This document shows, one piece after another, positions 1-64,000 of a DNA stretch of 64,000 nucleotides (its first letter is position 1; every line of letters begins with the position of its first letter). Both the position numbers and the translations under genes were made by a program. This DNA comes from Streptomyces longispororuber. GTDB lineage: Bacteria > Actinomycetota > Actinomycetes > Streptomycetales > Streptomycetaceae. The stretch spans positions 1-64,000 of the forward strand of contig NZ_JAMOLN010000015.1 of assembly GCF_024448165.1 (NCBI RefSeq), read 5' to 3'. Under the pieces are notes generated by a model, which searched no databases, was not told the origin of the DNA, and worked only from the letters and a program-made list of their open reading frames with translations.

Positions 1-1026
1 CTCGGCGAGCGGTGCGCCGCCGGCCCGGCCCACCTCGCCCGCCAGGACGACGCAGCCCGGATCGAGCACGGCCACCACGGCGGCGGCGCCCAGCACCACC
101 CGGTCGGCCAGCTCGTCGAGGAACCCGCTCGCGCCGTCCGCGACGGCCTCCCGCACCACGTCCGCCGCCCGCTCCACCGGCTCCCCGGCGGCCGCGAGCC
201 CGTGCCCGGCGGCCAGGTCGAGGATGGCGGCGGATCCGGCCAGCGAGTGGAACCCGCCGTCGCAGCCGGTGGCCGAGGGCAGTCCGGTCGTCCCCGGCAC
301 CGGCAGGAAGCCCACCTCGCCGGTGCCGCCGGAGGCACCGCGGCGCAGCTTCCCGTCGAGGACGACGGCCGCCCCGATCCCGAGGCCGAGCCAGAGCAGG
401 ACGAACGTGTCGCGGTCGCGCGTGACGCCGTCCCGCTGCTCGGCGAGGGCGGCGAGGTTCGTCTCGTTCTCCACCAGCACGCGGGCGGGCAGCCGTTCCT
501 GGAGCGCCTCGACGAGCCGCCGGTGCCATTCCGGCAGTCCCGACGAGTCCCGCAGTGCGCCGGTGGCGGGGTCGATGAGTCCGGGCGCGCCGACGCCGAC
601 GGTGTGCAGCCGCTCGGCGCCCGCCTCCTTCGCCGTCCGCTCGACGAGGGCGACCGCGCGCTCGACGGCCGCCCCGGTCTCCTCGCCGGCCTCGACCGGC
701 AGGGACGCCTCGGCGAGGACCGAGCCGAGCAGATCGGCGACGACCAGGCGCACGCCCTCCGTGCGGACGTCGAGCGCGGCGAGGTGGGCGCGGCCGGCGA
801 CGATCCCGTACAGCCGGGCGTTCGGTCCGCGCCGCTGGGCACCCGCCTCCCCGACCACCGAGATCAGGCCGGAGTCGGTGAGGCGCTCGACGAGGTCGGC
901 GACGGTGGGCCGGGACAGGCCGGTGAGCTGCTTCAACCGGCCTGCGGTGAGCGGGCCTTCCTCCTGGAGCAGACGCAGCGCGAGCCGGTCGTTGATGGCT
1001 CGGGCGGTCCTCGGCGATGCGGGCAT
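1..1026 (-). CDS. ROK-family transcriptional regulator, 3' end beyond window
   Basis: Sugar- or metabolite-responsive repressor of the NagC/XylR (ROK) type. The first 342 residues are visible from an ATG at 1026; the C-terminus lies outside the window. An N-terminal winged helix-turn-helix (about residues 18-65, LTGLSRPTVADLVERL) is followed by the ROK fold with GVGAPGLIDP and GTGEVGF near residue 236. The usual ROK signature ends EIGH and is followed by a CxCGxxGC zinc motif; here the His is Phe and the cysteine motif is reduced to GCDGGF, so sugar phosphorylation is unlikely and a purely regulatory role fits. It is divergent from an MFS exporter with a perfect dyad between the starts, so it probably represses both. 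Family assignment is firm; the ligand is unknown. Confidence 0.88.
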   Translation of the reverse strand, partial: MPASPRTARAINDRLALRLLQEEGPLTAGRLKQLTGLSRPTVADLVERLTDSGLISVVGEAGAQRRGPNARLYGIVAGRAHLAALDVRTEGVRLVVADLLGSVLAEASLPVEAGEETGAAVERAVALVERTAKEAGAERLHTVGVGAPGLIDPATGALRDSSGLPEWHRRLVEALQERLPARVLVENETNLAALAEQRDGVTRDRDTFVLLWLGLGIGAAVVLDGKLRRGASGGTGEVGFLPVPGTTGLPSATGCDGGFHSLAGSAAILDLAAGHGLAAAGEPVERAADVVREAVADGASGFLDELADRVVLGAAAVVAVLDPGCVVLAGEVGRAGGAPLAE

Positions 1027-1052
1027 GGCGGGATCCTACGCGGAAACGCACT

Positions 1053-1079
1053 AACTATCAGGCAGGGTTCCTGATAGTT
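1053..1079. promoter_or_regulatory. Perfect inverted repeat, probable ROK operator
   Basis: AACTATCAGG and CCTGATAGTT form perfect 10-bp arms around a 7-bp spacer. The dyad lies 27 bp from the ROK start and 43 bp from the MFS start, where it would overlap both promoters. It is the only AT-rich stretch in this intergenic region. The link to the ROK protein is inferred from position and symmetry. Confidence 0.75.
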
Positions 1080-1121
1080 TACGGCGGCACGCTGAGGGGA
1101 CGCCTGGGGAGGGCCCGACGG

Positions 1122-2354
1122 ATGGCTTACGGAATGGCCGACGGCACGTACGTGTCGCAGGAAGTGAAGCGGGCGCGGTACGCCGTCGCCGCCGTCTTCT
1201 GCATCCACGGATCGGTGACGGGATCGTTCGCGACCCGGGTGCCCTGGATCCAGGACCACACCGGGGTGAGCGCCGGGCAGCTCGGGTTCGCGCTCGCCTT
1301 CACCGCGTTCGGGGCGGCGGTCGCGATGCCGCTGGCCGGACGGGTGACTCACCGGTACGGCAGCCGCACCGCGCTGCGCGGGCTGCTCGCGCTGTGGACG
1401 CTGGCCCTGGTGCTGCCCGCGCTCGCGCCGAACCTGTGGACGCTGTGCCTGGCGATGTTCACGTACGGCGCCACGTCCGGCATGGCGGACGTCGCCATGA
1501 ACGCGCTGGGGGTGGAGGTCGAGCAGCGGCTCCACCGGTCGATCATGTCCAGCCTGCACGGCATGTGGAGCGCGGGCGCGCTGATCGGTTCGGCGGCGGG
1601 CACGCTCGCCGCCCACCTGGGCTCGGACGCGCGCGTGCACCACGTCCTGGCCGCCCTCGTGCTGACCGTGCTCGGCGCCGTGGCCTGCCGGTGGGTGCTC
1701 GACCTGCGGCCGACGGAGGACGAGGAGCCGCCGCCGCGGTTCGCGCTGCCGCCGCGCGCGGCGCTGCTCATCGGCGCCGTCGGGTTCTGCGCGGTCTTCG
1801 CGGAGGGTGCGAGCCTCGACTGGTCGGCGGTGTACCTGCGGGACCAGCTGGACACCTCGGCCGGTCTCGCCGCGGCCTGCACCACCGGCTTCATGCTGAC
1901 CATGGCGGTGGCCCGGCTGGCCGGCGACGTGACGGTGAACCGGTTCGGCGCGGTGCGCACGGTCCGGGCGGGCGGGGCGCTCGCGGCGGCCGGTGGCCTG
2001 CTGATCGTGCTGGCGGGGCATCCGGCCGTGGCCATGGGCGGGTTCGCGATGATGGGGCTCGGCATCGCGGTCGTCGTGCCGCTCTGCTTCGCGGCGGCCG
2101 GGCACAGCGGGCCGAACCCCAGTCAGGCGATCGCGGGCGTCGCGACCGTCACGTACACCTCGGGCCTGATCGCCCCCAGCCTGATCGGCGGGGTCGCCGA
2201 GGCGACCAGCCTGATGGTGTCGTTCGGGGTGGTGACGGTGCTGGCCTGCGGCCTGGTGGCGTTCGCCGGGGTGCTCCGGCCGAGCGACGGGCCGCGCGCG
2301 AAGCCGGCCGAGGTCAGCCCCGCGGGCGCAGCAGATCCTGCCCCGAAGCCCTGA
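1122..2354 (+). CDS. MFS transporter (YbjJ-like)
   Basis: Inner-membrane major facilitator superfamily protein of 410 residues with about twelve hydrophobic segments and a charged cytoplasmic C-terminus. The stretch GSVTGSFATRVPWIQ near the N-terminus is typical of the YbjJ-like branch often paired with ROK regulators. ATG 1122 is preferred because GGGGAG lies about 8 nt upstream; an in-frame ATG at 1134 is possible. It is divergent from the ROK gene, whose operator lies just upstream. Its 3' end overlaps the convergent thioesterase gene by 41 bp. Substrate unknown; export of a sugar or small molecule is an inference. Confidence 0.85.
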   Translation: MAYGMADGTYVSQEVKRARYAVAAVFCIHGSVTGSFATRVPWIQDHTGVSAGQLGFALAFTAFGAAVAMPLAGRVTHRYGSRTALRGLLALWTLALVLPALAPNLWTLCLAMFTYGATSGMADVAMNALGVEVEQRLHRSIMSSLHGMWSAGALIGSAAGTLAAHLGSDARVHHVLAALVLTVLGAVACRWVLDLRPTEDEEPPPRFALPPRAALLIGAVGFCAVFAEGASLDWSAVYLRDQLDTSAGLAAACTTGFMLTMAVARLAGDVTVNRFGAVRTVRAGGALAAAGGLLIVLAGHPAVAMGGFAMMGLGIAVVVPLCFAAAGHSGPNPSQAIAGVATVTYTSGLIAPSLIGGVAEATSLMVSFGVVTVLACGLVAFAGVLRPSDGPRAKPAEVSPAGAADPAPKP

Positions 2355-2772
2355 ACTCCTCGCTCCACGGCGCGGGGCGCAGCGTCGCCGGGTCCAGCCG
2401 GACCAGGACGCGCGTCCCGCGCGCGTACGTGACCGTGCCGTCCGCCGAGCAGAACCGGAAGCCGTACGTCAGACCGGTTCTGCCGAGCCGGTCGAGCCAG
2501 AGCTCCACGGCGTAGCCGCCGGGGGCCTTGACCGGGGCGTCGTAGGTGATCGTGAACTCCTTGACCGCGTTGCAGAAGTCGCCCGCGGCTTCCCAGTCGC
2601 CCTCGAAGACGAGGCCGCGCGCGTTCCACAGCGCGCCCCAGGCGCGCTCGACCATCACGGGATAGCGGGCGTTGTGCAGCAGGCCGAGCGCGTCCAGGTC
2701 GTCGAAGTGGACGGTGACGGGGACGAGACGGCCGTGGCTGACGGCGGGGGCGGCGAGGGCTTCGGCGGTCAC
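2314..2772 (-). CDS. Acyl-CoA thioesterase, hotdog fold (YbgC/FadM family)
   Basis: A 152-residue single-domain hotdog protein that should hydrolyse an acyl-CoA or acyl-ACP thioester in the cytoplasm. The segment HFDDLDALGLLHNARY (about residues 22-37) matches the 4-hydroxybenzoyl-CoA thioesterase signature, in which the Asp acts in catalysis and the following helix contacts CoA. The GTG at 2772 is chosen because AGGAG sits 7 nt upstream; the longer reading has no ribosome binding site. It converges on and overlaps the MFS gene. Substrate cannot be told from sequence. Confidence 0.85.
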   Translation of the reverse strand: MTAEALAAPAVSHGRLVPVTVHFDDLDALGLLHNARYPVMVERAWGALWNARGLVFEGDWEAAGDFCNAVKEFTITYDAPVKAPGGYAVELWLDRLGRTGLTYGFRFCSADGTVTYARGTRVLVRLDPATLRPAPWSEEFRASGQDLLRPRG

Positions 2773-2868
2773 GGATGGGGCTCCTGGTGCGGTGCGTACA
2801 AGAGCCCCATCGTACGACCTTGAACTAAGCAAACGCTCAGTCCACCGGCGTGACCTGGGCCTCAGCCG

Positions 2869-4140
2869 TCATCCGGCGATCGAGTCCAGCTGCTCGGCGG
2901 CCGGCCGCAGCGCCCAGAGGTCGCCGCCGGGCGGTGTCTCCAGGTGCGGGACGGCGGCCCGGGCCGCCGCGTCACCGGCGTCGGCCGCCGCGTGCACGAC
3001 GTCGCTCGCCGCGAACCGCTTGAACTCCAGTTCCGGGTAGGGCCAGGCGGCGGCGCCGGTCGCCGCGGGCAGCAGCCGGCCCACGGCCTTGAACAGGCTC
3101 TGCCCGTCGGGCCCTTGGTACGCCCACAGATCGACGCCTACGTGGCGCCCGATGGCGGCGAGCCGGGTGTAGGCGACGAGGTCGAAGGTCGAGTAGTGCC
3201 AGCTGCGGGTGCGGGCCAGCTCCTGCGGCTGGGTGCCGTCGGCCGCGATCTGGGAGTCGATGCGCTTCGCCCGGGCGTCGAGGACGGTGCGGCGCGCGAG
3301 GCCGGTGTCGCCGGTCGCGTAGGCGAGGGCCGCGACCTGCATGTCGTAGAAGGTCCCGTGGTTGTTGTCGGCGGCGCCCTCCTGCTTGCCGAAGTCGCTG
3401 TTCACGAGCCAGCCGAGGAAGTCCTCGTTCCACTCCCCCATGCCCGCCCGGTCGCCCTTCGACCAGCCCGGGGCACCGTCCCCGAGGAGCGCCACGGCGT
3501 CGACCACGCTCGTGTACGACTGGGAGAAGTCGATGATGCCGATGGCGCGGCCGTCGTACTTGCACGGGATGAACTGGGCGTGGTCCAGGTTCGGGTTCAT
3601 CTTCGTGTCCGCGTCGAGGAACCAGGTGCGCAGGACCTGCCCGGCCTTGACCGCGTACTGCTTCTTGCCCGTGTAGTACCAGGCCAGGGCCAGGTCGTAG
3701 GTGGAGTCGAAGACCTTCTCGACGTCCTGCCGGTCAGTGCCGGTGTCGACCTCCGGATTGCGCTGGCCGTCCTTCTGGACGTACGGGCAGCCCCACGGGT
3801 TGTCGGCGGTGGGGGCGGTCGTGGGCCACCAGTACGGGGCCTGGCTCAGATAGTCGTGGACGTCGCCGCCCGGCGCGGGCTTCGGCTTGTCGACGACGGT
3901 CCAGGGGCCCTGGTCGAGCCAGCCGTCCGCGCGGGCGCTCAGGTCCCGGACGGCCGCCCGGAGCGCGGGATCGCCGTGGGCGAGCCGCAGCCTGGTCTGC
4001 TGGAGGCGCTTGCCGTCGAGGACGGCGGTTCGAGGGGCGGACTCACGGGCGGCGGCGTCGGCGGTGGGAAGCAGTACGGCGGCGAGCGCGGCCGCCGCCG
4101 TGACCAGCGCACCGAGGCGCATCCGGGATCTTGCGCGCAT
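2869..4140 (-). CDS. Secreted alginate-lyase-family protein
   Basis: A 423-residue exported protein. Residues 1-31 form a signal peptide (MRARSR charged region, Ala/Leu core, ADAAA cleavage region). The body is an alpha/alpha-barrel polysaccharide-lyase type fold: APYWWP near residue 80, NPEVDTGTDR, and NNHGTFYDMQ near residue 255, the Asn-His pair expected in the active site of alginate/glucuronan lyases. It may cleave uronic-acid polymers outside the cell; substrate specificity is not visible. The ATG at 4140 has GGAG 6 nt upstream; a GTG immediately before it is an alternative. It is divergent from the uracil permease with 178 bp between. Confidence 0.8.
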   Translation of the reverse strand: MRARSRMRLGALVTAAAALAAVLLPTADAAARESAPRTAVLDGKRLQQTRLRLAHGDPALRAAVRDLSARADGWLDQGPWTVVDKPKPAPGGDVHDYLSQAPYWWPTTAPTADNPWGCPYVQKDGQRNPEVDTGTDRQDVEKVFDSTYDLALAWYYTGKKQYAVKAGQVLRTWFLDADTKMNPNLDHAQFIPCKYDGRAIGIIDFSQSYTSVVDAVALLGDGAPGWSKGDRAGMGEWNEDFLGWLVNSDFGKQEGAADNNHGTFYDMQVAALAYATGDTGLARRTVLDARAKRIDSQIAADGTQPQELARTRSWHYSTFDLVAYTRLAAIGRHVGVDLWAYQGPDGQSLFKAVGRLLPAATGAAAWPYPELEFKRFAASDVVHAAADAGDAAARAAVPHLETPPGGDLWALRPAAEQLDSIAG

Positions 4141-4318
4141 CACACACTCCAGTCGTCTCAGTCATGGATGTGAACAGCGTTCGCCATATGGACCAGGAGG
4201 GAGCGTAGATCCGCCCGCCGCGTCAGGCAACGGTCACGGCAAGAACTCGCACTTACGTCGCATTAACATGAGGCGATCAATTCGAGCCACACCGGCACAC
4301 AGAAAGCAGAGTGCGCAC

Positions 4319-5728
4319 ATGGACCTCGGCGTCCGCTGGAAACTGCACGGCGACGGGCGCACCCCGGCCCCCGGTGCCGTCGTCCGTCCCGACGAGCGGC
4401 TGTCCTGGCCGCGCACGATCGGGCTCGGCGCCCAGCACGTGGTCGCCATGTTCGGCGCCTCGTTCGTCGCGCCGGTGCTGATGGGTCTCGACCCGAACCT
4501 CGCGATCATGATGTCCGGTGTCGCCACGGTCATCTTCCTGCTCGCCACCAAGGGCCGGGTGCCCAGCTATCTGGGCTGCTCGCTCTCCTTCGTGGGCGTC
4601 GCGGCCGTGATCCGGGCGTCGGGCGGGACCAGCGCCACGGTCACCGGTGCCGTGTTCGTGGTCGGTGTGGTGCTGTTCCTGGTCGGTCTCGCCGTGCAGA
4701 AGTTCGGGGCCCGGATCATCCACGCCGCGATGCCGCCGATCGTCACCGGCGCCGTGGTCATGCTGATCGGCTTCAACCTGGCGCCGGTCACGGCCTCCAC
4801 GTACTGGCCGGCCGACCAGTGGACGGCGCTGCTCGTCATGCTGTTCACCGGTTTGGCCGTGGTCTGCCTGCGCGGTTTCTGGTCGCGGATCGCGATCTTC
4901 CTCGGCCTGCTCTTCGGCTACGGCATCTCCTGGGTCTTCGACCGGATCTTCGGCAAGATCCACTCGGTGAGCGGCGGCACGGAGGCCGTCGACCACTGGC
5001 GGCTCGACCTGTCCGCCGTCGGCAAGGCGGACTGGATCGGCCTGCCGTCCTTCCACGCCCCGTCGTTCGAGTGGTCCGCGATCCTCGTGGCGCTGCCCGT
5101 CGTGATCGCCCTGATCGCCGAGAACGCCGGACACGTCAAGGCCGTCGGCGAGATGACCGGCGACAACCTCGACGGCAAGCTCGGCACCGCGATCTCCGCG
5201 GACGGCGCCGCGTCGATGCTCTCCACCGCGGTCGGCGGCCCGCCCAACACCACGTACTCCGAGAACATCGGCGTCATGGCGGCCACCCGCGTCTACTCGA
5301 CGGCGGCGTACTGGGCCGCGGCCGGATTCGCGCTGCTCTTCGGCCTGTGCCCCAAGTTCGGCGCGATCGTGGCCGCGATCCCCGGCGGCGTGCTCGGCGG
5401 CATCACCGTCATCCTCTACGGCATGATCGGTCTGCTCGGCGCCCAGATCTGGATCAACGCCAAGGTGGATCTGCGCAACCCGCTGAACCTGGTGCCGGCC
5501 GCCGCGGGCATCATCATCGGCGTCGGCAACGTCTCCCTGAAGTTCACCGACAACTTCTCGCTCAGCGGCATCGCGCTCGGCACCATCGTCGTCATCACCG
5601 GCTACCACGTGCTGCGCGCGCTGGCTCCTGCCCACCTCAAGTCGCAGGAACCGCTGCTGGACTCGGGCACGTCGTCGTACGACGACAAGGGCGCGGCGGC
5701 CGCGAAGGATCAGTCGGCCAACTCGTAG
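4319..5728 (+). CDS. Uracil/xanthine permease (NCS2 family)
   Basis: Nucleobase:cation symporter of the UraA/PyrP branch, 469 residues with about fourteen hydrophobic segments. Family features are AQHVVAMFGASFVAPVL near the N-terminus, the conserved IALIAENAGHVKAVGEMTG (about residue 260), where the Glu and His contact the base, and GGPPNTTYSENIG, the second substrate-binding motif. ATG 4319 gives the usual family length; the longer reading extends through the intergenic region and lacks support. It probably imports uracil or xanthine, supplementing the pyr operon elsewhere in the window. Its last 19 bp overlap the convergent GH6 gene. Confidence 0.88.
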   Translation: MDLGVRWKLHGDGRTPAPGAVVRPDERLSWPRTIGLGAQHVVAMFGASFVAPVLMGLDPNLAIMMSGVATVIFLLATKGRVPSYLGCSLSFVGVAAVIRASGGTSATVTGAVFVVGVVLFLVGLAVQKFGARIIHAAMPPIVTGAVVMLIGFNLAPVTASTYWPADQWTALLVMLFTGLAVVCLRGFWSRIAIFLGLLFGYGISWVFDRIFGKIHSVSGGTEAVDHWRLDLSAVGKADWIGLPSFHAPSFEWSAILVALPVVIALIAENAGHVKAVGEMTGDNLDGKLGTAISADGAASMLSTAVGGPPNTTYSENIGVMAATRVYSTAAYWAAAGFALLFGLCPKFGAIVAAIPGGVLGGITVILYGMIGLLGAQIWINAKVDLRNPLNLVPAAAGIIIGVGNVSLKFTDNFSLSGIALGTIVVITGYHVLRALAPAHLKSQEPLLDSGTSSYDDKGAAAAKDQSANS

Positions 5729-6906
5729 GCGTAGTCGGGCGTGAACGTTCCCGGCTCGCCCTTGCAGCCGTCGGACTCGCCCGGCAGCTTGACCCACAGG
5801 TAGGCGTCGATCCCGGACTCACCGGTCCGCAGGGTCGGCGCCTGCCCCAGTTTCCGGCCGTCGGGGTCGCACCACTCGCCGCCCGCCGGGGCCCCGTTCC
5901 CGTTGCGGCTGGTGTCGATGACGGCGCCCAGACCGCTCGGCCCGCCCAGCGCGGCGAGCACCCGGCGCGCGTAGGCGGCCTCGTCCGCGGTCCGGTTGAA
6001 GTTCGAGACGTTGGTGAAGATCCCGTCGGACGAGGCGGCCGACGCGGCACCCGCCGCCCGCAGCCGCGCGGCCTGCGTCCCGGCCGGGTTCCAGTCGGAG
6101 TGGCCCGCGTCGTAGTAGACCCGGGCCCGCGGGTTCGCCGCCTTCATGACCCGGCCGGCCCGGGCCAGCGCCGCGTACCGGTCGGCCCGCTCCCCCGCGT
6201 CGAGGCACTCCGTCTGGGACAGCGCGTCCGGCTCCAGGATCACGATGACCTCCCGGGAGCCGAGCCCGGCCGCGAACCGGTCGATCCAGTCGTCGTACGC
6301 GCCGATGTCCGGTGCCCCGCCGTCGGAGGCCCCGCCGCAGTCCCGCTGGGGGATCGCGTACGGCACCACCACCGGCACCTGTCCCGCGGCCGACGCGGCC
6401 GACGTCACCGCGCGCACCCGCGAGGTGATCGTGGCGGGGGTGAAGTCGGCGAACCAGACGGCGGCCGGCCGGTCCGCTATCCGGGACTCGATGAGGGGGC
6501 GGCGCGGGTCGGAGCGGTTGGCCCGCACCCAGTCGAGGACCTGCGAGTCGCCGTGCCGGTACAGGCCGGTGGCGGGCGGCGGCGCGGAGGGCACGGTCGT
6601 CCTGCGGGGCCGGGCGGACGGCGACGCCTTCGGTTTCGGCTTCTTCGAACTCCGCCACGGGGAGGGCGAGTTGCTGGTCGGTGGCGGGTTCGTCACCGCG
6701 GGCACCGGCAGCATGCTCGGCGACGCGCTCACGGTGGGGCGCGCCTCGTCGCCGCCGTCCGGGCCGCTGTCGAGCGCGGACACCAGGCCCGCGACCGTCC
6801 CGACGGTCGCCACGACCGAGGCGGCCGCGACCATCGCGCCCCGTGCCGCCGCCCGCCGTCGGACGGCGCGCCGCTCGGCGAGCCGCCGCGCACGTAACCC
6901 TGACAC
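5710..6906 (-). CDS. Membrane-anchored GH6 glycosidase (cellulase), TTA codon
   Basis: Glycoside hydrolase family 6 protein of 398 residues, expected to cut beta-1,4-glucan by inversion outside the cell. A short basic N-terminus is followed by one hydrophobic anchor (about 25-45) and a Pro/Ser/Lys linker to about 110. The GH6 domain carries IPQRDCGGASDGGAP, VIVILEPDAL (the Asp is the general acid), DAGHSDW, VSNFN, IDTSRNGNG and DAYLWVKLPGESDG, so the catalytic machinery looks complete. No carbohydrate-binding module is present. GTG 6906 has GGGGAG six bases upstream. Codon 4 is TTA (6895-6897), which in Streptomyces makes translation depend on the bldA tRNA and so on developmental stage. It overlaps the permease end by 19 bp. 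Confidence 0.88.
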   Translation of the reverse strand: MSGLRARRLAERRAVRRRAAARGAMVAAASVVATVGTVAGLVSALDSGPDGGDEARPTVSASPSMLPVPAVTNPPPTSNSPSPWRSSKKPKPKASPSARPRRTTVPSAPPPATGLYRHGDSQVLDWVRANRSDPRRPLIESRIADRPAAVWFADFTPATITSRVRAVTSAASAAGQVPVVVPYAIPQRDCGGASDGGAPDIGAYDDWIDRFAAGLGSREVIVILEPDALSQTECLDAGERADRYAALARAGRVMKAANPRARVYYDAGHSDWNPAGTQAARLRAAGAASAASSDGIFTNVSNFNRTADEAAYARRVLAALGGPSGLGAVIDTSRNGNGAPAGGEWCDPDGRKLGQAPTLRTGESGIDAYLWVKLPGESDGCKGEPGTFTPDYAYELAD

Positions 6907-7005
6907 CGTGCACTCCCCCCTCGATCCGGCCCGCCGTTCCCTCGTTCTGGGGAAGCCCCCGGCCAGCCGACACCCGCGCAAGGCTACGGCTGGGACGCTG
7001 CCTGC

Positions 7006-7719
7006 ATGGCGCAGTTGGAACGGATCACAGGGGCCCGGATCCCGGCCCAAGGGGTCGACTCGGTGCTCGCGAGGATGCGCGCGCTCGGCGCGGATCTGCC
7101 GCCGGGCGACGGGATCGCCGTCTTCAACCGGGTCTACCTCTCGGTCACGGAGGCGATCGACCGGGCCATCGGCACCGGTGCGGCGGGCGGCTTTCCCGAC
7201 CGGGCCGCGGCGATCACGCTGGACGTCCGCTTCGCCGAGCGCTATCTCACGGCCGTCGACGCGGCGGTGTGCGGGGTGCGCCCGCCCGCCTGCTGGCGGC
7301 CGCTGTTCCAGTTCCGCCGCCATCCCGGGGTACGCCCGCTGCAGTTCGCGCTCGCGGGCATCAACGCGCACATCGGCCACGACCTGGCGCTCGCCGTGGT
7401 GGACACCTGTCGTACGCTCGACTGCGAACCCGGTTGCCTGGAGGACGAGTTCGAGCGCGTGGGTGATCTCCTCGTCTCGCTGGAGGAGAGCATCCGCGAA
7501 GAGCTGATGCCGGGTCCGGACCTTCTCCAGGTCGCCGATCCGCTCACCCATCTGCTCGGCTCGTGGAGCCTGGAGCGGGCCAGGGACGGTGCGTGGGCGG
7601 CGGCCCGCGCCCTGTACGCCCTGCGGGAACTGCCGTCCGTGGCGGCCGAGTTCACCCATCGCCTGGACACGACGGTGGGCCTGGTGGGGCGGATGCTGCT
7701 CACGCCACTCCCCGACTGA
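7006..7719 (+). CDS. DUF5995-family protein
   Basis: A cytoplasmic, largely alpha-helical protein of 237 residues without signal peptide. The stretch PLQFALAGINAHIGHDLALAV (around residues 105-125) is the family's best-conserved segment. The repeated His residues (INAHIGHD and DPLTHLLG) could be metal ligands, but this is only an inference. The biochemical role of the family is not known to me. The gene is divergent from the GH6 gene with 99 bp between; ATG 7006 fits the family start. The next gene is 128 bp downstream on the same strand. Confidence 0.75.
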   Translation: MAQLERITGARIPAQGVDSVLARMRALGADLPPGDGIAVFNRVYLSVTEAIDRAIGTGAAGGFPDRAAAITLDVRFAERYLTAVDAAVCGVRPPACWRPLFQFRRHPGVRPLQFALAGINAHIGHDLALAVVDTCRTLDCEPGCLEDEFERVGDLLVSLEESIREELMPGPDLLQVADPLTHLLGSWSLERARDGAWAAARALYALRELPSVAAEFTHRLDTTVGLVGRMLLTPLPD

Positions 7720-7847
7720 ATCCGGCCGTCCCTGGCGTCCCACCCGGAACTCCCCCGAGATGTCTGTACGTTGAAGCGTTCGAGACGGCCGCGCCCGCGA
7801 CGACGGACGACGACACGCCTGACGCACGCATGACGAAGGAGCCCGGC

Positions 7848-8777
7848 ATGACGACCCGACTCGGCCTCAGCCTCCCGCAGATGAAGCACTACGACCTCGG
7901 CCGTGACGTCGCCGAGGTGGCCCGCACCGCGGAGGACATCGGGTACGAGAGCCTGTGGGTGTTCGAGCGGATCCTGTTCCCCGAGCCCGCCACCCAGGGG
8001 CTGTACGGCATCCCGGGACTGCCCTGGCCCGACCAGTACCGCTCGGTCGCCGACCCGCTGATCACGCTCACCCTGGCGGCGTCCGCGACGTCCCGGGCCC
8101 GGCTCGGCACCAGCGTCCTGGTGGCACCGCTGCACATCCCCTTCCAACTGGCCCGTTCCCTGGCCTCGTTGGACGCGGCGAGCGGCGGCCGGGTGGTCGC
8201 CGGGCTCGGCACGGGCTGGTCGCACGACGAGTACGCGGCGGCGTCGGTGGCACCGTTCGAGAAGCGCGGCAAGGTCCTGGACGAGCTGATCGACGTGTGC
8301 CACGCGGTGTGGGGGCCCGACCCGGTCGCGTACGAGGGCGAGCTGACGACCGTCGCCCCGTCCGAGGTCGGCCCCAAGCCGGCCCGCCCGATCCCGATCC
8401 TGCTGCCGGCGAACGCACCGAAGGCGCTGCACCGCCTGGTGGACCGGGCGGACGGCTGGATGCCCGTCGCGATGGGCGCCGAGCAGCTCAAGCAGCAGTG
8501 GGCGGACCTCCAGGCCGTGGCGGAGCAGCGGGGTCGCACCGCTCCGCTGCAGACCGTGCTGCGGGTGAACACGACGTACACGCGCGAGGCGTACACGGGC
8601 GACGACCGCCGCCCGTTCCAGGGCAGCGTGGACCAGATCGTCCAGGACCTGGTCGCGCACGACGAGGTCGGGCTCGACGAGATCCTGATCGACGTGCAGG
8701 GCCGGGTCCGCGACGCCCAGGAGCTCCAGGACGTCGCGGCGGAGGTCTACGAGAAGGCGCGGGCCGCCGGAGTCTGA
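7848..8777 (+). CDS. LLM-class F420-dependent oxidoreductase
   Basis: A 309-residue luciferase-like TIM-barrel oxidoreductase. The N-terminal MTTRLGLSLPQ, ESLWVFERI and GLGTGWSHDEY (near residue 120) are typical of the actinobacterial F420-dependent subgroup (TIGR03619-like). Such enzymes transfer hydride between reduced F420 and an organic substrate; the substrate is unknown. The ATG at 7848 is chosen over one at 7830 because AAGGAG sits 6 nt before it. Only 15 bp separate its stop from the convergent flavin oxidase gene, so no terminator hairpin fits there. Confidence 0.87.
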   Translation: MTTRLGLSLPQMKHYDLGRDVAEVARTAEDIGYESLWVFERILFPEPATQGLYGIPGLPWPDQYRSVADPLITLTLAASATSRARLGTSVLVAPLHIPFQLARSLASLDAASGGRVVAGLGTGWSHDEYAAASVAPFEKRGKVLDELIDVCHAVWGPDPVAYEGELTTVAPSEVGPKPARPIPILLPANAPKALHRLVDRADGWMPVAMGAEQLKQQWADLQAVAEQRGRTAPLQTVLRVNTTYTREAYTGDDRRPFQGSVDQIVQDLVAHDEVGLDEILIDVQGRVRDAQELQDVAAEVYEKARAAGV

Positions 8778-8792
8778 GTCCGGCCGGGACGG

Positions 8793-10496
8793 TCAGTCCT
8801 CCGGGAGTTCGACCGGGGCGATCGACTCGTACAGGTCGCCCGGACCCGGGTTGGTCGCGTCGGTCGTCCCGCCGAGGTGGTGCATGACGCCCCACACCGC
8901 GTTCAGCGCCGTCTGCACCGCGCCCTCGGCCCAGCCGGCCGTCCACGAGATGTCGTCGCCGGCGAGGAAGATGCCCCGCCGGTCCTCGGGCAGGCCGTCC
9001 TGCATGAAGTGCGTGAACAGGCGCCGCTGGTAGCGGTAGTGCCCGGGCAGGTTCGCCTTGAACGCGCCCATGAAGTACGGCTCGTTCTCCCAGGACACGG
9101 TCACCGGGTTGCCGATGATGTGCTTGCGGATGTCGACCTTGGGATAGATCTCGCCGAGCGACTTCAGCATCACTTCGAGGCGCTCGTTCGCGGACAGCGG
9201 CAGCCACTTCAGGCTGTCGTCGCACCAGGTGTAGGAGAGGCAGATGACGGCGGGCTTGTCCGGCCCGTCGTCCAGCAGGTAGGTGCCGCGGGTCATCCGG
9301 TCGGTGAGCGTCATCGACATGACGTCGCGCCCGGTGGTCTCGTCCTTGTCGAGCCAGAACGGCCGGTCGACCGGCACGAACAGCTTGCTCGACTCCATGT
9401 AGTGGGTGCGCTCGATCGCCGTCCAGTGGTCGATCGGGAACAGCTCGTCGTCGCACGCCACCTTCGACAGCAGCATCCACGACTGCGCGGTGAAGATCGC
9501 CGCCTTGTACGTGCGGATGTCGCCGTCGGCGTCCGTCACGGTGATGTGGTTCCCGGCGGTCCGGGCGAGCCGGGTCACGGCGGGCCGCGGCTTGCCGGCG
9601 GCGTGCAGCGTGGCGAGGGACGTCCCGTACGCCCAGTTCACGATCTTCTCGGGCGTCCGCTCCCACAGCCGCAGCGGCAGCTGCTGCGAGCCACCGACGA
9701 TGCCGCGGTGGTGGTCGTCGGCCTCGGTGTAGACGACGCGCAGGATCTCCAGGATGGAGTTCGGGAAGTCGGTGTCCCAGCCGCCCGTGCCGAAGCCGAC
9801 CTGGCCGAAGATCTCGCGGTGGCGGAACGACTTGAACGCCTCGGACTCGCAGAGGAACCCGTAGAAGGTCTGGTTGTCGAGCTTCTCGACGAGCTTCGCC
9901 CAGATCTCCCGGATCCGCGGCACGTCGCGCTCGCGCATCGCCTGGTTCATGTCGGAGAAGTCGGCGCCCTCGTCGAGGCACTTGTTCCAGGCGGCGGCGA
10001 CGTCGCGGTAGACCTGCGGCAGGTCGTCGATCGTCTCGGCGTAGTGGGACTCGCCCTTGAGGTCGACGACGGTCGACGGCGTGGCGGCGGAGAGCGGGTT
10101 GGGGAACGGGCTGGTCTCCAGGCCCACCAGGTCGATGTAGTGCTGCAGCGCCGTCGACGAGGGCGGGAAGCGCATGGCGCCCATCTCGGCGGTCAGCCCG
10201 GCCGCGTCCGGCGGGGTCCCGTCGAAGCCGACCGTGCGCAGCCGCCCGCCGATCCGGTCCGCCTCGTACACGACGGGCTTGAGGCCCATCTTCATCAGCT
10301 CGTACGCGGCGACCACGCCGGACAGGCCGCCGCCGATGACGGCGACCTCGGTGCCGTGCTCGGTCGCGGGTATCTGGCCGAGGCCCGCCGGGTGGGCGAG
10401 GAAGTCGTCGTACGCGTAGGGGAAGTCCGGGCCGAACATGGTGATCGGCGGCTGCGCGTCGGTGTGCTGGACGGCGGTGGGCACCGTGGACGTCAT
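8793..10496 (-). CDS. Flavin monoamine oxidase, tryptophan 2-monooxygenase-like
   Basis: FAD-dependent amine oxidase of 567 residues. The Rossmann motif VAVIGGGLSGVVAAYEL is at 51-67, a second FAD contact at GGRLRT, and the C-terminal flavin contact at FLAGDDISWTAGWAEGAVQTALNA. AEMGAMRFPPS, ESSKLFVPVDRPFWL, SYTWCDDSLKWLPL and GAFKANLPGHYRYQ align by eye with plant-pathogen IaaM (about 557 residues), which oxidatively decarboxylates tryptophan to indole-3-acetamide. No amidase (IaaH) gene is adjacent, so whether the product is an auxin precursor or merely a catabolite is open; another amino acid is also possible. GAGGAG lies 10 nt before the ATG. Phased TTGCG sites lie upstream (10629-10686). 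Confidence 0.8.
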   Translation of the reverse strand: MTSTVPTAVQHTDAQPPITMFGPDFPYAYDDFLAHPAGLGQIPATEHGTEVAVIGGGLSGVVAAYELMKMGLKPVVYEADRIGGRLRTVGFDGTPPDAAGLTAEMGAMRFPPSSTALQHYIDLVGLETSPFPNPLSAATPSTVVDLKGESHYAETIDDLPQVYRDVAAAWNKCLDEGADFSDMNQAMRERDVPRIREIWAKLVEKLDNQTFYGFLCESEAFKSFRHREIFGQVGFGTGGWDTDFPNSILEILRVVYTEADDHHRGIVGGSQQLPLRLWERTPEKIVNWAYGTSLATLHAAGKPRPAVTRLARTAGNHITVTDADGDIRTYKAAIFTAQSWMLLSKVACDDELFPIDHWTAIERTHYMESSKLFVPVDRPFWLDKDETTGRDVMSMTLTDRMTRGTYLLDDGPDKPAVICLSYTWCDDSLKWLPLSANERLEVMLKSLGEIYPKVDIRKHIIGNPVTVSWENEPYFMGAFKANLPGHYRYQRRLFTHFMQDGLPEDRRGIFLAGDDISWTAGWAEGAVQTALNAVWGVMHHLGGTTDATNPGPGDLYESIAPVELPED

Positions 10497-10835
10497 GGGG
10501 TGCGGACTCCTCGCGGATACGGAGCGGTCGGGGCAGGGCGGATCGCCGCCGTCACGGGCGTGGGGGACAAGCCGGGGGGATCGGAAAGACGGTACGTTTC
10601 CGCTGGTCGGCGGGACAAGACGGGACCGTTGCGTCTGAGGATGCGATCCGTTGCGCCTGGGGCCCGCGCGGCGGCGATTCGTTGCGCGCTCCGGTGAGCC
10701 CCCGGTAGCAGAGCGTCTCCCCCGCGCGGCGGAGCCGGGTCCCGACCGTGGTCCGACGTGCCGGGGGCGTCCCCCGGGAGATCGTTCTCACACCCGGAAG
10801 GACCGGGCGAGCACGGTGATCACAGGGGGTTTCCC
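10497..10835. other. 339-bp intergenic region between divergent genes
   Basis: Holds the presumed promoter and phased TTGCG half-sites for the flavin oxidase (10589-10686, listed separately). The part nearest the plus-strand secreted-protein gene is GC-rich and shows no clear promoter or hairpin to me. No convincing small gene was seen. Confidence 0.5.
10589..10686 (-). promoter_or_regulatory. Promoter candidate with three phased TTGCG half-sites (flavin oxidase)
   Basis: On the minus strand TACCGT (10589-10594) and TTGTCC (10613-10618) make a -10/-35 pair with 18-bp spacing. Upstream, TTGCG (plus-strand reading) occurs at 10629, 10651 and 10682, spaced 22 and 31 bp, i.e. two and three helical turns. 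The same pattern, with the same 10-bp gap to the -35, lies before the APC permease gene. Binding by the nearby Lrp-type regulator is inferred. Confidence 0.5.
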
Positions 10836-11399
10836 ATGGCACGCACGCGGATCCTGGTGGCGACGGCGATGGCGCTGCTGGTGGCGGCGACCGGCACGGC
10901 GGCGGCGGGCGTCGACCTCGACGGCCCGCACACCGCGCGGCACCAGGCGGCCGCCCGCGAGGCCGCGGCGCTGACCGGCTCGGCCAAGCTGTACCGGCCG
11001 TACGGCGACGACATCACGTTCACGTTCGACGCGCATCTGGCCGCGAAGGACAACATGCGGCCGGAGAAGGCGTACGGCACCTTCTCCTTCAGCCACTACG
11101 TGGACGGCGGGGGCGGCTGGGCGAAGGGCCGGATCGACTGCCTGGTGACCGGCGGGAAGACGGCGGTGATGACGGGGATCGTCACGGACTCGGACACCCC
11201 GCACAAGGGCAGGAGGGTCGGCATCAGCGTCACGGACGACGGCCGGCACGACCGGGTCGGCTACAGCTGGATGAGCGCGGACGCGGACGAGCTGACGGTG
11301 CCGCGCTGCACGAGCCTGCCGCCCTTCGAGACGATCAAGAAGGGCAGCGGCGACTTCCAGGTGCTCCAGTGGTACCCGGAGTACCCGACGCGGCCGTAG
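10836..11399 (+). CDS. Small secreted protein (Repetin-like)
   Basis: A 187-residue exported protein. Residues 1-24 form a signal peptide (basic MARTR, hydrophobic VATAMALLVAATG, Ala-rich cleavage site). The mature part is rich in beta-strand-like segments: ITFTFDAHLAAKD, YGTFSFSHYVDG and a terminal GSGDFQVLQWYP. Similar Streptomyces proteins are often labelled Repetin without experimental support; no catalytic motif is seen. Two Cys residues (IDCLV, PRCTS) could form a disulfide after export. ATG 10836 has GGGGG about 7 nt upstream. It stands alone between divergent promoter DNA and the convergent Lrp gene, whose stop is 3 bp away. Confidence 0.7.
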   Translation: MARTRILVATAMALLVAATGTAAAGVDLDGPHTARHQAAAREAAALTGSAKLYRPYGDDITFTFDAHLAAKDNMRPEKAYGTFSFSHYVDGGGGWAKGRIDCLVTGGKTAVMTGIVTDSDTPHKGRRVGISVTDDGRHDRVGYSWMSADADELTVPRCTSLPPFETIKKGSGDFQVLQWYPEYPTRP

Positions 11400-11402
11400 G
11401 GG

Positions 11403-11855
11403 TCAGGCGGGCGAGCCGGAGGTGAAGCGGCGCATCAGCGGGGAGAGCACCAGCACGGACTTGGTCCGCTCGACGAAGGGCTCCCCGGCGATCCGCTCCA
11501 GGACCCGCTCGAAGTGCCGCATGTCGGAGGCGAAGACCTGCACGAGGGCGTCCGCCTCACCGGTGACGGTGGAGGCGGCCGCGACCTCGGGATACCGCTC
11601 CAGACCTCGCCGGATCGCGTCCGGCGAGGTGTTGCGGCGGCAGTAGATCTCGATGAACCCCTCGGTCTCCCAGCCGAGCGCGGCCGGGTCGACCCGCACG
11701 GTGAAGCCGGTGATCGCCCCGGTGGCCCGCAGCCGGTCCACGCGCCGCTTCACGGCGGGCGCGGAGAGGCCGACGAGCTGCCCGATGTCGGCATAGGAGC
11801 GACGGGCGTCCTCGGCGAGGGCGTGCACGATGCGTTCGTCGAGATCGTTCAGCAA
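11403..11855 (-). CDS. Lrp/AsnC-family transcriptional regulator
   Basis: A 150-residue feast/famine regulator. An N-terminal HTH (residues about 3-50, SYADIGQLVGLSAPAVKRRVDRL) precedes the RAM/AsnC-type ligand domain (about 65-145, with TVTGEADALVQVFASD). Such proteins form octamers and wrap DNA at phased sites in response to an amino acid. The start is uncertain: TTG 11855 or CTG 11852, 10 bp after the APC permease stop, so translation is probably coupled to the permease; no strong ribosome binding site is visible. Its position implies control of the permease operon and possibly of the flavin oxidase, both of which have phased TTGCG repeats upstream. Confidence 0.87.
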   Translation of the reverse strand: MLNDLDERIVHALAEDARRSYADIGQLVGLSAPAVKRRVDRLRATGAITGFTVRVDPAALGWETEGFIEIYCRRNTSPDAIRRGLERYPEVAAASTVTGEADALVQVFASDMRHFERVLERIAGEPFVERTKSVLVLSPLMRRFTSGSPA

Positions 11856-11865
11856 GGCAGGCGGT

Positions 11866-13344
11866 TCACTTCTGGGCTGCGGGGGCGGGGTCCTGCGAGA
11901 GGCGCGAGCGGCGCATCCCGTAGCAGAAGTAGAACACGAGCCCGACGACCATCCAGACACCGAAGACGATCCAGGTGATGGCGGACAGACTGCCCATCAT
12001 CCAGACACAGAACGCGAAACCGAGGACGGGCAGCACCGGCGACAGCGGCACCCGGAAGGTGCGCGGCATGTCGGGTCGGGTCCGGCGCAGCACGATCACG
12101 GCGATGTTGACCAGGGCGAACGCGAAGAGCGTGCCGATGCTGGTGGCGTCGGCCAGCTGGCCCAGCGGGATGGCCGCGGCGAGCACACCGCAGAACAGGG
12201 AGACGATGACGGTGTTGGCGCGCGGCGCGCCCGTCTTCGGGTGCACCTTGGCGAACACCTTGGGCACCAGGCCGTCGCGGGACATCGCGAAGAGGATGCG
12301 GGTCTGGCCGTACAGCACGGTCAGCACGACGGACGCGATGGCGATGACGGCCCCGGCGGCGAGCAGCGTGGCCCAGAACGACTGGCCGGTGACGTCCTTC
12401 ATGATCCCGGCGAGCGCGGCCTCGGAGTCGCTGAAGTGCTGCCACGGGCGGGCGCCGACGGCGACCGCGGCGACGAGCACGTACAGCGCGGTGACGATGA
12501 CGAGCGACAGCATGATGGCGCGCGGCAGGTCGCGCTGGGCGTTCTTCGCCTCCTCACCGGCGGTGGAGGCGGCGTCGAAGCCGATGTAGGAGAAGAACAG
12601 CGTGGCGCCGGCGGCGCTGACACCGGCCATGCCGAGCGGCATGAAGTGCTCGTAGTTGCCGGACTGGAAGCCCTTGAGACCGATGGCGCAGAAGAGGACC
12701 AGCGCGGCTATCTTCACGCACACCATGATCGTGTTGGCGCGCGCGGACTCCTTGGCGCCGCCCAGCAGGAACGCCATGGCGAGCAGCACCACGATGAGCG
12801 CGGGCAGGTTGAAGATGCCGCCGTCGCCGGGCGGCGCGGACAGCGCGTCCGGGATGGTGACGCCGATGGTGCCGTCGAGCAGTTCGTTGAGGTACTCGCC
12901 CCAGCCGACGGCCACGGCGGCGACCGAGACGCCGTACTCCAGCACCAGGCACCAGCCGCACACCCAGGCGACGAGCTCGCCCATCGTTGCGTATGCGTAC
13001 GAGTAGGAGGACCCGGCGACCGGGATCGTGCCGGACAGCTCGGCGTACGAGAGCGCCGAGAAGAGGGCCGTGAGACCCGCGATCACGAAGGACAGCGTGA
13101 CGGCGGGGCCGGCCTTGGGAACGGCCTCGCCGAGCACCACGAAGATGCCGGTGCCGAGCGTGGCACCGATGCTGATCATGGTCAGCTGCCAGAGACCGAG
13201 GGAGCGCCGCAGCGAACCGCCCTCACCCTGGCCGCCCTCCGCGACCAGGCGTTCCACCGGCTTGCGCCGCATGAGACGGGTACCGATTCCCACGGGTGCG
13301 GGGGCGGTCCGGGGGGTGCGCGGGGGTGCGCCGTGATCGAGCAC
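11866..13344 (-). CDS. APC-family amino acid permease (YfnA/CAT-like)
   Basis: A 492-residue cytoplasmic-membrane transporter of the amino acid-polyamine-organocation superfamily with twelve or more hydrophobic segments. ISIGATLGTGIFVVLG (about residue 56) is the first-helix substrate and cation motif, followed by the conserved SYAELSG and YAYATMGELVAWVCGW. The internal GFDAASTAGEEAKN is typical of the cationic-amino-acid transporter branch. GTG 13344 has GAAGGAG seven nt upstream. It is the first gene of a two-gene operon with the Lrp regulator. A promoter candidate with phased TTGCG sites lies at 13457-13573. Substrate amino acid unknown. Confidence 0.88.
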   Translation of the reverse strand: MLDHGAPPRTPRTAPAPVGIGTRLMRRKPVERLVAEGGQGEGGSLRRSLGLWQLTMISIGATLGTGIFVVLGEAVPKAGPAVTLSFVIAGLTALFSALSYAELSGTIPVAGSSYSYAYATMGELVAWVCGWCLVLEYGVSVAAVAVGWGEYLNELLDGTIGVTIPDALSAPPGDGGIFNLPALIVVLLAMAFLLGGAKESARANTIMVCVKIAALVLFCAIGLKGFQSGNYEHFMPLGMAGVSAAGATLFFSYIGFDAASTAGEEAKNAQRDLPRAIMLSLVIVTALYVLVAAVAVGARPWQHFSDSEAALAGIMKDVTGQSFWATLLAAGAVIAIASVVLTVLYGQTRILFAMSRDGLVPKVFAKVHPKTGAPRANTVIVSLFCGVLAAAIPLGQLADATSIGTLFAFALVNIAVIVLRRTRPDMPRTFRVPLSPVLPVLGFAFCVWMMGSLSAITWIVFGVWMVVGLVFYFCYGMRRSRLSQDPAPAAQK

Positions 13345-13456
13345 GGGCCGGCTCCTTCATCGCTGCCAGTTGAGGCTGCGGGGAACGCGGCGGCCCACGC
13401 CCTGACCGGGGGACCGCCGAGCAGGCCGTCCCCCGCCACGCCACGTACAGCGGATG

Positions 13457-13573
13457 ACTCTAAGGGACGCAGCTTCCCAGCTGTAATGCAGCAACCTTGC
13501 GCACCGTCGCACGATCGTTGCGCGTATCCGCACGAGGCGCATGTTCATTGCGGTGCCCGTTTCGTCTGTTGCG
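13457..13573 (-). promoter_or_regulatory. Promoter candidate with four phased TTGCG half-sites (APC permease)
   Basis: On the minus strand TAGAGT (13457-13462) and the weak TTACAG (13481-13486) give an 18-bp spaced promoter candidate. TTGCG in plus-strand reading occurs at 13497, 13518, 13548 and 13569, spaced 21, 30 and 21 bp, so all lie on one helix face. The first site is 10 bp upstream of the -35, the same distance as before the flavin oxidase. This is the layout expected for an Lrp-type activator; it is inferred by eye. Confidence 0.5.
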
Positions 13574-13606
13574 CCGCGTGTGGCGGAGGTCACGGCTCGC
13601 TCGCGG

Positions 13607-13631
13607 GAGTGAACCCGGTGGAGCGGGGTAT
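13607..13631 (+). promoter_or_regulatory. Sigma-B-type promoter upstream of the stressosome genes
   Basis: GAGT (13607-13610), 15 bases, then GGGTAT (13626-13631) matches the Streptomyces stress-sigma consensus GNNT-N14-16-GGGTAY. It lies about 130 bp before rsbR. Together with the TTGCG block it accounts for most of the 417-bp gap between 13345 and 13761; no gene was seen there. Confidence 0.55.
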
Positions 13632-13761
13632 TCGCAAGGGCTGCCCCCGCCGTCGGTCCCGGGTGATGATCGGTCATCAACCCTGGCGACGGCCGGGGCA
13701 GTTGAGGGTGTGCATCATGTGCAGGACGCACACGTACGGCGAATCTGTCTGAGAGGGGCTT

Positions 13762-14646
13762 GTGAGTATCAGCGAGAGCGACATCCGCGGTCTGCTGCTG
13801 GAGGCACTGCGGGACCAGGAGGAGCAGATCGCCGCCCGGTGGACGGCGCTCCAACTGGAACAGGCGGCACTGGGCACCGACATGAGCGAGAGCGAGCTGC
13901 GCGAGGAGGCGGTGCTGCTCGTCGACGCGCTCACCGAGGCACTGGCCAGCGACACTCCGGTGGGACGTCTGGTGACCTCGCACCACAACCTGCGCACGAC
14001 GGTCACCGAGCTGTCGCTGCGCCGGGTGCGGGCGGGTGCCACCCCCACCGACACCTCGCTGGCGGTGCTCTCCCTCAAGGAGGCGCTGCTCGCGGCCGTG
14101 CAGCACACCACGCGGGACATGGGTGAGCTGTTCGCCGCGGCGAACTTCGTCAACCGGATGCTGGACGCGGCGGGCGCGCTCTCCTTCGAGACGTACGTCG
14201 AGGGGCGCGAGGAGATCATCCAGCGGCAGAGCCGTCAGCTGATGGAACTGTCCACGCCCGTCGTGCGGTTGTGGAAGCACGTCCTGGCCGTCCCGCTCAT
14301 CGGCACCCTGGACACGGCACGCACCCAGATCGTCATGGAGTCGCTGCTGCAGGCGATCCAGGACGACGAGGCCAAGGTCGCCATCATCGACATCACCGGT
14401 GTGCTGACCGTCGACACGGCGGTCGCCCAACACCTGATGCACACCGTCAACGCGGTCCGGCTGATGGGCGCGGACTGTGTCATCAGCGGCATCCGTCCGC
14501 CCATCGCCCAGACCATCGCCCAGTTGGGGATCGACCTGTCCACCATCCTGACCCGTGCCACCCTGGCCGACGCCCTGGCCGCGGCGGTCAAGCTCACGGA
14601 CCAGCCCGCCGTCGGGTTCGCCGTCACCGGCTCGGCACCGCGGTGA
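13762..14646 (+). CDS. rsbR: RsbR-type stressosome scaffold/sensor (STAS)
   Basis: A 294-residue stressosome protein. The N-terminal half (about 1-150) is a helical RsbRD/non-haem-globin-like sensor region with no haem ligand pattern I recognise. The C-terminal STAS domain (about 170-275) carries DITGVLTVDT and GIRPPIAQT; Thr219 and Thr251 correspond to the two threonines that RsbT phosphorylates in Bacillus RsbRA, so the switch residues are intact. GTG 13762 is preceded by GAGAGGGG. The next start overlaps its stop (GTGA). Role: with RsbS it holds RsbT until stress, then is phosphorylated. It is the first gene of a seven-gene module behind a sigma-B-type promoter. Confidence 0.88.
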   Translation: MSISESDIRGLLLEALRDQEEQIAARWTALQLEQAALGTDMSESELREEAVLLVDALTEALASDTPVGRLVTSHHNLRTTVTELSLRRVRAGATPTDTSLAVLSLKEALLAAVQHTTRDMGELFAAANFVNRMLDAAGALSFETYVEGREEIIQRQSRQLMELSTPVVRLWKHVLAVPLIGTLDTARTQIVMESLLQAIQDDEAKVAIIDITGVLTVDTAVAQHLMHTVNAVRLMGADCVISGIRPPIAQTIAQLGIDLSTILTRATLADALAAAVKLTDQPAVGFAVTGSAPR

Positions 14647-15044
14647 ATCCTCCGCGCCCGATGGGCGTTCCCATCCTGCGGTTCGGCGACGTCCTGGTGA
14701 CGGGACTGCTCGCCGAGCTCGACGACCGGTCCGCGCTGGCCTTCACGGACGAGCTGACCGAGCGGATCACGGCCGACCACGCCCGCGGTGTCCTCATCGA
14801 CATCTCGCGGCTGGAGGTCATCGACTCGTTCGTGGCCCGCACGCTCATGGAACTGACCAACATGGCACGGCTGTTGGGGGCCCGGGTGATCGTCGCCGGG
14901 ATGCGGCCGGCCGTGGCCATCACCCTGGTCGAGCTGGGGATCCAGCTGACCGGTGTGGAGACCGCGCTCAACGCCGAGCAGGGCCTGACGGCACTCGGCT
15001 GGCAGCGGACCCTGGAGAGCCGTGACCATGACCATGTCGGATGA
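14643..15044 (+). CDS. rsbS: RsbS-type stressosome antagonist (single STAS domain)
   Basis: A 133-residue STAS-only protein. The domain spans about 10-115; ISRLEVIDSFVART contains Ser62, equivalent to the phosphorylated Ser59 of Bacillus RsbS, and GMRPAVAITLVELGIQ is the conserved tail. Unphosphorylated RsbS sequesters RsbT. GTG 14643 overlaps the rsbR stop by 4 nt; ATG 14661 is an alternative start that still leaves the domain whole. It ends inside the start region of rsbT, so the three genes are translationally coupled. Confidence 0.9.
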   Translation: MNPPRPMGVPILRFGDVLVTGLLAELDDRSALAFTDELTERITADHARGVLIDISRLEVIDSFVARTLMELTNMARLLGARVIVAGMRPAVAITLVELGIQLTGVETALNAEQGLTALGWQRTLESRDHDHVG

Positions 15045-15486
15045 GCGCAGCCCGAGCGCGACGCACGCCGACGACGCCCAGGTGAACGTCCGCCGCACCT
15101 ACGACGTGCGGTCGGACGACGACCTGCTGACGGTCCGGCACGCCGTGCGCGCCGCCACCGTCGAGTGCGCCTTCGGCCTGGTCGACCAGACCCGCGTGGT
15201 GACCGCCGCCAGCGAACTCGCGCGCAACGCCTATGTGCACGGCAAGGGCGGCACCCTCATCGTCGAACTGCTCACCAGGAGAGGAGGCAGCGGCATCCGG
15301 CTGGTGATCCAGGACGACGGCCCCGGCATCCCGGACCTCGGCGCGGCCCTGACGGACGGCTGGACGACCGGCAACGGCCTCGGCCACGGCCTGGGCGGCG
15401 CCCGGCGCCTGATGGACGAGTTCCACGTCGAGACCCGTCCCGGCGCCGGGACGACGGTGACCGCCGTGCGCTGGACGAACCGATGA
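15022..15486 (+). CDS. rsbT: RsbT-type serine/threonine kinase (GHKL ATPase)
   Basis: A 154-residue switch kinase that phosphorylates RsbR and RsbS and, when freed, activates an RsbU-type phosphatase. The GHKL ATP site is complete: N box ASELARNAYVHG (about 63-74), G1 box IQDDGPGIPD (about 97-106) and G2 GLGHGLGGARRL (about 119-130). The start is ambiguous: GTG 15022, ATG 15028 or ATG 15034; GGAG at 15013 is 4 nt before the GTG and 10 nt before the first ATG. It overlaps rsbS by about 20 bp and the next gene by 4 bp. Confidence 0.9.
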   Translation: MTMTMSDERSPSATHADDAQVNVRRTYDVRSDDDLLTVRHAVRAATVECAFGLVDQTRVVTAASELARNAYVHGKGGTLIVELLTRRGGSGIRLVIQDDGPGIPDLGAALTDGWTTGNGLGHGLGGARRLMDEFHVETRPGAGTTVTAVRWTNR

Positions 15487-16502
15487 CCGGGTCCGCCGAT
15501 CCCGCGGTGACCGCACAGGTCCTCGTCGACCACCCCAGCGCGGTGCACCACGCGGCCGGGCTGGCCCGCGCGGCGGCGGCGGCCGGCGGGCTCGACGGCA
15601 CCGCGGCCGAGCGGGCCGCGGTGCTCACCAGTGAGCTCGCGGAGAACCTGCTGCGGCACGCGGTCGGTGGCGCCGTCTACGTGCAGCGGCACCCCCAGGG
15701 GCGCGGCATCGACGTGGTCGCGATCGACCGGGGGCCCGGGATGGCGCAGCCCGACCGGGCCATGGTCGACGGGTTCAGCACCGCCGGGTCCGGGTCGCTC
15801 GGCTCCGGCATGGGCGCGGCGCGACGGCTGGCGGACGAGCTGACGCTGCGCACGCTGCCCGGCGTCGGCACGCTGATCTGCGCCCGGTTCCACGCGCCGG
15901 GCGCGGCGCCGGCCCGCTCCGACGTCGGCCTGCTGTGTCTGCCGCTGCGCGGCGAGCAGGAGTGCGGGGACAGCGCGGCCGTGGTGGACGCGCCGGGCGG
16001 CCGCACCGTGGTGGTGGTCGACGGCCTCGGCCACGGCGCGGAGGCCGCGGAGGCGAGCGCCGCCGCGGTGGCCGTGTTCCGCGAGGCGGCCGAGCGGCCG
16101 CTGCCCGAGCTGCTGTCGACGATGGACCGGGCGCTGCGCGGCGGACGCGGGGCGGCGGTGGGCCTGGTCCGGCTGCGACCGGGGACGGTGGAGCACTGCG
16201 GGATCGGGAACGTCCGCGTCCTGCTCACCGCGCACGACGGCGTGCACTCCCGGGACGTGGGCCGGCCCGGCGTGGTCGGCTGGAACATGCCGCGCCCGCA
16301 GGCCCGTTCGGTACCGGTGCCGGAGGGCTGCGCGGTCGTCGTGCACACCGACGGCATCCGGTCCCGCTGGGCGGACTCCGCGACCCCGTTCCTGCTGGGG
16401 CTGCCGCCCCGGCTGCTCGCCGCCGCCCTGGGGCACGGCCACCGCAGCGCCCGCGACGACGCGACCGTCCTGGTCTCCGGGGCGGCAAGGAGGAACACAT
16501 GA
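15483..16502 (+). CDS. Fused RsbT-like ATPase and RsbX-like PP2C phosphatase
   Basis: A 339-residue two-domain protein. Residues about 10-135 are a GHKL ATPase with N box TSELAENLLRHA, DRGPGM and GSGMGAARRLADEL, so it should bind ATP. Residues about 145-335 are a PP2C/SpoIIE phosphatase with VVVDGLGHG, VHTDGIRSRW and ARDDATVLV, the metal-binding aspartates being present. In Bacillus RsbX resets the stressosome by dephosphorylating RsbR and RsbS; this fusion could hold that role and an extra kinase or binding role in one chain. ATG 15483 overlaps the rsbT stop (ATGA). Which partner each domain acts on is inference. Confidence 0.85.
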   Translation: MTGSADPAVTAQVLVDHPSAVHHAAGLARAAAAAGGLDGTAAERAAVLTSELAENLLRHAVGGAVYVQRHPQGRGIDVVAIDRGPGMAQPDRAMVDGFSTAGSGSLGSGMGAARRLADELTLRTLPGVGTLICARFHAPGAAPARSDVGLLCLPLRGEQECGDSAAVVDAPGGRTVVVVDGLGHGAEAAEASAAAVAVFREAAERPLPELLSTMDRALRGGRGAAVGLVRLRPGTVEHCGIGNVRVLLTAHDGVHSRDVGRPGVVGWNMPRPQARSVPVPEGCAVVVHTDGIRSRWADSATPFLLGLPPRLLAAALGHGHRSARDDATVLVSGAARRNT

Positions 16503-17731
16503 CCGATCAGGAGGCGGCAGCGTCACGCAGCACGACCCACCGCTCCCTGCCCGAGCTGCGGTCCGCGGTGCGCACCCTGGCGGCCGGGCTGCGGCTGCCC
16601 GCCGAGCTGCGCACCAGGCTGACCCTGTCCGTGGCCCGGGTCGCCGAGCCCGAGCTGCGGGCAGGGCGTCTCGTCACCCTGGAGACGCGGCCGGAACAGG
16701 ACTTCGTACGGCGGGAGTTGACGGTGCTGCTGCGGGCCCCTTACGCCCCGTGGCCCGCTCCCGTGGAGGGGCTGCCGCTGCCCGCGCGGCGCGAGGCGGA
16801 CGCGACGGTGTGGCGGCTGCCGCTGCCCGGGACCCCGGGCCCGGGCGGCCCCGGCCAGCAGTCCTCCGTGGAACTCCTGGAGGAGGAGCTGCGGGCCGCC
16901 GTGGCCCGGGCCGAGGCGCTGGAGGCCGACCGGCGCAACCTCACCCACGAACTGGACGAGACCAACAGCGGGGTCCTCGCCCTGTACGTGCAGTTGGAGG
17001 AGCGCGACGAGCAACTGCGCCGCGCCCACGGCCAGATGCTGCGTGAGCTGGAGGACGCGCTGCGCCCCGGCCCCCTGAAGGTCGGCGGCCTGGAACTGGC
17101 CATCCACTACGCCCCGGCCGGCACGGACGCCCCCACCGGCGGCGATCTGTACGACTGGTTCCAACTGCCCGACGGCACTGTGCACATCACCGTCGTCGAC
17201 GCCCTCGGCCACGGCCTCACCAGTACCCGCAGCGCCCTGAACGTGACCCACGCCGTACGCACCCTCACCCTGGAGGGCCACCCGCTGGAGACGGTCGTCG
17301 CGCGCACCGACGAGATCCTGCTGCCCTACGACCGGGAGCTGATGGCCACCGTCCAGCTCGTCCGGATCGATCCGGTCGCCGGCCGCCTCACCCTCGCCAA
17401 CGGCAGCCATCCGCCACCCCTGCTGGTGCGCGAGGACGGCAGCGCCCGGTTCCTCGAAGTGCGCGGCCGGGGCATCGGATACCCGCTGGCGGGCAGCGAA
17501 GGACTGTGGCACGAGGAGCTCGCGCCCGGCGATCTGCTCGTGCTGTACACGGATGGTCTCACCGAGAGCCGCCGCGACCCCTACGAGGGCGAGCGCCGGC
17601 TCACGACGGCGGCCGTCCGCCACCGGCACCGTCCCACCGAAGAGATCCCCGGCGCCCTCGCCAAGGAGATGCACACCGTGATCCTGCACCCGGACGACAC
17701 CCTCGCCCTGACCGTACGGAGAACCCGATGA
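16499..17731 (+). CDS. RsbU-like PP2C phosphatase with degenerate N-terminal ATPase-like region
   Basis: A 410-residue SpoIIE/PP2C phosphatase, the probable output enzyme that dephosphorylates a STAS antagonist. Residues about 15-80 (LRSAVRTLAAGLRLPAEL, then RTRLTLSVARVAEPELR) resemble the start of an RsbT-like ATPase, but the N-box Glu/Asn are gone. A charged coiled coil (about 120-185) follows, then the phosphatase (about 190-408) with GGDLYDWF, VVDALGHG, YTDGLTESR and HPDDTLAL, all metal residues present. ATG 16499 overlaps the previous stop by 4 nt and is itself overlapped by the next start. RsbT probably docks at its N-terminus; that is inference. Confidence 0.86.
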   Translation: MTDQEAAASRSTTHRSLPELRSAVRTLAAGLRLPAELRTRLTLSVARVAEPELRAGRLVTLETRPEQDFVRRELTVLLRAPYAPWPAPVEGLPLPARREADATVWRLPLPGTPGPGGPGQQSSVELLEEELRAAVARAEALEADRRNLTHELDETNSGVLALYVQLEERDEQLRRAHGQMLRELEDALRPGPLKVGGLELAIHYAPAGTDAPTGGDLYDWFQLPDGTVHITVVDALGHGLTSTRSALNVTHAVRTLTLEGHPLETVVARTDEILLPYDRELMATVQLVRIDPVAGRLTLANGSHPPPLLVREDGSARFLEVRGRGIGYPLAGSEGLWHEELAPGDLLVLYTDGLTESRRDPYEGERRLTTAAVRHRHRPTEEIPGALAKEMHTVILHPDDTLALTVRRTR

Positions 17732-18156
17732 CCCCCACGGACCCCGGGGCCGTGCCCGACGGCCCGGCAGCCTCGGACGGGCCGGACGGGCCGGACGGGC
17801 CGGACGGGCCGCACACCGTGCTCGCCCTGGCCACGTCGGCGGGCCCGGACGGCCCGCTCGTCACGCTCACCGGCGACCTCGACTACGAGACGGCGCCGCG
17901 GCTCCTGGAGTCCGTGGCGGCGCTGGACGCCCCGGCGGGCACCACCGTGACGCTCGATCTGTCGGGCGTGGGGTTCTTCGACTCGGGCGGCATCAACGCG
18001 CTGTTGCGGGCCAGGACGTCACTGCGGAACCGGGACGCCGACCTCACGGTGCGCCGCCTTTCCCCGGTCGTCGAGCGGATATTCCGGATCACCGGTCTCG
18101 ATACGGTTCTCACTCCCGGCGCATCCGGGGACGGTGAAGATCCGACGGGCGGGTAG
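17728..18156 (+). CDS. STAS-domain anti-sigma factor antagonist
   Basis: A 142-residue RsbV-like protein. After a Gly/Pro/Asp leader encoded by a 9-bp tandem repeat, a STAS domain (about 35-130) carries LDLSGVGFFDSGGINALLRA; the Ser of FDSGG is the expected phosphorylation site. It should bind and neutralise a partner anti-sigma kinase when dephosphorylated, most simply the RsbW-like product of the next gene under control of the upstream phosphatase. ATG 17728 overlaps the previous stop by 4 nt. Confidence 0.87.
   Translation: MTPTDPGAVPDGPAASDGPDGPDGPDGPHTVLALATSAGPDGPLVTLTGDLDYETAPRLLESVAALDAPAGTTVTLDLSGVGFFDSGGINALLRARTSLRNRDADLTVRRLSPVVERIFRITGLDTVLTPGASGDGEDPTGG
17775..17810 (+). repeat. 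Tandem repeat, four copies of GGACGGGCC
   Basis: Four exact 9-bp units encode the Gly-Pro-Asp repeat in the N-terminal leader of the STAS antagonist. Copy number could vary by slippage without changing frame. Confidence 0.85.
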
Positions 18157-18165
18157 CCGGTACGC

Positions 18166-20030
<1,865 letters not shown>

Positions 20031-20242
20031 CTAGAAGGGAGCCCCGGAAGGATGCCGCCGGGGCACAAAGCACGTACTTCATTTTCCCACGCGTGCTCCA
20101 GGAGCGTCTCCGGGCCGAACGTCCCAAGGTCACGGGACCCTCCTTGGAGGATCGCCCAAGCCTTGCCGGTCCGCCGTCCGGGGCCTACGTTCCGCGCACC
20201 ATGCGAACCGCGCACCATTCGAACCCGGGACGGGGGTCCACC

Positions 20243-20920
20243 ATGTCCGACCGTATGCCGAGCCGCGTGGCCGACTGCGAGCGCCGCCTGACCGAGCTGC
20301 GCAGCGAGACGGAGTCGCTCCTCAAGGAACTCGAAGATCTCCGGCACGCCGCCGAAGCGGCCCCGACCCCGTCGGAGGCCGAGACCCGCGCCAACGGCCA
20401 GGCGATCCTGGCGGGCTCGTACAACTTCGCGACGGCCGTGACCTATCTGGCCGGCGACCAGGCCGACCCCGCCACGCTGCAGCTGCACGGCCAGCGGCGC
20501 GGCCTGCACGCCGTCGGGCTGCAGAAGGCGGGCGTGTACGGGTACAGCCCGAACCAGACCGGTGTGCACGGGGACTCGGCGAACGGGCCGGGCGTCCGGG
20601 CGACCAGCGAGGGCTCGACCGCCCTGGAGGCGCTGAGCACCCGGGGCATCGGCGCCGCCGTCTCCGGCAACGGGACGGGTCTGGTGGCCGACAACGCGAG
20701 CCCCGAGGGGGGCGTCGCCGTGGTCGCGCTGGGCCAGGCGAAGGGGATCGGCCTCTACGCCTCCGGCGAGCGGGCCGCCGTGCAGCTCGCCCGTGCGCCC
20801 TACGCAGGGTCGCCCAAGGCGGACTACCACGACGTGGGGGAAATCGTGCTGGATTCCAAGGCCGACCTCTATCTGTGCCGCAAGGCCGGCACACCGGGCA
20901 GCTGGGCCAAGCTCAACTGA
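20243..20920 (+). CDS. Coiled-coil protein with GVYG-type glycine repeats, unknown function
   Basis: I do not recognise this 225-residue protein. Residues about 5-45 form a charged coiled coil (ERRLTELRSETESLLKEL). A middle region (about 55-175) has short repeats such as GVYGYSPNQTGVHGDSANGPGVRAT and GIGAAVSGNGTGLVADNAS, broken here only for quotation, suggesting a beta-solenoid or trimeric stalk. The C-terminus DVGEIVLDSKADLYLCRKAGTPGSWAKLN resembles tips of fibre-like proteins. No signal peptide or transmembrane segment is seen. ATG 20243 follows GGGGG by 7 nt; the longer reading adds a low-quality leader. A trimeric fibre or stalk is my inference. The last 8 bp overlap the barstar gene. 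Confidence 0.6.
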   Translation: MSDRMPSRVADCERRLTELRSETESLLKELEDLRHAAEAAPTPSEAETRANGQAILAGSYNFATAVTYLAGDQADPATLQLHGQRRGLHAVGLQKAGVYGYSPNQTGVHGDSANGPGVRATSEGSTALEALSTRGIGAAVSGNGTGLVADNASPEGGVAVVALGQAKGIGLYASGERAAVQLARAPYAGSPKADYHDVGEIVLDSKADLYLCRKAGTPGSWAKLN

Positions 20921-21278
20921 GGCCGAGGACCACGGTGAGGGCGGCGTCGTCACCGCGGCGCCGCTCGACCGCCTCGGCGAACACCTCGCGGGCCGTCTCC
21001 CAGTCACCGGGGCGCCGCTCGGCGAACTCCTGCCATCCGGTCACCACGAGCACCAGTCCGTGCGCCGCCTTCGGCCCGACGCCCGGATCGCCCAGGGAGT
21101 CGGCGAGGGCGTCCCAGTTCCGTCCGAACCAGTCCGGCAGCTCCAGGACCCGGGCGCAGCGGTCCATGAGGGCGGCCTTGTCCTCGGCGCCGCCCAGGTC
21201 CAGGACCCGCACGGCCCAGCCCGCCGCGACGAGGGCCTGGCCGGGCGATGGGGTGGGGGACGGGGTGGGGCCGGTCAT
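20913..21278 (-). CDS. Barstar-family ribonuclease inhibitor
   Basis: A 121-residue cytoplasmic protein. After a Pro/Ser/Thr-rich leader, residues about 20-115 match the barstar fold: ALMDRCARVLELPDWFGRNWDALADSL is the helix-loop that plugs the ribonuclease active site, followed by the strand LVLVVTGWQEF. It should bind and block the ribonuclease encoded immediately upstream before or without its export. ATG 21278 overlaps the ribonuclease stop by 4 nt, so the two are made together. Its end overlaps the convergent GVYG-repeat gene by 8 bp. Confidence 0.88.
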   Translation of the reverse strand: MTGPTPSPTPSPGQALVAAGWAVRVLDLGGAEDKAALMDRCARVLELPDWFGRNWDALADSLGDPGVGPKAAHGLVLVVTGWQEFAERRPGDWETAREVFAEAVERRRGDDAALTVVLGLS

Positions 21279-21661
21279 CTCAGCACCGCCTTGAACGACT
21301 CGTAGTGGTCATCGGTGTAGTACGTCTCCCCACCGCGCCCGACGACGATGCGCCGGGCCCCGCGGTCGCGCTCCCCCGGGGTCCGCACGGTGTACTCGCG
21401 GTAGTACCCGCGCTTCTCCTTCGGCAGCTCCCCCTCGAAGTTCCCGAAGACGCTGCCGTCCTTCTCGTACGGGAAGGGGCCGCCCGCGTCGATGAGCGCG
21501 AGGGTCTGCCGCGCCTCGGCGGGCAGCTCCGACTCGCGCACGGTGGCCATGCCCGCCGCGCTCTCGTCGCCGGACGAACACCCACCGACGAGAAGCCCCA
21601 GACAGCCGAGCAGCAGCCCGACCAGAAGGAGCGGAACCCGGGAACGCAGCCGCACGACCAT
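21275..21661 (-). CDS. Exported lipoprotein ribonuclease (barnase/RNase Sa family)
   Basis: A 128-residue guanyl-specific ribonuclease. Residues 1-28 are a lipoprotein signal (LLGCLGLLVGGC, lipobox VGGC with Cys28), so the enzyme should be tethered to the outer face of the membrane. The active site of the RNase Sa family is intact: Glu89 in REYTV, Arg100, Arg104 in GARRI and His119 in YYTDDHY. RNase Sa's disulfide cysteines are missing. It is co-translated with a barstar inhibitor (ATGA overlap). Possible roles are RNA scavenging or a contact-dependent toxin with immunity; the lipid anchor favours cell-surface action. Confidence 0.87.
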   Translation of the reverse strand: MVVRLRSRVPLLLVGLLLGCLGLLVGGCSSGDESAAGMATVRESELPAEARQTLALIDAGGPFPYEKDGSVFGNFEGELPKEKRGYYREYTVRTPGERDRGARRIVVGRGGETYYTDDHYESFKAVLR

Positions 21662-21701
21662 GCTCAGATGCTGCCACGCTCAAGCCCGGTCGGCCCGATC
21701 G

Positions 21702-21751
21702 ATCAAGCCTCTCCGGCGATTGAGGAGCGGGGCCCGGGGCAGAGCCCCGAG
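21702..21751. repeat. Dispersed Streptomyces intergenic repeat (two-hairpin type)
   Basis: The 50-bp stretch begins ATCAAGCCTCTCCGGCGATT, continues through GAGGAGCGGGG and ends with a GGGGC/GCCCC stem (AGAGCCCCGAG). From memory, near-identical copies are scattered in intergenic DNA of many Streptomyces genomes. Here it lies between the ribonuclease start and the SorC stop. It can fold into two hairpins and may act as a terminator. Confidence 0.65.
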
Positions 21752-21770
21752 ACGTCACCCCCGGCGCGGC

Positions 21771-22814
21771 TCACTCATCAGGATCGGCCCGCTGCAAGGC
21801 GGGCCGAGGAGCAGCCCCGGCGGTCAGCAGAAAATCAGCCGCGGCCGTGTCGGTGACGAGACTGGTCACCAGCCCCGACCGCAACACCGCGTCAATGGCG
21901 GCAGCCTTCCGCTGCCCACCCGCGATCGCCACGACCTCAGGTATCCGCCGCAGCCGGTCGGCCTCGACCGTGATGCACCGCTCCCCCAGGTCCCGCCCGA
22001 CCCGACGCCCCTGCGTGTCGAAGAGGTGCGCGGACATCTCCGCGGCGACCCCCAGCGAGGCGTAGTGCGCCCGCTCCTCGTCGCTCAGCATGTCGTGCAC
22101 GGTCGAGATGCCCGGCTCCCACGAGCCGATGGACACGCACGCGACGGTGACCTTGTCGAAGTACTCGAAGGCGCGGGCGATCCCGGTCTGGTTGCGCAGC
22201 GCCGCCGCCGTCGCCGCGTCGGGCAGCAGCATCGGCGCGTAGATCGGGTGGGCGTCACCGCCGGAGACCTGCGCGGCACGCCGCACGGCCTCCACGGATC
22301 CGCGCTCCGCGGTCCCGGCGTCGTACACGCCGGTCAGCTGCACGACGGTGCACGGCGGCAGCCGGTCGAGGGCCGCGGCCATGTGGATGGTGGAGCGCCC
22401 CCAGGCGAGCCCGAGGACGTCGCCCTCGGTCACCAGTTCGCCGAGCAGATCCGCGGCGACCTCGCCGAGGTTCTCGGGATCGGGCGACTCCTCCGCCTCG
22501 GCGGGCGACTCGACGACCACTGCGTGCCGCAGGCCGTAGCGGGCGCGCAGCGCGTCGGAGCGCTCGGCGTCCAGCTCGGCCGGGACCCGGATCTCGATGC
22601 GTACGAGATCCCGCTCGAGAGCGGTCTCCAGGACCCTGGCCACCTTGAAGCGGCTCACGCCGAACTCCTCGGCGATCTGGATCTTGGACTTGCCCTCGAG
22701 GTAGAAGCGGCGGGCCATGGCCGCCGCCTGCACCAGCTCCGCGGGTCCCATCCGCAGGGCTGCCCGTCCCGCCGATGATGCGGACACGGCGATCTCCTCA
22801 CTGCTCTTCTGCAC
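21771..22814 (-). CDS. SorC/DeoR-family sugar-binding transcriptional regulator
   Basis: A 347-residue regulator. An N-terminal HTH (about 25-70, KSKIQIAEEFGVSRFKVARVLETALERDLV) is followed by the SorC effector domain (about 85-335) with GDVLGLAWGRST, a sugar-phosphate isomerase-like fold that binds phosphorylated sugars. It lies 94 bp downstream of rpe on the same strand, behind an extended dyad. Control of a pentose or related sugar pathway is suggested by the neighbour but not shown. The start at 22814 is the first Met of the reading; an internal Met near residue 22 would leave the HTH complete. Confidence 0.85.
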   Translation of the reverse strand: MQKSSEEIAVSASSAGRAALRMGPAELVQAAAMARRFYLEGKSKIQIAEEFGVSRFKVARVLETALERDLVRIEIRVPAELDAERSDALRARYGLRHAVVVESPAEAEESPDPENLGEVAADLLGELVTEGDVLGLAWGRSTIHMAAALDRLPPCTVVQLTGVYDAGTAERGSVEAVRRAAQVSGGDAHPIYAPMLLPDAATAAALRNQTGIARAFEYFDKVTVACVSIGSWEPGISTVHDMLSDEERAHYASLGVAAEMSAHLFDTQGRRVGRDLGERCITVEADRLRRIPEVVAIAGGQRKAAAIDAVLRSGLVTSLVTDTAAADFLLTAGAAPRPALQRADPDE

Positions 22815-22835
22815 GACTCACTGCGTTCACAACCT

Positions 22836-22903
22836 GGATACGCCGTTCATCCTTGCAGATCCGAAGGGCTTGATCAGCCCTGAAGGACGGCGTTCACGTA
22901 TCC
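22836..22903. promoter_or_regulatory. 68-bp nested inverted repeat between rpe and sorC
   Basis: Four arm pairs nest around TGATC: GGATAC/GTATCC (22836-22841, 22898-22903), GCCG/CGGC, TCCTT/AAGGA and AGGGCT/AGCCCT (22865-22870, 22876-22881). It begins 5 bp after the rpe stop and ends 21 bp before the sorC start. It could be a SorC tetramer operator, a terminator of rpe, or both. Confidence 0.5.
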
Positions 22904-22908
22904 GTGGC

Positions 22909-23595
22909 TCAGTGGTCGCACGCCCAGGAGGCGGATGCCGTCGCGCCCGCCGCTTGGGTGCGCAGTGCACGTACCGCTTCTGCCGGGTCGTTCGCCCCGT
23001 ATACCGCCGATCCGGCGACGAAGACGTCCGCTCCGGCCTCGGCGCAGCGCTCGATCGTCGACGCGGAGACGCCGCCGTCGACCTGGAGCCACAGTTCCAG
23101 ACCGTGCTTCGAGATCAGCTCCCGGGTGCGACGGATCTTCGGCAGCATGATGTCCAGGAACGCCTGCCCCCCGAAGCCGGGTTCAACCGTCATGATCAGC
23201 AGCATGTCGAGCTCGGGGAGGAGATCCTCGTACGGCTCGATGGGCGTCGCCGGCTTGAGGGCCATGGAGGCGCGGGCGCCCTTGGCGCGGATCTCTCGGG
23301 CCAGCCGGACGGGACCGGCGGCGGCCTCCGCGTGGAAGGTGACGGACCCGGCCCCCGCTTCGACGTACTGCGGCGCCCAGCGATCGGGGTCCTCGATCAT
23401 CAGATGGCAGTCCAGCGGGGTGTCCGTCGCCCGCGCCAGGGACTCTACGACCGGCACCCCGAGCGTGAGGTTCGGGACGAAGTGGTTGTCCATGACGTCG
23501 ACATGGAGCCAGTCGGCGCCTTCGACGGCCTTTGCCTCGTCGGCAAGGCGGGCGAAGTCCGCGGACAGGATGCTGGGGTTGATCTGCACGGCCAT
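22909..23595 (-). CDS. rpe: Ribulose-phosphate 3-epimerase
   Basis: A 228-residue TIM barrel interconverting ribulose-5-phosphate and xylulose-5-phosphate in the pentose phosphate pathway. Metal and catalytic signatures are intact: [50 protein letters not shown] and [11 protein letters not shown] 23595 ([10 protein letters not shown]) is the standard family start; the longer reading is upstream DNA. It is divergent from the MMPL transporter with 149 bp between. Confidence 0.95.
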
Positions 23596-23744
23596 GACCC
23601 AAGCCTGCCATGCCCGGCGCCCGTTGCCCGCCTCGGTCCAGACCAGCACGCGATACCGATGCCGAGCCGTGCCCTTGCGTGCCATGGTGGGCGGCCCGAC
23701 GGACCGACGGGAATCACACCGCGCACGACGCAGCGGGGGGCGCC

Positions 23745-25898
23745 ATGGCGGACGGACACAGTGACGGCGTACGGAGCACCGGGCCGGACCGGCAGCGCGG
23801 GGTCGCCTGGCTCGTGTGCGGGCGGCGCAGCAAGTGGCTGGTGCTGCTGCTGTGGCTGATCGTCATCGTGGGCACCGCGCCGCTCGCCCAGAAGCTCACC
23901 GACGCACAGGACAACGACGCACAGTCCTGGCTGCCCGGCTCGGCCGAGTCGACCCAAGTCCTCGACCTGTCCAAGGACTTCAGGCCCGAGACGATCCCGG
24001 CCGTCGTGATCTACGCACGGGACGGCGGGCTGACCGTGGCCGACCGGGCCCGGATCGCCGCGGACGTCCGCCAGCTCAAGCAGCTCGGCGACCACGGGCT
24101 GCGCGGCACGGAGACCCGCGGACCGGTCTTCGACAAGAAGGCGGGAGCGTCGGCGGCCCAGGTCTACGTGCCGGTGACGATGGACGAGAAGGGCTGGGAA
24201 CGGATCGCGCCCGCCGTGGACTCCATCCGCGACCGGACCGGGAAATCAGTCGACGGGCTGCAGATCCACATCACCGGCCCCGGCGGCACCTCCGCGGACT
24301 TCTCCGCGGCCTTCGAGGGCATCGACTCGACGCTGCTGCTCTCGGCCCTGGGCATCGTGATCGTCATCCTGCTGTTCACCTATCGCAGTCCGACGCTGCT
24401 CCTGGTGCCGGTGGTGAGCGTGGTGGCGGCGCTGTTCACGGCGCAGGCCCTGATCTACCTCCTGGCCCAGCACGCGGGGCTGACCGTGAACGGGCAGAGC
24501 GCGGGCATCCTCACGGTGCTCGTGTTCGGCGCCGGGACGGACTACGCGCTGCTCCTGGTCGCCCGCTACCGGGAGGAGCTGCGCCGGCACGACGACCGGC
24601 ACGAGGCGATGGCGCTGGCCCTGCACCGGGCGGGCCCGGCCGTGCTCGCGTCCGGCGCGACCGTGGTGCTGAGCATGCTCGTCCTGCTCACGGCCGACAT
24701 GAACTCGACGCGGGGCCTGGGTCCGGTGGCGGCGATCGGGGTCGCGGTCGGGCTGTCGGCGATGCTCACGCTGTTCCCGGCCCTGCTGGTGATCTTCGGC
24801 CGGTGGATCTTCTGGCCGGCGATCCCCCACATGGGCAGCCCCGAGCCCACCGAGCGGGGCGTGTGGGCGCGCATCGGGCGCCGCATCGCCCGCCGGCCGC
24901 GCACGGTCTGGGCGGCGACGGCGGTGGCCCTGGCGCTGCTCTCCCTCGGACTGATCCAGCTCAGGGCCGAGGGCATCAGCAACGCCGACTCGTTCACCGA
25001 CAAGCCGGACTCGATCGTGGGCCAGGAGATCTCCGCGAAGCATTTCCCCGGGGGCACCGGCGACCCGCTCGTCATCGTCGCGAACCGGGCGCAGGGCGAG
25101 CGGGTCGGCCGGGCCGTCGCCACCACCGAGGGCGTGGTGCCGCGGAGTATCGGCGTGCCCCCGAACACCCGGCCCGTGCACGACGGCCGGGTCCTCTTCG
25201 AGGCGACGACGACCGCACCGTCCGACAGCCAGGCCGCCAAGGACACCGTGGACCGGGTGCGCGACGCGGTGCACGCCGTGCCCGGGGCGGACGCGAAGGT
25301 GGGCGGCGGCACGGCGGCGCTGCTCGACATGGACCGGGCGACCGCGCACGACAACAAACTGGTGATCCCGCTGGTCCTGGTGGTCGTCCTGCTGATCCTC
25401 GGGCTGCTGCTGCGGGCGCTGGTGGCACCCCTGCTGCTGATCGGGACGGTCGTGCTGTCCTTCGCGGCGGCGCTCGGCGTCAGCGCGCTCGCCTTCCGCC
25501 ACCTCTTCGACTACGCGGGCGAGTCGACGGACTTCCCGCTCTTCGTCTTCGTGTTCCTGGTGGCGCTCGGCATCGACTACAACATCTTCCTCACGACCCG
25601 CATCCGCGAGGAGGCCGCCCGCCAGGGCACCCGCCCCGGCGTCGTCACCGGCCTGGCCGCGACCGGTGCCGTGATCACCTCGGCGGGCCTGGTCCTGGCG
25701 GGCACGTTCGCGGCGCTCGGCACCCTGCCGATGGTGGCCTTCGCGGAGATCGGCTTCGCGGTGGCGCTCGGCGTGCTCCTGGACACGTTCGTGGTGCGGT
25801 CGGTCCTGGTGACGTCGCTGTTCCTGGACGTGGGGCCCCGCGTGTGGTGGCCCCACTCCCTCGCGAAGACGTCAGACGGTACGCCGGATCAGGGCTAG
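23745..25898 (+). CDS. MMPL/RND-family transporter
   Basis: A 717-residue membrane protein of the MMPL branch of the RND superfamily, with two repeats of one helix, a periplasmic loop and five clustered helices. [18 protein letters not shown] (about residue 265) and its second-repeat counterpart [15 protein letters not shown] (about 610) carry the Asp-Tyr proton-relay motif. Homologues export lipids, siderophores or antibiotics such as actinorhodin. ATG 23745 follows GGGGGG closely. No biosynthetic cluster is adjacent, so the substrate is unknown. The last 27 bp overlap the convergent rsmB. Confidence 0.88.
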
Positions 25899-27320
25899 GT
25901 ACATCGCGTCGGTCCCGTGCAGATGCGGCCACAGCTGCACGTCGGGACCGTCGCCGAGCGCCGGCACGCCCGCCAACAGGGGCCGCGCGTCGATGAGTTC
26001 GGCCCCGTCGAAACCCTTCAGCACGTCGTCGACGACGGCCCGCGTCTCGGCGAGGTGCGGCGAGCACGTGGCGTAGCCGACGACACCGCCGACGCGGACG
26101 GACTCAAGTGCCGTGCGCAGCAAGGAGCGTTGCAGCGGACCGAATCCGTCGAGGTCCTCCGGTCGCCGCCGCCACCGGGCCTCGGGGCGCCGCCGCAGGG
26201 CGCCGAGCCCGGTGCAGGGCACGTCCATCAGGACCCGGTCGAACGTGCCGGGACCCCACGGCGGCCGCGTCCCGTCCGCGGCGATCACCTGGTAGGGACC
26301 CGGGTTCCCGGCGAGCGCCTTCGCCACGAGCCCGGCGCGGTGCGGCTGCTTCTCGGAGGCGAGCAGCGTCGCCCCGCGCTCGGCGGCGAGCCCGGCCAGC
26401 ATCGCGGCCTTGCCGCCGGGACCCGCGCAGCCGTCCAGCCACTTCTCGTCCCTGCCCTCGACCGGAGCGTTCGCGAGCGCGATGGCGACGAGCTGGCTGC
26501 CCTCGTCCTGCACGCCGGCCCGGCCGGACCGCACGACGTCGAACGCGCCCGGCTCGCCGCCCTCCGCCAGCCGCACCGCATACGGCGACCAGCGGCCGGG
26601 CAGCCCGGACTCCTCGCCGACCTCGTCGAGCACGGCCTCGGCCGTGGTCCGCCCGGGCCGTGCGACGAGGGTGACCTCGGGCCGCTCGTTGTCGGCCTCC
26701 AGCAGGTCCTCGATGCCCGCGCGACCGCCTCCCAGGGAGTCCCACAGCGCCGACACGACCCATCGCGGATGCGAATGCACGACGGCCAGATGGTCCTCGG
26801 GGTCGTCGTCGTACGGAGGCGCGACCCGCTCCAGCCAGGCGTCGAGATCGTGCTGGGACACCTTGCGCAGCACGGCGTTGACGAACTTGGCCCGGCCGTC
26901 GCCGAGCACGACGCGGGCCAGCTCGACGGAGGCGGAGACGGCGGCGTGCGTCGGGATCCGCGTCCCGAGGAGCTGGTGCACCCCGAGGTTGAGCACGTCC
27001 AGGACGGGCGGATCCACCTCGCGCAGCGGCCGGTCGATGCAGGCCGCGACGATCGCGTCGTACGTCCCCTGCCGGCGCAGCGTCCCGTAGACGAGCTCGG
27101 TCGCGAGCGCCGCGTCCCGGCCGTCGAAGCCGCCCTTGTCGCGGGCCTTGCGCAGCAGCGGCGGCAGCACGAGGTTCGCGTACGCGTCCCGCTCGTCGAC
27201 CGCGCGCAGCGCCTCGAAGGCGAGGATGCGCACGGGGTCCTTCTGCGGGCGGCGGTGCGGCTTGCCGGGCTTCCCGGACTTGCGGGGGCCGCGGTTCGAC
27301 GGGGTCGTCTGGTCGTTCAA
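25872..27320 (-). CDS. rsmB: 16S rRNA (cytosine-967-C5)-methyltransferase
   Basis: A 482-residue RNA m5C methyltransferase. A basic leader (about 1-30) and a NusB-like RNA-binding domain (about 30-170) precede the SAM-dependent domain (about 200-480) with LDGCAGPGGKAAMLAGL, DVPCTGLGALRRRPEARWRR (Cys of the PCT motif) and VGYATCSPHLAET (catalytic Cys). Methylation of 16S rRNA C967 is the family role. It follows fmt on the same strand after 118 bp, a conserved arrangement. Confidence 0.93.
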   Translation of the reverse strand: MNDQTTPSNRGPRKSGKPGKPHRRPQKDPVRILAFEALRAVDERDAYANLVLPPLLRKARDKGGFDGRDAALATELVYGTLRRQGTYDAIVAACIDRPLREVDPPVLDVLNLGVHQLLGTRIPTHAAVSASVELARVVLGDGRAKFVNAVLRKVSQHDLDAWLERVAPPYDDDPEDHLAVVHSHPRWVVSALWDSLGGGRAGIEDLLEADNERPEVTLVARPGRTTAEAVLDEVGEESGLPGRWSPYAVRLAEGGEPGAFDVVRSGRAGVQDEGSQLVAIALANAPVEGRDEKWLDGCAGPGGKAAMLAGLAAERGATLLASEKQPHRAGLVAKALAGNPGPYQVIAADGTRPPWGPGTFDRVLMDVPCTGLGALRRRPEARWRRRPEDLDGFGPLQRSLLRTALESVRVGGVVGYATCSPHLAETRAVVDDVLKGFDGAELIDARPLLAGVPALGDGPDVQLWPHLHGTDAMYLALIRRTV

Positions 27321-27438
27321 AGGTGCTCCGCTGGTGGGATCGTACGGGCGACGCGCAGGGGCGGTACGCCGGGGTGAACCCTCCCAGCGTACGTCCCGGC
27401 CGTCCGGCGGACCCCCGAGGGGGCACCGGGCCGACGGG

Positions 27439-28368
27439 TCAGCCCAGGCGCTCCCCGGAGGCGATCCGCACCCCGCGCGCCCAGTCGGCGGCGGCCATCG
27501 GCTTCTTGCCCTGGGCCTGCACCCAGAGCAGCTCGACGGCGTACGAGCCGGTGCCGACGTACAGGTTCTTCTTGCCGACGGCGAGCTCGCCCGGGGCCAG
27601 ATCGGTGCGGTCGGGGACCGGCACGGCGGAGCGCACCTTGAGCCGCTCGCCGCGGAACTCGGTCCACGCGCCGGGCGCCGGGGTGCAGCCGCGCACCACC
27701 CGGTCGACCCGGAGCGCGGGCGCGGCCCAGTCGATCCTGGCGTCCTCCACGGTGATCTTCGGGGCGAGGGAGATCCCGTCGCCGGGCTGCGGCACCGCCT
27801 TCAGGGAGCCGTCCTCGATGCCGTCCATGGTGGCGACGAGCAGCCCCGCGCCCGCGAACGCGAGCCGGGTCAGCAGGTCGCCGCTGGTGTCGGTGGACCG
27901 GACCGCCTCGGTCACCGTGCCGTACACCGGCCCGGAGTCGAGCCCCTCCTCGATGAGAAAGGTGGACGCGCCCGTGATCTCGTCCCCGGCCATGACCGCG
28001 TGCTGCACGGGCGCCGCCCCACGCCAGGCGGGCAGCAGCGAGAAGTGCAGATTGACCCAGCCGCGGGCCGGCACGTCGAGGGCGACGCGCGGCAGCAGCG
28101 CGCCGTACGCGACGACCGGGCAGCAGTCCGGGCCGATCTCGCGCAGCCGGGCGAGGAACTCCTCGTCCCGCGGCTTGGCGGGCTTGAGCACCTCGATGCC
28201 GGCCTCCTCGGCCCGCTCGGCGACCGGGCTCGCGACCATGCGGCGGCCGCGTCCGGCGGGGGCGTCGGGCCGGGTGACGACCGCGGCGACCTCGTGCCGG
28301 TCGGAGGCGATCAGGGCGTCCAGAGCGGGAACGGCGACCTCGGGGGTGCCGGCGAAGACGAGCTTCAT
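27439..28368 (-). CDS. fmt: Methionyl-tRNA formyltransferase
   Basis: A 309-residue enzyme that formylates initiator Met-tRNA from 10-formyl-tetrahydrofolate. [19 protein letters not shown] is the conserved start, [17 protein letters not shown] holds the catalytic Asn-His, and the C-terminal beta-barrel (about 205-305, [15 protein letters not shown]) binds tRNA. It is read with rsmB downstream and priA further upstream, as in other actinobacteria, but here a plus-strand HTH-like gene lies between it and priA. Confidence 0.95.
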
Positions 28369-28659
28369 CGGTGGCTAACGGCCTCTCGGGGCAGGGTCAA
28401 GGGCAGCGCACCAGTCTATGGGGGTTCCGCGCCGCGCACCCAGTCACGTCCGGCTCGGCGGGGGTGGGGGCGCGCGCCGCGACGTGCGCCCCGCGCATAT
28501 GCGGATACGCCCGAACAGCGTGACCCCTCACCGTATGGCGCGTTGGTCAAGAAAGAGTTGACCAACCCACGGGCCGCAATCGCTCAGTCGTCATCACATC
28601 CGGTCGCCTGACGCGGGCGCGGTCCCATCCTTTACATCGCCGGTTCGAGAGGCTTGTTC

Positions 28660-29202
28660 ATGGCCGACCACGCAACCCACGACGCCCAGGCACGGGCCAG
28701 CCTGCACCTCCTGGTGCGGGACATCGAGCGGGTCCGGCGGCAGGTGGACGCGCTGCGCACCCTCACCGCGCAGCTCGGGAACGTCTACCGCCCGCGCCGC
28801 TCCGGCCCCTCCGCGGGGTTCGTCGTCTACGGAAGGGCCCCCGCCCCCACCGTCCGTCTCGCCCAGGAGCTGCGCGACAGCGTCGAGACCCTGGTGACCG
28901 CCGCCGTGGACTTCGACCGTTCGCTGGGCTTCTCGTGGGACGCGGTGGGCTCCGCGCTCGGAGTCACCAAGCAGGCGGTGCACCGCCGTTACGGAGCCCG
29001 CAGGGCCGCCACCCAGGCGGCCGCCGACGCCGAGCGCGCCACGGAGACACCGGCGCCCGCGCGTCCCGCCCTGCCGATGGGCGCGGGTCCGCTGCCGTCG
29101 GTCCCCGCCGCCCGTTCCATGCCGACCCAGCCGACCGCGGGCAGCCCCGTGCTGCGCGAAGAGGCCCGTCCGGGCGCCTTCCCCGGTCCGCGCAACGGCT
29201 GA
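28660..29202 (+). CDS. Conserved small protein with HTH-like segment, function unknown
   Basis: A 180-residue cytoplasmic protein. The N-terminal half is helical ([20 protein letters not shown]); residues about 85-112 ([28 protein letters not shown]) look like a helix-turn-helix of the kind seen in small actinobacterial DNA-binding proteins. The C-terminal 60 residues are Pro/Ala-rich and probably disordered. ATG 28660 has GAGAGG 7 nt upstream. It is divergent from fmt and followed by a strong terminator. A regulatory role is inference. Confidence 0.72.
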
Positions 29203-29213
29203 GTCCGACCCGC

Positions 29214-29251
29214 CCACTGCCTCCCCGCACTCAGGCGCGGGGAGGCAGTGG
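29214..29251 (+). terminator. Strong terminator hairpin after the HTH-like gene
   Basis: Perfect 15-bp arms CCACTGCCTCCCCGC / GCGGGGAGGCAGTGG around an 8-nt loop, 11 bp after the stop. No T-run follows on the plus strand, as is usual in Streptomyces. Confidence 0.8.
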
Positions 29252-29298
29252 TGTGTGCGGAGCCACACTCAGGCACGGGGCGGCGATGGTGTGTGCAC
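29225..29298. repeat. Degenerate direct repeat, 38-bp period
   Basis: The segment beginning CCGCACTCAGGCGCGGGG at 29225 recurs as CCACACTCAGGCACGGGG at 29263, both ending TGGTGTGTGC. The first copy overlaps the right part of the terminator stem. The rest of the 172-bp gap before priA holds nothing further that I can name. Confidence 0.7.
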
Positions 29299-29374
29299 GG
29301 GGTCGTCCGGCATCGGAAGTGCGGTGTGCACGCGCCCGGTTGACGCCCTGGCGTCAGATCGCCTTGACGTCCGG

Positions 29375-31522
29375 TCACCCGATGTCGAGCGGATCCACCC
29401 GCACCCGCACCGGCTCGGTGCCGCCCCGCGCCATCCGGGCGGCCTGCGCCTGCTTCAGGGCGCGGGCGAGGGCCGCGCCGCTGCCGGGCGGCACCCGGAC
29501 CAGGACGCGCTCCCAGTGCTCACCGGGCGGCGGCGCCCCCGGCCTGCGGGCGCCGCCGGGCCCCGCGTCGGGCACCGGGACGGGGCCCAGCACCTCGGCG
29601 TCCGGGGGCAGTTCGACCACCCGGAGGAAGTCGGCGAGCGCGTCCGGGACGCCGGCCACCGCCGCCATCCGCGACACCGGCGGGAACCCCAGCTCGGCCC
29701 GGTCGGCCAGCTCCCGGACGGCGTGGCCCACCGGGTCCCACCGGACCAGGGCCTGCACGGGGCGCAGCGTCGGCTCGGCGACGACGACCACGGTGCCGCC
29801 CGCCTCCTGAGGCCGGACCAGCGCGGCCGCGCCGATCCACCGCCGCAGCGCGTCCTCGCCCGCCCGCAGGTCGGGCCGCCCGAGCATCGCCCAGCCGTCG
29901 AGCAGCAGCGCGGCGGCGTACCCCCCTTCGGCGACGGGCTCGGCGCCCGGCGTGCTCACGACGAGCGCGGGCGCCCCTGACACGGTGTCGAGCACCTGCT
30001 CGCGTCCCGACGTGCGCACCGGCACGGCGGGAAACGCCCGCCCCAGCTCCTCGGCGGTCCGCCGCGCCCCGACGACCTGCGCCCGCAGCCGGGTGCCTCC
30101 GCACGCGGCGCAGTGCCAGTGCGCCTCCTCGCGCCCGCACCAGCCGCAGGCCAGCGTCCCGGTCGACTCCCGCGCCTCCAGCGGTCCCGCGCAGTGCCGG
30201 CACCGGGCTGGCTCGCGGCACTGCTGGCAGGCGAGCCTCGGCACATAACCCCTGCGGGGCACCTGCACGAGGACAGGACCGTCCCGCAGCGCCGTCCGCG
30301 CGACCTCCCACGCGAGGCTGGGCAGCCGGGCGGCGCGCGCGGCCTCGTCCCGTGCGACGTCCAGGTCGCCCACGGTCCTGACGAGCGGAGCGGTGCGCCG
30401 CACCACCTCGCGGGGCGCGGCGACGGCGGCGGCCCAGCCGCTGCGCACCAGCTGCGCCGCTTCCACGGTGCAGCTCCAACTCCCCAGCAGGAAGGCGCAC
30501 TTGTCCCGGGAGGCGCGCAGCTCCAGCACTTCCCGCACATGCGGGAAGGGGGCGTGGTCGTCGCTGTGGTGGGAGTCGCCGTCGTCCCACACCACGACGA
30601 GGCCCACATCGCGTACGGGCGCGAACATGGCGGCCCGCGTCCCCACCACGGCCCGGACGGCCCCCCGCCGCACGGCGAGCCACTCCGAGTACCGGCGCTG
30701 CTGCCCCGCGTCGGCGGTCAGCAGGGCGTGCTGCCCCGGCCCCAGCACGTCCCCCAACGCCTGGTCGACCCGCGCGGCGAGCCGCACCGTCGGCACGACG
30801 ACCAGGGCTCCCCGCCCCGACGCGAGCGTCGCCTGCACGGCCCGCGCGATCTCCTCGGCCCACTCGGGCCCGGGCAGCGCGGTCCACACGGCCCGCGGCG
30901 CCCCGCCCGAGGCGAGCGAGGCGAGCAGGTCGGCGCCCCGCTCGTACCGCCGCCACGAACCGGGATCGGGCGCGACGGGCCGTGGCGGCGGCGCCGGGAA
31001 CTCGCGCGCCTCGGCCTTCGCGTGCCGCGGCGGAATCGCCAGCTGCAGCACGTCGGCCAGGCTCCCCGCATACCGGTCGGCGACGGCCCGCGTCAGCCCG
31101 AGCACCTCCGGGTCGAGCACCGGCTCCGGCGACAGCACCTGCGCCAGGGCGGCGAGCGGCCCCTGGTACTCGGCCTCGGCCACCCGCTCGACCAGGAACC
31201 CGTCGATCAGGCCGCCGCCCTCGCGCCGCCCGTCCCGCACGTTCCTCGACCCGGCCCCGAACCGCACCCGCACCCGCACCCCCGGCTGGGCCACGGCATC
31301 CAGCTCCTGGGGCACCGCGTACTCGAAGTACCGGTCCAGATGCAGCACGCCCTTGTCCACGAGCACTCGCGCGACCGGCAACTCCTCGGCCAGCGCGGCC
31401 CCCCGCCACGTCCGCGGCTTGGCCTTCGGCGCCTTGGCCCTGCGCACGCTCTCCCGAATCAACGCCAACTGCTCCGGCTCGCCTCCGGCAGGCTCGTCGG
31501 GGGTGTCGTTCTCGCTGCTCAC
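29375..31522 (-). CDS. priA: PriA-like primosomal protein without helicase motifs
   Basis: A 715-residue protein of the PriA family, which restarts stalled replication forks. The N-terminal DNA 3'-end-binding region (about 45-160) and paired zinc motifs (CQQCREPARCRHC, then CGWCGREEAHWHCAAC, about 430-475) are clear. The Walker A GxTGSGKT is replaced by ALPGPEWAEEI and the DEEH box by VWDDGDSHH, so ATP hydrolysis is unlikely; this loss is known in actinobacterial PriA. GTG 31522 is preferred, with TAGGA 8 nt upstream; ATG 31552 has no ribosome binding site. It lies downstream of metK as usual, except for the inserted XRE gene. Confidence 0.9.
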   Translation of the reverse strand: MSSENDTPDEPAGGEPEQLALIRESVRRAKAPKAKPRTWRGAALAEELPVARVLVDKGVLHLDRYFEYAVPQELDAVAQPGVRVRVRFGAGSRNVRDGRREGGGLIDGFLVERVAEAEYQGPLAALAQVLSPEPVLDPEVLGLTRAVADRYAGSLADVLQLAIPPRHAKAEAREFPAPPPRPVAPDPGSWRRYERGADLLASLASGGAPRAVWTALPGPEWAEEIARAVQATLASGRGALVVVPTVRLAARVDQALGDVLGPGQHALLTADAGQQRRYSEWLAVRRGAVRAVVGTRAAMFAPVRDVGLVVVWDDGDSHHSDDHAPFPHVREVLELRASRDKCAFLLGSWSCTVEAAQLVRSGWAAAVAAPREVVRRTAPLVRTVGDLDVARDEAARAARLPSLAWEVARTALRDGPVLVQVPRRGYVPRLACQQCREPARCRHCAGPLEARESTGTLACGWCGREEAHWHCAACGGTRLRAQVVGARRTAEELGRAFPAVPVRTSGREQVLDTVSGAPALVVSTPGAEPVAEGGYAAALLLDGWAMLGRPDLRAGEDALRRWIGAAALVRPQEAGGTVVVVAEPTLRPVQALVRWDPVGHAVRELADRAELGFPPVSRMAAVAGVPDALADFLRVVELPPDAEVLGPVPVPDAGPGGARRPGAPPPGEHWERVLVRVPPGSGAALARALKQAQAARMARGGTEPVRVRVDPLDIG

Positions 31523-31811
31523 GCCTGCATTCCTACCAGAGGGGGCTGACATCGGGCCGGGTCAGGACCGTCAGGCGGGCGGCCCCACCACTCGGCCTCC
31601 GTTGCCGCAACAGCGCCCGACCGGCCAATTCCGCCCGTGATCCAGACGCGACGCCGGGCACGACCGCCGCGTCCGGCTCGATCCAGGTATCTCAACTGGA
31701 AACGGGAAACACCGGTCGTGCCCTTGCTCGTGTCATCGCCGGGAGCCGACGCTGGCTGCCGACGACAGCCACTCCGGGGCGAGTCACCGGTGTCGGGCAT
31801 GAGGGGGGAAC

Positions 31812-32312
31812 ATGCTGGGAGGGGCACCGCCGTTCGGCGCCGAACTGCGCCGCTTACGCATGGCCGCGGGACTGACGTTGGCGGAGTTCGCTGCCGCAGT
31901 CCACTACAGCAAGGGCCAGATCAGCAAGGTCGAGACGGGCCGCAAGCGAGCGTCGGCCGAGTTCGCCCGGCTCTGCGACGCGGCTCTCGACGCGGCTCTC
32001 GACGCGGACGGCACACTGATCGGGCTCGTGCCCTCCGCACCGCCCCCGGCGCACCGCCCGGCAGAACCCGGCTCTCCGAAGACCCCCGACCACGCTCCGT
32101 CGACCTGGTCCACGCCGACCCGGCGCGAACGGCTCTGCGGCAACCGGCAGGCCCGAGGACCTGTGACAACGCGAAGGCCCGGCCCTCCCGAAGGAGAGCC
32201 GGGCCCGGCAGTGGTCGGAGGGGACTACAGCCCCGCGGCCTTGCGCAGCGCGTCCACGCGGTCCGTCTTCTCCCAGGTGAAGTCGGGCAGCGCGCGCCCG
32301 AAGTGGCCGTAG
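31812..32312 (+). pseudogene. XRE-family HTH regulator, probably truncated; TTA codon
   Basis: The N-terminal 70 residues are a good Xre/Cro HTH (FGAELRRLRMAAGLTLAEF, then YSKGQISKVETGRKR). After GTLIGLVPSAPPPAH the reading becomes Pro/Arg-rich, runs through the metK terminator hairpin and ends 88 bp inside the 3' end of metK on the opposite strand. Homologues I recall continue into a large C-terminal domain, so this looks like a remnant whose tail was lost, or a short gene with an unusual end. Codon 15 is TTA (31854-31856). A 12-bp direct repeat (31977-32000) duplicates the residues DAAL. It splits the usual metK-priA neighbourhood. Confidence 0.55.
32175..32204 (-). terminator. metK terminator hairpin
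   Basis: Arms GGCCCGGCCCTCC and GGAGAGCCGGGCC (one mismatch) around a 4-nt loop, 20 bp beyond the metK stop. Confidence 0.8.
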
Positions 32313-33433
32313 GCGGCCGTCTGGGAGTAGATCGGGCGGAGCAGGTCGAGGTCTCGGATGATCGCGGCCGGACGGAGGTCGAAGACCTCGGTGATCGCGG
32401 CCTCGATCTTGTCCGTGTCGACCGTCGCCGTGCCGAAGGTCTCGACGAACAGACCGACCGGCTCGGCCTTGCCGATCGCGTACGCGACCTGGACCTCGCA
32501 GCGGGCGGCGAGGCCGGCGGCGACGACGTTCTTGGCGACCCAGCGCATCGCGTACGCGGCGGAGCGGTCGACCTTCGACGGGTCCTTGCCGGAGAAGGCG
32601 CCGCCGCCGTGGCGGGCGTAGCCGCCGTACGTGTCGATGATGATCTTGCGGCCGGTGAGGCCGGCGTCGCCCATCGGGCCGCCGATCTCGAAGCGGCCGG
32701 TGGGGTTGACCAGGAGGCGGTAGCCCTCGGTCTCCAGCTTGATGCCGTCGTCCAGGAGCGCCTTGAGCTCGGGCTCGACCACGAATTCGCGGATGTCGGG
32801 CGCGAGGAGCGAGTCCAGGTCGATGTCCGACGCGTGCTGCGAGGAGACGACGACCGTGTCGAGGCGGACGGCCTTGTCGCCGTCGTACTCGATGGTGACC
32901 TGGGTCTTACCGTCCGGGCGGAGGTAGGGGATCGTGCCGTTCTTGCGGACCTCGGACAGGCGGCGCGACAGGCGGTGCGCGAGGTGGATCGGGAGCGGCA
33001 TGAGCTCCGGCGTCTCGTCGCACGCGTAGCCGAACATCAGGCCCTGGTCGCCCGCGCCCTGCTTGTCGAGCTCGTCGTCGTCGCCCTCGACGCGCTTCTC
33101 GTACGCCGTGTCGACGCCCTGCGCGATGTCCGGGGACTGCGAGCCGATGGAGACGGAGACGCCGCAGGACGCGCCGTCGAAGCCCTTCTTCGACGAGTCG
33201 TAGCCGATCTCGAGGATCTTCTCGCGCACGAGCTGCGCGATCGGCGCGTACGCCTTGGTGGTGACCTCGCCGGCCACGTGCACGAGGCCCGTGGTGATCA
33301 GCGTCTCGACGGCCACGCGGGACGTGGGGTCCTCACGCAGCAGTGCGTCGAGAATGGTGTCGCTGATCTGGTCAGCGATCTTGTCGGGGTGACCCTCGGT
33401 CACGGACTCCGAGGTGAACAGGCGACGGGACAC
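32225..33433 (-). CDS. metK: S-adenosylmethionine synthetase
   Basis: A 402-residue enzyme making SAM from methionine and [23 protein letters not shown] is the conserved start (His of GHPDK in catalysis), [12 protein letters not shown] the signature, and [19 protein letters not shown] the phosphate-binding lysine region. GTG 33433 is preceded by AGGGAG. It follows coaBC with a 289-bp gap that must hold its promoter; that gap shows a 10-bp hairpin next to coaBC and no other clear element. SAM supply links it to the methyltransferases and secondary metabolism. Confidence 0.96.
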
Positions 33434-33670
33434 AACGCTCCCTGTGGTTGCAGCGGCTGCTGGCTGATCATTGAAGGACGGGCCGGGGGCTGCGCCTGGC
33501 ACCGTCCGGGAACAGTTTATCGGTCGTGCTCGGCCGCCGGACCACGCGTCTCGCCACTTGGGAGCGCTGTGACCTGCGACACCGCATTCTCCGATACGAC
33601 GATCGGTCTTCGGAAGGGTGCGGGGCGCCCGAAATTCCCGCGTTTCCGGGGGTTCGAGGCACCCGAAGGG

Positions 33671-33715
33671 GCGAACGTGGAATTCCGGTCCCTCTGGGGT
33701 GCGAGCCACGTTCGC
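33671..33715 (-). other. Inverted repeat after coaBC
   Basis: Perfect 10-bp arms GCGAACGTGG / CCACGTTCGC with a 25-nt loop, 7 bp beyond the coaBC stop. The long loop makes it a weak terminator candidate or a protein-binding dyad. Confidence 0.4.
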
Positions 33716-33722
33716 GAATTCT

Positions 33723-34931
33723 TTACCGGGCCGGCAGGCGGCGCACGACCTCGTCCCAGATCTGGTCGGCGAGCGCTTCCTTCGGGCCGTACGGGACGGG
33801 GGTCTCGGTGCCGTCGGCGCCCAGGATCACGGCTTCGTTCTCCTCGGAGCCGAAGGTCTTGCGCTCCCCGACCTCGTTGACGACGAGCAGGTCGCAGCCC
33901 TTGCGGGCGAGCTTGGCGCGGCCGTTGGCGAGGACGTCGTCGGTCTCGGCGGCGAAGCCGACGACCAGCTGACCGGGGCGGGGCCGGTCGCCGGAGATCT
34001 CGGCGAGGATGTCCGGGTTGCGGACCAGCGCGATCGGCGCCGGGTTCTCGCCGTCCTTCTTCTTGATCTTGCCGGTGGCGTAGGTCTCCGGGCGGAAGTC
34101 CGCCACGGCCGCGGCCATCACGACCGCGTCGGCGTCGGCGGCCGCCTTGAGGACGGCCTCCCGCAGCTGCACGGCGGTGCCCACGTGGACGACGTCGACG
34201 CCGGCCGGGTCGGGCAGCGCCGCGTTCGCCGACAGCAGCGTGACGCGGGCGCCGCGGGCGGCGGCCGTCCGGGCCAGCGCGTAGCCCTGCTTGCCGGAGG
34301 AGCGGTTGCCGAGGAAGCGGACCGGGTCCAGGGGTTCGCGGGTGCCGCCGGCGCTGATGACGACGTGCTGCCCGGCGAGGTCCTGCGGTGCGGCGCCGCG
34401 GGCCAGGACGCGGCGTACGTACTCGAAGATCTCGGCCGGGTCGGGGAAGCGGCCCTTGCCGGTGTCCACGCCGGTCAGCCGGCCGACGGCCGGCTCGATG
34501 ACGCGGGCGCCGCGGCGGCGCAGCGTGGCGACGTTCTCCTGGGTCGCCGGGTGCTCCCACATCTCGGTGTGCATGGCGGGGGCGAAGACGACCGGACAGC
34601 GGGCGGTGAGCAGGGTGTTCGTCAGGAGGTCGTCGGCCAGGCCGTGGGCGGCCTTGGCGAGCATGTCGGCGGTGGCCGGGGCGACGATCACGAGGTCCGC
34701 GTGCTGGCCGATCCGGACGTGCGGGACTTCGTGGACGGAGTCCCAGACCTCGGTGGAGACGGGGTTGCCGGAGAGCGCGGACCAGGTCGCGGCGCCGACG
34801 AAGTGCAGCGCCGATTCGGTGGGCACGACGCGCACGTCGTGGCCGGACTCCGTCAGCCGACGCAGCAGTTCGCACGCCTTGTAGGCGGCGATCCCACCAC
34901 TGACTCCCAGAACGACCTTCGGCTTGGACAC
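33723..34931 (-). CDS. coaBC: Bifunctional CoaB-CoaC (PPC synthetase/decarboxylase)
   Basis: A 402-residue coenzyme A biosynthesis enzyme. The N-terminal flavoprotein half (about 1-180) has [38 protein letters not shown] (catalytic His) and PAMHTEMW, the actinobacterial form of PxMNxxMW. The C-terminal CoaB half (about 185-400) has [30 protein letters not shown] and the Lys pair of GKIKKKDG. The Cys reported in E. coli CoaC (LACGD region) is absent here ([12 protein letters not shown]). GTG 34931 has GGGGAG upstream. It is separated from rpoZ by a terminator. Confidence 0.93.
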
Positions 34932-34987
34932 CGGCTCTCCCCTGAATCCGCTGCGTACGAGGAAACGTACGACTCCATGACACACCA

Positions 34988-35016
34988 CAGGCCCGGCAGT
35001 CGCGCTGCCGGGCCTG
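34988..35016 (-). terminator. Terminator hairpin after rpoZ
   Basis: Perfect 12-bp arms CAGGCCCGGCAG / CTGCCGGGCCTG around TCGCG, 32 bp beyond the rpoZ stop; it probably ends the sIHF-gmk-rpoZ transcript. Confidence 0.75.
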
Positions 35017-35048
35017 GGATGACGTGAAAACTGTCGAGACGACGTGCG

Positions 35049-35321
35049 TTACTGCGCCGGGCCCTCGATGGCCTCGGACGTCAGCAGACCCGCGTTGATC
35101 TCACGAAGGGCGATCGAGAGCGGCTTCTCGTGGACGTGCGTGTCCACCAGCGGGCCGACGTACTCGAGCAGGCCCTCACCGAGCTGCGAGTAGTACGCGT
35201 TGATCTGACGCGCGCGCTTGGCGGCGTAGATGACCAGGCTGTACTTCGAGTCGGTTGCTTCGAGGAGCTCATCAATCGGCGGGTTGATGATGCCCTCGGG
35301 CGCGGTAATGGAAGAGGACAC
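35049..35321 (-). CDS. rpoZ: RNA polymerase omega subunit
   Basis: A 90-residue omega subunit that helps beta-prime fold and assemble. [20 protein letters not shown] and [17 protein letters not shown] are the conserved core. Streptomyces omega also affects development and antibiotic production. GTG 35321 has GGAAGG six nt upstream. It lies 53 bp downstream of gmk; the gap holds a small 7-bp hairpin (35343-35361). Confidence 0.95.
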
Positions 35322-35374
35322 TCTCTGCCTTCCGATGGGGGCCGGAACCGGAGGGGTTCCGACTGGGGTAAAGA

Positions 35375-35932
35375 TCAAAGAACTTTCATCAAGGCTAGCA
35401 GCTCACGCGCTACGCCCTCGACGGAGGTATTGACAAGGGTCGTGTCGAACTCCGCCTCGGCGGCCAGCTCCACCTTCGCGGCCTCGAGCCTGCGCTCGAT
35501 GACCTCAGGCGCCTCGGTGCCGCGCCCGGTGAGCCGACGGACCAGCTCGTCCCAGCTCGGCGGTGCGAGGAAGACCAGCTGCGCCTCGGGCATCGACTCG
35601 CGGACCAGGCGAGCGCCCTGGAGATCGATCTCGAGGAGGACCGGCTCGCCCGCTTCCAGGCGGTCGAGCACGGCGCGCCGTGGCGTGCCGTAGCGGTTGC
35701 CCGCGAACTCGGCCCACTCAAGGAGCTCGCCGTTGGCGATCAGCTTGTCCATCTCCTCGTCGGTGACGAAGAAGTACTGGACTCCGTGCTTCTCGCCCGG
35801 GCGCGGCTTGCGGGTCGTCGCCGACACCGAGAGCCAGACCTCGGGGTGTTCCTTGCGCATATGAGCGACGACCGTGCTCTTGCCGACTCCAGAGGGGCCG
35901 GAGAGCACGGTCAGCCGCGGACGTTCACTCAT
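35375..35932 (-). CDS. gmk: Guanylate kinase
   Basis: A 185-residue kinase converting GMP to [16 protein letters not shown] (about 10-22) is the P-loop; [20 protein letters not shown] and [14 protein letters not shown] are the GMP-binding and Walker B regions. ATG 35932. It lies 61 bp downstream of sIHF on the same strand, the order found in other Streptomyces. Confidence 0.96.
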
Positions 35933-35993
35933 GCAGCGATTATTCCAGTTGTTCCGGAGTGCCGGGACCAGCCCTGGGGCCGGTGACCGTCAC

Positions 35994-36317
35994 TCAGGCG
36001 CCGGTGCTGCCGAACTCGCGCTCCAGGGAGGCGATCTGGTTGGAACCGAGACCGCGCACCCGGCGGGATTCGGAGATCCCGAGGCGCTCCATGATCTGCT
36101 TGGCGCGGACCTTGCCCACGCCCGGCAGGGACTCGAGGAGGGCGGAGACCTTCATCTTTCCGATGACGTCGTTCTCCTGGCCCTGCTTGATGACCTCGTG
36201 AAGGGAGGCGCCGGAGTGCTTGAGTCGATTCTTGACCTCGGCCCGCTCCCGGCGAGCCGCGGCGGCCTTTTCGAGCGCGGCTGCGCGCTGTTCAGGGGTA
36301 AGGGGCGGAAGAGCCAC
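35994..36317 (-). CDS. Integration host factor, actinobacterial type (sIHF)
   Basis: A 107-residue nucleoid-associated protein. A charged N-terminal helix (QRAAALEKAAAARRERAEVK) is followed by a helix-two-turn-helix DNA-binding region with SLPGVGKVRAKQIMERLGI near residues 64-82. The length equals that of S. coelicolor sIHF, which affects topology, sporulation and antibiotic production. GTG 36317 follows GAGGTG. It is the first gene of the sIHF-gmk-rpoZ run, so the promoter should lie in 36318-36627. Confidence 0.92.
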   Translation of the reverse strand: MALPPLTPEQRAAALEKAAAARRERAEVKNRLKHSGASLHEVIKQGQENDVIGKMKVSALLESLPGVGKVRAKQIMERLGISESRRVRGLGSNQIASLEREFGSTGA

Positions 36318-36627
36318 GCCTACGTCACCTCGGATGTCGAACTGTCGGATACGGACCGGTGAGGAACCTAGTCGCCCCACACCTGGGGAGCAACGTGCAA
36401 TGCGCTTGCCCGTTCGCTCTCGTCGGAGACTAGCGGCCAAGGCCGTCCGAGTCAGCGAGAACAGCGGAAAAGTCCTGGTCAGCCTCCATCGAGTCCGACA
36501 TTTAGGGCAAAACGGCGGTGAAATCGGTCAGGATTCGTACGCGAAGCCCAAGGTCGGCACGGAGTGCCACCACGCGGAAGGCGTCGAACGGCCTTCCGCG
36601 GGTGCTCCGGCAGACCTCCGAGGAGCG
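36318..36627. other. 310-bp intergenic region between sIHF and pyrF
   Basis: Holds the pyrF terminator (36573-36600) and presumably the sIHF promoter. The middle is relatively AT-rich for this genome (ACATTTAGGGCAAAA around 36498). I see no convincing small gene. Confidence 0.5.
36573..36600 (-). terminator. Terminator hairpin after pyrF (end of pyr operon)
   Basis: Perfect 10-bp arms CGCGGAAGGC / GCCTTCCGCG around an 8-nt loop, 27 bp beyond the pyrF stop. Confidence 0.75.
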
Positions 36628-37476
36628 TCAGGCGACGCCCGCGACCGCCTCGCGCACTTCATCCGCGAACCGGACCGCCGCGTCCCGCAGCGCGGGCACG
36701 GACGGACCGGCCTTGAGGACCCCGCGGCTGACGTTCGGCACCACGTTGCGCGCGGCCGCGCCGAACACCGTCGGAAGATCGGCGGCGGTGGCACCCTGCG
36801 CGCCGATGCCGGGCGCGAGGAGCGGGCCGTTGATGTCGAGGTCGTACGAGGAGAGGTCGCCCAGCGTGGCGCCGACGACCGCGCCGAAGGAGCCCATGGG
36901 GGTCTCCCCCGCGTTCTCCTCGGCGAGGTGCGCGAGCATCGTCGCCCCGACGTCGCGGCCGTCGGCGCGCACCGCGTGCTGGACCTCGCCGCCCTCGGGG
37001 TTGGAGGTGAGGGCGAGCACGAAGAGTCCGGCGCCGGACTCGCGGGCCAGGTCGACGGCGGGCTTCAGCGAGCCGTAGCCGAGGTACGGGGACACCGTCA
37101 GGGCGTCCACGAACAGCGGCGAGTCCTTGTGCAGGTAGGTCTCCGCGTACGCGGCCATGGTCGAGCCGATGTCGCCGCGCTTGGCGTCCATGACGACGAG
37201 AGTGCCCGCCGCGCGCAGGTCGGCCACGGCCTTCTCCAGGACGGCGACGCCGCGCGAGCCGAACCGCTCGAAGAACGCCATCTGCGGCTTGACCACGGCG
37301 ACCGTGTCGGCCAGCGCCTCGACGGACGTGCGCGTGAAGGACTCCAGGCCGGCGATGTCGTCGTTCAGGCCCCACGAGGACAGCAGGGCGGCGTGCGGGT
37401 CGATGCCCACGCACAGCGGACCGCGCTCGTCCATGACGCGGCGCAGGCGGGCGCCGAAGGGTTCGAGGACCGTCAT
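36628..37476 (-). CDS. pyrF: Orotidine-5'-phosphate decarboxylase (type 2)
   Basis: A 282-residue enzyme that makes UMP from OMP, the last step of de novo pyrimidine synthesis. LCVGIDPH, AVVKPQMAFFERFG, VVMDAKRGDIGSTM (the Asp-Lys-Asp catalytic triad) and GIGAQGATAADL identify the longer actinobacterial type 2 enzyme. ATG 37476 overlaps the pyrD stop by 4 nt. It is the last gene of the pyr operon. Confidence 0.95.
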   Translation of the reverse strand: MTVLEPFGARLRRVMDERGPLCVGIDPHAALLSSWGLNDDIAGLESFTRTSVEALADTVAVVKPQMAFFERFGSRGVAVLEKAVADLRAAGTLVVMDAKRGDIGSTMAAYAETYLHKDSPLFVDALTVSPYLGYGSLKPAVDLARESGAGLFVLALTSNPEGGEVQHAVRADGRDVGATMLAHLAEENAGETPMGSFGAVVGATLGDLSSYDLDINGPLLAPGIGAQGATAADLPTVFGAAARNVVPNVSRGVLKAGPSVPALRDAAVRFADEVREAVAGVA

Positions 37477-38576
37477 GCGGACACCTTCTTCACATCGGCG
37501 CCGATCGCGTCGGCGAGCGTGGGGTACGGCGAGTTGTTCAGGCGGGCGGCGAGGCCCTTGTGGATCGCGCGGGCGTAGAACGGGCCCTCGTAGATGAAGG
37601 CCGAGTAGCCCTGGATGAGGGTGGCACCGGCGAGGATGCGCTGCCAGGCGTCCTCGGCGTTCTCGATGCCGCCGACGCCCACGAGGGTGATCTTGTCCCC
37701 CACGCGCGCGTACAGGCGCCTGAGGACCTCCAGGGAGCGTTCCTTGAGGGGAGCGCCGGAGAGGCCTCCCGTCTCGCTCACGACGTCGCCACGGGTCTTC
37801 AGGCCCTCGCGGGAGATCGTCGTGTTCGTGGCGATGATGCCGTCGAGGCCGAGCTCGACGGCCAGGTCGGCGACCGCGTCGACGTCTTCGTCGGCCAGAT
37901 CGGGCGCGATCTTCACCAGCAGGGGGACGCGGCGGGAGCGCACGGTGCGGTCGGCGGCCTCGCGCACGGCGGTCAGCAGCGGGCGCAGCGCCTCCGTGGC
38001 CTGGAGGTTGCGCAGGCCGGGCGTGTTCGGCGACGACACGTTCACGACGAGGTAGTCGGCGAAGGCGGCGAGGCGCTCCGTGGACTTCACGTAGTCGCCG
38101 ACGGCCTCGGCCTCGGGGACGACCTTGGTCTTGCCGATGTTCACGCCGACCGTGGTCCTGATGACCGGGTTGCGGGAGGCCAGGCGCGCGGCGACGGCCA
38201 GCGAGCCTTCGTTGTTGAAGCCCATGCGGTTGATCAGCGCGCGGTCCGGGACGAGCCGGAAGAGGCGCTTCTTCGGGTTGCCCGGCTGGGCCTCGCCCGT
38301 CACCGTGCCGATCTCGATGTGGTCGAAGCCGAGCATCGCCATGCCGTCGATCGCGATGGCGTTCTTGTCGAAGCCGGCGGCGAGGCCGAAGGGACCGTGC
38401 ATACGGAGACCGAGGGCTTCCGTGCGCAGCTCCTTGTAGCGCGGCGCGAGAGCGGCCGCCACGAAGGTGCGCAGGACGGGCGTGCGGGCCGCGAGGCGGA
38501 TCCAGCGGAAGGCCAGGTAGTGGGCCTTCTCGGGGTCCATGCGCTTGAAGACGAGGTTGAAGAACAGCTTGTACAT
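37473..38576 (-). CDS. pyrD: Dihydroorotate dehydrogenase (quinone), class 2
   Basis: A 367-residue membrane-associated flavoenzyme oxidising dihydroorotate with quinone. The N-terminal amphipathic extension (YKLFFNLVFKRMDPEKAHYL) is the class 2 membrane anchor. GLAAGFDKNA, INRMGFNNEG, NVSSPNTPGLRNLQ (class 2 catalytic Ser) and VGVGGIENAEDAW follow. A strong hairpin separates it from carB 79 bp upstream. Confidence 0.95.
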   Translation of the reverse strand: MYKLFFNLVFKRMDPEKAHYLAFRWIRLAARTPVLRTFVAAALAPRYKELRTEALGLRMHGPFGLAAGFDKNAIAIDGMAMLGFDHIEIGTVTGEAQPGNPKKRLFRLVPDRALINRMGFNNEGSLAVAARLASRNPVIRTTVGVNIGKTKVVPEAEAVGDYVKSTERLAAFADYLVVNVSSPNTPGLRNLQATEALRPLLTAVREAADRTVRSRRVPLLVKIAPDLADEDVDAVADLAVELGLDGIIATNTTISREGLKTRGDVVSETGGLSGAPLKERSLEVLRRLYARVGDKITLVGVGGIENAEDAWQRILAGATLIQGYSAFIYEGPFYARAIHKGLAARLNNSPYPTLADAIGADVKKVSA

Positions 38577-38617
38577 GACTGACGTCCTAGTGGTGCGCGC
38601 GAGGCGGTGGGCTCATG

Positions 38618-38649
38618 AAGAGGGGGACACCGTTCGGTGTCCCCCTCTT
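38618..38649 (-). terminator. Strong hairpin inside the pyr operon (carB-pyrD)
   Basis: Perfect 14-bp arms AAGAGGGGGACACC / GGTGTCCCCCTCTT around a 4-nt loop, 6 bp beyond the carB stop. It looks like an intrinsic terminator or a processing/stability stem; only a short UC-rich tail follows. Confidence 0.75.
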
Positions 38650-38655
38650 GGGCTG

Positions 38656-41956
<3,301 letters not shown>

Positions 41957-41964
<8 letters not shown>

Positions 41965-43099
41965 GCTGGCCCTCCATCAGGGAAACGAAGCGGTCGAAGA
42001 GGTACGCGGCGTCGTGCGGGCCGGCAGCCGCTTCGGGGTGGTACTGGACGGAGAAGGCCGGCTGGTCGAGCAGCTGGAGGCCCTCGACGACCTGGTCGTT
42101 CAGGCAGACGTGGGAGACCTCGGCGCGGCCGAAGGGCGTCTCGCTGACCTTGTCGAGCGGCGCGTCCACGGCGAAGCCGTGGTTGTGCGCGGTGACCTCG
42201 ACCTTGCCGGTGGTGCGGTCCTGCACCGGCTGGTTGATGCCGCGGTGGCCGTACTTCAGCTTGTACGTGCCGAAGCCGAGGGCGCGGCCGAGGATCTGGT
42301 TGCCGAAGCAGATGCCGAACAGCGGCGTCCTGCGCGCGAGGACCGCGGTCATCAGCGCGACCGGTCCCTCGGCGGTGGCCGGGTCGCCCGGGCCGTTGGA
42401 GAAGAACACGCCGTCGGGGTTCACGGCGTAGACGTCGTCCTCGGTGGCGGTCGCCGGGAGCACGTGCACCTCGATGCCGCGCTCGGCCATGCGGTGCGGG
42501 GTCATGCCCTTGATGCCGAGGTCGATGGCGGCCACGGTGAACCGCTTGGTGCCGACCGCCGGGACGACGTAGGTCTCCTTGGTGGCGACCTCCTCGTACA
42601 GGCTCAGGCCCTTCATGGCGGGCTGCGCCTGGACCCGGGAGACCAGGTCGGCGTCGGCCGGGAGGGTCTCGCCGGAGAAGATGCCGGAGCGCATGGAGCC
42701 GCGCTCGCGCAGGTGGCGGGTGAGGGCACGGGTGTCGATCCCGGAGATCCCCACGATGTTCTGGGCGACCAGCTCGTCGTCGAGCGAGCGGGCGGCGCGC
42801 CAGTTCGAGGGGATGCGGGCGGGGTCGCGGACCACGTAGCCCGAGACCCAGATGCGGCTCGACTCGTCGTCCTCGTCGTTCCAGCCCGTGTTGCCGATCT
42901 GCGGGGCGGTGGCGACCACGATCTGGCGGTCGTACGACGGGTCGGTGAGGGTCTCCTGGTAGCCGGTCATGCCGGTGGAGAACACGGCCTCGCCGAAGGT
43001 CTCCCCCACGGCCCCGTAGGCGCGGCCGCGGAACACCCGGCCGTCCTCCAGGACGAGAACGGCGGGAACCTTGCTGGCTCCCCTGGTGGAGGTGGTCAT
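41957..43099 (-). CDS. carA: Carbamoyl-phosphate synthase small subunit
   Basis: A 380-residue glutamine amidotransferase subunit that feeds ammonia to CarB. The class I triad is complete: Cys in [17 protein letters not shown] and His-Glu in [13 protein letters not shown]. The N-terminal docking domain has [21 protein letters not shown] 43099 overlaps the upstream PH-like gene by 4 nt, so translation is coupled. Confidence 0.97.
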
Positions 43100-43668
43100 C
43101 GTGCGGTGCCTTCCGTCGTGATGGTCGTGTTGCTCATGTCGTTCAGTGCGGTGACCCACTCGGCCTGCTCGGCGGCGTGGTCGGACCGGAAACCGGAGTC
43201 GATCAGCTTGTCGCCGTGCGCCCAGGTGACGATCAGCAGACCGCCCTCCGTGAGGACCTTGCCGGCGATGCCCTTGTCGAGCCGGGCCTCGCGCAGCGCG
43301 TCCGCGGGGACGAAGAAGTCCGTCGCCCCGGGGCGTACGACGTCCAGACCGGCGTCGGTCAGGGTCAGCTCGACTCGGCTGCGGGTGCCGAGGCCGTGCG
43401 CCACGATGCGGTCGAGCCACTGCCCCGCGGTGGTGGAGCCGTGGTACCGGCCGCTCAGCTCAAGTTTCGCCGGGCCGGGCTCGCTCGGCGCGCTGGGCAG
43501 CGGTGGCAGGTCGCCCTGCAGCGTGCCGCGCCACTTCCAGCCCTGGCGCATCAGCCAGTACACGAGCGTGATGAAGAGCAGCAGACCGACGATCCAGCCG
43601 ATCCGGTCGGGCCAGTCGGTCACGTCCGCCGACTTCTGTTCGGCAGCGAGGTGGAGCAGTGGAGTCAC
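43096..43668 (-). CDS. Membrane-anchored PH-like protein of the pyr operon
   Basis: A 190-residue protein with one transmembrane helix (about 24-40, [17 protein letters not shown]) and a cytoplasmic C-terminal domain (about 70-185) of PH-like strands ([46 protein letters not shown]). Its conserved place between pyrC and carA, with 4-nt overlaps on both sides (GTG start, ATGA end), ties its expression to pyrimidine synthesis, but no enzymatic motif is present. A scaffold or membrane-docking role is only a guess. Confidence 0.8.
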
Positions 43669-44954
43669 GCGAGCTTCCCGTCGGCGAGGGTGGCCTTGCC
43701 CCGCAGCCAGGTGTGGGTGACGCGCCCCGGCAGCTCGCGACCCTCGTAGGGGGTGTTGCGGCTGCGCGAGGCGAAGCCCGCGGGGTCAACGTCTCCACGG
43801 TAGTCGGCGTCGACCAGGACGAGGTTCGCGGGCTCACCTGCCGAGACGGGACGTCCGTGGCCCGTGGCCTGTCCGATCTCGGCCGGCTTGACGGACATCC
43901 GGTCGGCGACGCCGGCCCAGTCGAGCAGTCCGGTCTCGACCATGGTCTGCTGCACCACGCTCAGCGCGGTCTCCAGGCCGACCATGCCCATGGCGGCGGC
44001 GGCCCACTCGCAGTCCTTGTCCTCGTGCGGGTGCGGCGCGTGGTCGGTGGCGACGATGTCGATGGTGCCGTCGGCGAGCGCCTCGCGCAGCGCCATGACG
44101 TCCTTCTCCGTGCGCAGCGGCGGGTTCACCTTGTAGACCGGGTTGTACGAGCGGACCAGCTCGTCGGTGAGGAGCAGGTGGTGCGGGGTGACCTCGGCGG
44201 TCACGTCGATGCCGCGGGACTTGGCCCAGCGGACGATCTCGACGGAGCCGGCCGTGGACAGGTGGCAGATGTGCACGCGGGAGCCGACGTGCTCGGCGAG
44301 CAGGACATCCCGGGCGATGATCGATTCTTCGGCCACCGCCGGCCAGCCGCCCAGGCCCAGCTCGGCCGAGACGGTGCCCTCGTTCATCTGGGCGCCCTCG
44401 GTGAGGCGGGGCTCCTGCGCGTGCTGGGCGACGACGCCGCCGAAGGCCTTCACGTACTCCAGGGCGCGGCGCATGATCACGGCGTCGTGGACGCACTTGC
44501 CGTCGTCGGAGAAGACGGTGACACCGGCGGCGGACTCGTGCATGGCGCCGAGCTCGGCGAGCTTCTGGCCCTCCAGGCCCACCGTCACGGCGCCGATGGG
44601 CTGCACGTCGCAGTAGCCGTGCTCCTGGCCGAGCCGGTAGACCTGCTCGACGACGCCCGCGGTGTCGGCGACGGGGAACGTGTTGGCCATGGCGAACACG
44701 GCGGTGTAGCCACCGGAAGCGGCGGCCTGGGTGCCGGTGAGGACGGTCTCGGAGTCCTCGCGGCCGGGCTCGCGCAGGTGGGTGTGCAGGTCCACGAGGC
44801 CCGGCAGCAGCACCTTGCCGTCGGCCTCGACGACCTCGTCCACGCCGTCGGCGGAGAGACCGGCGCCGACCTCGGCGATCACGGCGCCGTCGATCAGGAC
44901 GTCCTGCGCCTCGCCGCCGAGCACCTTCGCACCACGGATCAGGATCTTGCTCAT
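43665..44954 (-). CDS. pyrC: Dihydroorotase
   Basis: A 429-residue class I amidohydrolase cyclising carbamoyl aspartate. Zinc ligands and catalysis: LVDLHTHLREPGREDSE, VTVFSDDGKCV, HICHLSTAGSVE, VTPHHLLLTDE and IDIVATDHAPHPHEDK. ATG 44954. It is separated from pyrB by 4 bp and overlaps the next gene by 4 bp. Confidence 0.96.
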   Translation of the reverse strand: MSKILIRGAKVLGGEAQDVLIDGAVIAEVGAGLSADGVDEVVEADGKVLLPGLVDLHTHLREPGREDSETVLTGTQAAASGGYTAVFAMANTFPVADTAGVVEQVYRLGQEHGYCDVQPIGAVTVGLEGQKLAELGAMHESAAGVTVFSDDGKCVHDAVIMRRALEYVKAFGGVVAQHAQEPRLTEGAQMNEGTVSAELGLGGWPAVAEESIIARDVLLAEHVGSRVHICHLSTAGSVEIVRWAKSRGIDVTAEVTPHHLLLTDELVRSYNPVYKVNPPLRTEKDVMALREALADGTIDIVATDHAPHPHEDKDCEWAAAAMGMVGLETALSVVQQTMVETGLLDWAGVADRMSVKPAEIGQATGHGRPVSAGEPANLVLVDADYRGDVDPAGFASRSRNTPYEGRELPGRVTHTWLRGKATLADGKLA

Positions 44955-44958
44955 GTTC

Positions 44959-45936
44959 TTAGTTCCCCTCGGTACGGGTGTGCGTGACGGCGGGCTCGTT
45001 GCCGCCCAGAAGCAGGTAGAGGACGGCCATCCGCGTGTGGACGCCGTTGGCGACCTGCTCGATGACGGTGCAGCGGTCGGAGTCGGCGACCTCGGCGGTG
45101 ATCTCCATGCCGCGGACCATCGGGCCGGGGTGCATCACGATGGCGTGCTCGGGCATCTTCGCCATGCGCTCGCCGTCGAGGCCGTAGCGGCGGGAGTACT
45201 CGCGCTCGGTCGGGAAGAACGCGGCGTTCATGCGCTCGCGCTGGACGCGCAGCATCATCACGGCGTCGGTCTTGGGGAGCGTGGAGTCCAGGTCGTACGA
45301 GACGTCGCACGGCCAGCTCTCGACGCCGACGGGCAGCAGGGTGGGCGGCGCGACGAGGGTGACCTCGGCGCCGAGGGTGTGCAGCAGGTCCACGTTCGAC
45401 CGGGCGACGCGGCTGTGCAGGATGTCGCCGACGAGCGTGACGCGCTTGCCGTCGAGGCCCTGGCCGATCCCGGCGTCCCGGCCGACGAGGCGGCGGCGCA
45501 TGGTGAACGCGTCGAGCAGCGCCTGGGTGGGGTGCTGGTGGGTGCCGTCGCCCGCGTTGATCACCGGGGCGTCGATCCAGCCGGACGTGGCGAGCCGGTA
45601 CGGCGCGCCGGACGCGCTGTGCCGGATGACGACGGCGTCGACGCCCATCGCCTCCAGGGTCTGCGCGGTGTCCTTCAGGGACTCGCCCTTGGAGACGCTG
45701 GAGCCCTTGGCGGCGAAGTTGATGACGTCGGCGGAGAGACGCTTCTCGGCGGCCTCGAAGGAGATCCGGGTCCGGGTCGAGTCCTCGAAGAAGAGGTTGC
45801 AGATGGTCCGGCCGCGCAGGGCGGGCAGCTTCTTGATGGGCCGGTCCGCGACGCGGGCCATCTCCTCGGCGGTGTCGAGGATGAGCACGGCGTCGTCGCG
45901 GGTGAGGTCGGCGGCCGAGATGAGGTGTCGCATCAT
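44959..45936 (-). CDS. pyrB: Aspartate carbamoyltransferase catalytic subunit
   Basis: A 325-residue transcarbamylase, first committed step of UMP synthesis. [15 protein letters not shown] is the carbamoyl-phosphate signature; [20 protein letters not shown] and [13 protein letters not shown] bind the second substrate. ATG 45936 (second codon also ATG) follows GGAG by 8 nt. No pyrI regulatory subunit is present. It lies 101 bp after pyrR. Confidence 0.96.
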
Positions 45937-46037
45937 CTGGGGAGCTCCGTAGAAAAGTTCAGGAGATTCAGGACATACGGGCGCGCGAGGGCACACCGCT
46001 GCGGCCGTACGGACGTACGCGTACGGCCTGTGGGGTG

Positions 46038-46610
46038 CTACTGCTCGGCTGCCGTGGCGTCCGGCTTGGCACCGAGCAGCACGGCGTCGCGGCCGTCCTC
46101 CTCGGCGAGCTGGACCTTGACCGTCTCCCGCAGCGACGTGGGGAGGTTCTTGCCGACGTAGTCGGCACGGATGGGAAGTTCGCGGTGGCCGCGGTCGACG
46201 AGGACCGCGAGCTGCACGGCGCGCGGGCGCCCGATGTCGTTCAGGGCGTCGAGCGCGGCACGGATGGTGCGGCCGGAGAAGAGCACGTCGTCGACGAGGA
46301 CGACCAGGCGGCCGTCGATGCCGTCGCCGGGGATCTCGGTGCGGGCGAGCGCGCGCGGCGGGTGCATCCGCAGGTCGTCGCGGTACATCGTGATGTCGAG
46401 GGAGCCGCAGGGGATCTTGCGTCCCGTGACGTCCTCGAGCTTCTCGGCCAGGCGGCGGGCGAGGAAGACGCCCCGCGTGGGAATGCCCAGGAGGACCACG
46501 TCCTCGGCGCCCTTGGCGCGCTCGACGATCTCGTGGGCGATGCGGGTCAGTACCCGCTCGATGTCCGGGCCCTCGAGTACGGGCCTGGCATCGGACTGCT
46601 GCGTGTCCAT
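46038..46610 (-). CDS. pyrR: PyrR: pyrimidine operon regulator/uracil phosphoribosyltransferase
   Basis: A 190-residue PRTase-fold RNA-binding regulator. [21 protein letters not shown] is the PRPP-binding loop; [17 protein letters not shown] and [11 protein letters not shown] are typical of PyrR. It binds a loop in pyr mRNA when UMP is high and may also convert uracil to UMP. It is the first gene of the pyr operon. ATG 46610 has AGGAGG ten bases upstream, next to a PyrR-type binding loop in its own leader, pointing to autoregulation of translation. Confidence 0.95.
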
Positions 46611-46620
46611 ATGAAACGGA

Positions 46621-46650
46621 CCTCCTTCTCCGCCTCACGGGACGGACCTT
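46621..46650 (-). promoter_or_regulatory. PyrR binding loop next to the pyrR ribosome binding site
   Basis: In the RNA sense UCCCGUGAGG matches the PyrR loop core UCCNGNGAGG, within a stem CCGUCC...GGCGG (46630-46645) that presents the hexaloop CCGUGA. AGGAGG (46621-46626) lies just after it, as in Mycobacterium, where PyrR blocks translation. No terminator hairpin follows, so translational control is likelier than attenuation. Confidence 0.7.
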
Positions 46651-46763
46651 AAAGGACGTCGGAATTGCGCCAACCAGACTACCAGCCCCGCAACATCGCT
46701 GATCACCACCCTGGAGGTGCGAGAACGCCGGATTCACGAGAAGGTCGGTACGGACCATTCGGC

Positions 46764-46806
46764 TTGACGCGGCCAAGTAACGCTGCGTAACCTCACAGTG
46801 AGTTAC
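46764..46806 (+). promoter_or_regulatory. bldD promoter with BldD-type operator
   Basis: TTGACG (46764-46769), 18 bp, then TAACCT (46788-46793). A near-perfect dyad GTAACCTCAC-GTGAGTTAC (46787-46806, one-base asymmetry) overlaps the -10 and start point and contains the BldD-box core AGTGA. BldD is known to repress its own gene in S. coelicolor. Confidence 0.7.
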
Positions 46807-46853
46807 CAGCCACGCGGCGGAGCCGCACATTGATGCAGTGTCCGGGGAGCTAT

Positions 46854-47354
46854 ATGTCCAGCGAATACGCCAAACAGCTCGGGGCCAAGCTCCGTGCGAT
46901 CCGTACCCAGCAGGGCCTTTCCCTCCACGGTGTCGAGGAGAAGTCCCAGGGACGCTGGAAGGCGGTCGTGGTCGGGTCGTACGAGCGCGGTGACCGTGCC
47001 GTGACCGTGCAGCGCCTTGCCGAGCTGGCGGACTTCTACGGCGTGCCGGTGCAGGAGCTGCTGCCGGGGACGACCCCGGGCGGCGCCGCCGAGCCCCCGC
47101 CGAAGCTGGTCCTGGACCTGGAGCGCCTGGCCCACGTGCCGCCGGAGAAGGCGGGCCCGCTGCAGCGCTATGCCGCCACGATCCAGTCGCAGCGCGGTGA
47201 CTACAACGGCAAGGTGCTGTCGATCCGCCAGGACGACCTGCGCACGCTCGCCGTCATCTACGACCAGTCGCCCTCGGTCCTGACCGAGCAGCTGATCAGC
47301 TGGGGCGTTCTCGACGCGGACGCGCGGCGTGCGGTGGCGCACGACGAGGCCTGA
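46854..47354 (+). CDS. bldD: BldD, c-di-GMP-responsive developmental master repressor
   Basis: A 166-residue regulator that, dimerised by tetrameric c-di-GMP, represses sporulation genes during vegetative growth. An Xre-type HTH fills about residues 1-75 ([20 protein letters not shown]). The C-terminal domain carries the c-di-GMP signature RGD-X8-RQDD ([15 protein letters not shown], about 115-129), intact. [14 protein letters not shown] at ATG 46854 is the known start, with GGGGAG upstream; the earlier reading adds only leader sequence. It is divergent from pyrR and ends before a bidirectional terminator. Confidence 0.97.
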
Positions 47355-47383
47355 TCAGGGCTGGTACAGCAGAAACGTCACAT

Positions 47384-47420
47384 CCCGAGGGGCGGAGCCG
47401 TCACGGCTCCGCCCCTCGGG
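47384..47420. terminator. Bidirectional terminator between bldD and the PLP decarboxylase gene
   Basis: Perfect 17-bp arms CCCGAGGGGCGGAGCCG / CGGCTCCGCCCCTCGGG with a TCA loop, between two convergent genes (29 bp from the bldD stop, 3 bp from the other). Confidence 0.88.
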
Positions 47421-47423
47421 CGT

Positions 47424-48863
47424 TCAGCGGGACCGGTAGAGCCGGCCGATGACCTCGGGCAGCAGCCGCTCGCTCAGCTTCGGCGGCAGCACCTGCAGCA
47501 CCGCGAGCACCGGCGCCATCCGCTCCGGCAGCCGCCCGCCCTCCCCCACTCCGGCGAGCGTGAGGGCCACCTCGATCTCCTCGGGGCTCAGCCCGTCCGG
47601 GTCCAGCGAGGCCGCGGCCCCCACCACCTCCGGGTCGACGACCACGGGCCCGGCCGCCCGCGCCCGCCCCACCGCCTTCTCCAGTTCGGCCAGCAGCTGC
47701 CGCACGGACTCCTCGCCCGCGACGGCCGCGGTCACCGTGAGGTGCAGATTGGCCGGTGACGGGCCGAAGGCGGGCTGCGGCTGCAGGTACCAGCCGCTCT
47801 CCCGGATCTCGTCGGCGACCACGAAGACGTCGAGCTCGGGGTCGTCGGACGTGACGGCCAGCAGGGACGCCTCGGGCCGCGCGAGCAGCCGGAGCCCCTC
47901 GATCCGGTCGATGCCGTGGGCGAGGGCCCGGGTCGTCCGGTGGACGCGCGTCGACAACGCGGTGTAACCCTCGGTCCCGACGCGCTCGGTCACCGCCCAT
48001 GCCGCCGCGAGCGGTCCGGCCGGTTTGGTGCCCTGGAGCGTGGAGTTGACGACGGGGTAGCCGGGCCAGGAGGCGTGCGCGAACCAGCCGTGGCGGCGCA
48101 GGTCCGCGTCCCGGAAGAGCAGCAGCGAGGCCCCCTTCGGCGTGTACGCGTACTTGTGGAGGTCCACGGAGAGGGACGTCACGCCCGGGACGGCTAGGTC
48201 GAACTCCGGTATGCGCGGCGCGTCCTGGGCGGCCGCCCGGCGGAGGTGCCCCAGGTACCAGCCGCCGATGCACGCGTCGACGTGGCAGAGGATCCCGCGC
48301 CGCGCCGCCTCCGCCGCGACCTCGGCGACCGGGTCGATGACGCCGTGGGCGTACGAGGGGGCGGAGACGACGACCAGGGCGGTGCGGTCGGTGAGCGCGG
48401 CGGCCATGTCGGCCGGGCGCACCTTGAAGGTCTCCGGGTCGACGGGGACGCTCACGACGGTGAGGCCGAAGAGTTCGGCGGCCTTGTGGAAGGCGGCGTG
48501 GGCGGTCTGCGGCAGCACCAGTTCGGGCGCGGTCACCCCGCGGGTCCGCCGGGCGTGCTGACGTGCCGTCAGCACGGCGAGGAGGCAGCTCTCGGTGCCG
48601 CCGCTGGTGAAGGTGCCCGCGGCGCCGCCCAGCAGCGCGGTCGCCCGGCGCACCAGGTCGTTCTCCAGCTCGACGACGCTCGGGAAGGCCGTCATGTCGA
48701 GCCCGTTGACCCCGGCGAAGGCGGCCTGCGCGGCGTTCGCCAGCTCGTCGAGGCCCTCAAGACCCGAGTCGTAGACGTAGGCCATGGTGCGGCCGCCGTG
48801 CACGGGCAGGTCACCGGCGCGCAGCGCGGCGAGCCGCGCCAGGATCGGGTCGTCGGTCGTCAT
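47424..48863 (-). CDS. PLP-dependent decarboxylase/lyase (sphingosine-phosphate-lyase-like)
   Basis: A 479-residue fold-type I PLP enzyme of the group II decarboxylase superfamily. GTFTSGGTESCLLAVLTAR (about 85) binds cofactor phosphate, CHVDACIGGW holds the Asp that contacts the pyridine nitrogen, and VDLHKYAYTPKGAS (about 235) contains the Schiff-base Lys. ASWPGYPVVNSTLQGTKPAG resembles sphingosine-1-phosphate lyase and tyrosine decarboxylase relatives. A C-terminal extension of about 80 residues is helical. It is co-translated with an upstream transporter (ATGA overlap), so its substrate may be what that transporter moves. The exact reaction is unknown. Confidence 0.8.
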   Translation of the reverse strand: MTTDDPILARLAALRAGDLPVHGGRTMAYVYDSGLEGLDELANAAQAAFAGVNGLDMTAFPSVVELENDLVRRATALLGGAAGTFTSGGTESCLLAVLTARQHARRTRGVTAPELVLPQTAHAAFHKAAELFGLTVVSVPVDPETFKVRPADMAAALTDRTALVVVSAPSYAHGVIDPVAEVAAEAARRGILCHVDACIGGWYLGHLRRAAAQDAPRIPEFDLAVPGVTSLSVDLHKYAYTPKGASLLLFRDADLRRHGWFAHASWPGYPVVNSTLQGTKPAGPLAAAWAVTERVGTEGYTALSTRVHRTTRALAHGIDRIEGLRLLARPEASLLAVTSDDPELDVFVVADEIRESGWYLQPQPAFGPSPANLHLTVTAAVAGEESVRQLLAELEKAVGRARAAGPVVVDPEVVGAAASLDPDGLSPEEIEVALTLAGVGEGGRLPERMAPVLAVLQVLPPKLSERLLPEVIGRLYRSR

Positions 48864-50248
48864 ACGGACTCCTCGTCTCGCGGAGCGGTGCGGGCGATGG
48901 ACTCGTCGCGCAACCGGGTCAGTTCGGCCTCGGTGAGGCGGTAGCGGGCCAGCAGCGGCAGGCTGATCAGCAACAGCAGGGCGGGCAGGGCGCCGAAGCC
49001 GACCACGATCGCGGTCAGTGCCGAGTCTGGCTGAGCGACCCGGTGGTCCGCGTCGGAAGAGACGAAGTCACCGAGCGCGAGCACGAGACCGAACAGGCCG
49101 GGCCCCAGGGCGAGTCCGAGCGTCTCGCCCGCGGTCCACAGGCCGGTGAAGACGCCTGCCCTGCGCCGTCCGCTGGTGTACGCGTCGGCCGCGACGGCGT
49201 CGCCGAGCATCGCCATCGGCAGCATCTGCATGCCCGCGTACCCGACGCCGGCCAGGGCCACGGCGCCGTAGACCAGCGGAGCCGGCAGCTCGCGCCCGGT
49301 GGCCGCGCCCAGCGCCCCCAGCAGGAAGCACAGGGAAGCCCCGACCGCCGCGTTCCGCTTGCCCGTGCGCCGTCCGACCGCGAGCCAGAGCGGCATGGCG
49401 AGCAGCGAGGGGACGATCAGGCACACGAAGAGCAGGGTCGTGGCGCTCGGGCGGTCGAGGATGTACGTCGCGAAGTACTGGGTGCCGGCGAGCATCAGGC
49501 CGGTCGCGGCGGCCTGCACGACGAAGGCGCCGAGCAGCCAGGCGAAGGGCGCGTTGCCGCGGGCGGCGCGCAGCTGGGCGCGCAGGCTCGGCTCGCTCGT
49601 CGTCCGGACGACACTGCGGGTCCCCGCCGTCGCGGCGACGGCGGCGAGCATCCCGGCGGCGAGCAGGCCGCCGATCACCACGCCCATCAGCCGGTAGCCG
49701 CCGGCGCTCCCCCGGTCCTCGCCCGAGGCGCCCGCGAGCAGCGGCGCGACGGCCCCGGACAGCAGGATCGCGACGGCCAGGAACGCCACCCGCCAGGACA
49801 TGACGCGGGCCCGCTCGTCCGGATCGGCGGTGAGTTCCGCGGGCAGCGCGACGTAGGGCACCTGGAAGCAGGCGTACGCGGACGCGGTGAGCAGGAAGAG
49901 GACGGCGACGTAGCCGGCGGCGGCCCCGCCGTCGAGGCCCGCGGGCGCGGCGAACATGGCCGCGAAGCAGACCGGCATGGTGACGCCGCCGAGCAGCATC
50001 CAGGAGCGCCGGGGCCCCCACCGTCCGCCCGTGCTGCGGTCGGAGAGGCTGCCTATCCAGGGGTTGAGCAGTACGTCCCACGCCTTGGGCAGGAAGACGA
50101 GGAGGCCGGCCAGGCCCGCGCCGACCCCGAGCACATCGGTGAGGTAGTAGAGCAGGAGCAGGCCGGGGACGGTGCCGAAGGTGCCGGTGGCGAAGGAGCC
50201 GAGGCCGTAGCCGACGCGCACCTTGACCGGAAGACCTGTTGGGGACAT
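48860..50248 (-). CDS. GPH/MelB-type MFS transporter
   Basis: A 462-residue membrane protein with twelve hydrophobic segments. VGYGLGSFATGTFGTVPGLLLL and KAWDVLLNPWIGSLSDRS (the Asp pair typical of glycoside-pentoside-hexuronide:cation symporters) place it in the GPH branch of the MFS. Members carry sugars or conjugates with sodium or protons. It is the first gene of a two-gene operon with the PLP enzyme. ATG 50248. Together the two genes interrupt the bldD-nusB adjacency I recall from S. coelicolor. Confidence 0.83.
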   Translation of the reverse strand: MSPTGLPVKVRVGYGLGSFATGTFGTVPGLLLLYYLTDVLGVGAGLAGLLVFLPKAWDVLLNPWIGSLSDRSTGGRWGPRRSWMLLGGVTMPVCFAAMFAAPAGLDGGAAAGYVAVLFLLTASAYACFQVPYVALPAELTADPDERARVMSWRVAFLAVAILLSGAVAPLLAGASGEDRGSAGGYRLMGVVIGGLLAAGMLAAVAATAGTRSVVRTTSEPSLRAQLRAARGNAPFAWLLGAFVVQAAATGLMLAGTQYFATYILDRPSATTLLFVCLIVPSLLAMPLWLAVGRRTGKRNAAVGASLCFLLGALGAATGRELPAPLVYGAVALAGVGYAGMQMLPMAMLGDAVAADAYTSGRRRAGVFTGLWTAGETLGLALGPGLFGLVLALGDFVSSDADHRVAQPDSALTAIVVGFGALPALLLLISLPLLARYRLTEAELTRLRDESIARTAPRDEESV

Positions 50249-50283
50249 GGCCAGAACTTAGTGATGATCCCCGGGAACGCACC

Positions 50284-50324
50284 AGGCCCGAAGCAGAACA
50301 TTGTTCAAGTTCTGCTTCGGGCCT
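50284..50324 (-). terminator. nusB terminator hairpin containing a GAACATTGTTC palindrome
   Basis: Perfect 16-bp arms AGGCCCGAAGCAGAAC / GTTCTGCTTCGGGCCT around a 9-nt loop, 24 bp beyond the nusB stop and 36 bp before the transporter start. The internal 11-bp palindrome GAACATTGTTC could also serve as an operator for the transporter operon. Confidence 0.7.
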
Positions 50325-50348
50325 GCGGAGTGCTGTGCGCGCCCTGCG

Positions 50349-50783
50349 CTACGCCTCGTCGCGGCGGAGCGACGGCTTCAGGTCCTTGAAGCGGGCCAGA
50401 AGACCGTTGATGAACGCCGGGGAGTCGTCCGTGGAGAACTCCTTGGCCAGCGAGACGGCCTCGTCGAGGACGACGGCGTCCGGAGTCCCGTCGACCCAGA
50501 TCAGCTCGTAGGCGCCGAGCCGCAGGATGTTGCGGTCGACGACGGGCATCCGGTCGAGGGTCCAGTCGACGGCGTACTGCGCGATCAGCTCGTCGATGCG
50601 GCGGGCCTTGGGGGCATACCCCTCGACCAGCTCCATCGTGTACTCGCTGACGGGCGGCTGCTGCGGGTCGCTGTGCGAGTTCTTGACCCAGTCCGCGAGG
50701 ACCGTCACGACGTCTGCGCCGCGCTGGTCCGCCTCGAAGAGGATCTGGAAGGCTCGCTTGCGGGCCGTGTTACGGGCGGCCAC
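50349..50783 (-). CDS. nusB: Transcription antitermination factor NusB
   Basis: A 144-residue all-helical RNA-binding protein of the rRNA antitermination complex with NusE. AARNTARKRAFQILFEADQRG is the arginine-rich boxA-binding start; MPVVDRNILRLGAYELIW and FINGLLARF are conserved. GTG 50783 lies 2 bp after the efp stop, so the two are coupled. Confidence 0.95.
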   Translation of the reverse strand: MAARNTARKRAFQILFEADQRGADVVTVLADWVKNSHSDPQQPPVSEYTMELVEGYAPKARRIDELIAQYAVDWTLDRMPVVDRNILRLGAYELIWVDGTPDAVVLDEAVSLAKEFSTDDSPAFINGLLARFKDLKPSLRRDEA

Positions 50784-50785
50784 GG

Positions 50786-51352
50786 TTAGCTGTTCACCCG
50801 GCCGAGGTAGCTGCTGTCACGGGTGTCGACCTTGATCTTCTCACCGGTGGTGATGAAGAGCGGGACCTGGATCTGGTGGTCGGTCTCCAGCGTGGCGGGC
50901 TTGGTGCCACCGGTCGAGCGGTCACCCTGGACGCCCGGCTCGGTCTCCTTGACGACGAGCTCGACGGCGGCCGGCAGCTCGACAAAGAGCACCTCGCCCT
51001 CGTGCTGCGCCACGGTGGCGGTGAAGCCCTCGATGAGGAAGTTGGCGGCGTCGCCGACGGCCTTGCGGTCGACGTGCAGCTGGTCGTAGGTCTCCATGTC
51101 CATGAAGACGAAGTAGTCGCCGTCCATGTAAGAGAACTGCATGTCGCGCTTGTCGATCGTGGCCGTCTCGACCTTGACGCCGGCGTTGAACGTCTTGTCG
51201 ACGACCTTGCCGGAGAGCACGTTCTTCAGCTTGGTGCGCACGAAGGCCGGGCCCTTGCCGGGCTTGACGTGCTGGAACTCGACGACGGACCAGAGCTGGC
51301 CCCCGTCGAGCTTGAGCACCAGGCCGTTCTTGAGGTCGTTCGTGGAAGCCAC
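50786..51352 (-). CDS. efp: Elongation factor P
   Basis: A 188-residue translation factor relieving ribosome stalling at polyproline. Three beta-barrel domains are visible; [17 protein letters not shown] (about 26-42) holds the tip Lys in a PGKGPA loop as in the Bacillus/actinobacterial type. [11 protein letters not shown] and the C-terminal [17 protein letters not shown] complete the protein. ATG 51352. It lies 59 bp downstream of the PepQ-like gene. Confidence 0.96.
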
Positions 51353-51411
51353 GGTTGCGGAATCTCCTGGACTGACGTGGACGACCCCGGGGCACAGCGC
51401 GTAGCCGACGG

Positions 51412-52530
51412 CTACAGCGCGAGCAGCTCCTTGGTCGTGATGGTGAGTAGCTCGGGTCCGCCGTCCGCCTCGGGGCGAACGACGAGCGTGTCATCGATCC
51501 GGACGCCGCCCCGGCCCGGGAGGTGGACCCCCGGTTCGACGGTGACCGGCACACAAGCGTCCAGTTTACCCATGGCGGCGGGGGCCAACTGCGGGTCCTC
51601 GTCGATTTCGAGTCCCACTCCGTGTCCGGTCAGCTGTGCGAGCCCGTCACCATACCCCGCCGCGTCCAGTACGTGCCGGGCGGCCCGGTCCACTTCGCGG
51701 CACTCGGCGCCGGGCACCAGACTCTCCCGTCCGGCCCGCTGAGCGGCGAAGACGAGGTCGTACAGCTCGATCTGCCAGTCCGCGGGCGAGGTCCCGATGA
51801 CGAAGGTGCGGCCGATCTCGCAGCGGTAGCCGCGGTACGTCGCGCCCAGGCAGACGGAGAGGAAATCACCTTCCTCGACCCGGCGGTCGCTGGGCCGGTG
51901 GCCGCCGCGCCCCGAGTTCGGGCCGGTGCCCACGGAGGTCGCGAAGGCCGGCCCGTCGGCACCGTGGTCGACAAGTCGACGTTCCAGCTCCAGGGCCAGG
52001 TGCCGTTCGGTACGGCCGACGAGGATCGACTCCAGGAGCTCACCGAGCGCCTGGTCGGCGATCTCGGCCGCGATCCGCAGACAGGAGATCTCCTCCTCGT
52101 CCTTGACGAACCTGAGCTGCTCGACGGCCCGGTTCAGATCGGTCAGCCGGAGCCGCGGGGCGACCGAGCCGAGCGCCCGGTGCCGGGCCACGGTCAGGTG
52201 GTGCTCCTCGACCGCGAGGGAGTCGGCGCCGTGGGCGGCGGCCACGTCGGCGGCCGCGACGGCCGGATCGCCGGCGGGCGCGGCCAGGATCTGCACCCGC
52301 AGGTCCTCGTCGGCCCGGCCCTCCCCGGTCTGGCCGCTCGGCGGCCGCGCACAGAGCAGTACGTCGCCGCTGCCGCCGGTCTCGCCGCCCAGCAGGAGCA
52401 CCGCGCCGTGCGGCGCCGCTCCGGCGAGATAGCGGATGTTGGCGGGCCGCGACACGAGGGCAGCCGCGCTGCCGCCCGCCGTCGCGCGCTCTCTCAGCCG
52501 GTCCCGTCGGGCCCCGTACACCTCTGCCAT
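51412..52530 (-). CDS. PepQ/aminopeptidase-P-like protein with altered metal ligands
   Basis: A 372-residue creatinase/prolidase-fold (pita-bread) protein. The N-terminal domain spans about 1-130 and the M24 domain about 145-370. Of the five metal ligands (Asp, Asp, His, Glu, Glu) only two are strict: His in [11 protein letters not shown] and Glu in VEPGVHLPG. The first Asp of DFGA is Cys ([11 protein letters not shown]), the second is Glu (RCEIGRTF), and the last Glu is Asp ([11 protein letters not shown]). A changed metal preference or a non-hydrolytic role is possible. Its place before efp is conserved in Streptomyces as I recall it, and proline peptidases often neighbour efp. Confidence 0.82.
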
Positions 52531-52615
52531 GAGGCCGAGCGTACGAGCGCGGGCGACGGGCGGCCGGTTCAGCGCGTCCGGACGGGCGTCGGGCCTTACC
52601 GGCCCGGGGGCGGCG

Positions 52616-53440
52616 TCACCACTGGGGCGGGCTGGCGATGGCCCGGGCGAGGACCTCGTCCAGGACCTGCGCCGTGCCGGGCACGTCCAGCTGCGAGTTG
52701 TCGATGATCGGCAGGCCCGAGCCGTACCAGCCCGCCATGCGGCCGTGGATCCGGGCGACTTCCTCGTCGGTCAGCCGGCGGTTCCCGCTGCGCTGTGCGT
52801 TGCGCTCGAGGACGATCTCGAGGCCCGGCAGCAGCACGACGGGCAGCAGGCCGGGGCCCACGTGCCGCTTCCAGCCGCCGAGCCCGACGACCGGCCGGTC
52901 GGGGAAGACGGCGTCGTCGAGGATGCAGGAGATCCCGTTCGCCAGGAAGTTCCGGGCGGCGAAGCCGCAGGTGCGACGGGCCAGCCGGTACTGCGCCTCG
53001 CTGTTGTCGTTCCAGCCGGTCTGCGGGTCGGCGAAGCCGGAGCGGACCCACTCGCGCACGTCGTCGAGGCTGATGTGGGCCGTCGGGACGCGGCGGCGCT
53101 CCGCCCAGTGCTTGGCGACGCTCGTCTTGCCCGCGCCCGCGGGGCCGATGAGCAGCACCGCGAGCGTGGTCGCGGCCGGATCGACCGGGGCCTGCGCGGG
53201 CGGCGGGCTCGGCACGGCGACGGGTCCGCCGGGCGGGAGCTGGACGTGGCCGGTGGTGTCGCGCACCGGCGGTACGGGATGGGGGTGCGGCGGAACCGGC
53301 GGATGGTGCGGGGCGCCGGTGAATCCGGGCACGCCCGGAGGCTGCTGCGCCTGGTGCGCCGCGGGCGCCGTCCACTGCGGGGCGGATCCGTGCCCGGGCC
53401 GATGGGGCGGTGGCAGCGGAGACCCCACTGCGTGCTGCAT
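52616..53440 (-). CDS. P-loop ATP-binding protein (AAA_33/zeta-kinase-like) with Pro-rich N-terminus
   Basis: A 274-residue protein. Residues about 1-90 are Pro/His/Gly-rich and probably disordered. The P-loop LLIGPAGAGKTSVAKHWAER (about 97-116) starts a kinase-like domain with SLDDVREWVRSGFADPQTGW and an Arg-rich lid (ERNAQRSGNRRLTDEEV), similar to small-molecule or zeta-type kinases. ATG 53440 follows GGAG by 9 nt; a TTG at 53464 has no ribosome binding site. It follows aroB across a terminator. Substrate unknown. Confidence 0.78.
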   Translation of the reverse strand: MQHAVGSPLPPPHRPGHGSAPQWTAPAAHQAQQPPGVPGFTGAPHHPPVPPHPHPVPPVRDTTGHVQLPPGGPVAVPSPPPAQAPVDPAATTLAVLLIGPAGAGKTSVAKHWAERRRVPTAHISLDDVREWVRSGFADPQTGWNDNSEAQYRLARRTCGFAARNFLANGISCILDDAVFPDRPVVGLGGWKRHVGPGLLPVVLLPGLEIVLERNAQRSGNRRLTDEEVARIHGRMAGWYGSGLPIIDNSQLDVPGTAQVLDEVLARAIASPPQW

Positions 53441-53509
53441 CCGGTGCCACTCCGTCTCGTACAACCGTCAATGGGGCCCGGCGAACAGGGCGCTACCGAA
53501 CGGTACCGT

Positions 53510-53539
53510 CCCCGGCCGCCGTTGTGTGAACGGCCGGGG
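53510..53539 (-). terminator. Terminator hairpin after aroB
   Basis: Perfect 9-bp arms CCCCGGCCG / CGGCCGGGG with a 12-nt loop, 34 bp beyond the aroB stop. Confidence 0.7.
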
Positions 53540-53573
53540 CGGTCACAAAGTGCCCGTAGCTGAACGAGCGGTG

Positions 53574-55173
<1,600 letters not shown>

Positions 55174-55177
<4 letters not shown>

Positions 55178-56358
55178 CGGATCTGGAGGTTGTCGAGGTA
55201 CGACGTCACGTTGCGCCGGGTCTCCGGCACGCTGTCGCCGCCGAACTTCTCGGCGACCGCGTCCGCGAGCACCAGGGCGACCATGGCCTCGGCCACGATC
55301 CCGGCGGCGGGCACCGCGGAGACGTCGGAGCGCTGGTGGTGGGCCTGCGTGGCCTCACCGGTCGTGACGTCGACGGTCTTCAGGGCGCGCGGCACGGTCG
55401 CGATCGGCTTCATCGCGGCGCGCACGCGCAGCAGCTCACCGGTGGACAGGCCGCCCTCGGTGCCGCCCGCGTGCCCGGAGACGCGGCGGATGCCCTCGGG
55501 GGTGTTCACGATCTCGTCGTGGGCCTTCGAGCCCGGCACCCGGGCCAGCTCGAAGCCGTCGCCGATCTCGACGCCCTTGATGGCCTGGATGCCCATGAGG
55601 GCGCCGGCCAGGCGGGCGTCGAGCTTGCGGTCCCAGTGCACGTGCGAGCCGAGGCCCACCGGCACGCCGTAGGCGAGGACCTCGACGACGCCGCCGAGGG
55701 TGTCACCGTCCTTGTGGGCCTGGTCGACCTCGGCCACCATCTGCTTCGACGCGTCCGCGTCCAGGCAGCGCAGCGGGTCGGCGTCCAGCTTGTCGACGTC
55801 GGCCGGCGTCGGGTACACGCCCTGCGGCGCCTTCACGGAGCAGAGCTCGACGACGTGCGAGACGATCTCGATCCCGGCCGTCTCCTTCAGGTACGACCGG
55901 GCGATCGCACCGAGGGCCACACGCGCGGCCGTCTCACGGGCCGAGGCGCGCTCCAGGATCGGCCGCGCCTCGTCGAAGCCGTACTTCTGCATGCCCGCGA
56001 GGTCGGCGTGACCGGGCCGCGGCCGGGTCAGCGGAGCGTTCCTCGCCAGGTCCTTGAGGATCTCGGGGTCGACCGGGTCGGCGGCCATGACCTGCTCCCA
56101 CTTCGGCCACTCGGTGTTGCCCACCATGACCGCGACCGGGGAACCGAGGCTGAGCCCGTGCCGGACGCCGCCCAGGAAGGTGACCTCGTCCCGCTCGAAC
56201 TTCATCCGCGCCCCGCGGCCATAGCCGAGGCGCCGTCGTGCCAGGTGGTCCGCCACCATCTCCGTGGTGATCGGAACGCCGGCGGGAAGTCCCTCCAGCG
56301 TCGCGACAAGTGCGGGTCCGTGCGACTCCCCCGCGGTCAGCCAGCGCAACCTGCTCAA
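55174..56358 (-). CDS. aroC: Chorismate synthase
   Basis: A 394-residue reduced-FMN-dependent lyase forming chorismate from [24 protein letters not shown] (conserved GESHG), [19 protein letters not shown] and [20 protein letters not shown] are family signatures. The start is an unusual TTG at 56358, supported by GAGGAG five nt upstream. The EPSP synthase gene aroA is not in this window. Confidence 0.96.
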
Positions 56359-56513
56359 CGGTGCTCCTCATGCTCGCGCTCGGTACGGCTCGGCGGGCGG
56401 CTACGGGTGCGCGGCCCGGCCCACCGTGTATCCCCTGATCCTCCCATGCCGCGCTGACGGGCCGGTGCAGTGTCCGCCTTGCGGACGGCCGGTGAGACGG
56501 GGAACACGCACGT

Positions 56514-56544
56514 GGGGCCGCACGGAGGAGATCCGTGCGGCCCC
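56514..56544 (-). terminator. Terminator hairpin after aroE
   Basis: Perfect 13-bp arms GGGGCCGCACGGA / TCCGTGCGGCCCC around a 5-nt loop, 20 bp beyond the aroE stop. A smaller GTCCGC/GCGGAC hairpin lies at 56472-56486. It separates aroE transcription from aroC. Confidence 0.8.
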
Positions 56545-56564
56545 GTCGCGCAGGTGTACGCGGG

Positions 56565-57389
56565 TCAGCCCAGCGCCTTCAGCCCCGCCGCCCGCATCGC
56601 GGCGAGCACCGGCCGGGTGTCCCCGGTGAACTGCTCGAACTGGGACACGGCCTGGTGCACGAGCAGGTCGAGCCCGCTGAGCACCGGGGCGCCCCGGTCC
56701 TGCCAGGCCGCGGCGAGGCGCGTCGGCCACGGGTCGTAGACGACGTCGAACAGCGTGCCCACGCGCGCGGGCACCGCGCCGACCAGGTGGTCCGTGCCGC
56801 CCTTGGGGGTCGTGGAGATCACCAGCGGCGCCTCGAACGCGCCGGCCGCGTCCGCCCAGTCCGCGGTGCGGACCCGCACCCCGAGCCGGTCGCCCCAGCC
56901 CCGCATCTCCGCGGCGCGCTGCTCACTGCGCACGTACGCGACGACCTCGCCCGAGCAGATCCGGGAGAGGGCCGCGAGCGCGGAGGACGCGGTGGCGCCG
57001 GCGCCGAGGATCGCGGCCGAGTCGACCTTCTCGACGCCCTGTTCGTGCAGTGCGGCCACGAGCCCCGGGATGTCGGTGTTGTCGCCGCTCCTCCGTCCGT
57101 CGGCGTGGAACACCACGGTGTTCACGGCCTCGACGGACGCCGCGGTGTCCGTGATCTCGTCGAGCAGCGGAATCACGGCCCGCTTGAGCGGCATGGTCAG
57201 CGACAGCCCGGCCCACTCCGGCCCGAGCCCCGCGAGGAACCCGGGCAGCGCCGCCTCGTCGACGTCGAACCGGTCGTACGACCAGTCGCCGTCCATGCCC
57301 AGCGCCGCGTACGCCGCGTTGTGCAGGTGCGGCGACAGGGAGTGGGCGATGGGCGAACCGAGAACCGCCGCCCTGTGCTGTGCTGCCAT
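56565..57389 (-). CDS. aroE: Shikimate dehydrogenase
   Basis: A 274-residue NADP-dependent enzyme reducing 3-dehydroshikimate. LGSPIAHSLSPHLHNAAY binds shikimate, LSLTMPLKRAVIPLLDE holds the catalytic Lys, and AILGAGATASSALAAL is the nucleotide-binding loop. ATG 57389 shares one base with the mltG stop (TGATG), so it is coupled to mltG. A longer reading from 57416 lies inside mltG and is rejected. Confidence 0.94.
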   Translation of the reverse strand: MAAQHRAAVLGSPIAHSLSPHLHNAAYAALGMDGDWSYDRFDVDEAALPGFLAGLGPEWAGLSLTMPLKRAVIPLLDEITDTAASVEAVNTVVFHADGRRSGDNTDIPGLVAALHEQGVEKVDSAAILGAGATASSALAALSRICSGEVVAYVRSEQRAAEMRGWGDRLGVRVRTADWADAAGAFEAPLVISTTPKGGTDHLVGAVPARVGTLFDVVYDPWPTRLAAAWQDRGAPVLSGLDLLVHQAVSQFEQFTGDTRPVLAAMRAAGLKALG

Positions 57390-59017
57390 CAGTCGTTGTT
57401 CCTCGACGCGTTCCACTCGTCGACCAGCTTCTGGTGCTCGGCGTTGGTCTTGGTGAACTTACTGGTCTTGCCGTCCATGGAGATGAAGTAGTACCAGCCG
57501 TCGCTCGTCGGGGAGAGAGCGCCCTTGAGGGCCTCCTCGCCGGGGTTGTCGATGGGACCGGGCGGCAGACCCGTGTCGTGGTACGTGTTGTACGGGTTGT
57601 CGTACTTGCGCAGCTCCGCCAGGGACAGGTCGATCTTGCTCTGCCCCTTCACGTAGTTGTACGTGGAGTCGAACTCGAGCCTGCCGTAGGTCTGCGGGTT
57701 GCCCGGCTTGAGGCGGTTGTAGACGACCTCGGCCATCTTCCGGAAGTCGTCATGGCTGGTGCCCTCGGCCTGCGCAAGGCTGGCGACGGTCAGCAGCTGC
57801 CACGGACCGTCGAGGTCGAGGCTCTTGGCCTTGGCCTCCAGGTCGAGGTCCTCGTACTTGTCGTTGGCCCGCGACACCATGTCCTTCAGGACGTCCTCGG
57901 GCTTCATGCCCTTGGCAGCCGCGTACCGGGACGGGTAGAGGAAGCCCTCCAGCGGGTCCTTCACGTTGCGGTGGTTCAGCGCCCAGCCGGGCAGCCCGAG
58001 GCTCTTGTACTCCTTCTTCGCGACGGCCGCCGTCGTGCCCTTGGAGACCTTGAGCTTCTCGTCGATCAGCGTGTAGACCGCGGCGTTGCGGGTGCCCTCG
58101 GGGATCGTGAGGTTGGCCTGGCTCTTCGGGCTCAGCAGGAGGTCGACCGCACTGGCCGCCGACATCTGCTTCTGCAGGACGTACGCGCCGTCCTGGATGC
58201 TCTTCCCGCGGGAGTCCGCCGACTGCGCGGCGACGAAGGCGTCGACGCTCTGGACGACACCGGCCTCCTTGAGCACCTGGCCGATGGCGTAGCCGCCGGC
58301 GCCCTTCGGGATGACGACGGTCACCTGCTCGCCGTTGCCCTCGCCCGCGTAGTCCGGCGCCGAGCCGAACCGGTCCTGGTAGAACTGGTAGCCGAAGTAG
58401 CCGACACCGCCCACACCGGCCGCGAAGACCACGGTCAGGACGAGGCACGCGCAGCCGCTGCGCCGCTTCTTCGGCTTCTTGCCGCCGCGTCCGCGCCGGC
58501 CACCGCGGCCCTCGTCCTCGTAGTCGTCCTCGTCGTCACCGCCGCCGCTGAAGAACGCGTGCTCACCCTGGTCGGGGCCCGCGTCCCACTCCGTCTGCTC
58601 CGGCTCCGGCGCACGGCGGCGGCCCGGCGGCTCGGGCGGCGGGTAGGCGCCGGGGGTGTTGTAGTAGTCCGGCTGTTCGGGGTTGTACGCGGCGTTCTGC
58701 CCGGTGTTGTACGGGTCCATGGGGTCGGAGCCGTACGGGACCTGGCCGTGCGAACCGGTGTTGTCCCAGCCGCCCTGACCCTGCTGTCCGCCGTACGACT
58801 GCTGCCCGTACCCGGGATCCTGCCCGTATCCGGGCTGCTGTCCCGTGCCCCAGTCACCGCCGTAGTTCTGCTGCGGCTGCTGCTGCGGGTCGTACTGCCC
58901 CTGGCCGCCGTAGGCAGGCTGGCCGTGCTCGGCCTGCTGCCCCCACCCCTGGTCCCCGTACAGCGGGTCCGCGGGATGCCACGGTTCGGAGCCTTGGCCC
59001 CGGCCATACTCAGTCAT
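57389..59017 (-). CDS. mltG: Endolytic murein transglycosylase MltG with long disordered N-terminus
   Basis: A 542-residue cell-wall enzyme that cuts nascent glycan strands. Residues about 1-180 are cytoplasmic and rich in Gln, Gly, Tyr and Pro (repeats such as QPGYGQDPGYGQQ) ending in acidic then Arg/Lys-rich stretches. One transmembrane helix (about 188-210, CACLVLTVVFAAGVGGVGYF) precedes a LysM-like region and the YceG domain (about 240-540) with ASLAQAEGT, which retains the Glu of the family's ASIVEKE region, and NPYNTYHDTGLPPGPIDNPG. ATG 59017. It lies 128 bp downstream of ruvX. Confidence 0.93.
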   Translation of the reverse strand: MTEYGRGQGSEPWHPADPLYGDQGWGQQAEHGQPAYGGQGQYDPQQQPQQNYGGDWGTGQQPGYGQDPGYGQQSYGGQQGQGGWDNTGSHGQVPYGSDPMDPYNTGQNAAYNPEQPDYYNTPGAYPPPEPPGRRRAPEPEQTEWDAGPDQGEHAFFSGGGDDEDDYEDEGRGGRRGRGGKKPKKRRSGCACLVLTVVFAAGVGGVGYFGYQFYQDRFGSAPDYAGEGNGEQVTVVIPKGAGGYAIGQVLKEAGVVQSVDAFVAAQSADSRGKSIQDGAYVLQKQMSAASAVDLLLSPKSQANLTIPEGTRNAAVYTLIDEKLKVSKGTTAAVAKKEYKSLGLPGWALNHRNVKDPLEGFLYPSRYAAAKGMKPEDVLKDMVSRANDKYEDLDLEAKAKSLDLDGPWQLLTVASLAQAEGTSHDDFRKMAEVVYNRLKPGNPQTYGRLEFDSTYNYVKGQSKIDLSLAELRKYDNPYNTYHDTGLPPGPIDNPGEEALKGALSPTSDGWYYFISMDGKTSKFTKTNAEHQKLVDEWNASRNND

Positions 59018-59145
59018 CGGTCCCCTACAAGCCGCGAGGCGGGGCAGAGCCCGTGTCCGATCGGGAGGGCAACCGTTCCGCCTCTTGATGCTGTGCGGCG
59101 GCTGTTCGAACGCCGCCGGTCGCGCGGAACGTTACCGTATCGCGA

Positions 59146-59610
59146 TCAGATGACCACTTCGACGCCCTCGCCGGGAGCTTCGCCTGACGCCCGTTCGGAC
59201 TCCAGGGCCTGCTGGAGGATGATGACGGCCGCCGCCTGATCGATGACAGACCGGCCCTTTTTGGACTTCACGCCCGACGCGCGCAGACCCTGACTGGCCG
59301 TCACTGTGGTCATCCTCTCGTCCAGGAGCCTCACCGGAACGGGTGCGATGCCGCGCGCCAGTTCCTGTGCGAAGCCGCGGACCTTGACGGCCGCCGGGCC
59401 CTCGCCCCCCTTGAGGGAGCGAGGGAGTCCGACGACCACCTCGATCGGCTCGTACTCCTCGACGAGCTGCTTCAACCGCCGGTGGGCGGCCGGTACGTCA
59501 CGTCCCGGCACCGTCTCGACAGGAGTCGCGAGGATCCCGTCGGGGTCGCAGGACGCGACCCCGATCCGGGCGTCCCCGACGTCGATCGCCAAACGGCGGC
59601 CTCTGCGCAT
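59146..59610 (-). CDS. ruvX: Holliday junction resolvase-like RuvX (YqgF)
   Basis: A 154-residue RNase-H-fold nuclease, implicated in 16S rRNA 5' processing. RLAIDVGDARIGVASCDPDG carries the first catalytic Asp, VVVGLPRSLKGGEG the second motif and LLDERMTTVTASQGLRA plus SVIDQAAAVIILQ the last acidic residues. ATG 59610 shares one base with the alaS stop. This alaS-ruvX-mltG-aroE order is widely conserved. Confidence 0.94.
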   Translation of the reverse strand: MRRGRRLAIDVGDARIGVASCDPDGILATPVETVPGRDVPAAHRRLKQLVEEYEPIEVVVGLPRSLKGGEGPAAVKVRGFAQELARGIAPVPVRLLDERMTTVTASQGLRASGVKSKKGRSVIDQAAAVIILQQALESERASGEAPGEGVEVVI

Positions 59611-62282
59611 CAGTTGGCCGTCTCTCCGACCAGGCGCTCGACGGCCTCGACGGCGTCACCGATGGCGGCCGGGTTCTGGCCGCCGCCCTGCGCGACGTCC
59701 GGCTTGCCGCCGCCACCGCCGCCGAGGGTCTTGGCGGCCGTGCGGACCAGGTCGCCGGCCTTGAGGCCGCGGTCGCGGGCGGCGTCGTTCGTGGCGATGA
59801 CCGTGAGCGGCTTGCCGTTGACCGTCGTGAACAGCGCGACCACGGCGGGGCGGCCGCCCTGGATGCGGCCGCGGACGTCGAGGACGAGCTTGCGCAGGTC
59901 GTCGGCGGACGTGCCGTCCGGGACCTGACCGGTGACCAGGGCGACACCGCGGACGTCCTTGGCGCCGGCGGCGAGACCGGCGGCGGCCTGGAGGACCTTC
60001 TCCGCGCGGAACTTCTCGATCTCCTTCTCGGCGTCCTTGAGCTTGCCGAGCATCGCCGAGATCTTCTCCGGCAGCTCGTCGGCACGGCCCTTGACCAGCT
60101 CCTGGAGCTGGGCGACGACGGTGTGCTCCTTGGCGAGGAAGTTGTACGCGTCGACGCCGACGAGGGCCTCGATGCGGCGCACGCCGGAGCCGATCGACGA
60201 TTCGCCGAGCAGCTTGACCAGGCCGAGCTGCGCGGTGTTGTGCACGTGCGTGCCGCCGCACAGCTCCTTCGAGAAGTCGCCGATGGTGACGACGCGGACG
60301 CGCTCGCCGTACTTCTCGCCGAACTCGGCGATGGCGCCCTGCTTCTTGGCGTCGTCGATCGACATGACCTCGGCCTGCACGTCGAGCTCGCGCGCCAGGA
60401 CCTCGTTGATCTTCTGCTCGACGTCCGTCATCACGGCCGTGGGCACGGCGGACGGCGAACCGAAGTCGAAGCGGAAGCGGCCCGGCTGGTTCTCCGAACC
60501 GGCCTGCGCGGCCGTCGGGCCGAGCGCGTCGCGCAGCGCCTGGTGCGTGAGGTGCGTGGCGGAGTGCGCGCGGGCGATGGCCCGGCGGCGCGTCACGTCG
60601 ATGATCGCCTGCGCCGGGGCGCCGACGGTCACCTCGCCGACCTGCACGACGCCCTTGTGGACGTACACGCCGGGGACGGGCTTCTGGCAGTCGCGGACCT
60701 CGACGATCGCGCCGTTGTCCAGCTTGATGCGGCCGGTGTCGCCGATCTGGCCGCCGCCCTCCGCGTAGAAGGGGGTGCGGTCGAGGACGACCTCGACCTC
60801 GTCGCCCTCGGTGGCGGCCGGCGACGAGACGCCGTTCACCAGCAGGCCGACGACGGTCGACTCGCCCTCGGTCGACGAGTAGCCGATGAAGTCCGTCGCA
60901 CCGGCGGCGTCCGCGATCTCGCGGTAGGCGCCGACGTTGGCGTGGCCGGTCTTCTTGGCCTGGGCGTCCGCCTTGGCGCGCTCCCGCTGCTCCTTCATCA
61001 GGCGGCGGAAGCCGTCCTCGTCCACGGACAGGCCCTGCTCGGCGGCCATCTCGAGGGTGAGGTCGATCGGGAAGCCCCACGTGTCGTGGAGCAGGAACGC
61101 CTTGTCCCCGGCGAGGACCGTCTTGCCGGCGGCCTTCGTCTCGGTGACGGCGGTGTCAAGGATGTTCGTGCCGCCCTTGAGGGCCTTGAGGAACGCGGCC
61201 TCCTCGGCGAGCGCGACCTGCTCGATGCGCTTGCGGTCGGTGATCAGCTCCGGGTACTGCTCGCCCATCGTGTCGATGACGACGTCCAGCAGGTCCTGCA
61301 CGACCGGGCCGGTGGCGCCGAGGATGCGCATGTTGCGGATGGCACGGCGCATGATGCGGCGCAGCACGTAGCCACGGCCCTCGTTGCCCGGCGTGACGCC
61401 GTCGCCGATGAGCATCGTGGACGTGCGCATGTGGTCGGCGACGACGCGCAGCGAGACGTCCGACTCGTGCTGGGCGCCGTAGGCGACACCGGTCAGCTCG
61501 GTGGCCTTGTCGATGACGACACGGAGGGTGTCCGTCTCGTACATGTTCTGCACGCCCTGCAGGATCATCGCGAGGCGCTCGAGGCCGAGGCCCGTGTCGA
61601 TGTTCTGCGAAGGCAGGTCGCCGAGGATCTCGAAGTCGTCCTTGCCGGTGCCGGCGCCCCGCTCGTACTGCATGAAGACCAGGTTCCAGATCTCCACGTA
61701 GCGCTCGTCGTTGACGGCCGGGCCGCCCTCTTCGCCGAACTCGGGACCACGGTCGTAGTTGATCTCGGAGCACGGGCCGCACGGTCCCGGGACGCCCATG
61801 GACCAGAAGTTGTCCTTCTTGCCCAGGCGCTGGATGCGCTCCTTCGGCACGCCGACGACCTCGTGCCAGATGCGCTCGGCCTCGTCGTCGTCGAGGTAGA
61901 CGGTGATCCAGAGCTTCTCCGGCTCCAGGCCGTAACCACCCTTGTCCTGGGGGCTGGTGAGCAGCTCCCAGGCGTACTTGATGGCGCCTTCCTTGAAGTA
62001 GTCGCCGAAGGAGAAGTTGCCGCACATCTGGAAGAACGTGCCGTGGCGGGTGGTCTTGCCGACCTCTTCGATGTCCGGCGTGCGCACGCACTTCTGGACG
62101 GAGGTGGCGCGCGGCGCGGGCGGCTTGACCTCGCCCAGGAAGTAGGGCTTGAAGGGGACCATGCCGGCGGGGACGAGCAGCAGAGTCGGGTCGTCCGCGA
62201 TGAGCGACGCCGAGGGCACGACCTTGTGGCCACGCTCCTCGAAGAAGCTCAGCCAGCGGCGGCGGATTTCAGCCGACTCCAT
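59610..62282 (-). CDS. alaS: Alanyl-tRNA synthetase
   Basis: An 890-residue class II synthetase. The N-terminal catalytic core has [20 protein letters not shown] and [20 protein letters not shown]; the editing domain has [11 protein letters not shown] (HxxxH) and [13 protein letters not shown] (CxxxH) zinc ligands for clearing Ser- and Gly-tRNA; the C-terminal domain includes [19 protein letters not shown] 62282 shares one base with the DUF6167 stop. Confidence 0.97.
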
Positions 62283-62632
62283 CAGTGGTCCTCATTCCGG
62301 TTGTCGATCGAGTACTGCGTGTTCTCGAGGTACTTGGGTTGCTTGGCTTCGAAGGCGTTCTCGATGACCGCGAAGCGGCGCTGCGCGGGCAGTTCGGGAT
62401 CCACCGGCTCGTTGAGACCCAGCGCGTCGCCGAGCTGGGCCTCGCGCTCGGCCATGTTGTCGCGGATGTCGAGGGCGAAGTCCTTGAGCCTGTGGCCCGC
62501 TTCGACCGCCTTGTTGGCGGCCTGCGCGGCGAGGCTCTCCGGAGTCAGCTGCTTGAGCTTGCGGTTGACCTTGGTGGTGGCCCACACGCCGGCTGCGGCG
62601 CCCGCGGTGAACCAGAACGTACGGCGGAACAT
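62282..62632 (-). CDS. DUF6167-family protein
   Basis: A 116-residue small protein with one N-terminal hydrophobic segment ([21 protein letters not shown]) and a charged helical remainder ([19 protein letters not shown]). No enzymatic motif. It is 7 bp downstream of the DUF948 gene and overlaps alaS by one base; the three are probably one transcript. Function unknown; membrane association is likely. Confidence 0.78.
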
Positions 62633-62639
62633 CGCTCGG

Positions 62640-63086
62640 TCAGTCCCTCTTATTCCGGTTGGCCCGCTTGGCGCGGCGCGATTCCGGGACCGTGCGGCCC
62701 ACGATCACGGTACGACGGGTCTGCTTGGCGGGCACGTCCTTGCCGCGGCCGCCGATGGCCCGGCGCACGCCGTAGCCGAACGCGGCCACCTTGACCAGCG
62801 GGCCGCCGAAGGTGGAGGCCACGGTGGAGGAGAGCGCCGACGCGTTCGACGTGACTTCCTGGACGTCCGAGGCGATGGCGTCGACCCGGTCGATCTGGGT
62901 CTGCGCCGAGCGCACCGCGGCGGAGGCGTCGGCCAGCAACGGGACGGCCTGTTCGGTCACGTCCGCGACCAGCTTGGTGGTCGCCCTGAGCGTCTGGGCC
63001 AGCCTCACGAGTGCCACCGCGAGGAAGGAGACCAGGATCGCCCAGAAGACAGCCACCAGGATCCCGGCCACCTCTCCACCGGACAC
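62640..63086 (-). CDS. DUF948-family membrane protein
   Basis: A 148-residue protein. A transmembrane helix (about 7-30, VAGILVAVFWAILVSFLAVAL) is followed by a long helical/coiled region (TEQAVPLLADASAAVRSAQTQIDRVDAI), as in the YtxG/DUF948 family, and a basic tail (KQTRRTVIVGRTVPESRRAKRANRNKRD, shown here only as its general character: 9 Arg, 5 Lys). GTG 63086 follows GGGAG by 9 nt. Function unknown. Confidence 0.8.
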   Translation of the reverse strand: MSGGEVAGILVAVFWAILVSFLAVALVRLAQTLRATTKLVADVTEQAVPLLADASAAVRSAQTQIDRVDAIASDVQEVTSNASALSSTVASTFGGPLVKVAAFGYGVRRAIGGRGKDVPAKQTRRTVIVGRTVPESRRAKRANRNKRD

Positions 63087-63282
63087 TTGGCACCGCTCCC
63101 TGTTGTTGCGTGTTCGTTGCGTGTTTGCTGCGTGGTACGGGTCACCGCTGAACATCGAAAAGTCGTCCCCCGAGCCTATCGCGCCCGGCCCCGCGCTTCT
63201 TACCGCATTCCGACCGTGCGCGGGCGCGGTTCGACCGGAGCGATTGTACGGACTGCGTACGGATGAGTACGCTCCGTATCCC

Positions 63283-64000
63283 ATGCGACGCTCTCCGCGC
63301 CCCGACAACCTTCCGACCGCTCCCCCACGCCCCGGGAACCTCCCGCACGAACTGAACCGCTTCGTCGGCCGGGCCGCCGAACTGGCGGCGCTGCACCGGG
63401 ATCTGGTGACCGCGCGCCTGGTCACGGTGACCGGCGTCGGGGGCGTCGGCAAGTCCCGGTTCGCCGCGCATGCCGCGGCCCGCGCCCCCGAGGCGGTGCG
63501 CCGGGACGGGGTGTGGCGGGTGGAGCTCGCCGCGGTCCGCCGGGCGGAGCTCGTCGAGTACGCGCTGGCCGAGTCGCTGGGCCTGACGGACCACACGGCC
63601 CGGCCGCCCCGCCAGGTCCTGGTCGACCATCTCGCGGAGCGCCAACTCGTGCTCGTGGTCGACGGGTTCGAGCACCTCGTCGACGCCTGCGCCACGCTGG
63701 TCCGTGACCTGCTGCGCGCGGCGCCGGGTCTGCGGGTGATCGCGGTGGGGCGCCGGCCGCTGGCGCTGGACGGCGAGCGGCTCTTCCCGCTCTCGCCGCT
63801 GGCGGCGGCGGACGCGGCGGAGCTCTTCGCGGACCGGGCGTCGGCGCTGCTGCCCGGGTTCAGCCTGCACGGCCACCTGGTCGACGTGCTGGAGATCTGC
63901 CGGCGCCTGGACTGTCTGCCGCTGGCGGTGGAGCTGGCGGCGGGGCGGCTGCGGGCCCTGTCGCCCGCGCAGCTGACGGAGCGCCTCGACGACCGGTTCC
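63283..64000 (+). CDS. NB-ARC/LuxR-type ATPase regulator, 3' end beyond window
   Basis: The first 239 residues of a STAND-type regulator. After a Pro-rich leader, LPHELNRFVGRAAELAAL marks the ATPase start, VTGVGGVGKSRFA (about 49-61) is the P-loop and LVLVVDGFEHLVDACATLV the Walker B region; LPLAVELAAGRLRALSP is the typical GxP-like segment. Homologues continue with helical repeats and often a C-terminal LuxR HTH, outside the window. ATG 63283. It is divergent from the DUF948 gene with 196 bp between. Target genes unknown. Confidence 0.82.
   Translation, partial: MRRSPRPDNLPTAPPRPGNLPHELNRFVGRAAELAALHRDLVTARLVTVTGVGGVGKSRFAAHAAARAPEAVRRDGVWRVELAAVRRAELVEYALAESLGLTDHTARPPRQVLVDHLAERQLVLVVDGFEHLVDACATLVRDLLRAAPGLRVIAVGRRPLALDGERLFPLSPLAAADAAELFADRASALLPGFSLHGHLVDVLEICRRLDCLPLAVELAAGRLRALSPAQLTERLDDRF

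What the first reader, a model, noticed from the sequence alone, without database searches (positions are those of the whole stretch)
10589..13573. Shared, helically phased TTGCG half-sites before the flavin amine oxidase and the APC-permease/Lrp operon
TTGCG occurs at 10629, 10651, 10682 (spacing 22, 31) and at 13497, 13518, 13548, 13569 (spacing 21, 30, 21). At about 70 percent GC I would expect a given strand to show TTGCG only about once per kilobase. In both cases the first site lies 10 bp upstream of a candidate -35 with an 18-bp spaced -10, and both genes point the same way. Lrp proteins wrap DNA at such phased sites, and an Lrp gene is the second gene of the permease operon. The promoter picks were made by eye, so the matching geometry is partly a choice; the phasing is not.
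Basis: partly seen in the sequence, partly recalled or inferred. Interest (0 to 1): 0.72.

Follow-up and report, generated by a model that had tools for sequence, protein, structure and literature searches.

The report
Phased Lrp operators controlling amino-acid breakdown
Two genes for taking up and breaking down an amino acid in a soil bacterium each carry the same evenly spaced row of short DNA tags in front of them, and the row is kept in nearly all relatives examined, which points to a shared switch operated by the neighbouring Lrp-type regulator.

Summary
Both TTGCG arrays lie where stated: 22/31 bp spacing before the amine oxidase, 21/30/21 before the permease-lrp operon. They are the only phased triples in the 10.5-Mb genome. 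The oxidase-type array is exact in 94 of 100 fetched same-genus relatives, weakened or 1-bp-shifted in 5, absent in 1, and present in 80 of 80 named loci (79 titled Streptomyces; overlapping set). In 96 of 100 and 77 of 80 an amidase gene lies between array and oxidase. It is lost in the window lineage, leaving the array directly at the oxidase. The oxidase resembles amino-acid 2-monooxygenases. Lrp and oxidase are present or absent together in 198 of 199 genomes. A paralogous Lrp before arginine/ornithine genes has the same promoter-array geometry with NTGCG boxes in 26 of 29 loci not chosen for it. Best reading: operators of the adjacent Lrp, probably activating. Binding is not shown. A probable ortholog, SCAB_Lrp2, has been studied, but its published site is another, unconserved sequence and its only reported effector is tryptophan.

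The parts
8793..10496 (-).
   Evidence: Pfam Amino_oxidase E 1e-50; best solved relative 3we0 L-amino acid oxidase/monooxygenase E 5e-233, next 4iv9 tryptophan 2-monooxygenase E 2e-58
10589..10594 (-). -10 element of the oxidase promoter (TACCGT on the gene strand), predicted
   Evidence: Sequence; a GTAC-containing element starting at -39 or -38 in 95 of 95 arrays
10613..10618 (-). -35 element (TTGTCC on the gene strand), predicted
   Evidence: GGACAAG at -16 from box 1 in 84 of 95 arrays
10629..10633 (+). Oxidase array box 1 (TTGCG; CGCAA on the gene strand)
10651..10655 (+). Oxidase array box 2, 22 bp from box 1
10682..10686 (+). Oxidase array box 3, 31 bp from box 2
11403..11855 (-). lrp: Lrp/AsnC-family regulator, 150 aa with the TTG start at 11855, second gene of the permease operon (10 bp after the permease)
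   Evidence: Pfam HTH_AsnC-type and AsnC_trans_reg; 89% identical to the protein beside the published OP1 site in G575
11866..13344 (-). APC-superfamily amino-acid permease, 492 aa
   Evidence: TIGR00909 amino acid transporter 612 bits, above its cut-off of 556.8
13457..13462 (-). -10 element of the permease promoter (TAGAGT on the gene strand), predicted
   Evidence: Sequence; CTA at -37 or -36 in 23 of 24 arrays
13481..13486 (-). -35 element (TTACAG on the gene strand), predicted
   Evidence: TAATGC/TAACGC at -13 in 23 of 24 arrays
13487..13501 (+). Permease array box 1 with left arm: TGCAG-N5-TTGCG
   Evidence: Left arm TGCAG in 17 of 24 arrays
13508..13522 (+). Permease array box 2 with left arm: CGCAC-N5-TTGCG (inverted repeat, 5-5-5)
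   Evidence: TTGCG at 21 in 24 of 24 arrays
13548..13552 (+). Permease array box 3, 30 bp from box 2
   Evidence: TTGCG in 20 and TTGCA in 4 of 24 arrays
13569..13573 (+). Permease array box 4, 21 bp from box 3; kept in a minority
   Evidence: TTGCG in 5 and TTGCA in 2 of 24 arrays, one of the 24 (L042) cut off before this box

Best explanation
The two arrays are operators of the Lrp/AsnC-family protein encoded at 11403-11855. Dimers of it occupy boxes on one face of the helix, two and three turns apart, just upstream of the -35 element. The resulting bent or wrapped complex activates the promoter when a substrate amino acid is plentiful. It drives the permease-lrp operon (uptake plus feedback) and the amino-acid monooxygenase operon, which in most relatives also encodes an amidase that would cleave the amide product. 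Shown: arrays, phasing, promoter geometry, conservation, linkage and co-occurrence. Inferred: binding by this Lrp, wrapping, activation, and a basic amino acid (arginine or lysine) as substrate and signal.
For: Only two matches in the own genome, none reversed. Exact triple upstream of the oxidase in 94 of 100 fetched relatives; 5 of the other 6 keep a weakened or 1-bp-shifted array. The array moves with the operon: among loci with both a strict array and an amidase match, 167 of 168 have the array within 350 bp beyond the amidase's 5' end, and where the amidase is missing (L039, L056, L119, L275, L292, L301) it lies 130-320 bp from the oxidase. Lrp ortholog and oxidase are both present in 191, both absent in 7 and discordant in 1 of 199 genomes. 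In other families of the class, 6 of 8 loci with an Lrp relative keep two boxes at 22 or 31 bp and 0 of 7 without one do. The paralogous Lrp before dimethylargininase and ornithine aminotransferase has ACAAG, 9 bp, box, 21, box in 28 of 31 loci and a third NTGCG box at 31 in 26 of 31; without the two loci known beforehand, 26 and 24 of 29. Lrp proteins use centre spacings of two or three helical turns on one face (PMC2995911, passages).
Against: No binding or expression data. SCAB_Lrp2, the ortholog by my assignment, was reported to bind an 18-bp site, OP1, that contains no TTGCG; only tryptophan changed its binding among the amino acids tested; [quoted passage not shown] Oxidase boxes 1 and 2 lack a good left arm. 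G028 (1,300 contigs) has the array and the oxidase but no Lrp ortholog at the level of the others. L110 (G012) has no array at the oxidase. Four genomes with both genes have no strict triple (G010, G113, G135, G145): G010, G135 and G145 keep one phased pair before the amidase, G113 could not be assessed because its contig starts at the gene. G079 has a triple but neither gene; that match was not examined. In the genus scan the reversed control also matched, about 62 times in 49 of 199 genomes by my hand count of the table, so a match there is not proof for a single genome. Only 5 of 59 lrp genes have any box in the 150 bp before them, one of these (L105) an anchoring artefact, so lrp itself would be array-controlled only through the permease promoter. 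Lrp and oxidase are neighbours, so joint loss could be one deletion.
Confidence: 0.8

Rival explanations
1. The arrays are real operators, but of another regulator; Lrp acts at the published OP1-type site near its own gene.
For: OP1 was identified for SCAB_Lrp2 by BLAST comparison and EMSA with a mutated probe (PMC11609053). In G575 OP1 lies at the 3' end of the permease gene, 23 bases before the lrp start used here, about 1.6 kb from the array.
Against: OP1 is not conserved: 0 mismatches only in G575; in the other 58 loci (window included) the best match in the 150 bp before lrp has on average 6.6 of 18 mismatches, against 7.2 after shuffling. An exact OP1 is in 8 of 392 genomes, and only in G575 was this lrp found within the 1.5 kb on either side that was held. 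The paralogous Lrp carries the same array geometry, which another regulator would not readily explain.
Confidence: 0.12
2. Lrp binds the arrays but represses rather than activates.
For: [quoted passage not shown] Many Lrp proteins do both (established knowledge).
Against: The boxes lie upstream of the -35 (first box 10 bp away), the usual place for an activator, and both promoters have elements some way from consensus.
Confidence: 0.25
3. The pathway is tryptophan to indole-acetamide to indole-acetic acid rather than basic amino acid breakdown.
For: Tryptophan is the reported effector of SCAB_Lrp2; a tryptophan 2-monooxygenase is the second best solved relative; an amidase precedes the oxidase in most relatives.
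Against: The oxidase matches an L-amino acid oxidase/monooxygenase far better (778 against 202 bits); the paralogous Lrp sits with dimethylargininase and ornithine aminotransferase.
Confidence: 0.15
4. The repeats are chance or coding remnants.
For: Short motif, eye-picked; TTGCG pairs alone are not rarer than control.
Against: Conservation with exact spacing, 80 of 80 loci against 0 controls; 0 of 20,000 shuffles.
Confidence: 0.01

Closest known systems
SCAB_Lrp2 (SCAB_75421) of Streptomyces scabies, PMC11609053 (Results 2.1-2.4 and passages read)
   Same: Very probably the ortholog: in G575 (one contig of 10,148,695 bases, the size I recall for S. scabies 87.22) the published OP1 sequence lies beside a 150-aa Lrp 89% identical to the window's; 150 aa is also the published length.
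   Different: The paper places its site at OP1 and its targets at its own gene and txtR. The main text held does not contain TTGC or the word permease; its figures are not held, so a gene map there was not seen.
Ss-LrpB of Sulfolobus solfataricus (PMC4046817, PMC2995911, passages only)
   Same: Binds multiple regularly spaced sites with a 15-bp palindromic consensus built on TTGCA/TGCAA; three dimers with about 100 bp of wrapped DNA; activates a neighbouring enzyme operon and permease genes.
   Different: Archaeal, with palindromic sites TTGCA...TGCAA; here mostly one-sided boxes, with the arms in the opposite order (CGCAN-N5-TTGCG) where both are seen.
DavB/DavA lysine 2-monooxygenase and aminovaleramidase (PMC4980613, search listing); arginine monooxygenase and 4-guanidinobutyramide hydrolase of azalomycin producers (PMC5082578, passages)
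   Same: Flavin amino-acid 2-monooxygenase paired with an amidase (gene pair seen in relatives here).
   Different: Substrate not tested here; the window genome has lost the adjacent amidase. PMC5082578 states that S. lividans has no arginine monooxygenase; whether S. lividans carries this ortholog was not tested.
M. tuberculosis Rv2324 beside dimethylargininase/rocD genes (recalled, no call)
   Same: Would correspond to the paralogous Lrp-ddaH-rocD locus found here.

Membership tests
Lrp/AsnC regulator family (the protein) | N-terminal AsnC-type helix-turn-helix and C-terminal ligand-binding domain | tested here: met
   PF13404 E 5e-16 and PF01037 E 7.8e-15, both above cut-off; chains named AsnC (2cg4) and leucine-responsive regulatory protein (2gqq) among PDB relatives
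Lrp-type operator arrays | Several sites spaced two or three helical turns on one face | tested here: met
   21-22 and 30-31 bp, conserved; spacing rule from PMC2995911
Lrp-type operator arrays | About 15-bp dyad at each site | tested here: inconclusive
   YGCAN-N5-TTGCG at permease site 1 and, in part of the arrays, site 2; CGCAG-N5-CTGCG common in the paralog; oxidase sites 1 and 2 lack a left arm
Lrp-type operator arrays | Bound by Lrp, response to an amino acid | not testable with these tools
   Needs footprint or EMSA
SCAB_Lrp2 orthology | Same gene beside the published OP1 sequence | tested here: met
   OP1 at L359:1501-1518, lrp 1542-1994, 89% identity; strain identity of G575 inferred, not named by a tool
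Amino-acid 2-monooxygenase (DavB-like) | Homology to a solved L-amino acid oxidase/monooxygenase | tested here: met
   E 5e-233 over residues 12-564
Amino-acid 2-monooxygenase (DavB-like) | Partner amidase in the operon | tested here: not met
   Absent in the window (best own-genome match 45%), though present in 96 of 100 fetched relatives and 77 of 80 named loci
Amino-acid 2-monooxygenase (DavB-like) | Substrate and oxygenase activity | not testable with these tools
   Needs an enzyme assay

The most novel reading that the evidence does not exclude
Streptomyces carry a two-member Lrp subfamily whose operators obey one rigid code: -10, about 18 bp, -35, 10 bp, box, 21-22 bp, box, 30-31 bp, box. 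It sets a defined multi-dimer activating wrap at basic amino-acid breakdown genes, with TTGCG or CTGCG helping to tell the paralogs apart. The published OP1 site of SCAB_Lrp2 is then not the main natural target.
Probability: 0.45. Interest if true: 0.65.

Novelty: new member of a known kind. Interest (0 to 1): 0.55.

Why it matters
It gives a conserved, testable regulon to an Lrp whose probable ortholog has been studied for its effect on secondary metabolism without these targets. It also offers a natural series of phased promoters (two paralogs, two spacings, gene loss beside a kept promoter) for asking how Lrp phasing and wrapping control transcription, and it links amino-acid uptake and breakdown in antibiotic producers.

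Tried and rejected
The 187-aa plus-strand gene (10836-11399) and the RsbRD/STAS gene (13762-14646) as the real targets: set aside because in relatives the arrays stay with the amidase/oxidase and the permease; the opposite neighbours were looked at in one relative only (L040) and not counted. Extra targets in the own genome: none with the triple. The looser pair pattern TTGCG-N14-18-TTGCG is uninformative: 49 matches against 69 for the reversed control. OP1 as a conserved site: not conserved. A change of the oxidase after amidase loss: no sign at one position; the stretch aligned to a residue I recall as important reads the same in the amidase-less loci L010, L275, L292, L301 and in all 93 of 110 loci where the motif was found. 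The paralog scored by the strict TTGCR triple gave only 2 of 31, both known beforehand; its boxes are mostly CTGCG. Literature: in ten searches I saw no listing that names these arrays; the library holds only open-licence papers, and I opened seven papers, all in passages except the Results of PMC11609053 (first part).
Full report
What is there. The window is from a 10.5-Mb genome in 442 contigs. No tool names it; of 80 named loci nearest in oxidase sequence, 79 are titled Streptomyces and one Microtetraspora glauca (L285), so I call the genus Streptomyces. On the minus strand lie an amino-acid oxidase gene (8793-10496) and an operon of an APC permease (11866-13344) and an Lrp/AsnC regulator (11403-11855).

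Chance. The triple TTGCR-N16-17-TTGCR-N25-26-TTGCR occurs twice in the own genome, both here, and the reversed pattern never. Shuffling each intergenic region 20,000 times gave no phased TTGCG triple. A single pair of TTGCG 19-23 bp apart is no rarer than its control (49 against 69), so it is the triple that is informative. Across 199 genus genomes 190 hold a triple; the reversed control matched about 62 times in 49 of them by my hand count, so that scan alone proves nothing for one genome and the located arrays below carry the argument.

Conservation. I fetched the upstream region of the oxidase from 100 of the 191 genus genomes that matched it at E <= 1e-100. 94 of 100 match the strict 22/31 triple. 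Of the other six, L123 and L129 have 21/31, L073, L093 and L113 keep boxes 1 and 2 with a third box of TTGTT or TTGTG, and L110 has none. In 80 of 80 named loci the array is present, with 0 matches of reversed or opposite-strand patterns in 1,074,579 bases. The permease-type array (21/30) matched in 23 of the 27 relatives whose permease start was placed. Of the four misses, L049 and L078 are cut by the end of the stretch, L072 lacks the third box, and L113 was mis-anchored (the same genome, re-fetched as L262, has the array). In the named set it was found within the DNA held upstream, at most 6 kb, in 46 of 80.

The array moves with the operon. An amidase of the carbon-nitrogen hydrolase kind lies within 1.5 kb upstream of the oxidase in 96 of 100 fetched relatives and 77 of 80 named loci. 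Where both a strict array and the amidase are found, the array begins within 350 bp beyond the amidase match in 167 of 168 and at 456 bp in L345. The loci without it are L039, L056, L110, L119 and the named L275, L292, L301. Six of these seven have the array 130-320 bp from the oxidase; L110 has none. In G000 (the window), G103, G059 and G094 the best remaining amidase in the genome is at most 45% identical. That the promoter was kept while the first gene was lost suggests that it serves the oxidase.

What the genes do. The oxidase's best solved relative is an L-amino acid oxidase/monooxygenase (778 bits), far ahead of tryptophan 2-monooxygenase (202 bits). With the amidase this resembles the lysine (DavB/DavA; PMC4980613, search listing) or arginine (PMC5082578, passages) monooxygenase-amidase pairs. 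Substrate is not settled: PMC5082578 says S. lividans lacks arginine monooxygenase, and tryptophan is the reported effector of the probable Lrp ortholog. I lean to a basic amino acid, mainly because of the paralog described below.

Who binds. Evidence for the adjacent Lrp: (1) it is encoded in one of the two array-bearing operons. (2) Among 199 genomes the Lrp ortholog and the oxidase are both present in 191, both absent in 7 and discordant in 1 (G028). Here I counted G073's partial gene at a contig edge as present, and I treated the four matches at 1e-44 to 1e-47 (G028, G120, G121, G186) as paralogs, because the other 191 were at about 1e-70 or better. G050 was not re-searched. Linkage makes joint loss easier, so this is weaker than it looks. 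(3) Outside the genus, 17 of the 296 class genomes drawn encode the oxidase. Nine, of one family, also have an Lrp relative at 61-64% identity; of the eight with upstream sequence, six keep two boxes at 22 or 31 bp before the amidase. None of seven genomes without an Lrp relative has any such pair in the 5.9-9.3 kb fetched, nor does G437, whose relative is 53% identical and on another contig. Members of one family are not independent. (4) A paralogous Lrp, 54-56% identical, lies before dimethylargininase and ornithine aminotransferase genes, which pass the cut-offs of NF045659 and TIGR01885. It is in 72 of 150 genomes searched at E <= 1e-55, not in the window's own. I examined 31 loci: the 30 best protein matches plus L365. 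Two (L365, and L366, the same genome as L364) were known beforehand to hold a triple. 28 of 31 have ACAAG, 9 bp, NTGCG, 21 bp, NTGCG, and 26 of 31 a third NTGCG at 31 bp; without the two, 26 and 24 of 29. L382, L388 and L390 do not match. The second box is CTGCG in 24 and TTGCG in 3 of the 28. This is the strongest argument: two Lrp paralogs, two kinds of operon, one architecture.

The published ortholog. PMC11609053 (Results 2.1-2.4 read; other passages) studied SCAB_Lrp2, 150 aa, and reported by BLAST and EMSA an 18-bp site, OP1, in its own promoter region, with only tryptophan strengthening binding; [quoted passage not shown] I searched for OP1 in 392 genus genomes: 8 have it exactly, and only in G575 was this lrp found in the 1.5 kb held on either side; there OP1 lies at the 3' end of the permease gene, 23 bases before the lrp start. 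G575's contig is 10,148,695 bases, the size I recall for S. scabies 87.22. So SCAB_Lrp2 is very probably the ortholog. The same locus has a four-box 21/30/21 permease array and the oxidase-type array. OP1 itself is not conserved. The paper's main text contains neither TTGC nor permease. Either the published site is secondary, or this Lrp recognises something other than the arrays; a footprint decides.

Mechanism. The boxes lie upstream of the -35. Relative to a start assumed about 7 bp after the -10, the oxidase boxes centre near -49, -71 and -102. Spacings of 21-22 and 30-31 bp are two and three helical turns, which fits the rule reported for Lrp proteins (PMC2995911). Ss-LrpB, which wraps DNA with three dimers and activates a neighbouring enzyme operon and permease genes, is the nearest worked analogue (PMC4046817). 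Activation is inferred from position only.

Verdict. As a kind it is known (an Lrp-type local regulator of amino-acid uptake and breakdown). What appears new, within the ten searches made, is the conserved array, its shared code across two Lrp paralogs, and its mismatch with the published site.

Noticed in passing
L364:3472-6119 (G120), L365 (G180), L366-L395: Paralogous Lrp followed by dimethylargininase and, where looked at (L364), ornithine aminotransferase genes, with the same promoter-array geometry but mostly CTGCG boxes; no match in the window genome at E <= 1e-55.
   Followed up: partly
window 10497-10835: The amidase gene found between array and oxidase in most relatives is missing here and in G103, G059, G094; the nearest amidase in the own genome is 45% identical (C402).
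   Followed up: yes
window 8793-10496: The residue aligned with Cys254 of the solved oxidase/monooxygenase (number and role recalled) is alanine here and in all 93 of 110 loci where the motif was found.
   Followed up: partly
L247 (G481), L248 (G096): Second, 62-64% identical copies of the oxidase in two genomes, with no phased TTGC pair in the 9.3 kb fetched.
   Followed up: no
window 10836-11399: A 187-aa plus-strand protein with no Pfam or NCBIfam match at E <= 0.001 lies between the oxidase array and lrp.
   Followed up: no
L359:1501-1518: The published SCAB_Lrp2 site OP1 lies inside the 3' end of the permease gene and is not conserved in relatives.
   Followed up: yes
window 13762-14646: An RsbRD/STAS-type gene, perhaps the start of a stress-response regulator module, diverges from the permease promoter.
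   Followed up: no
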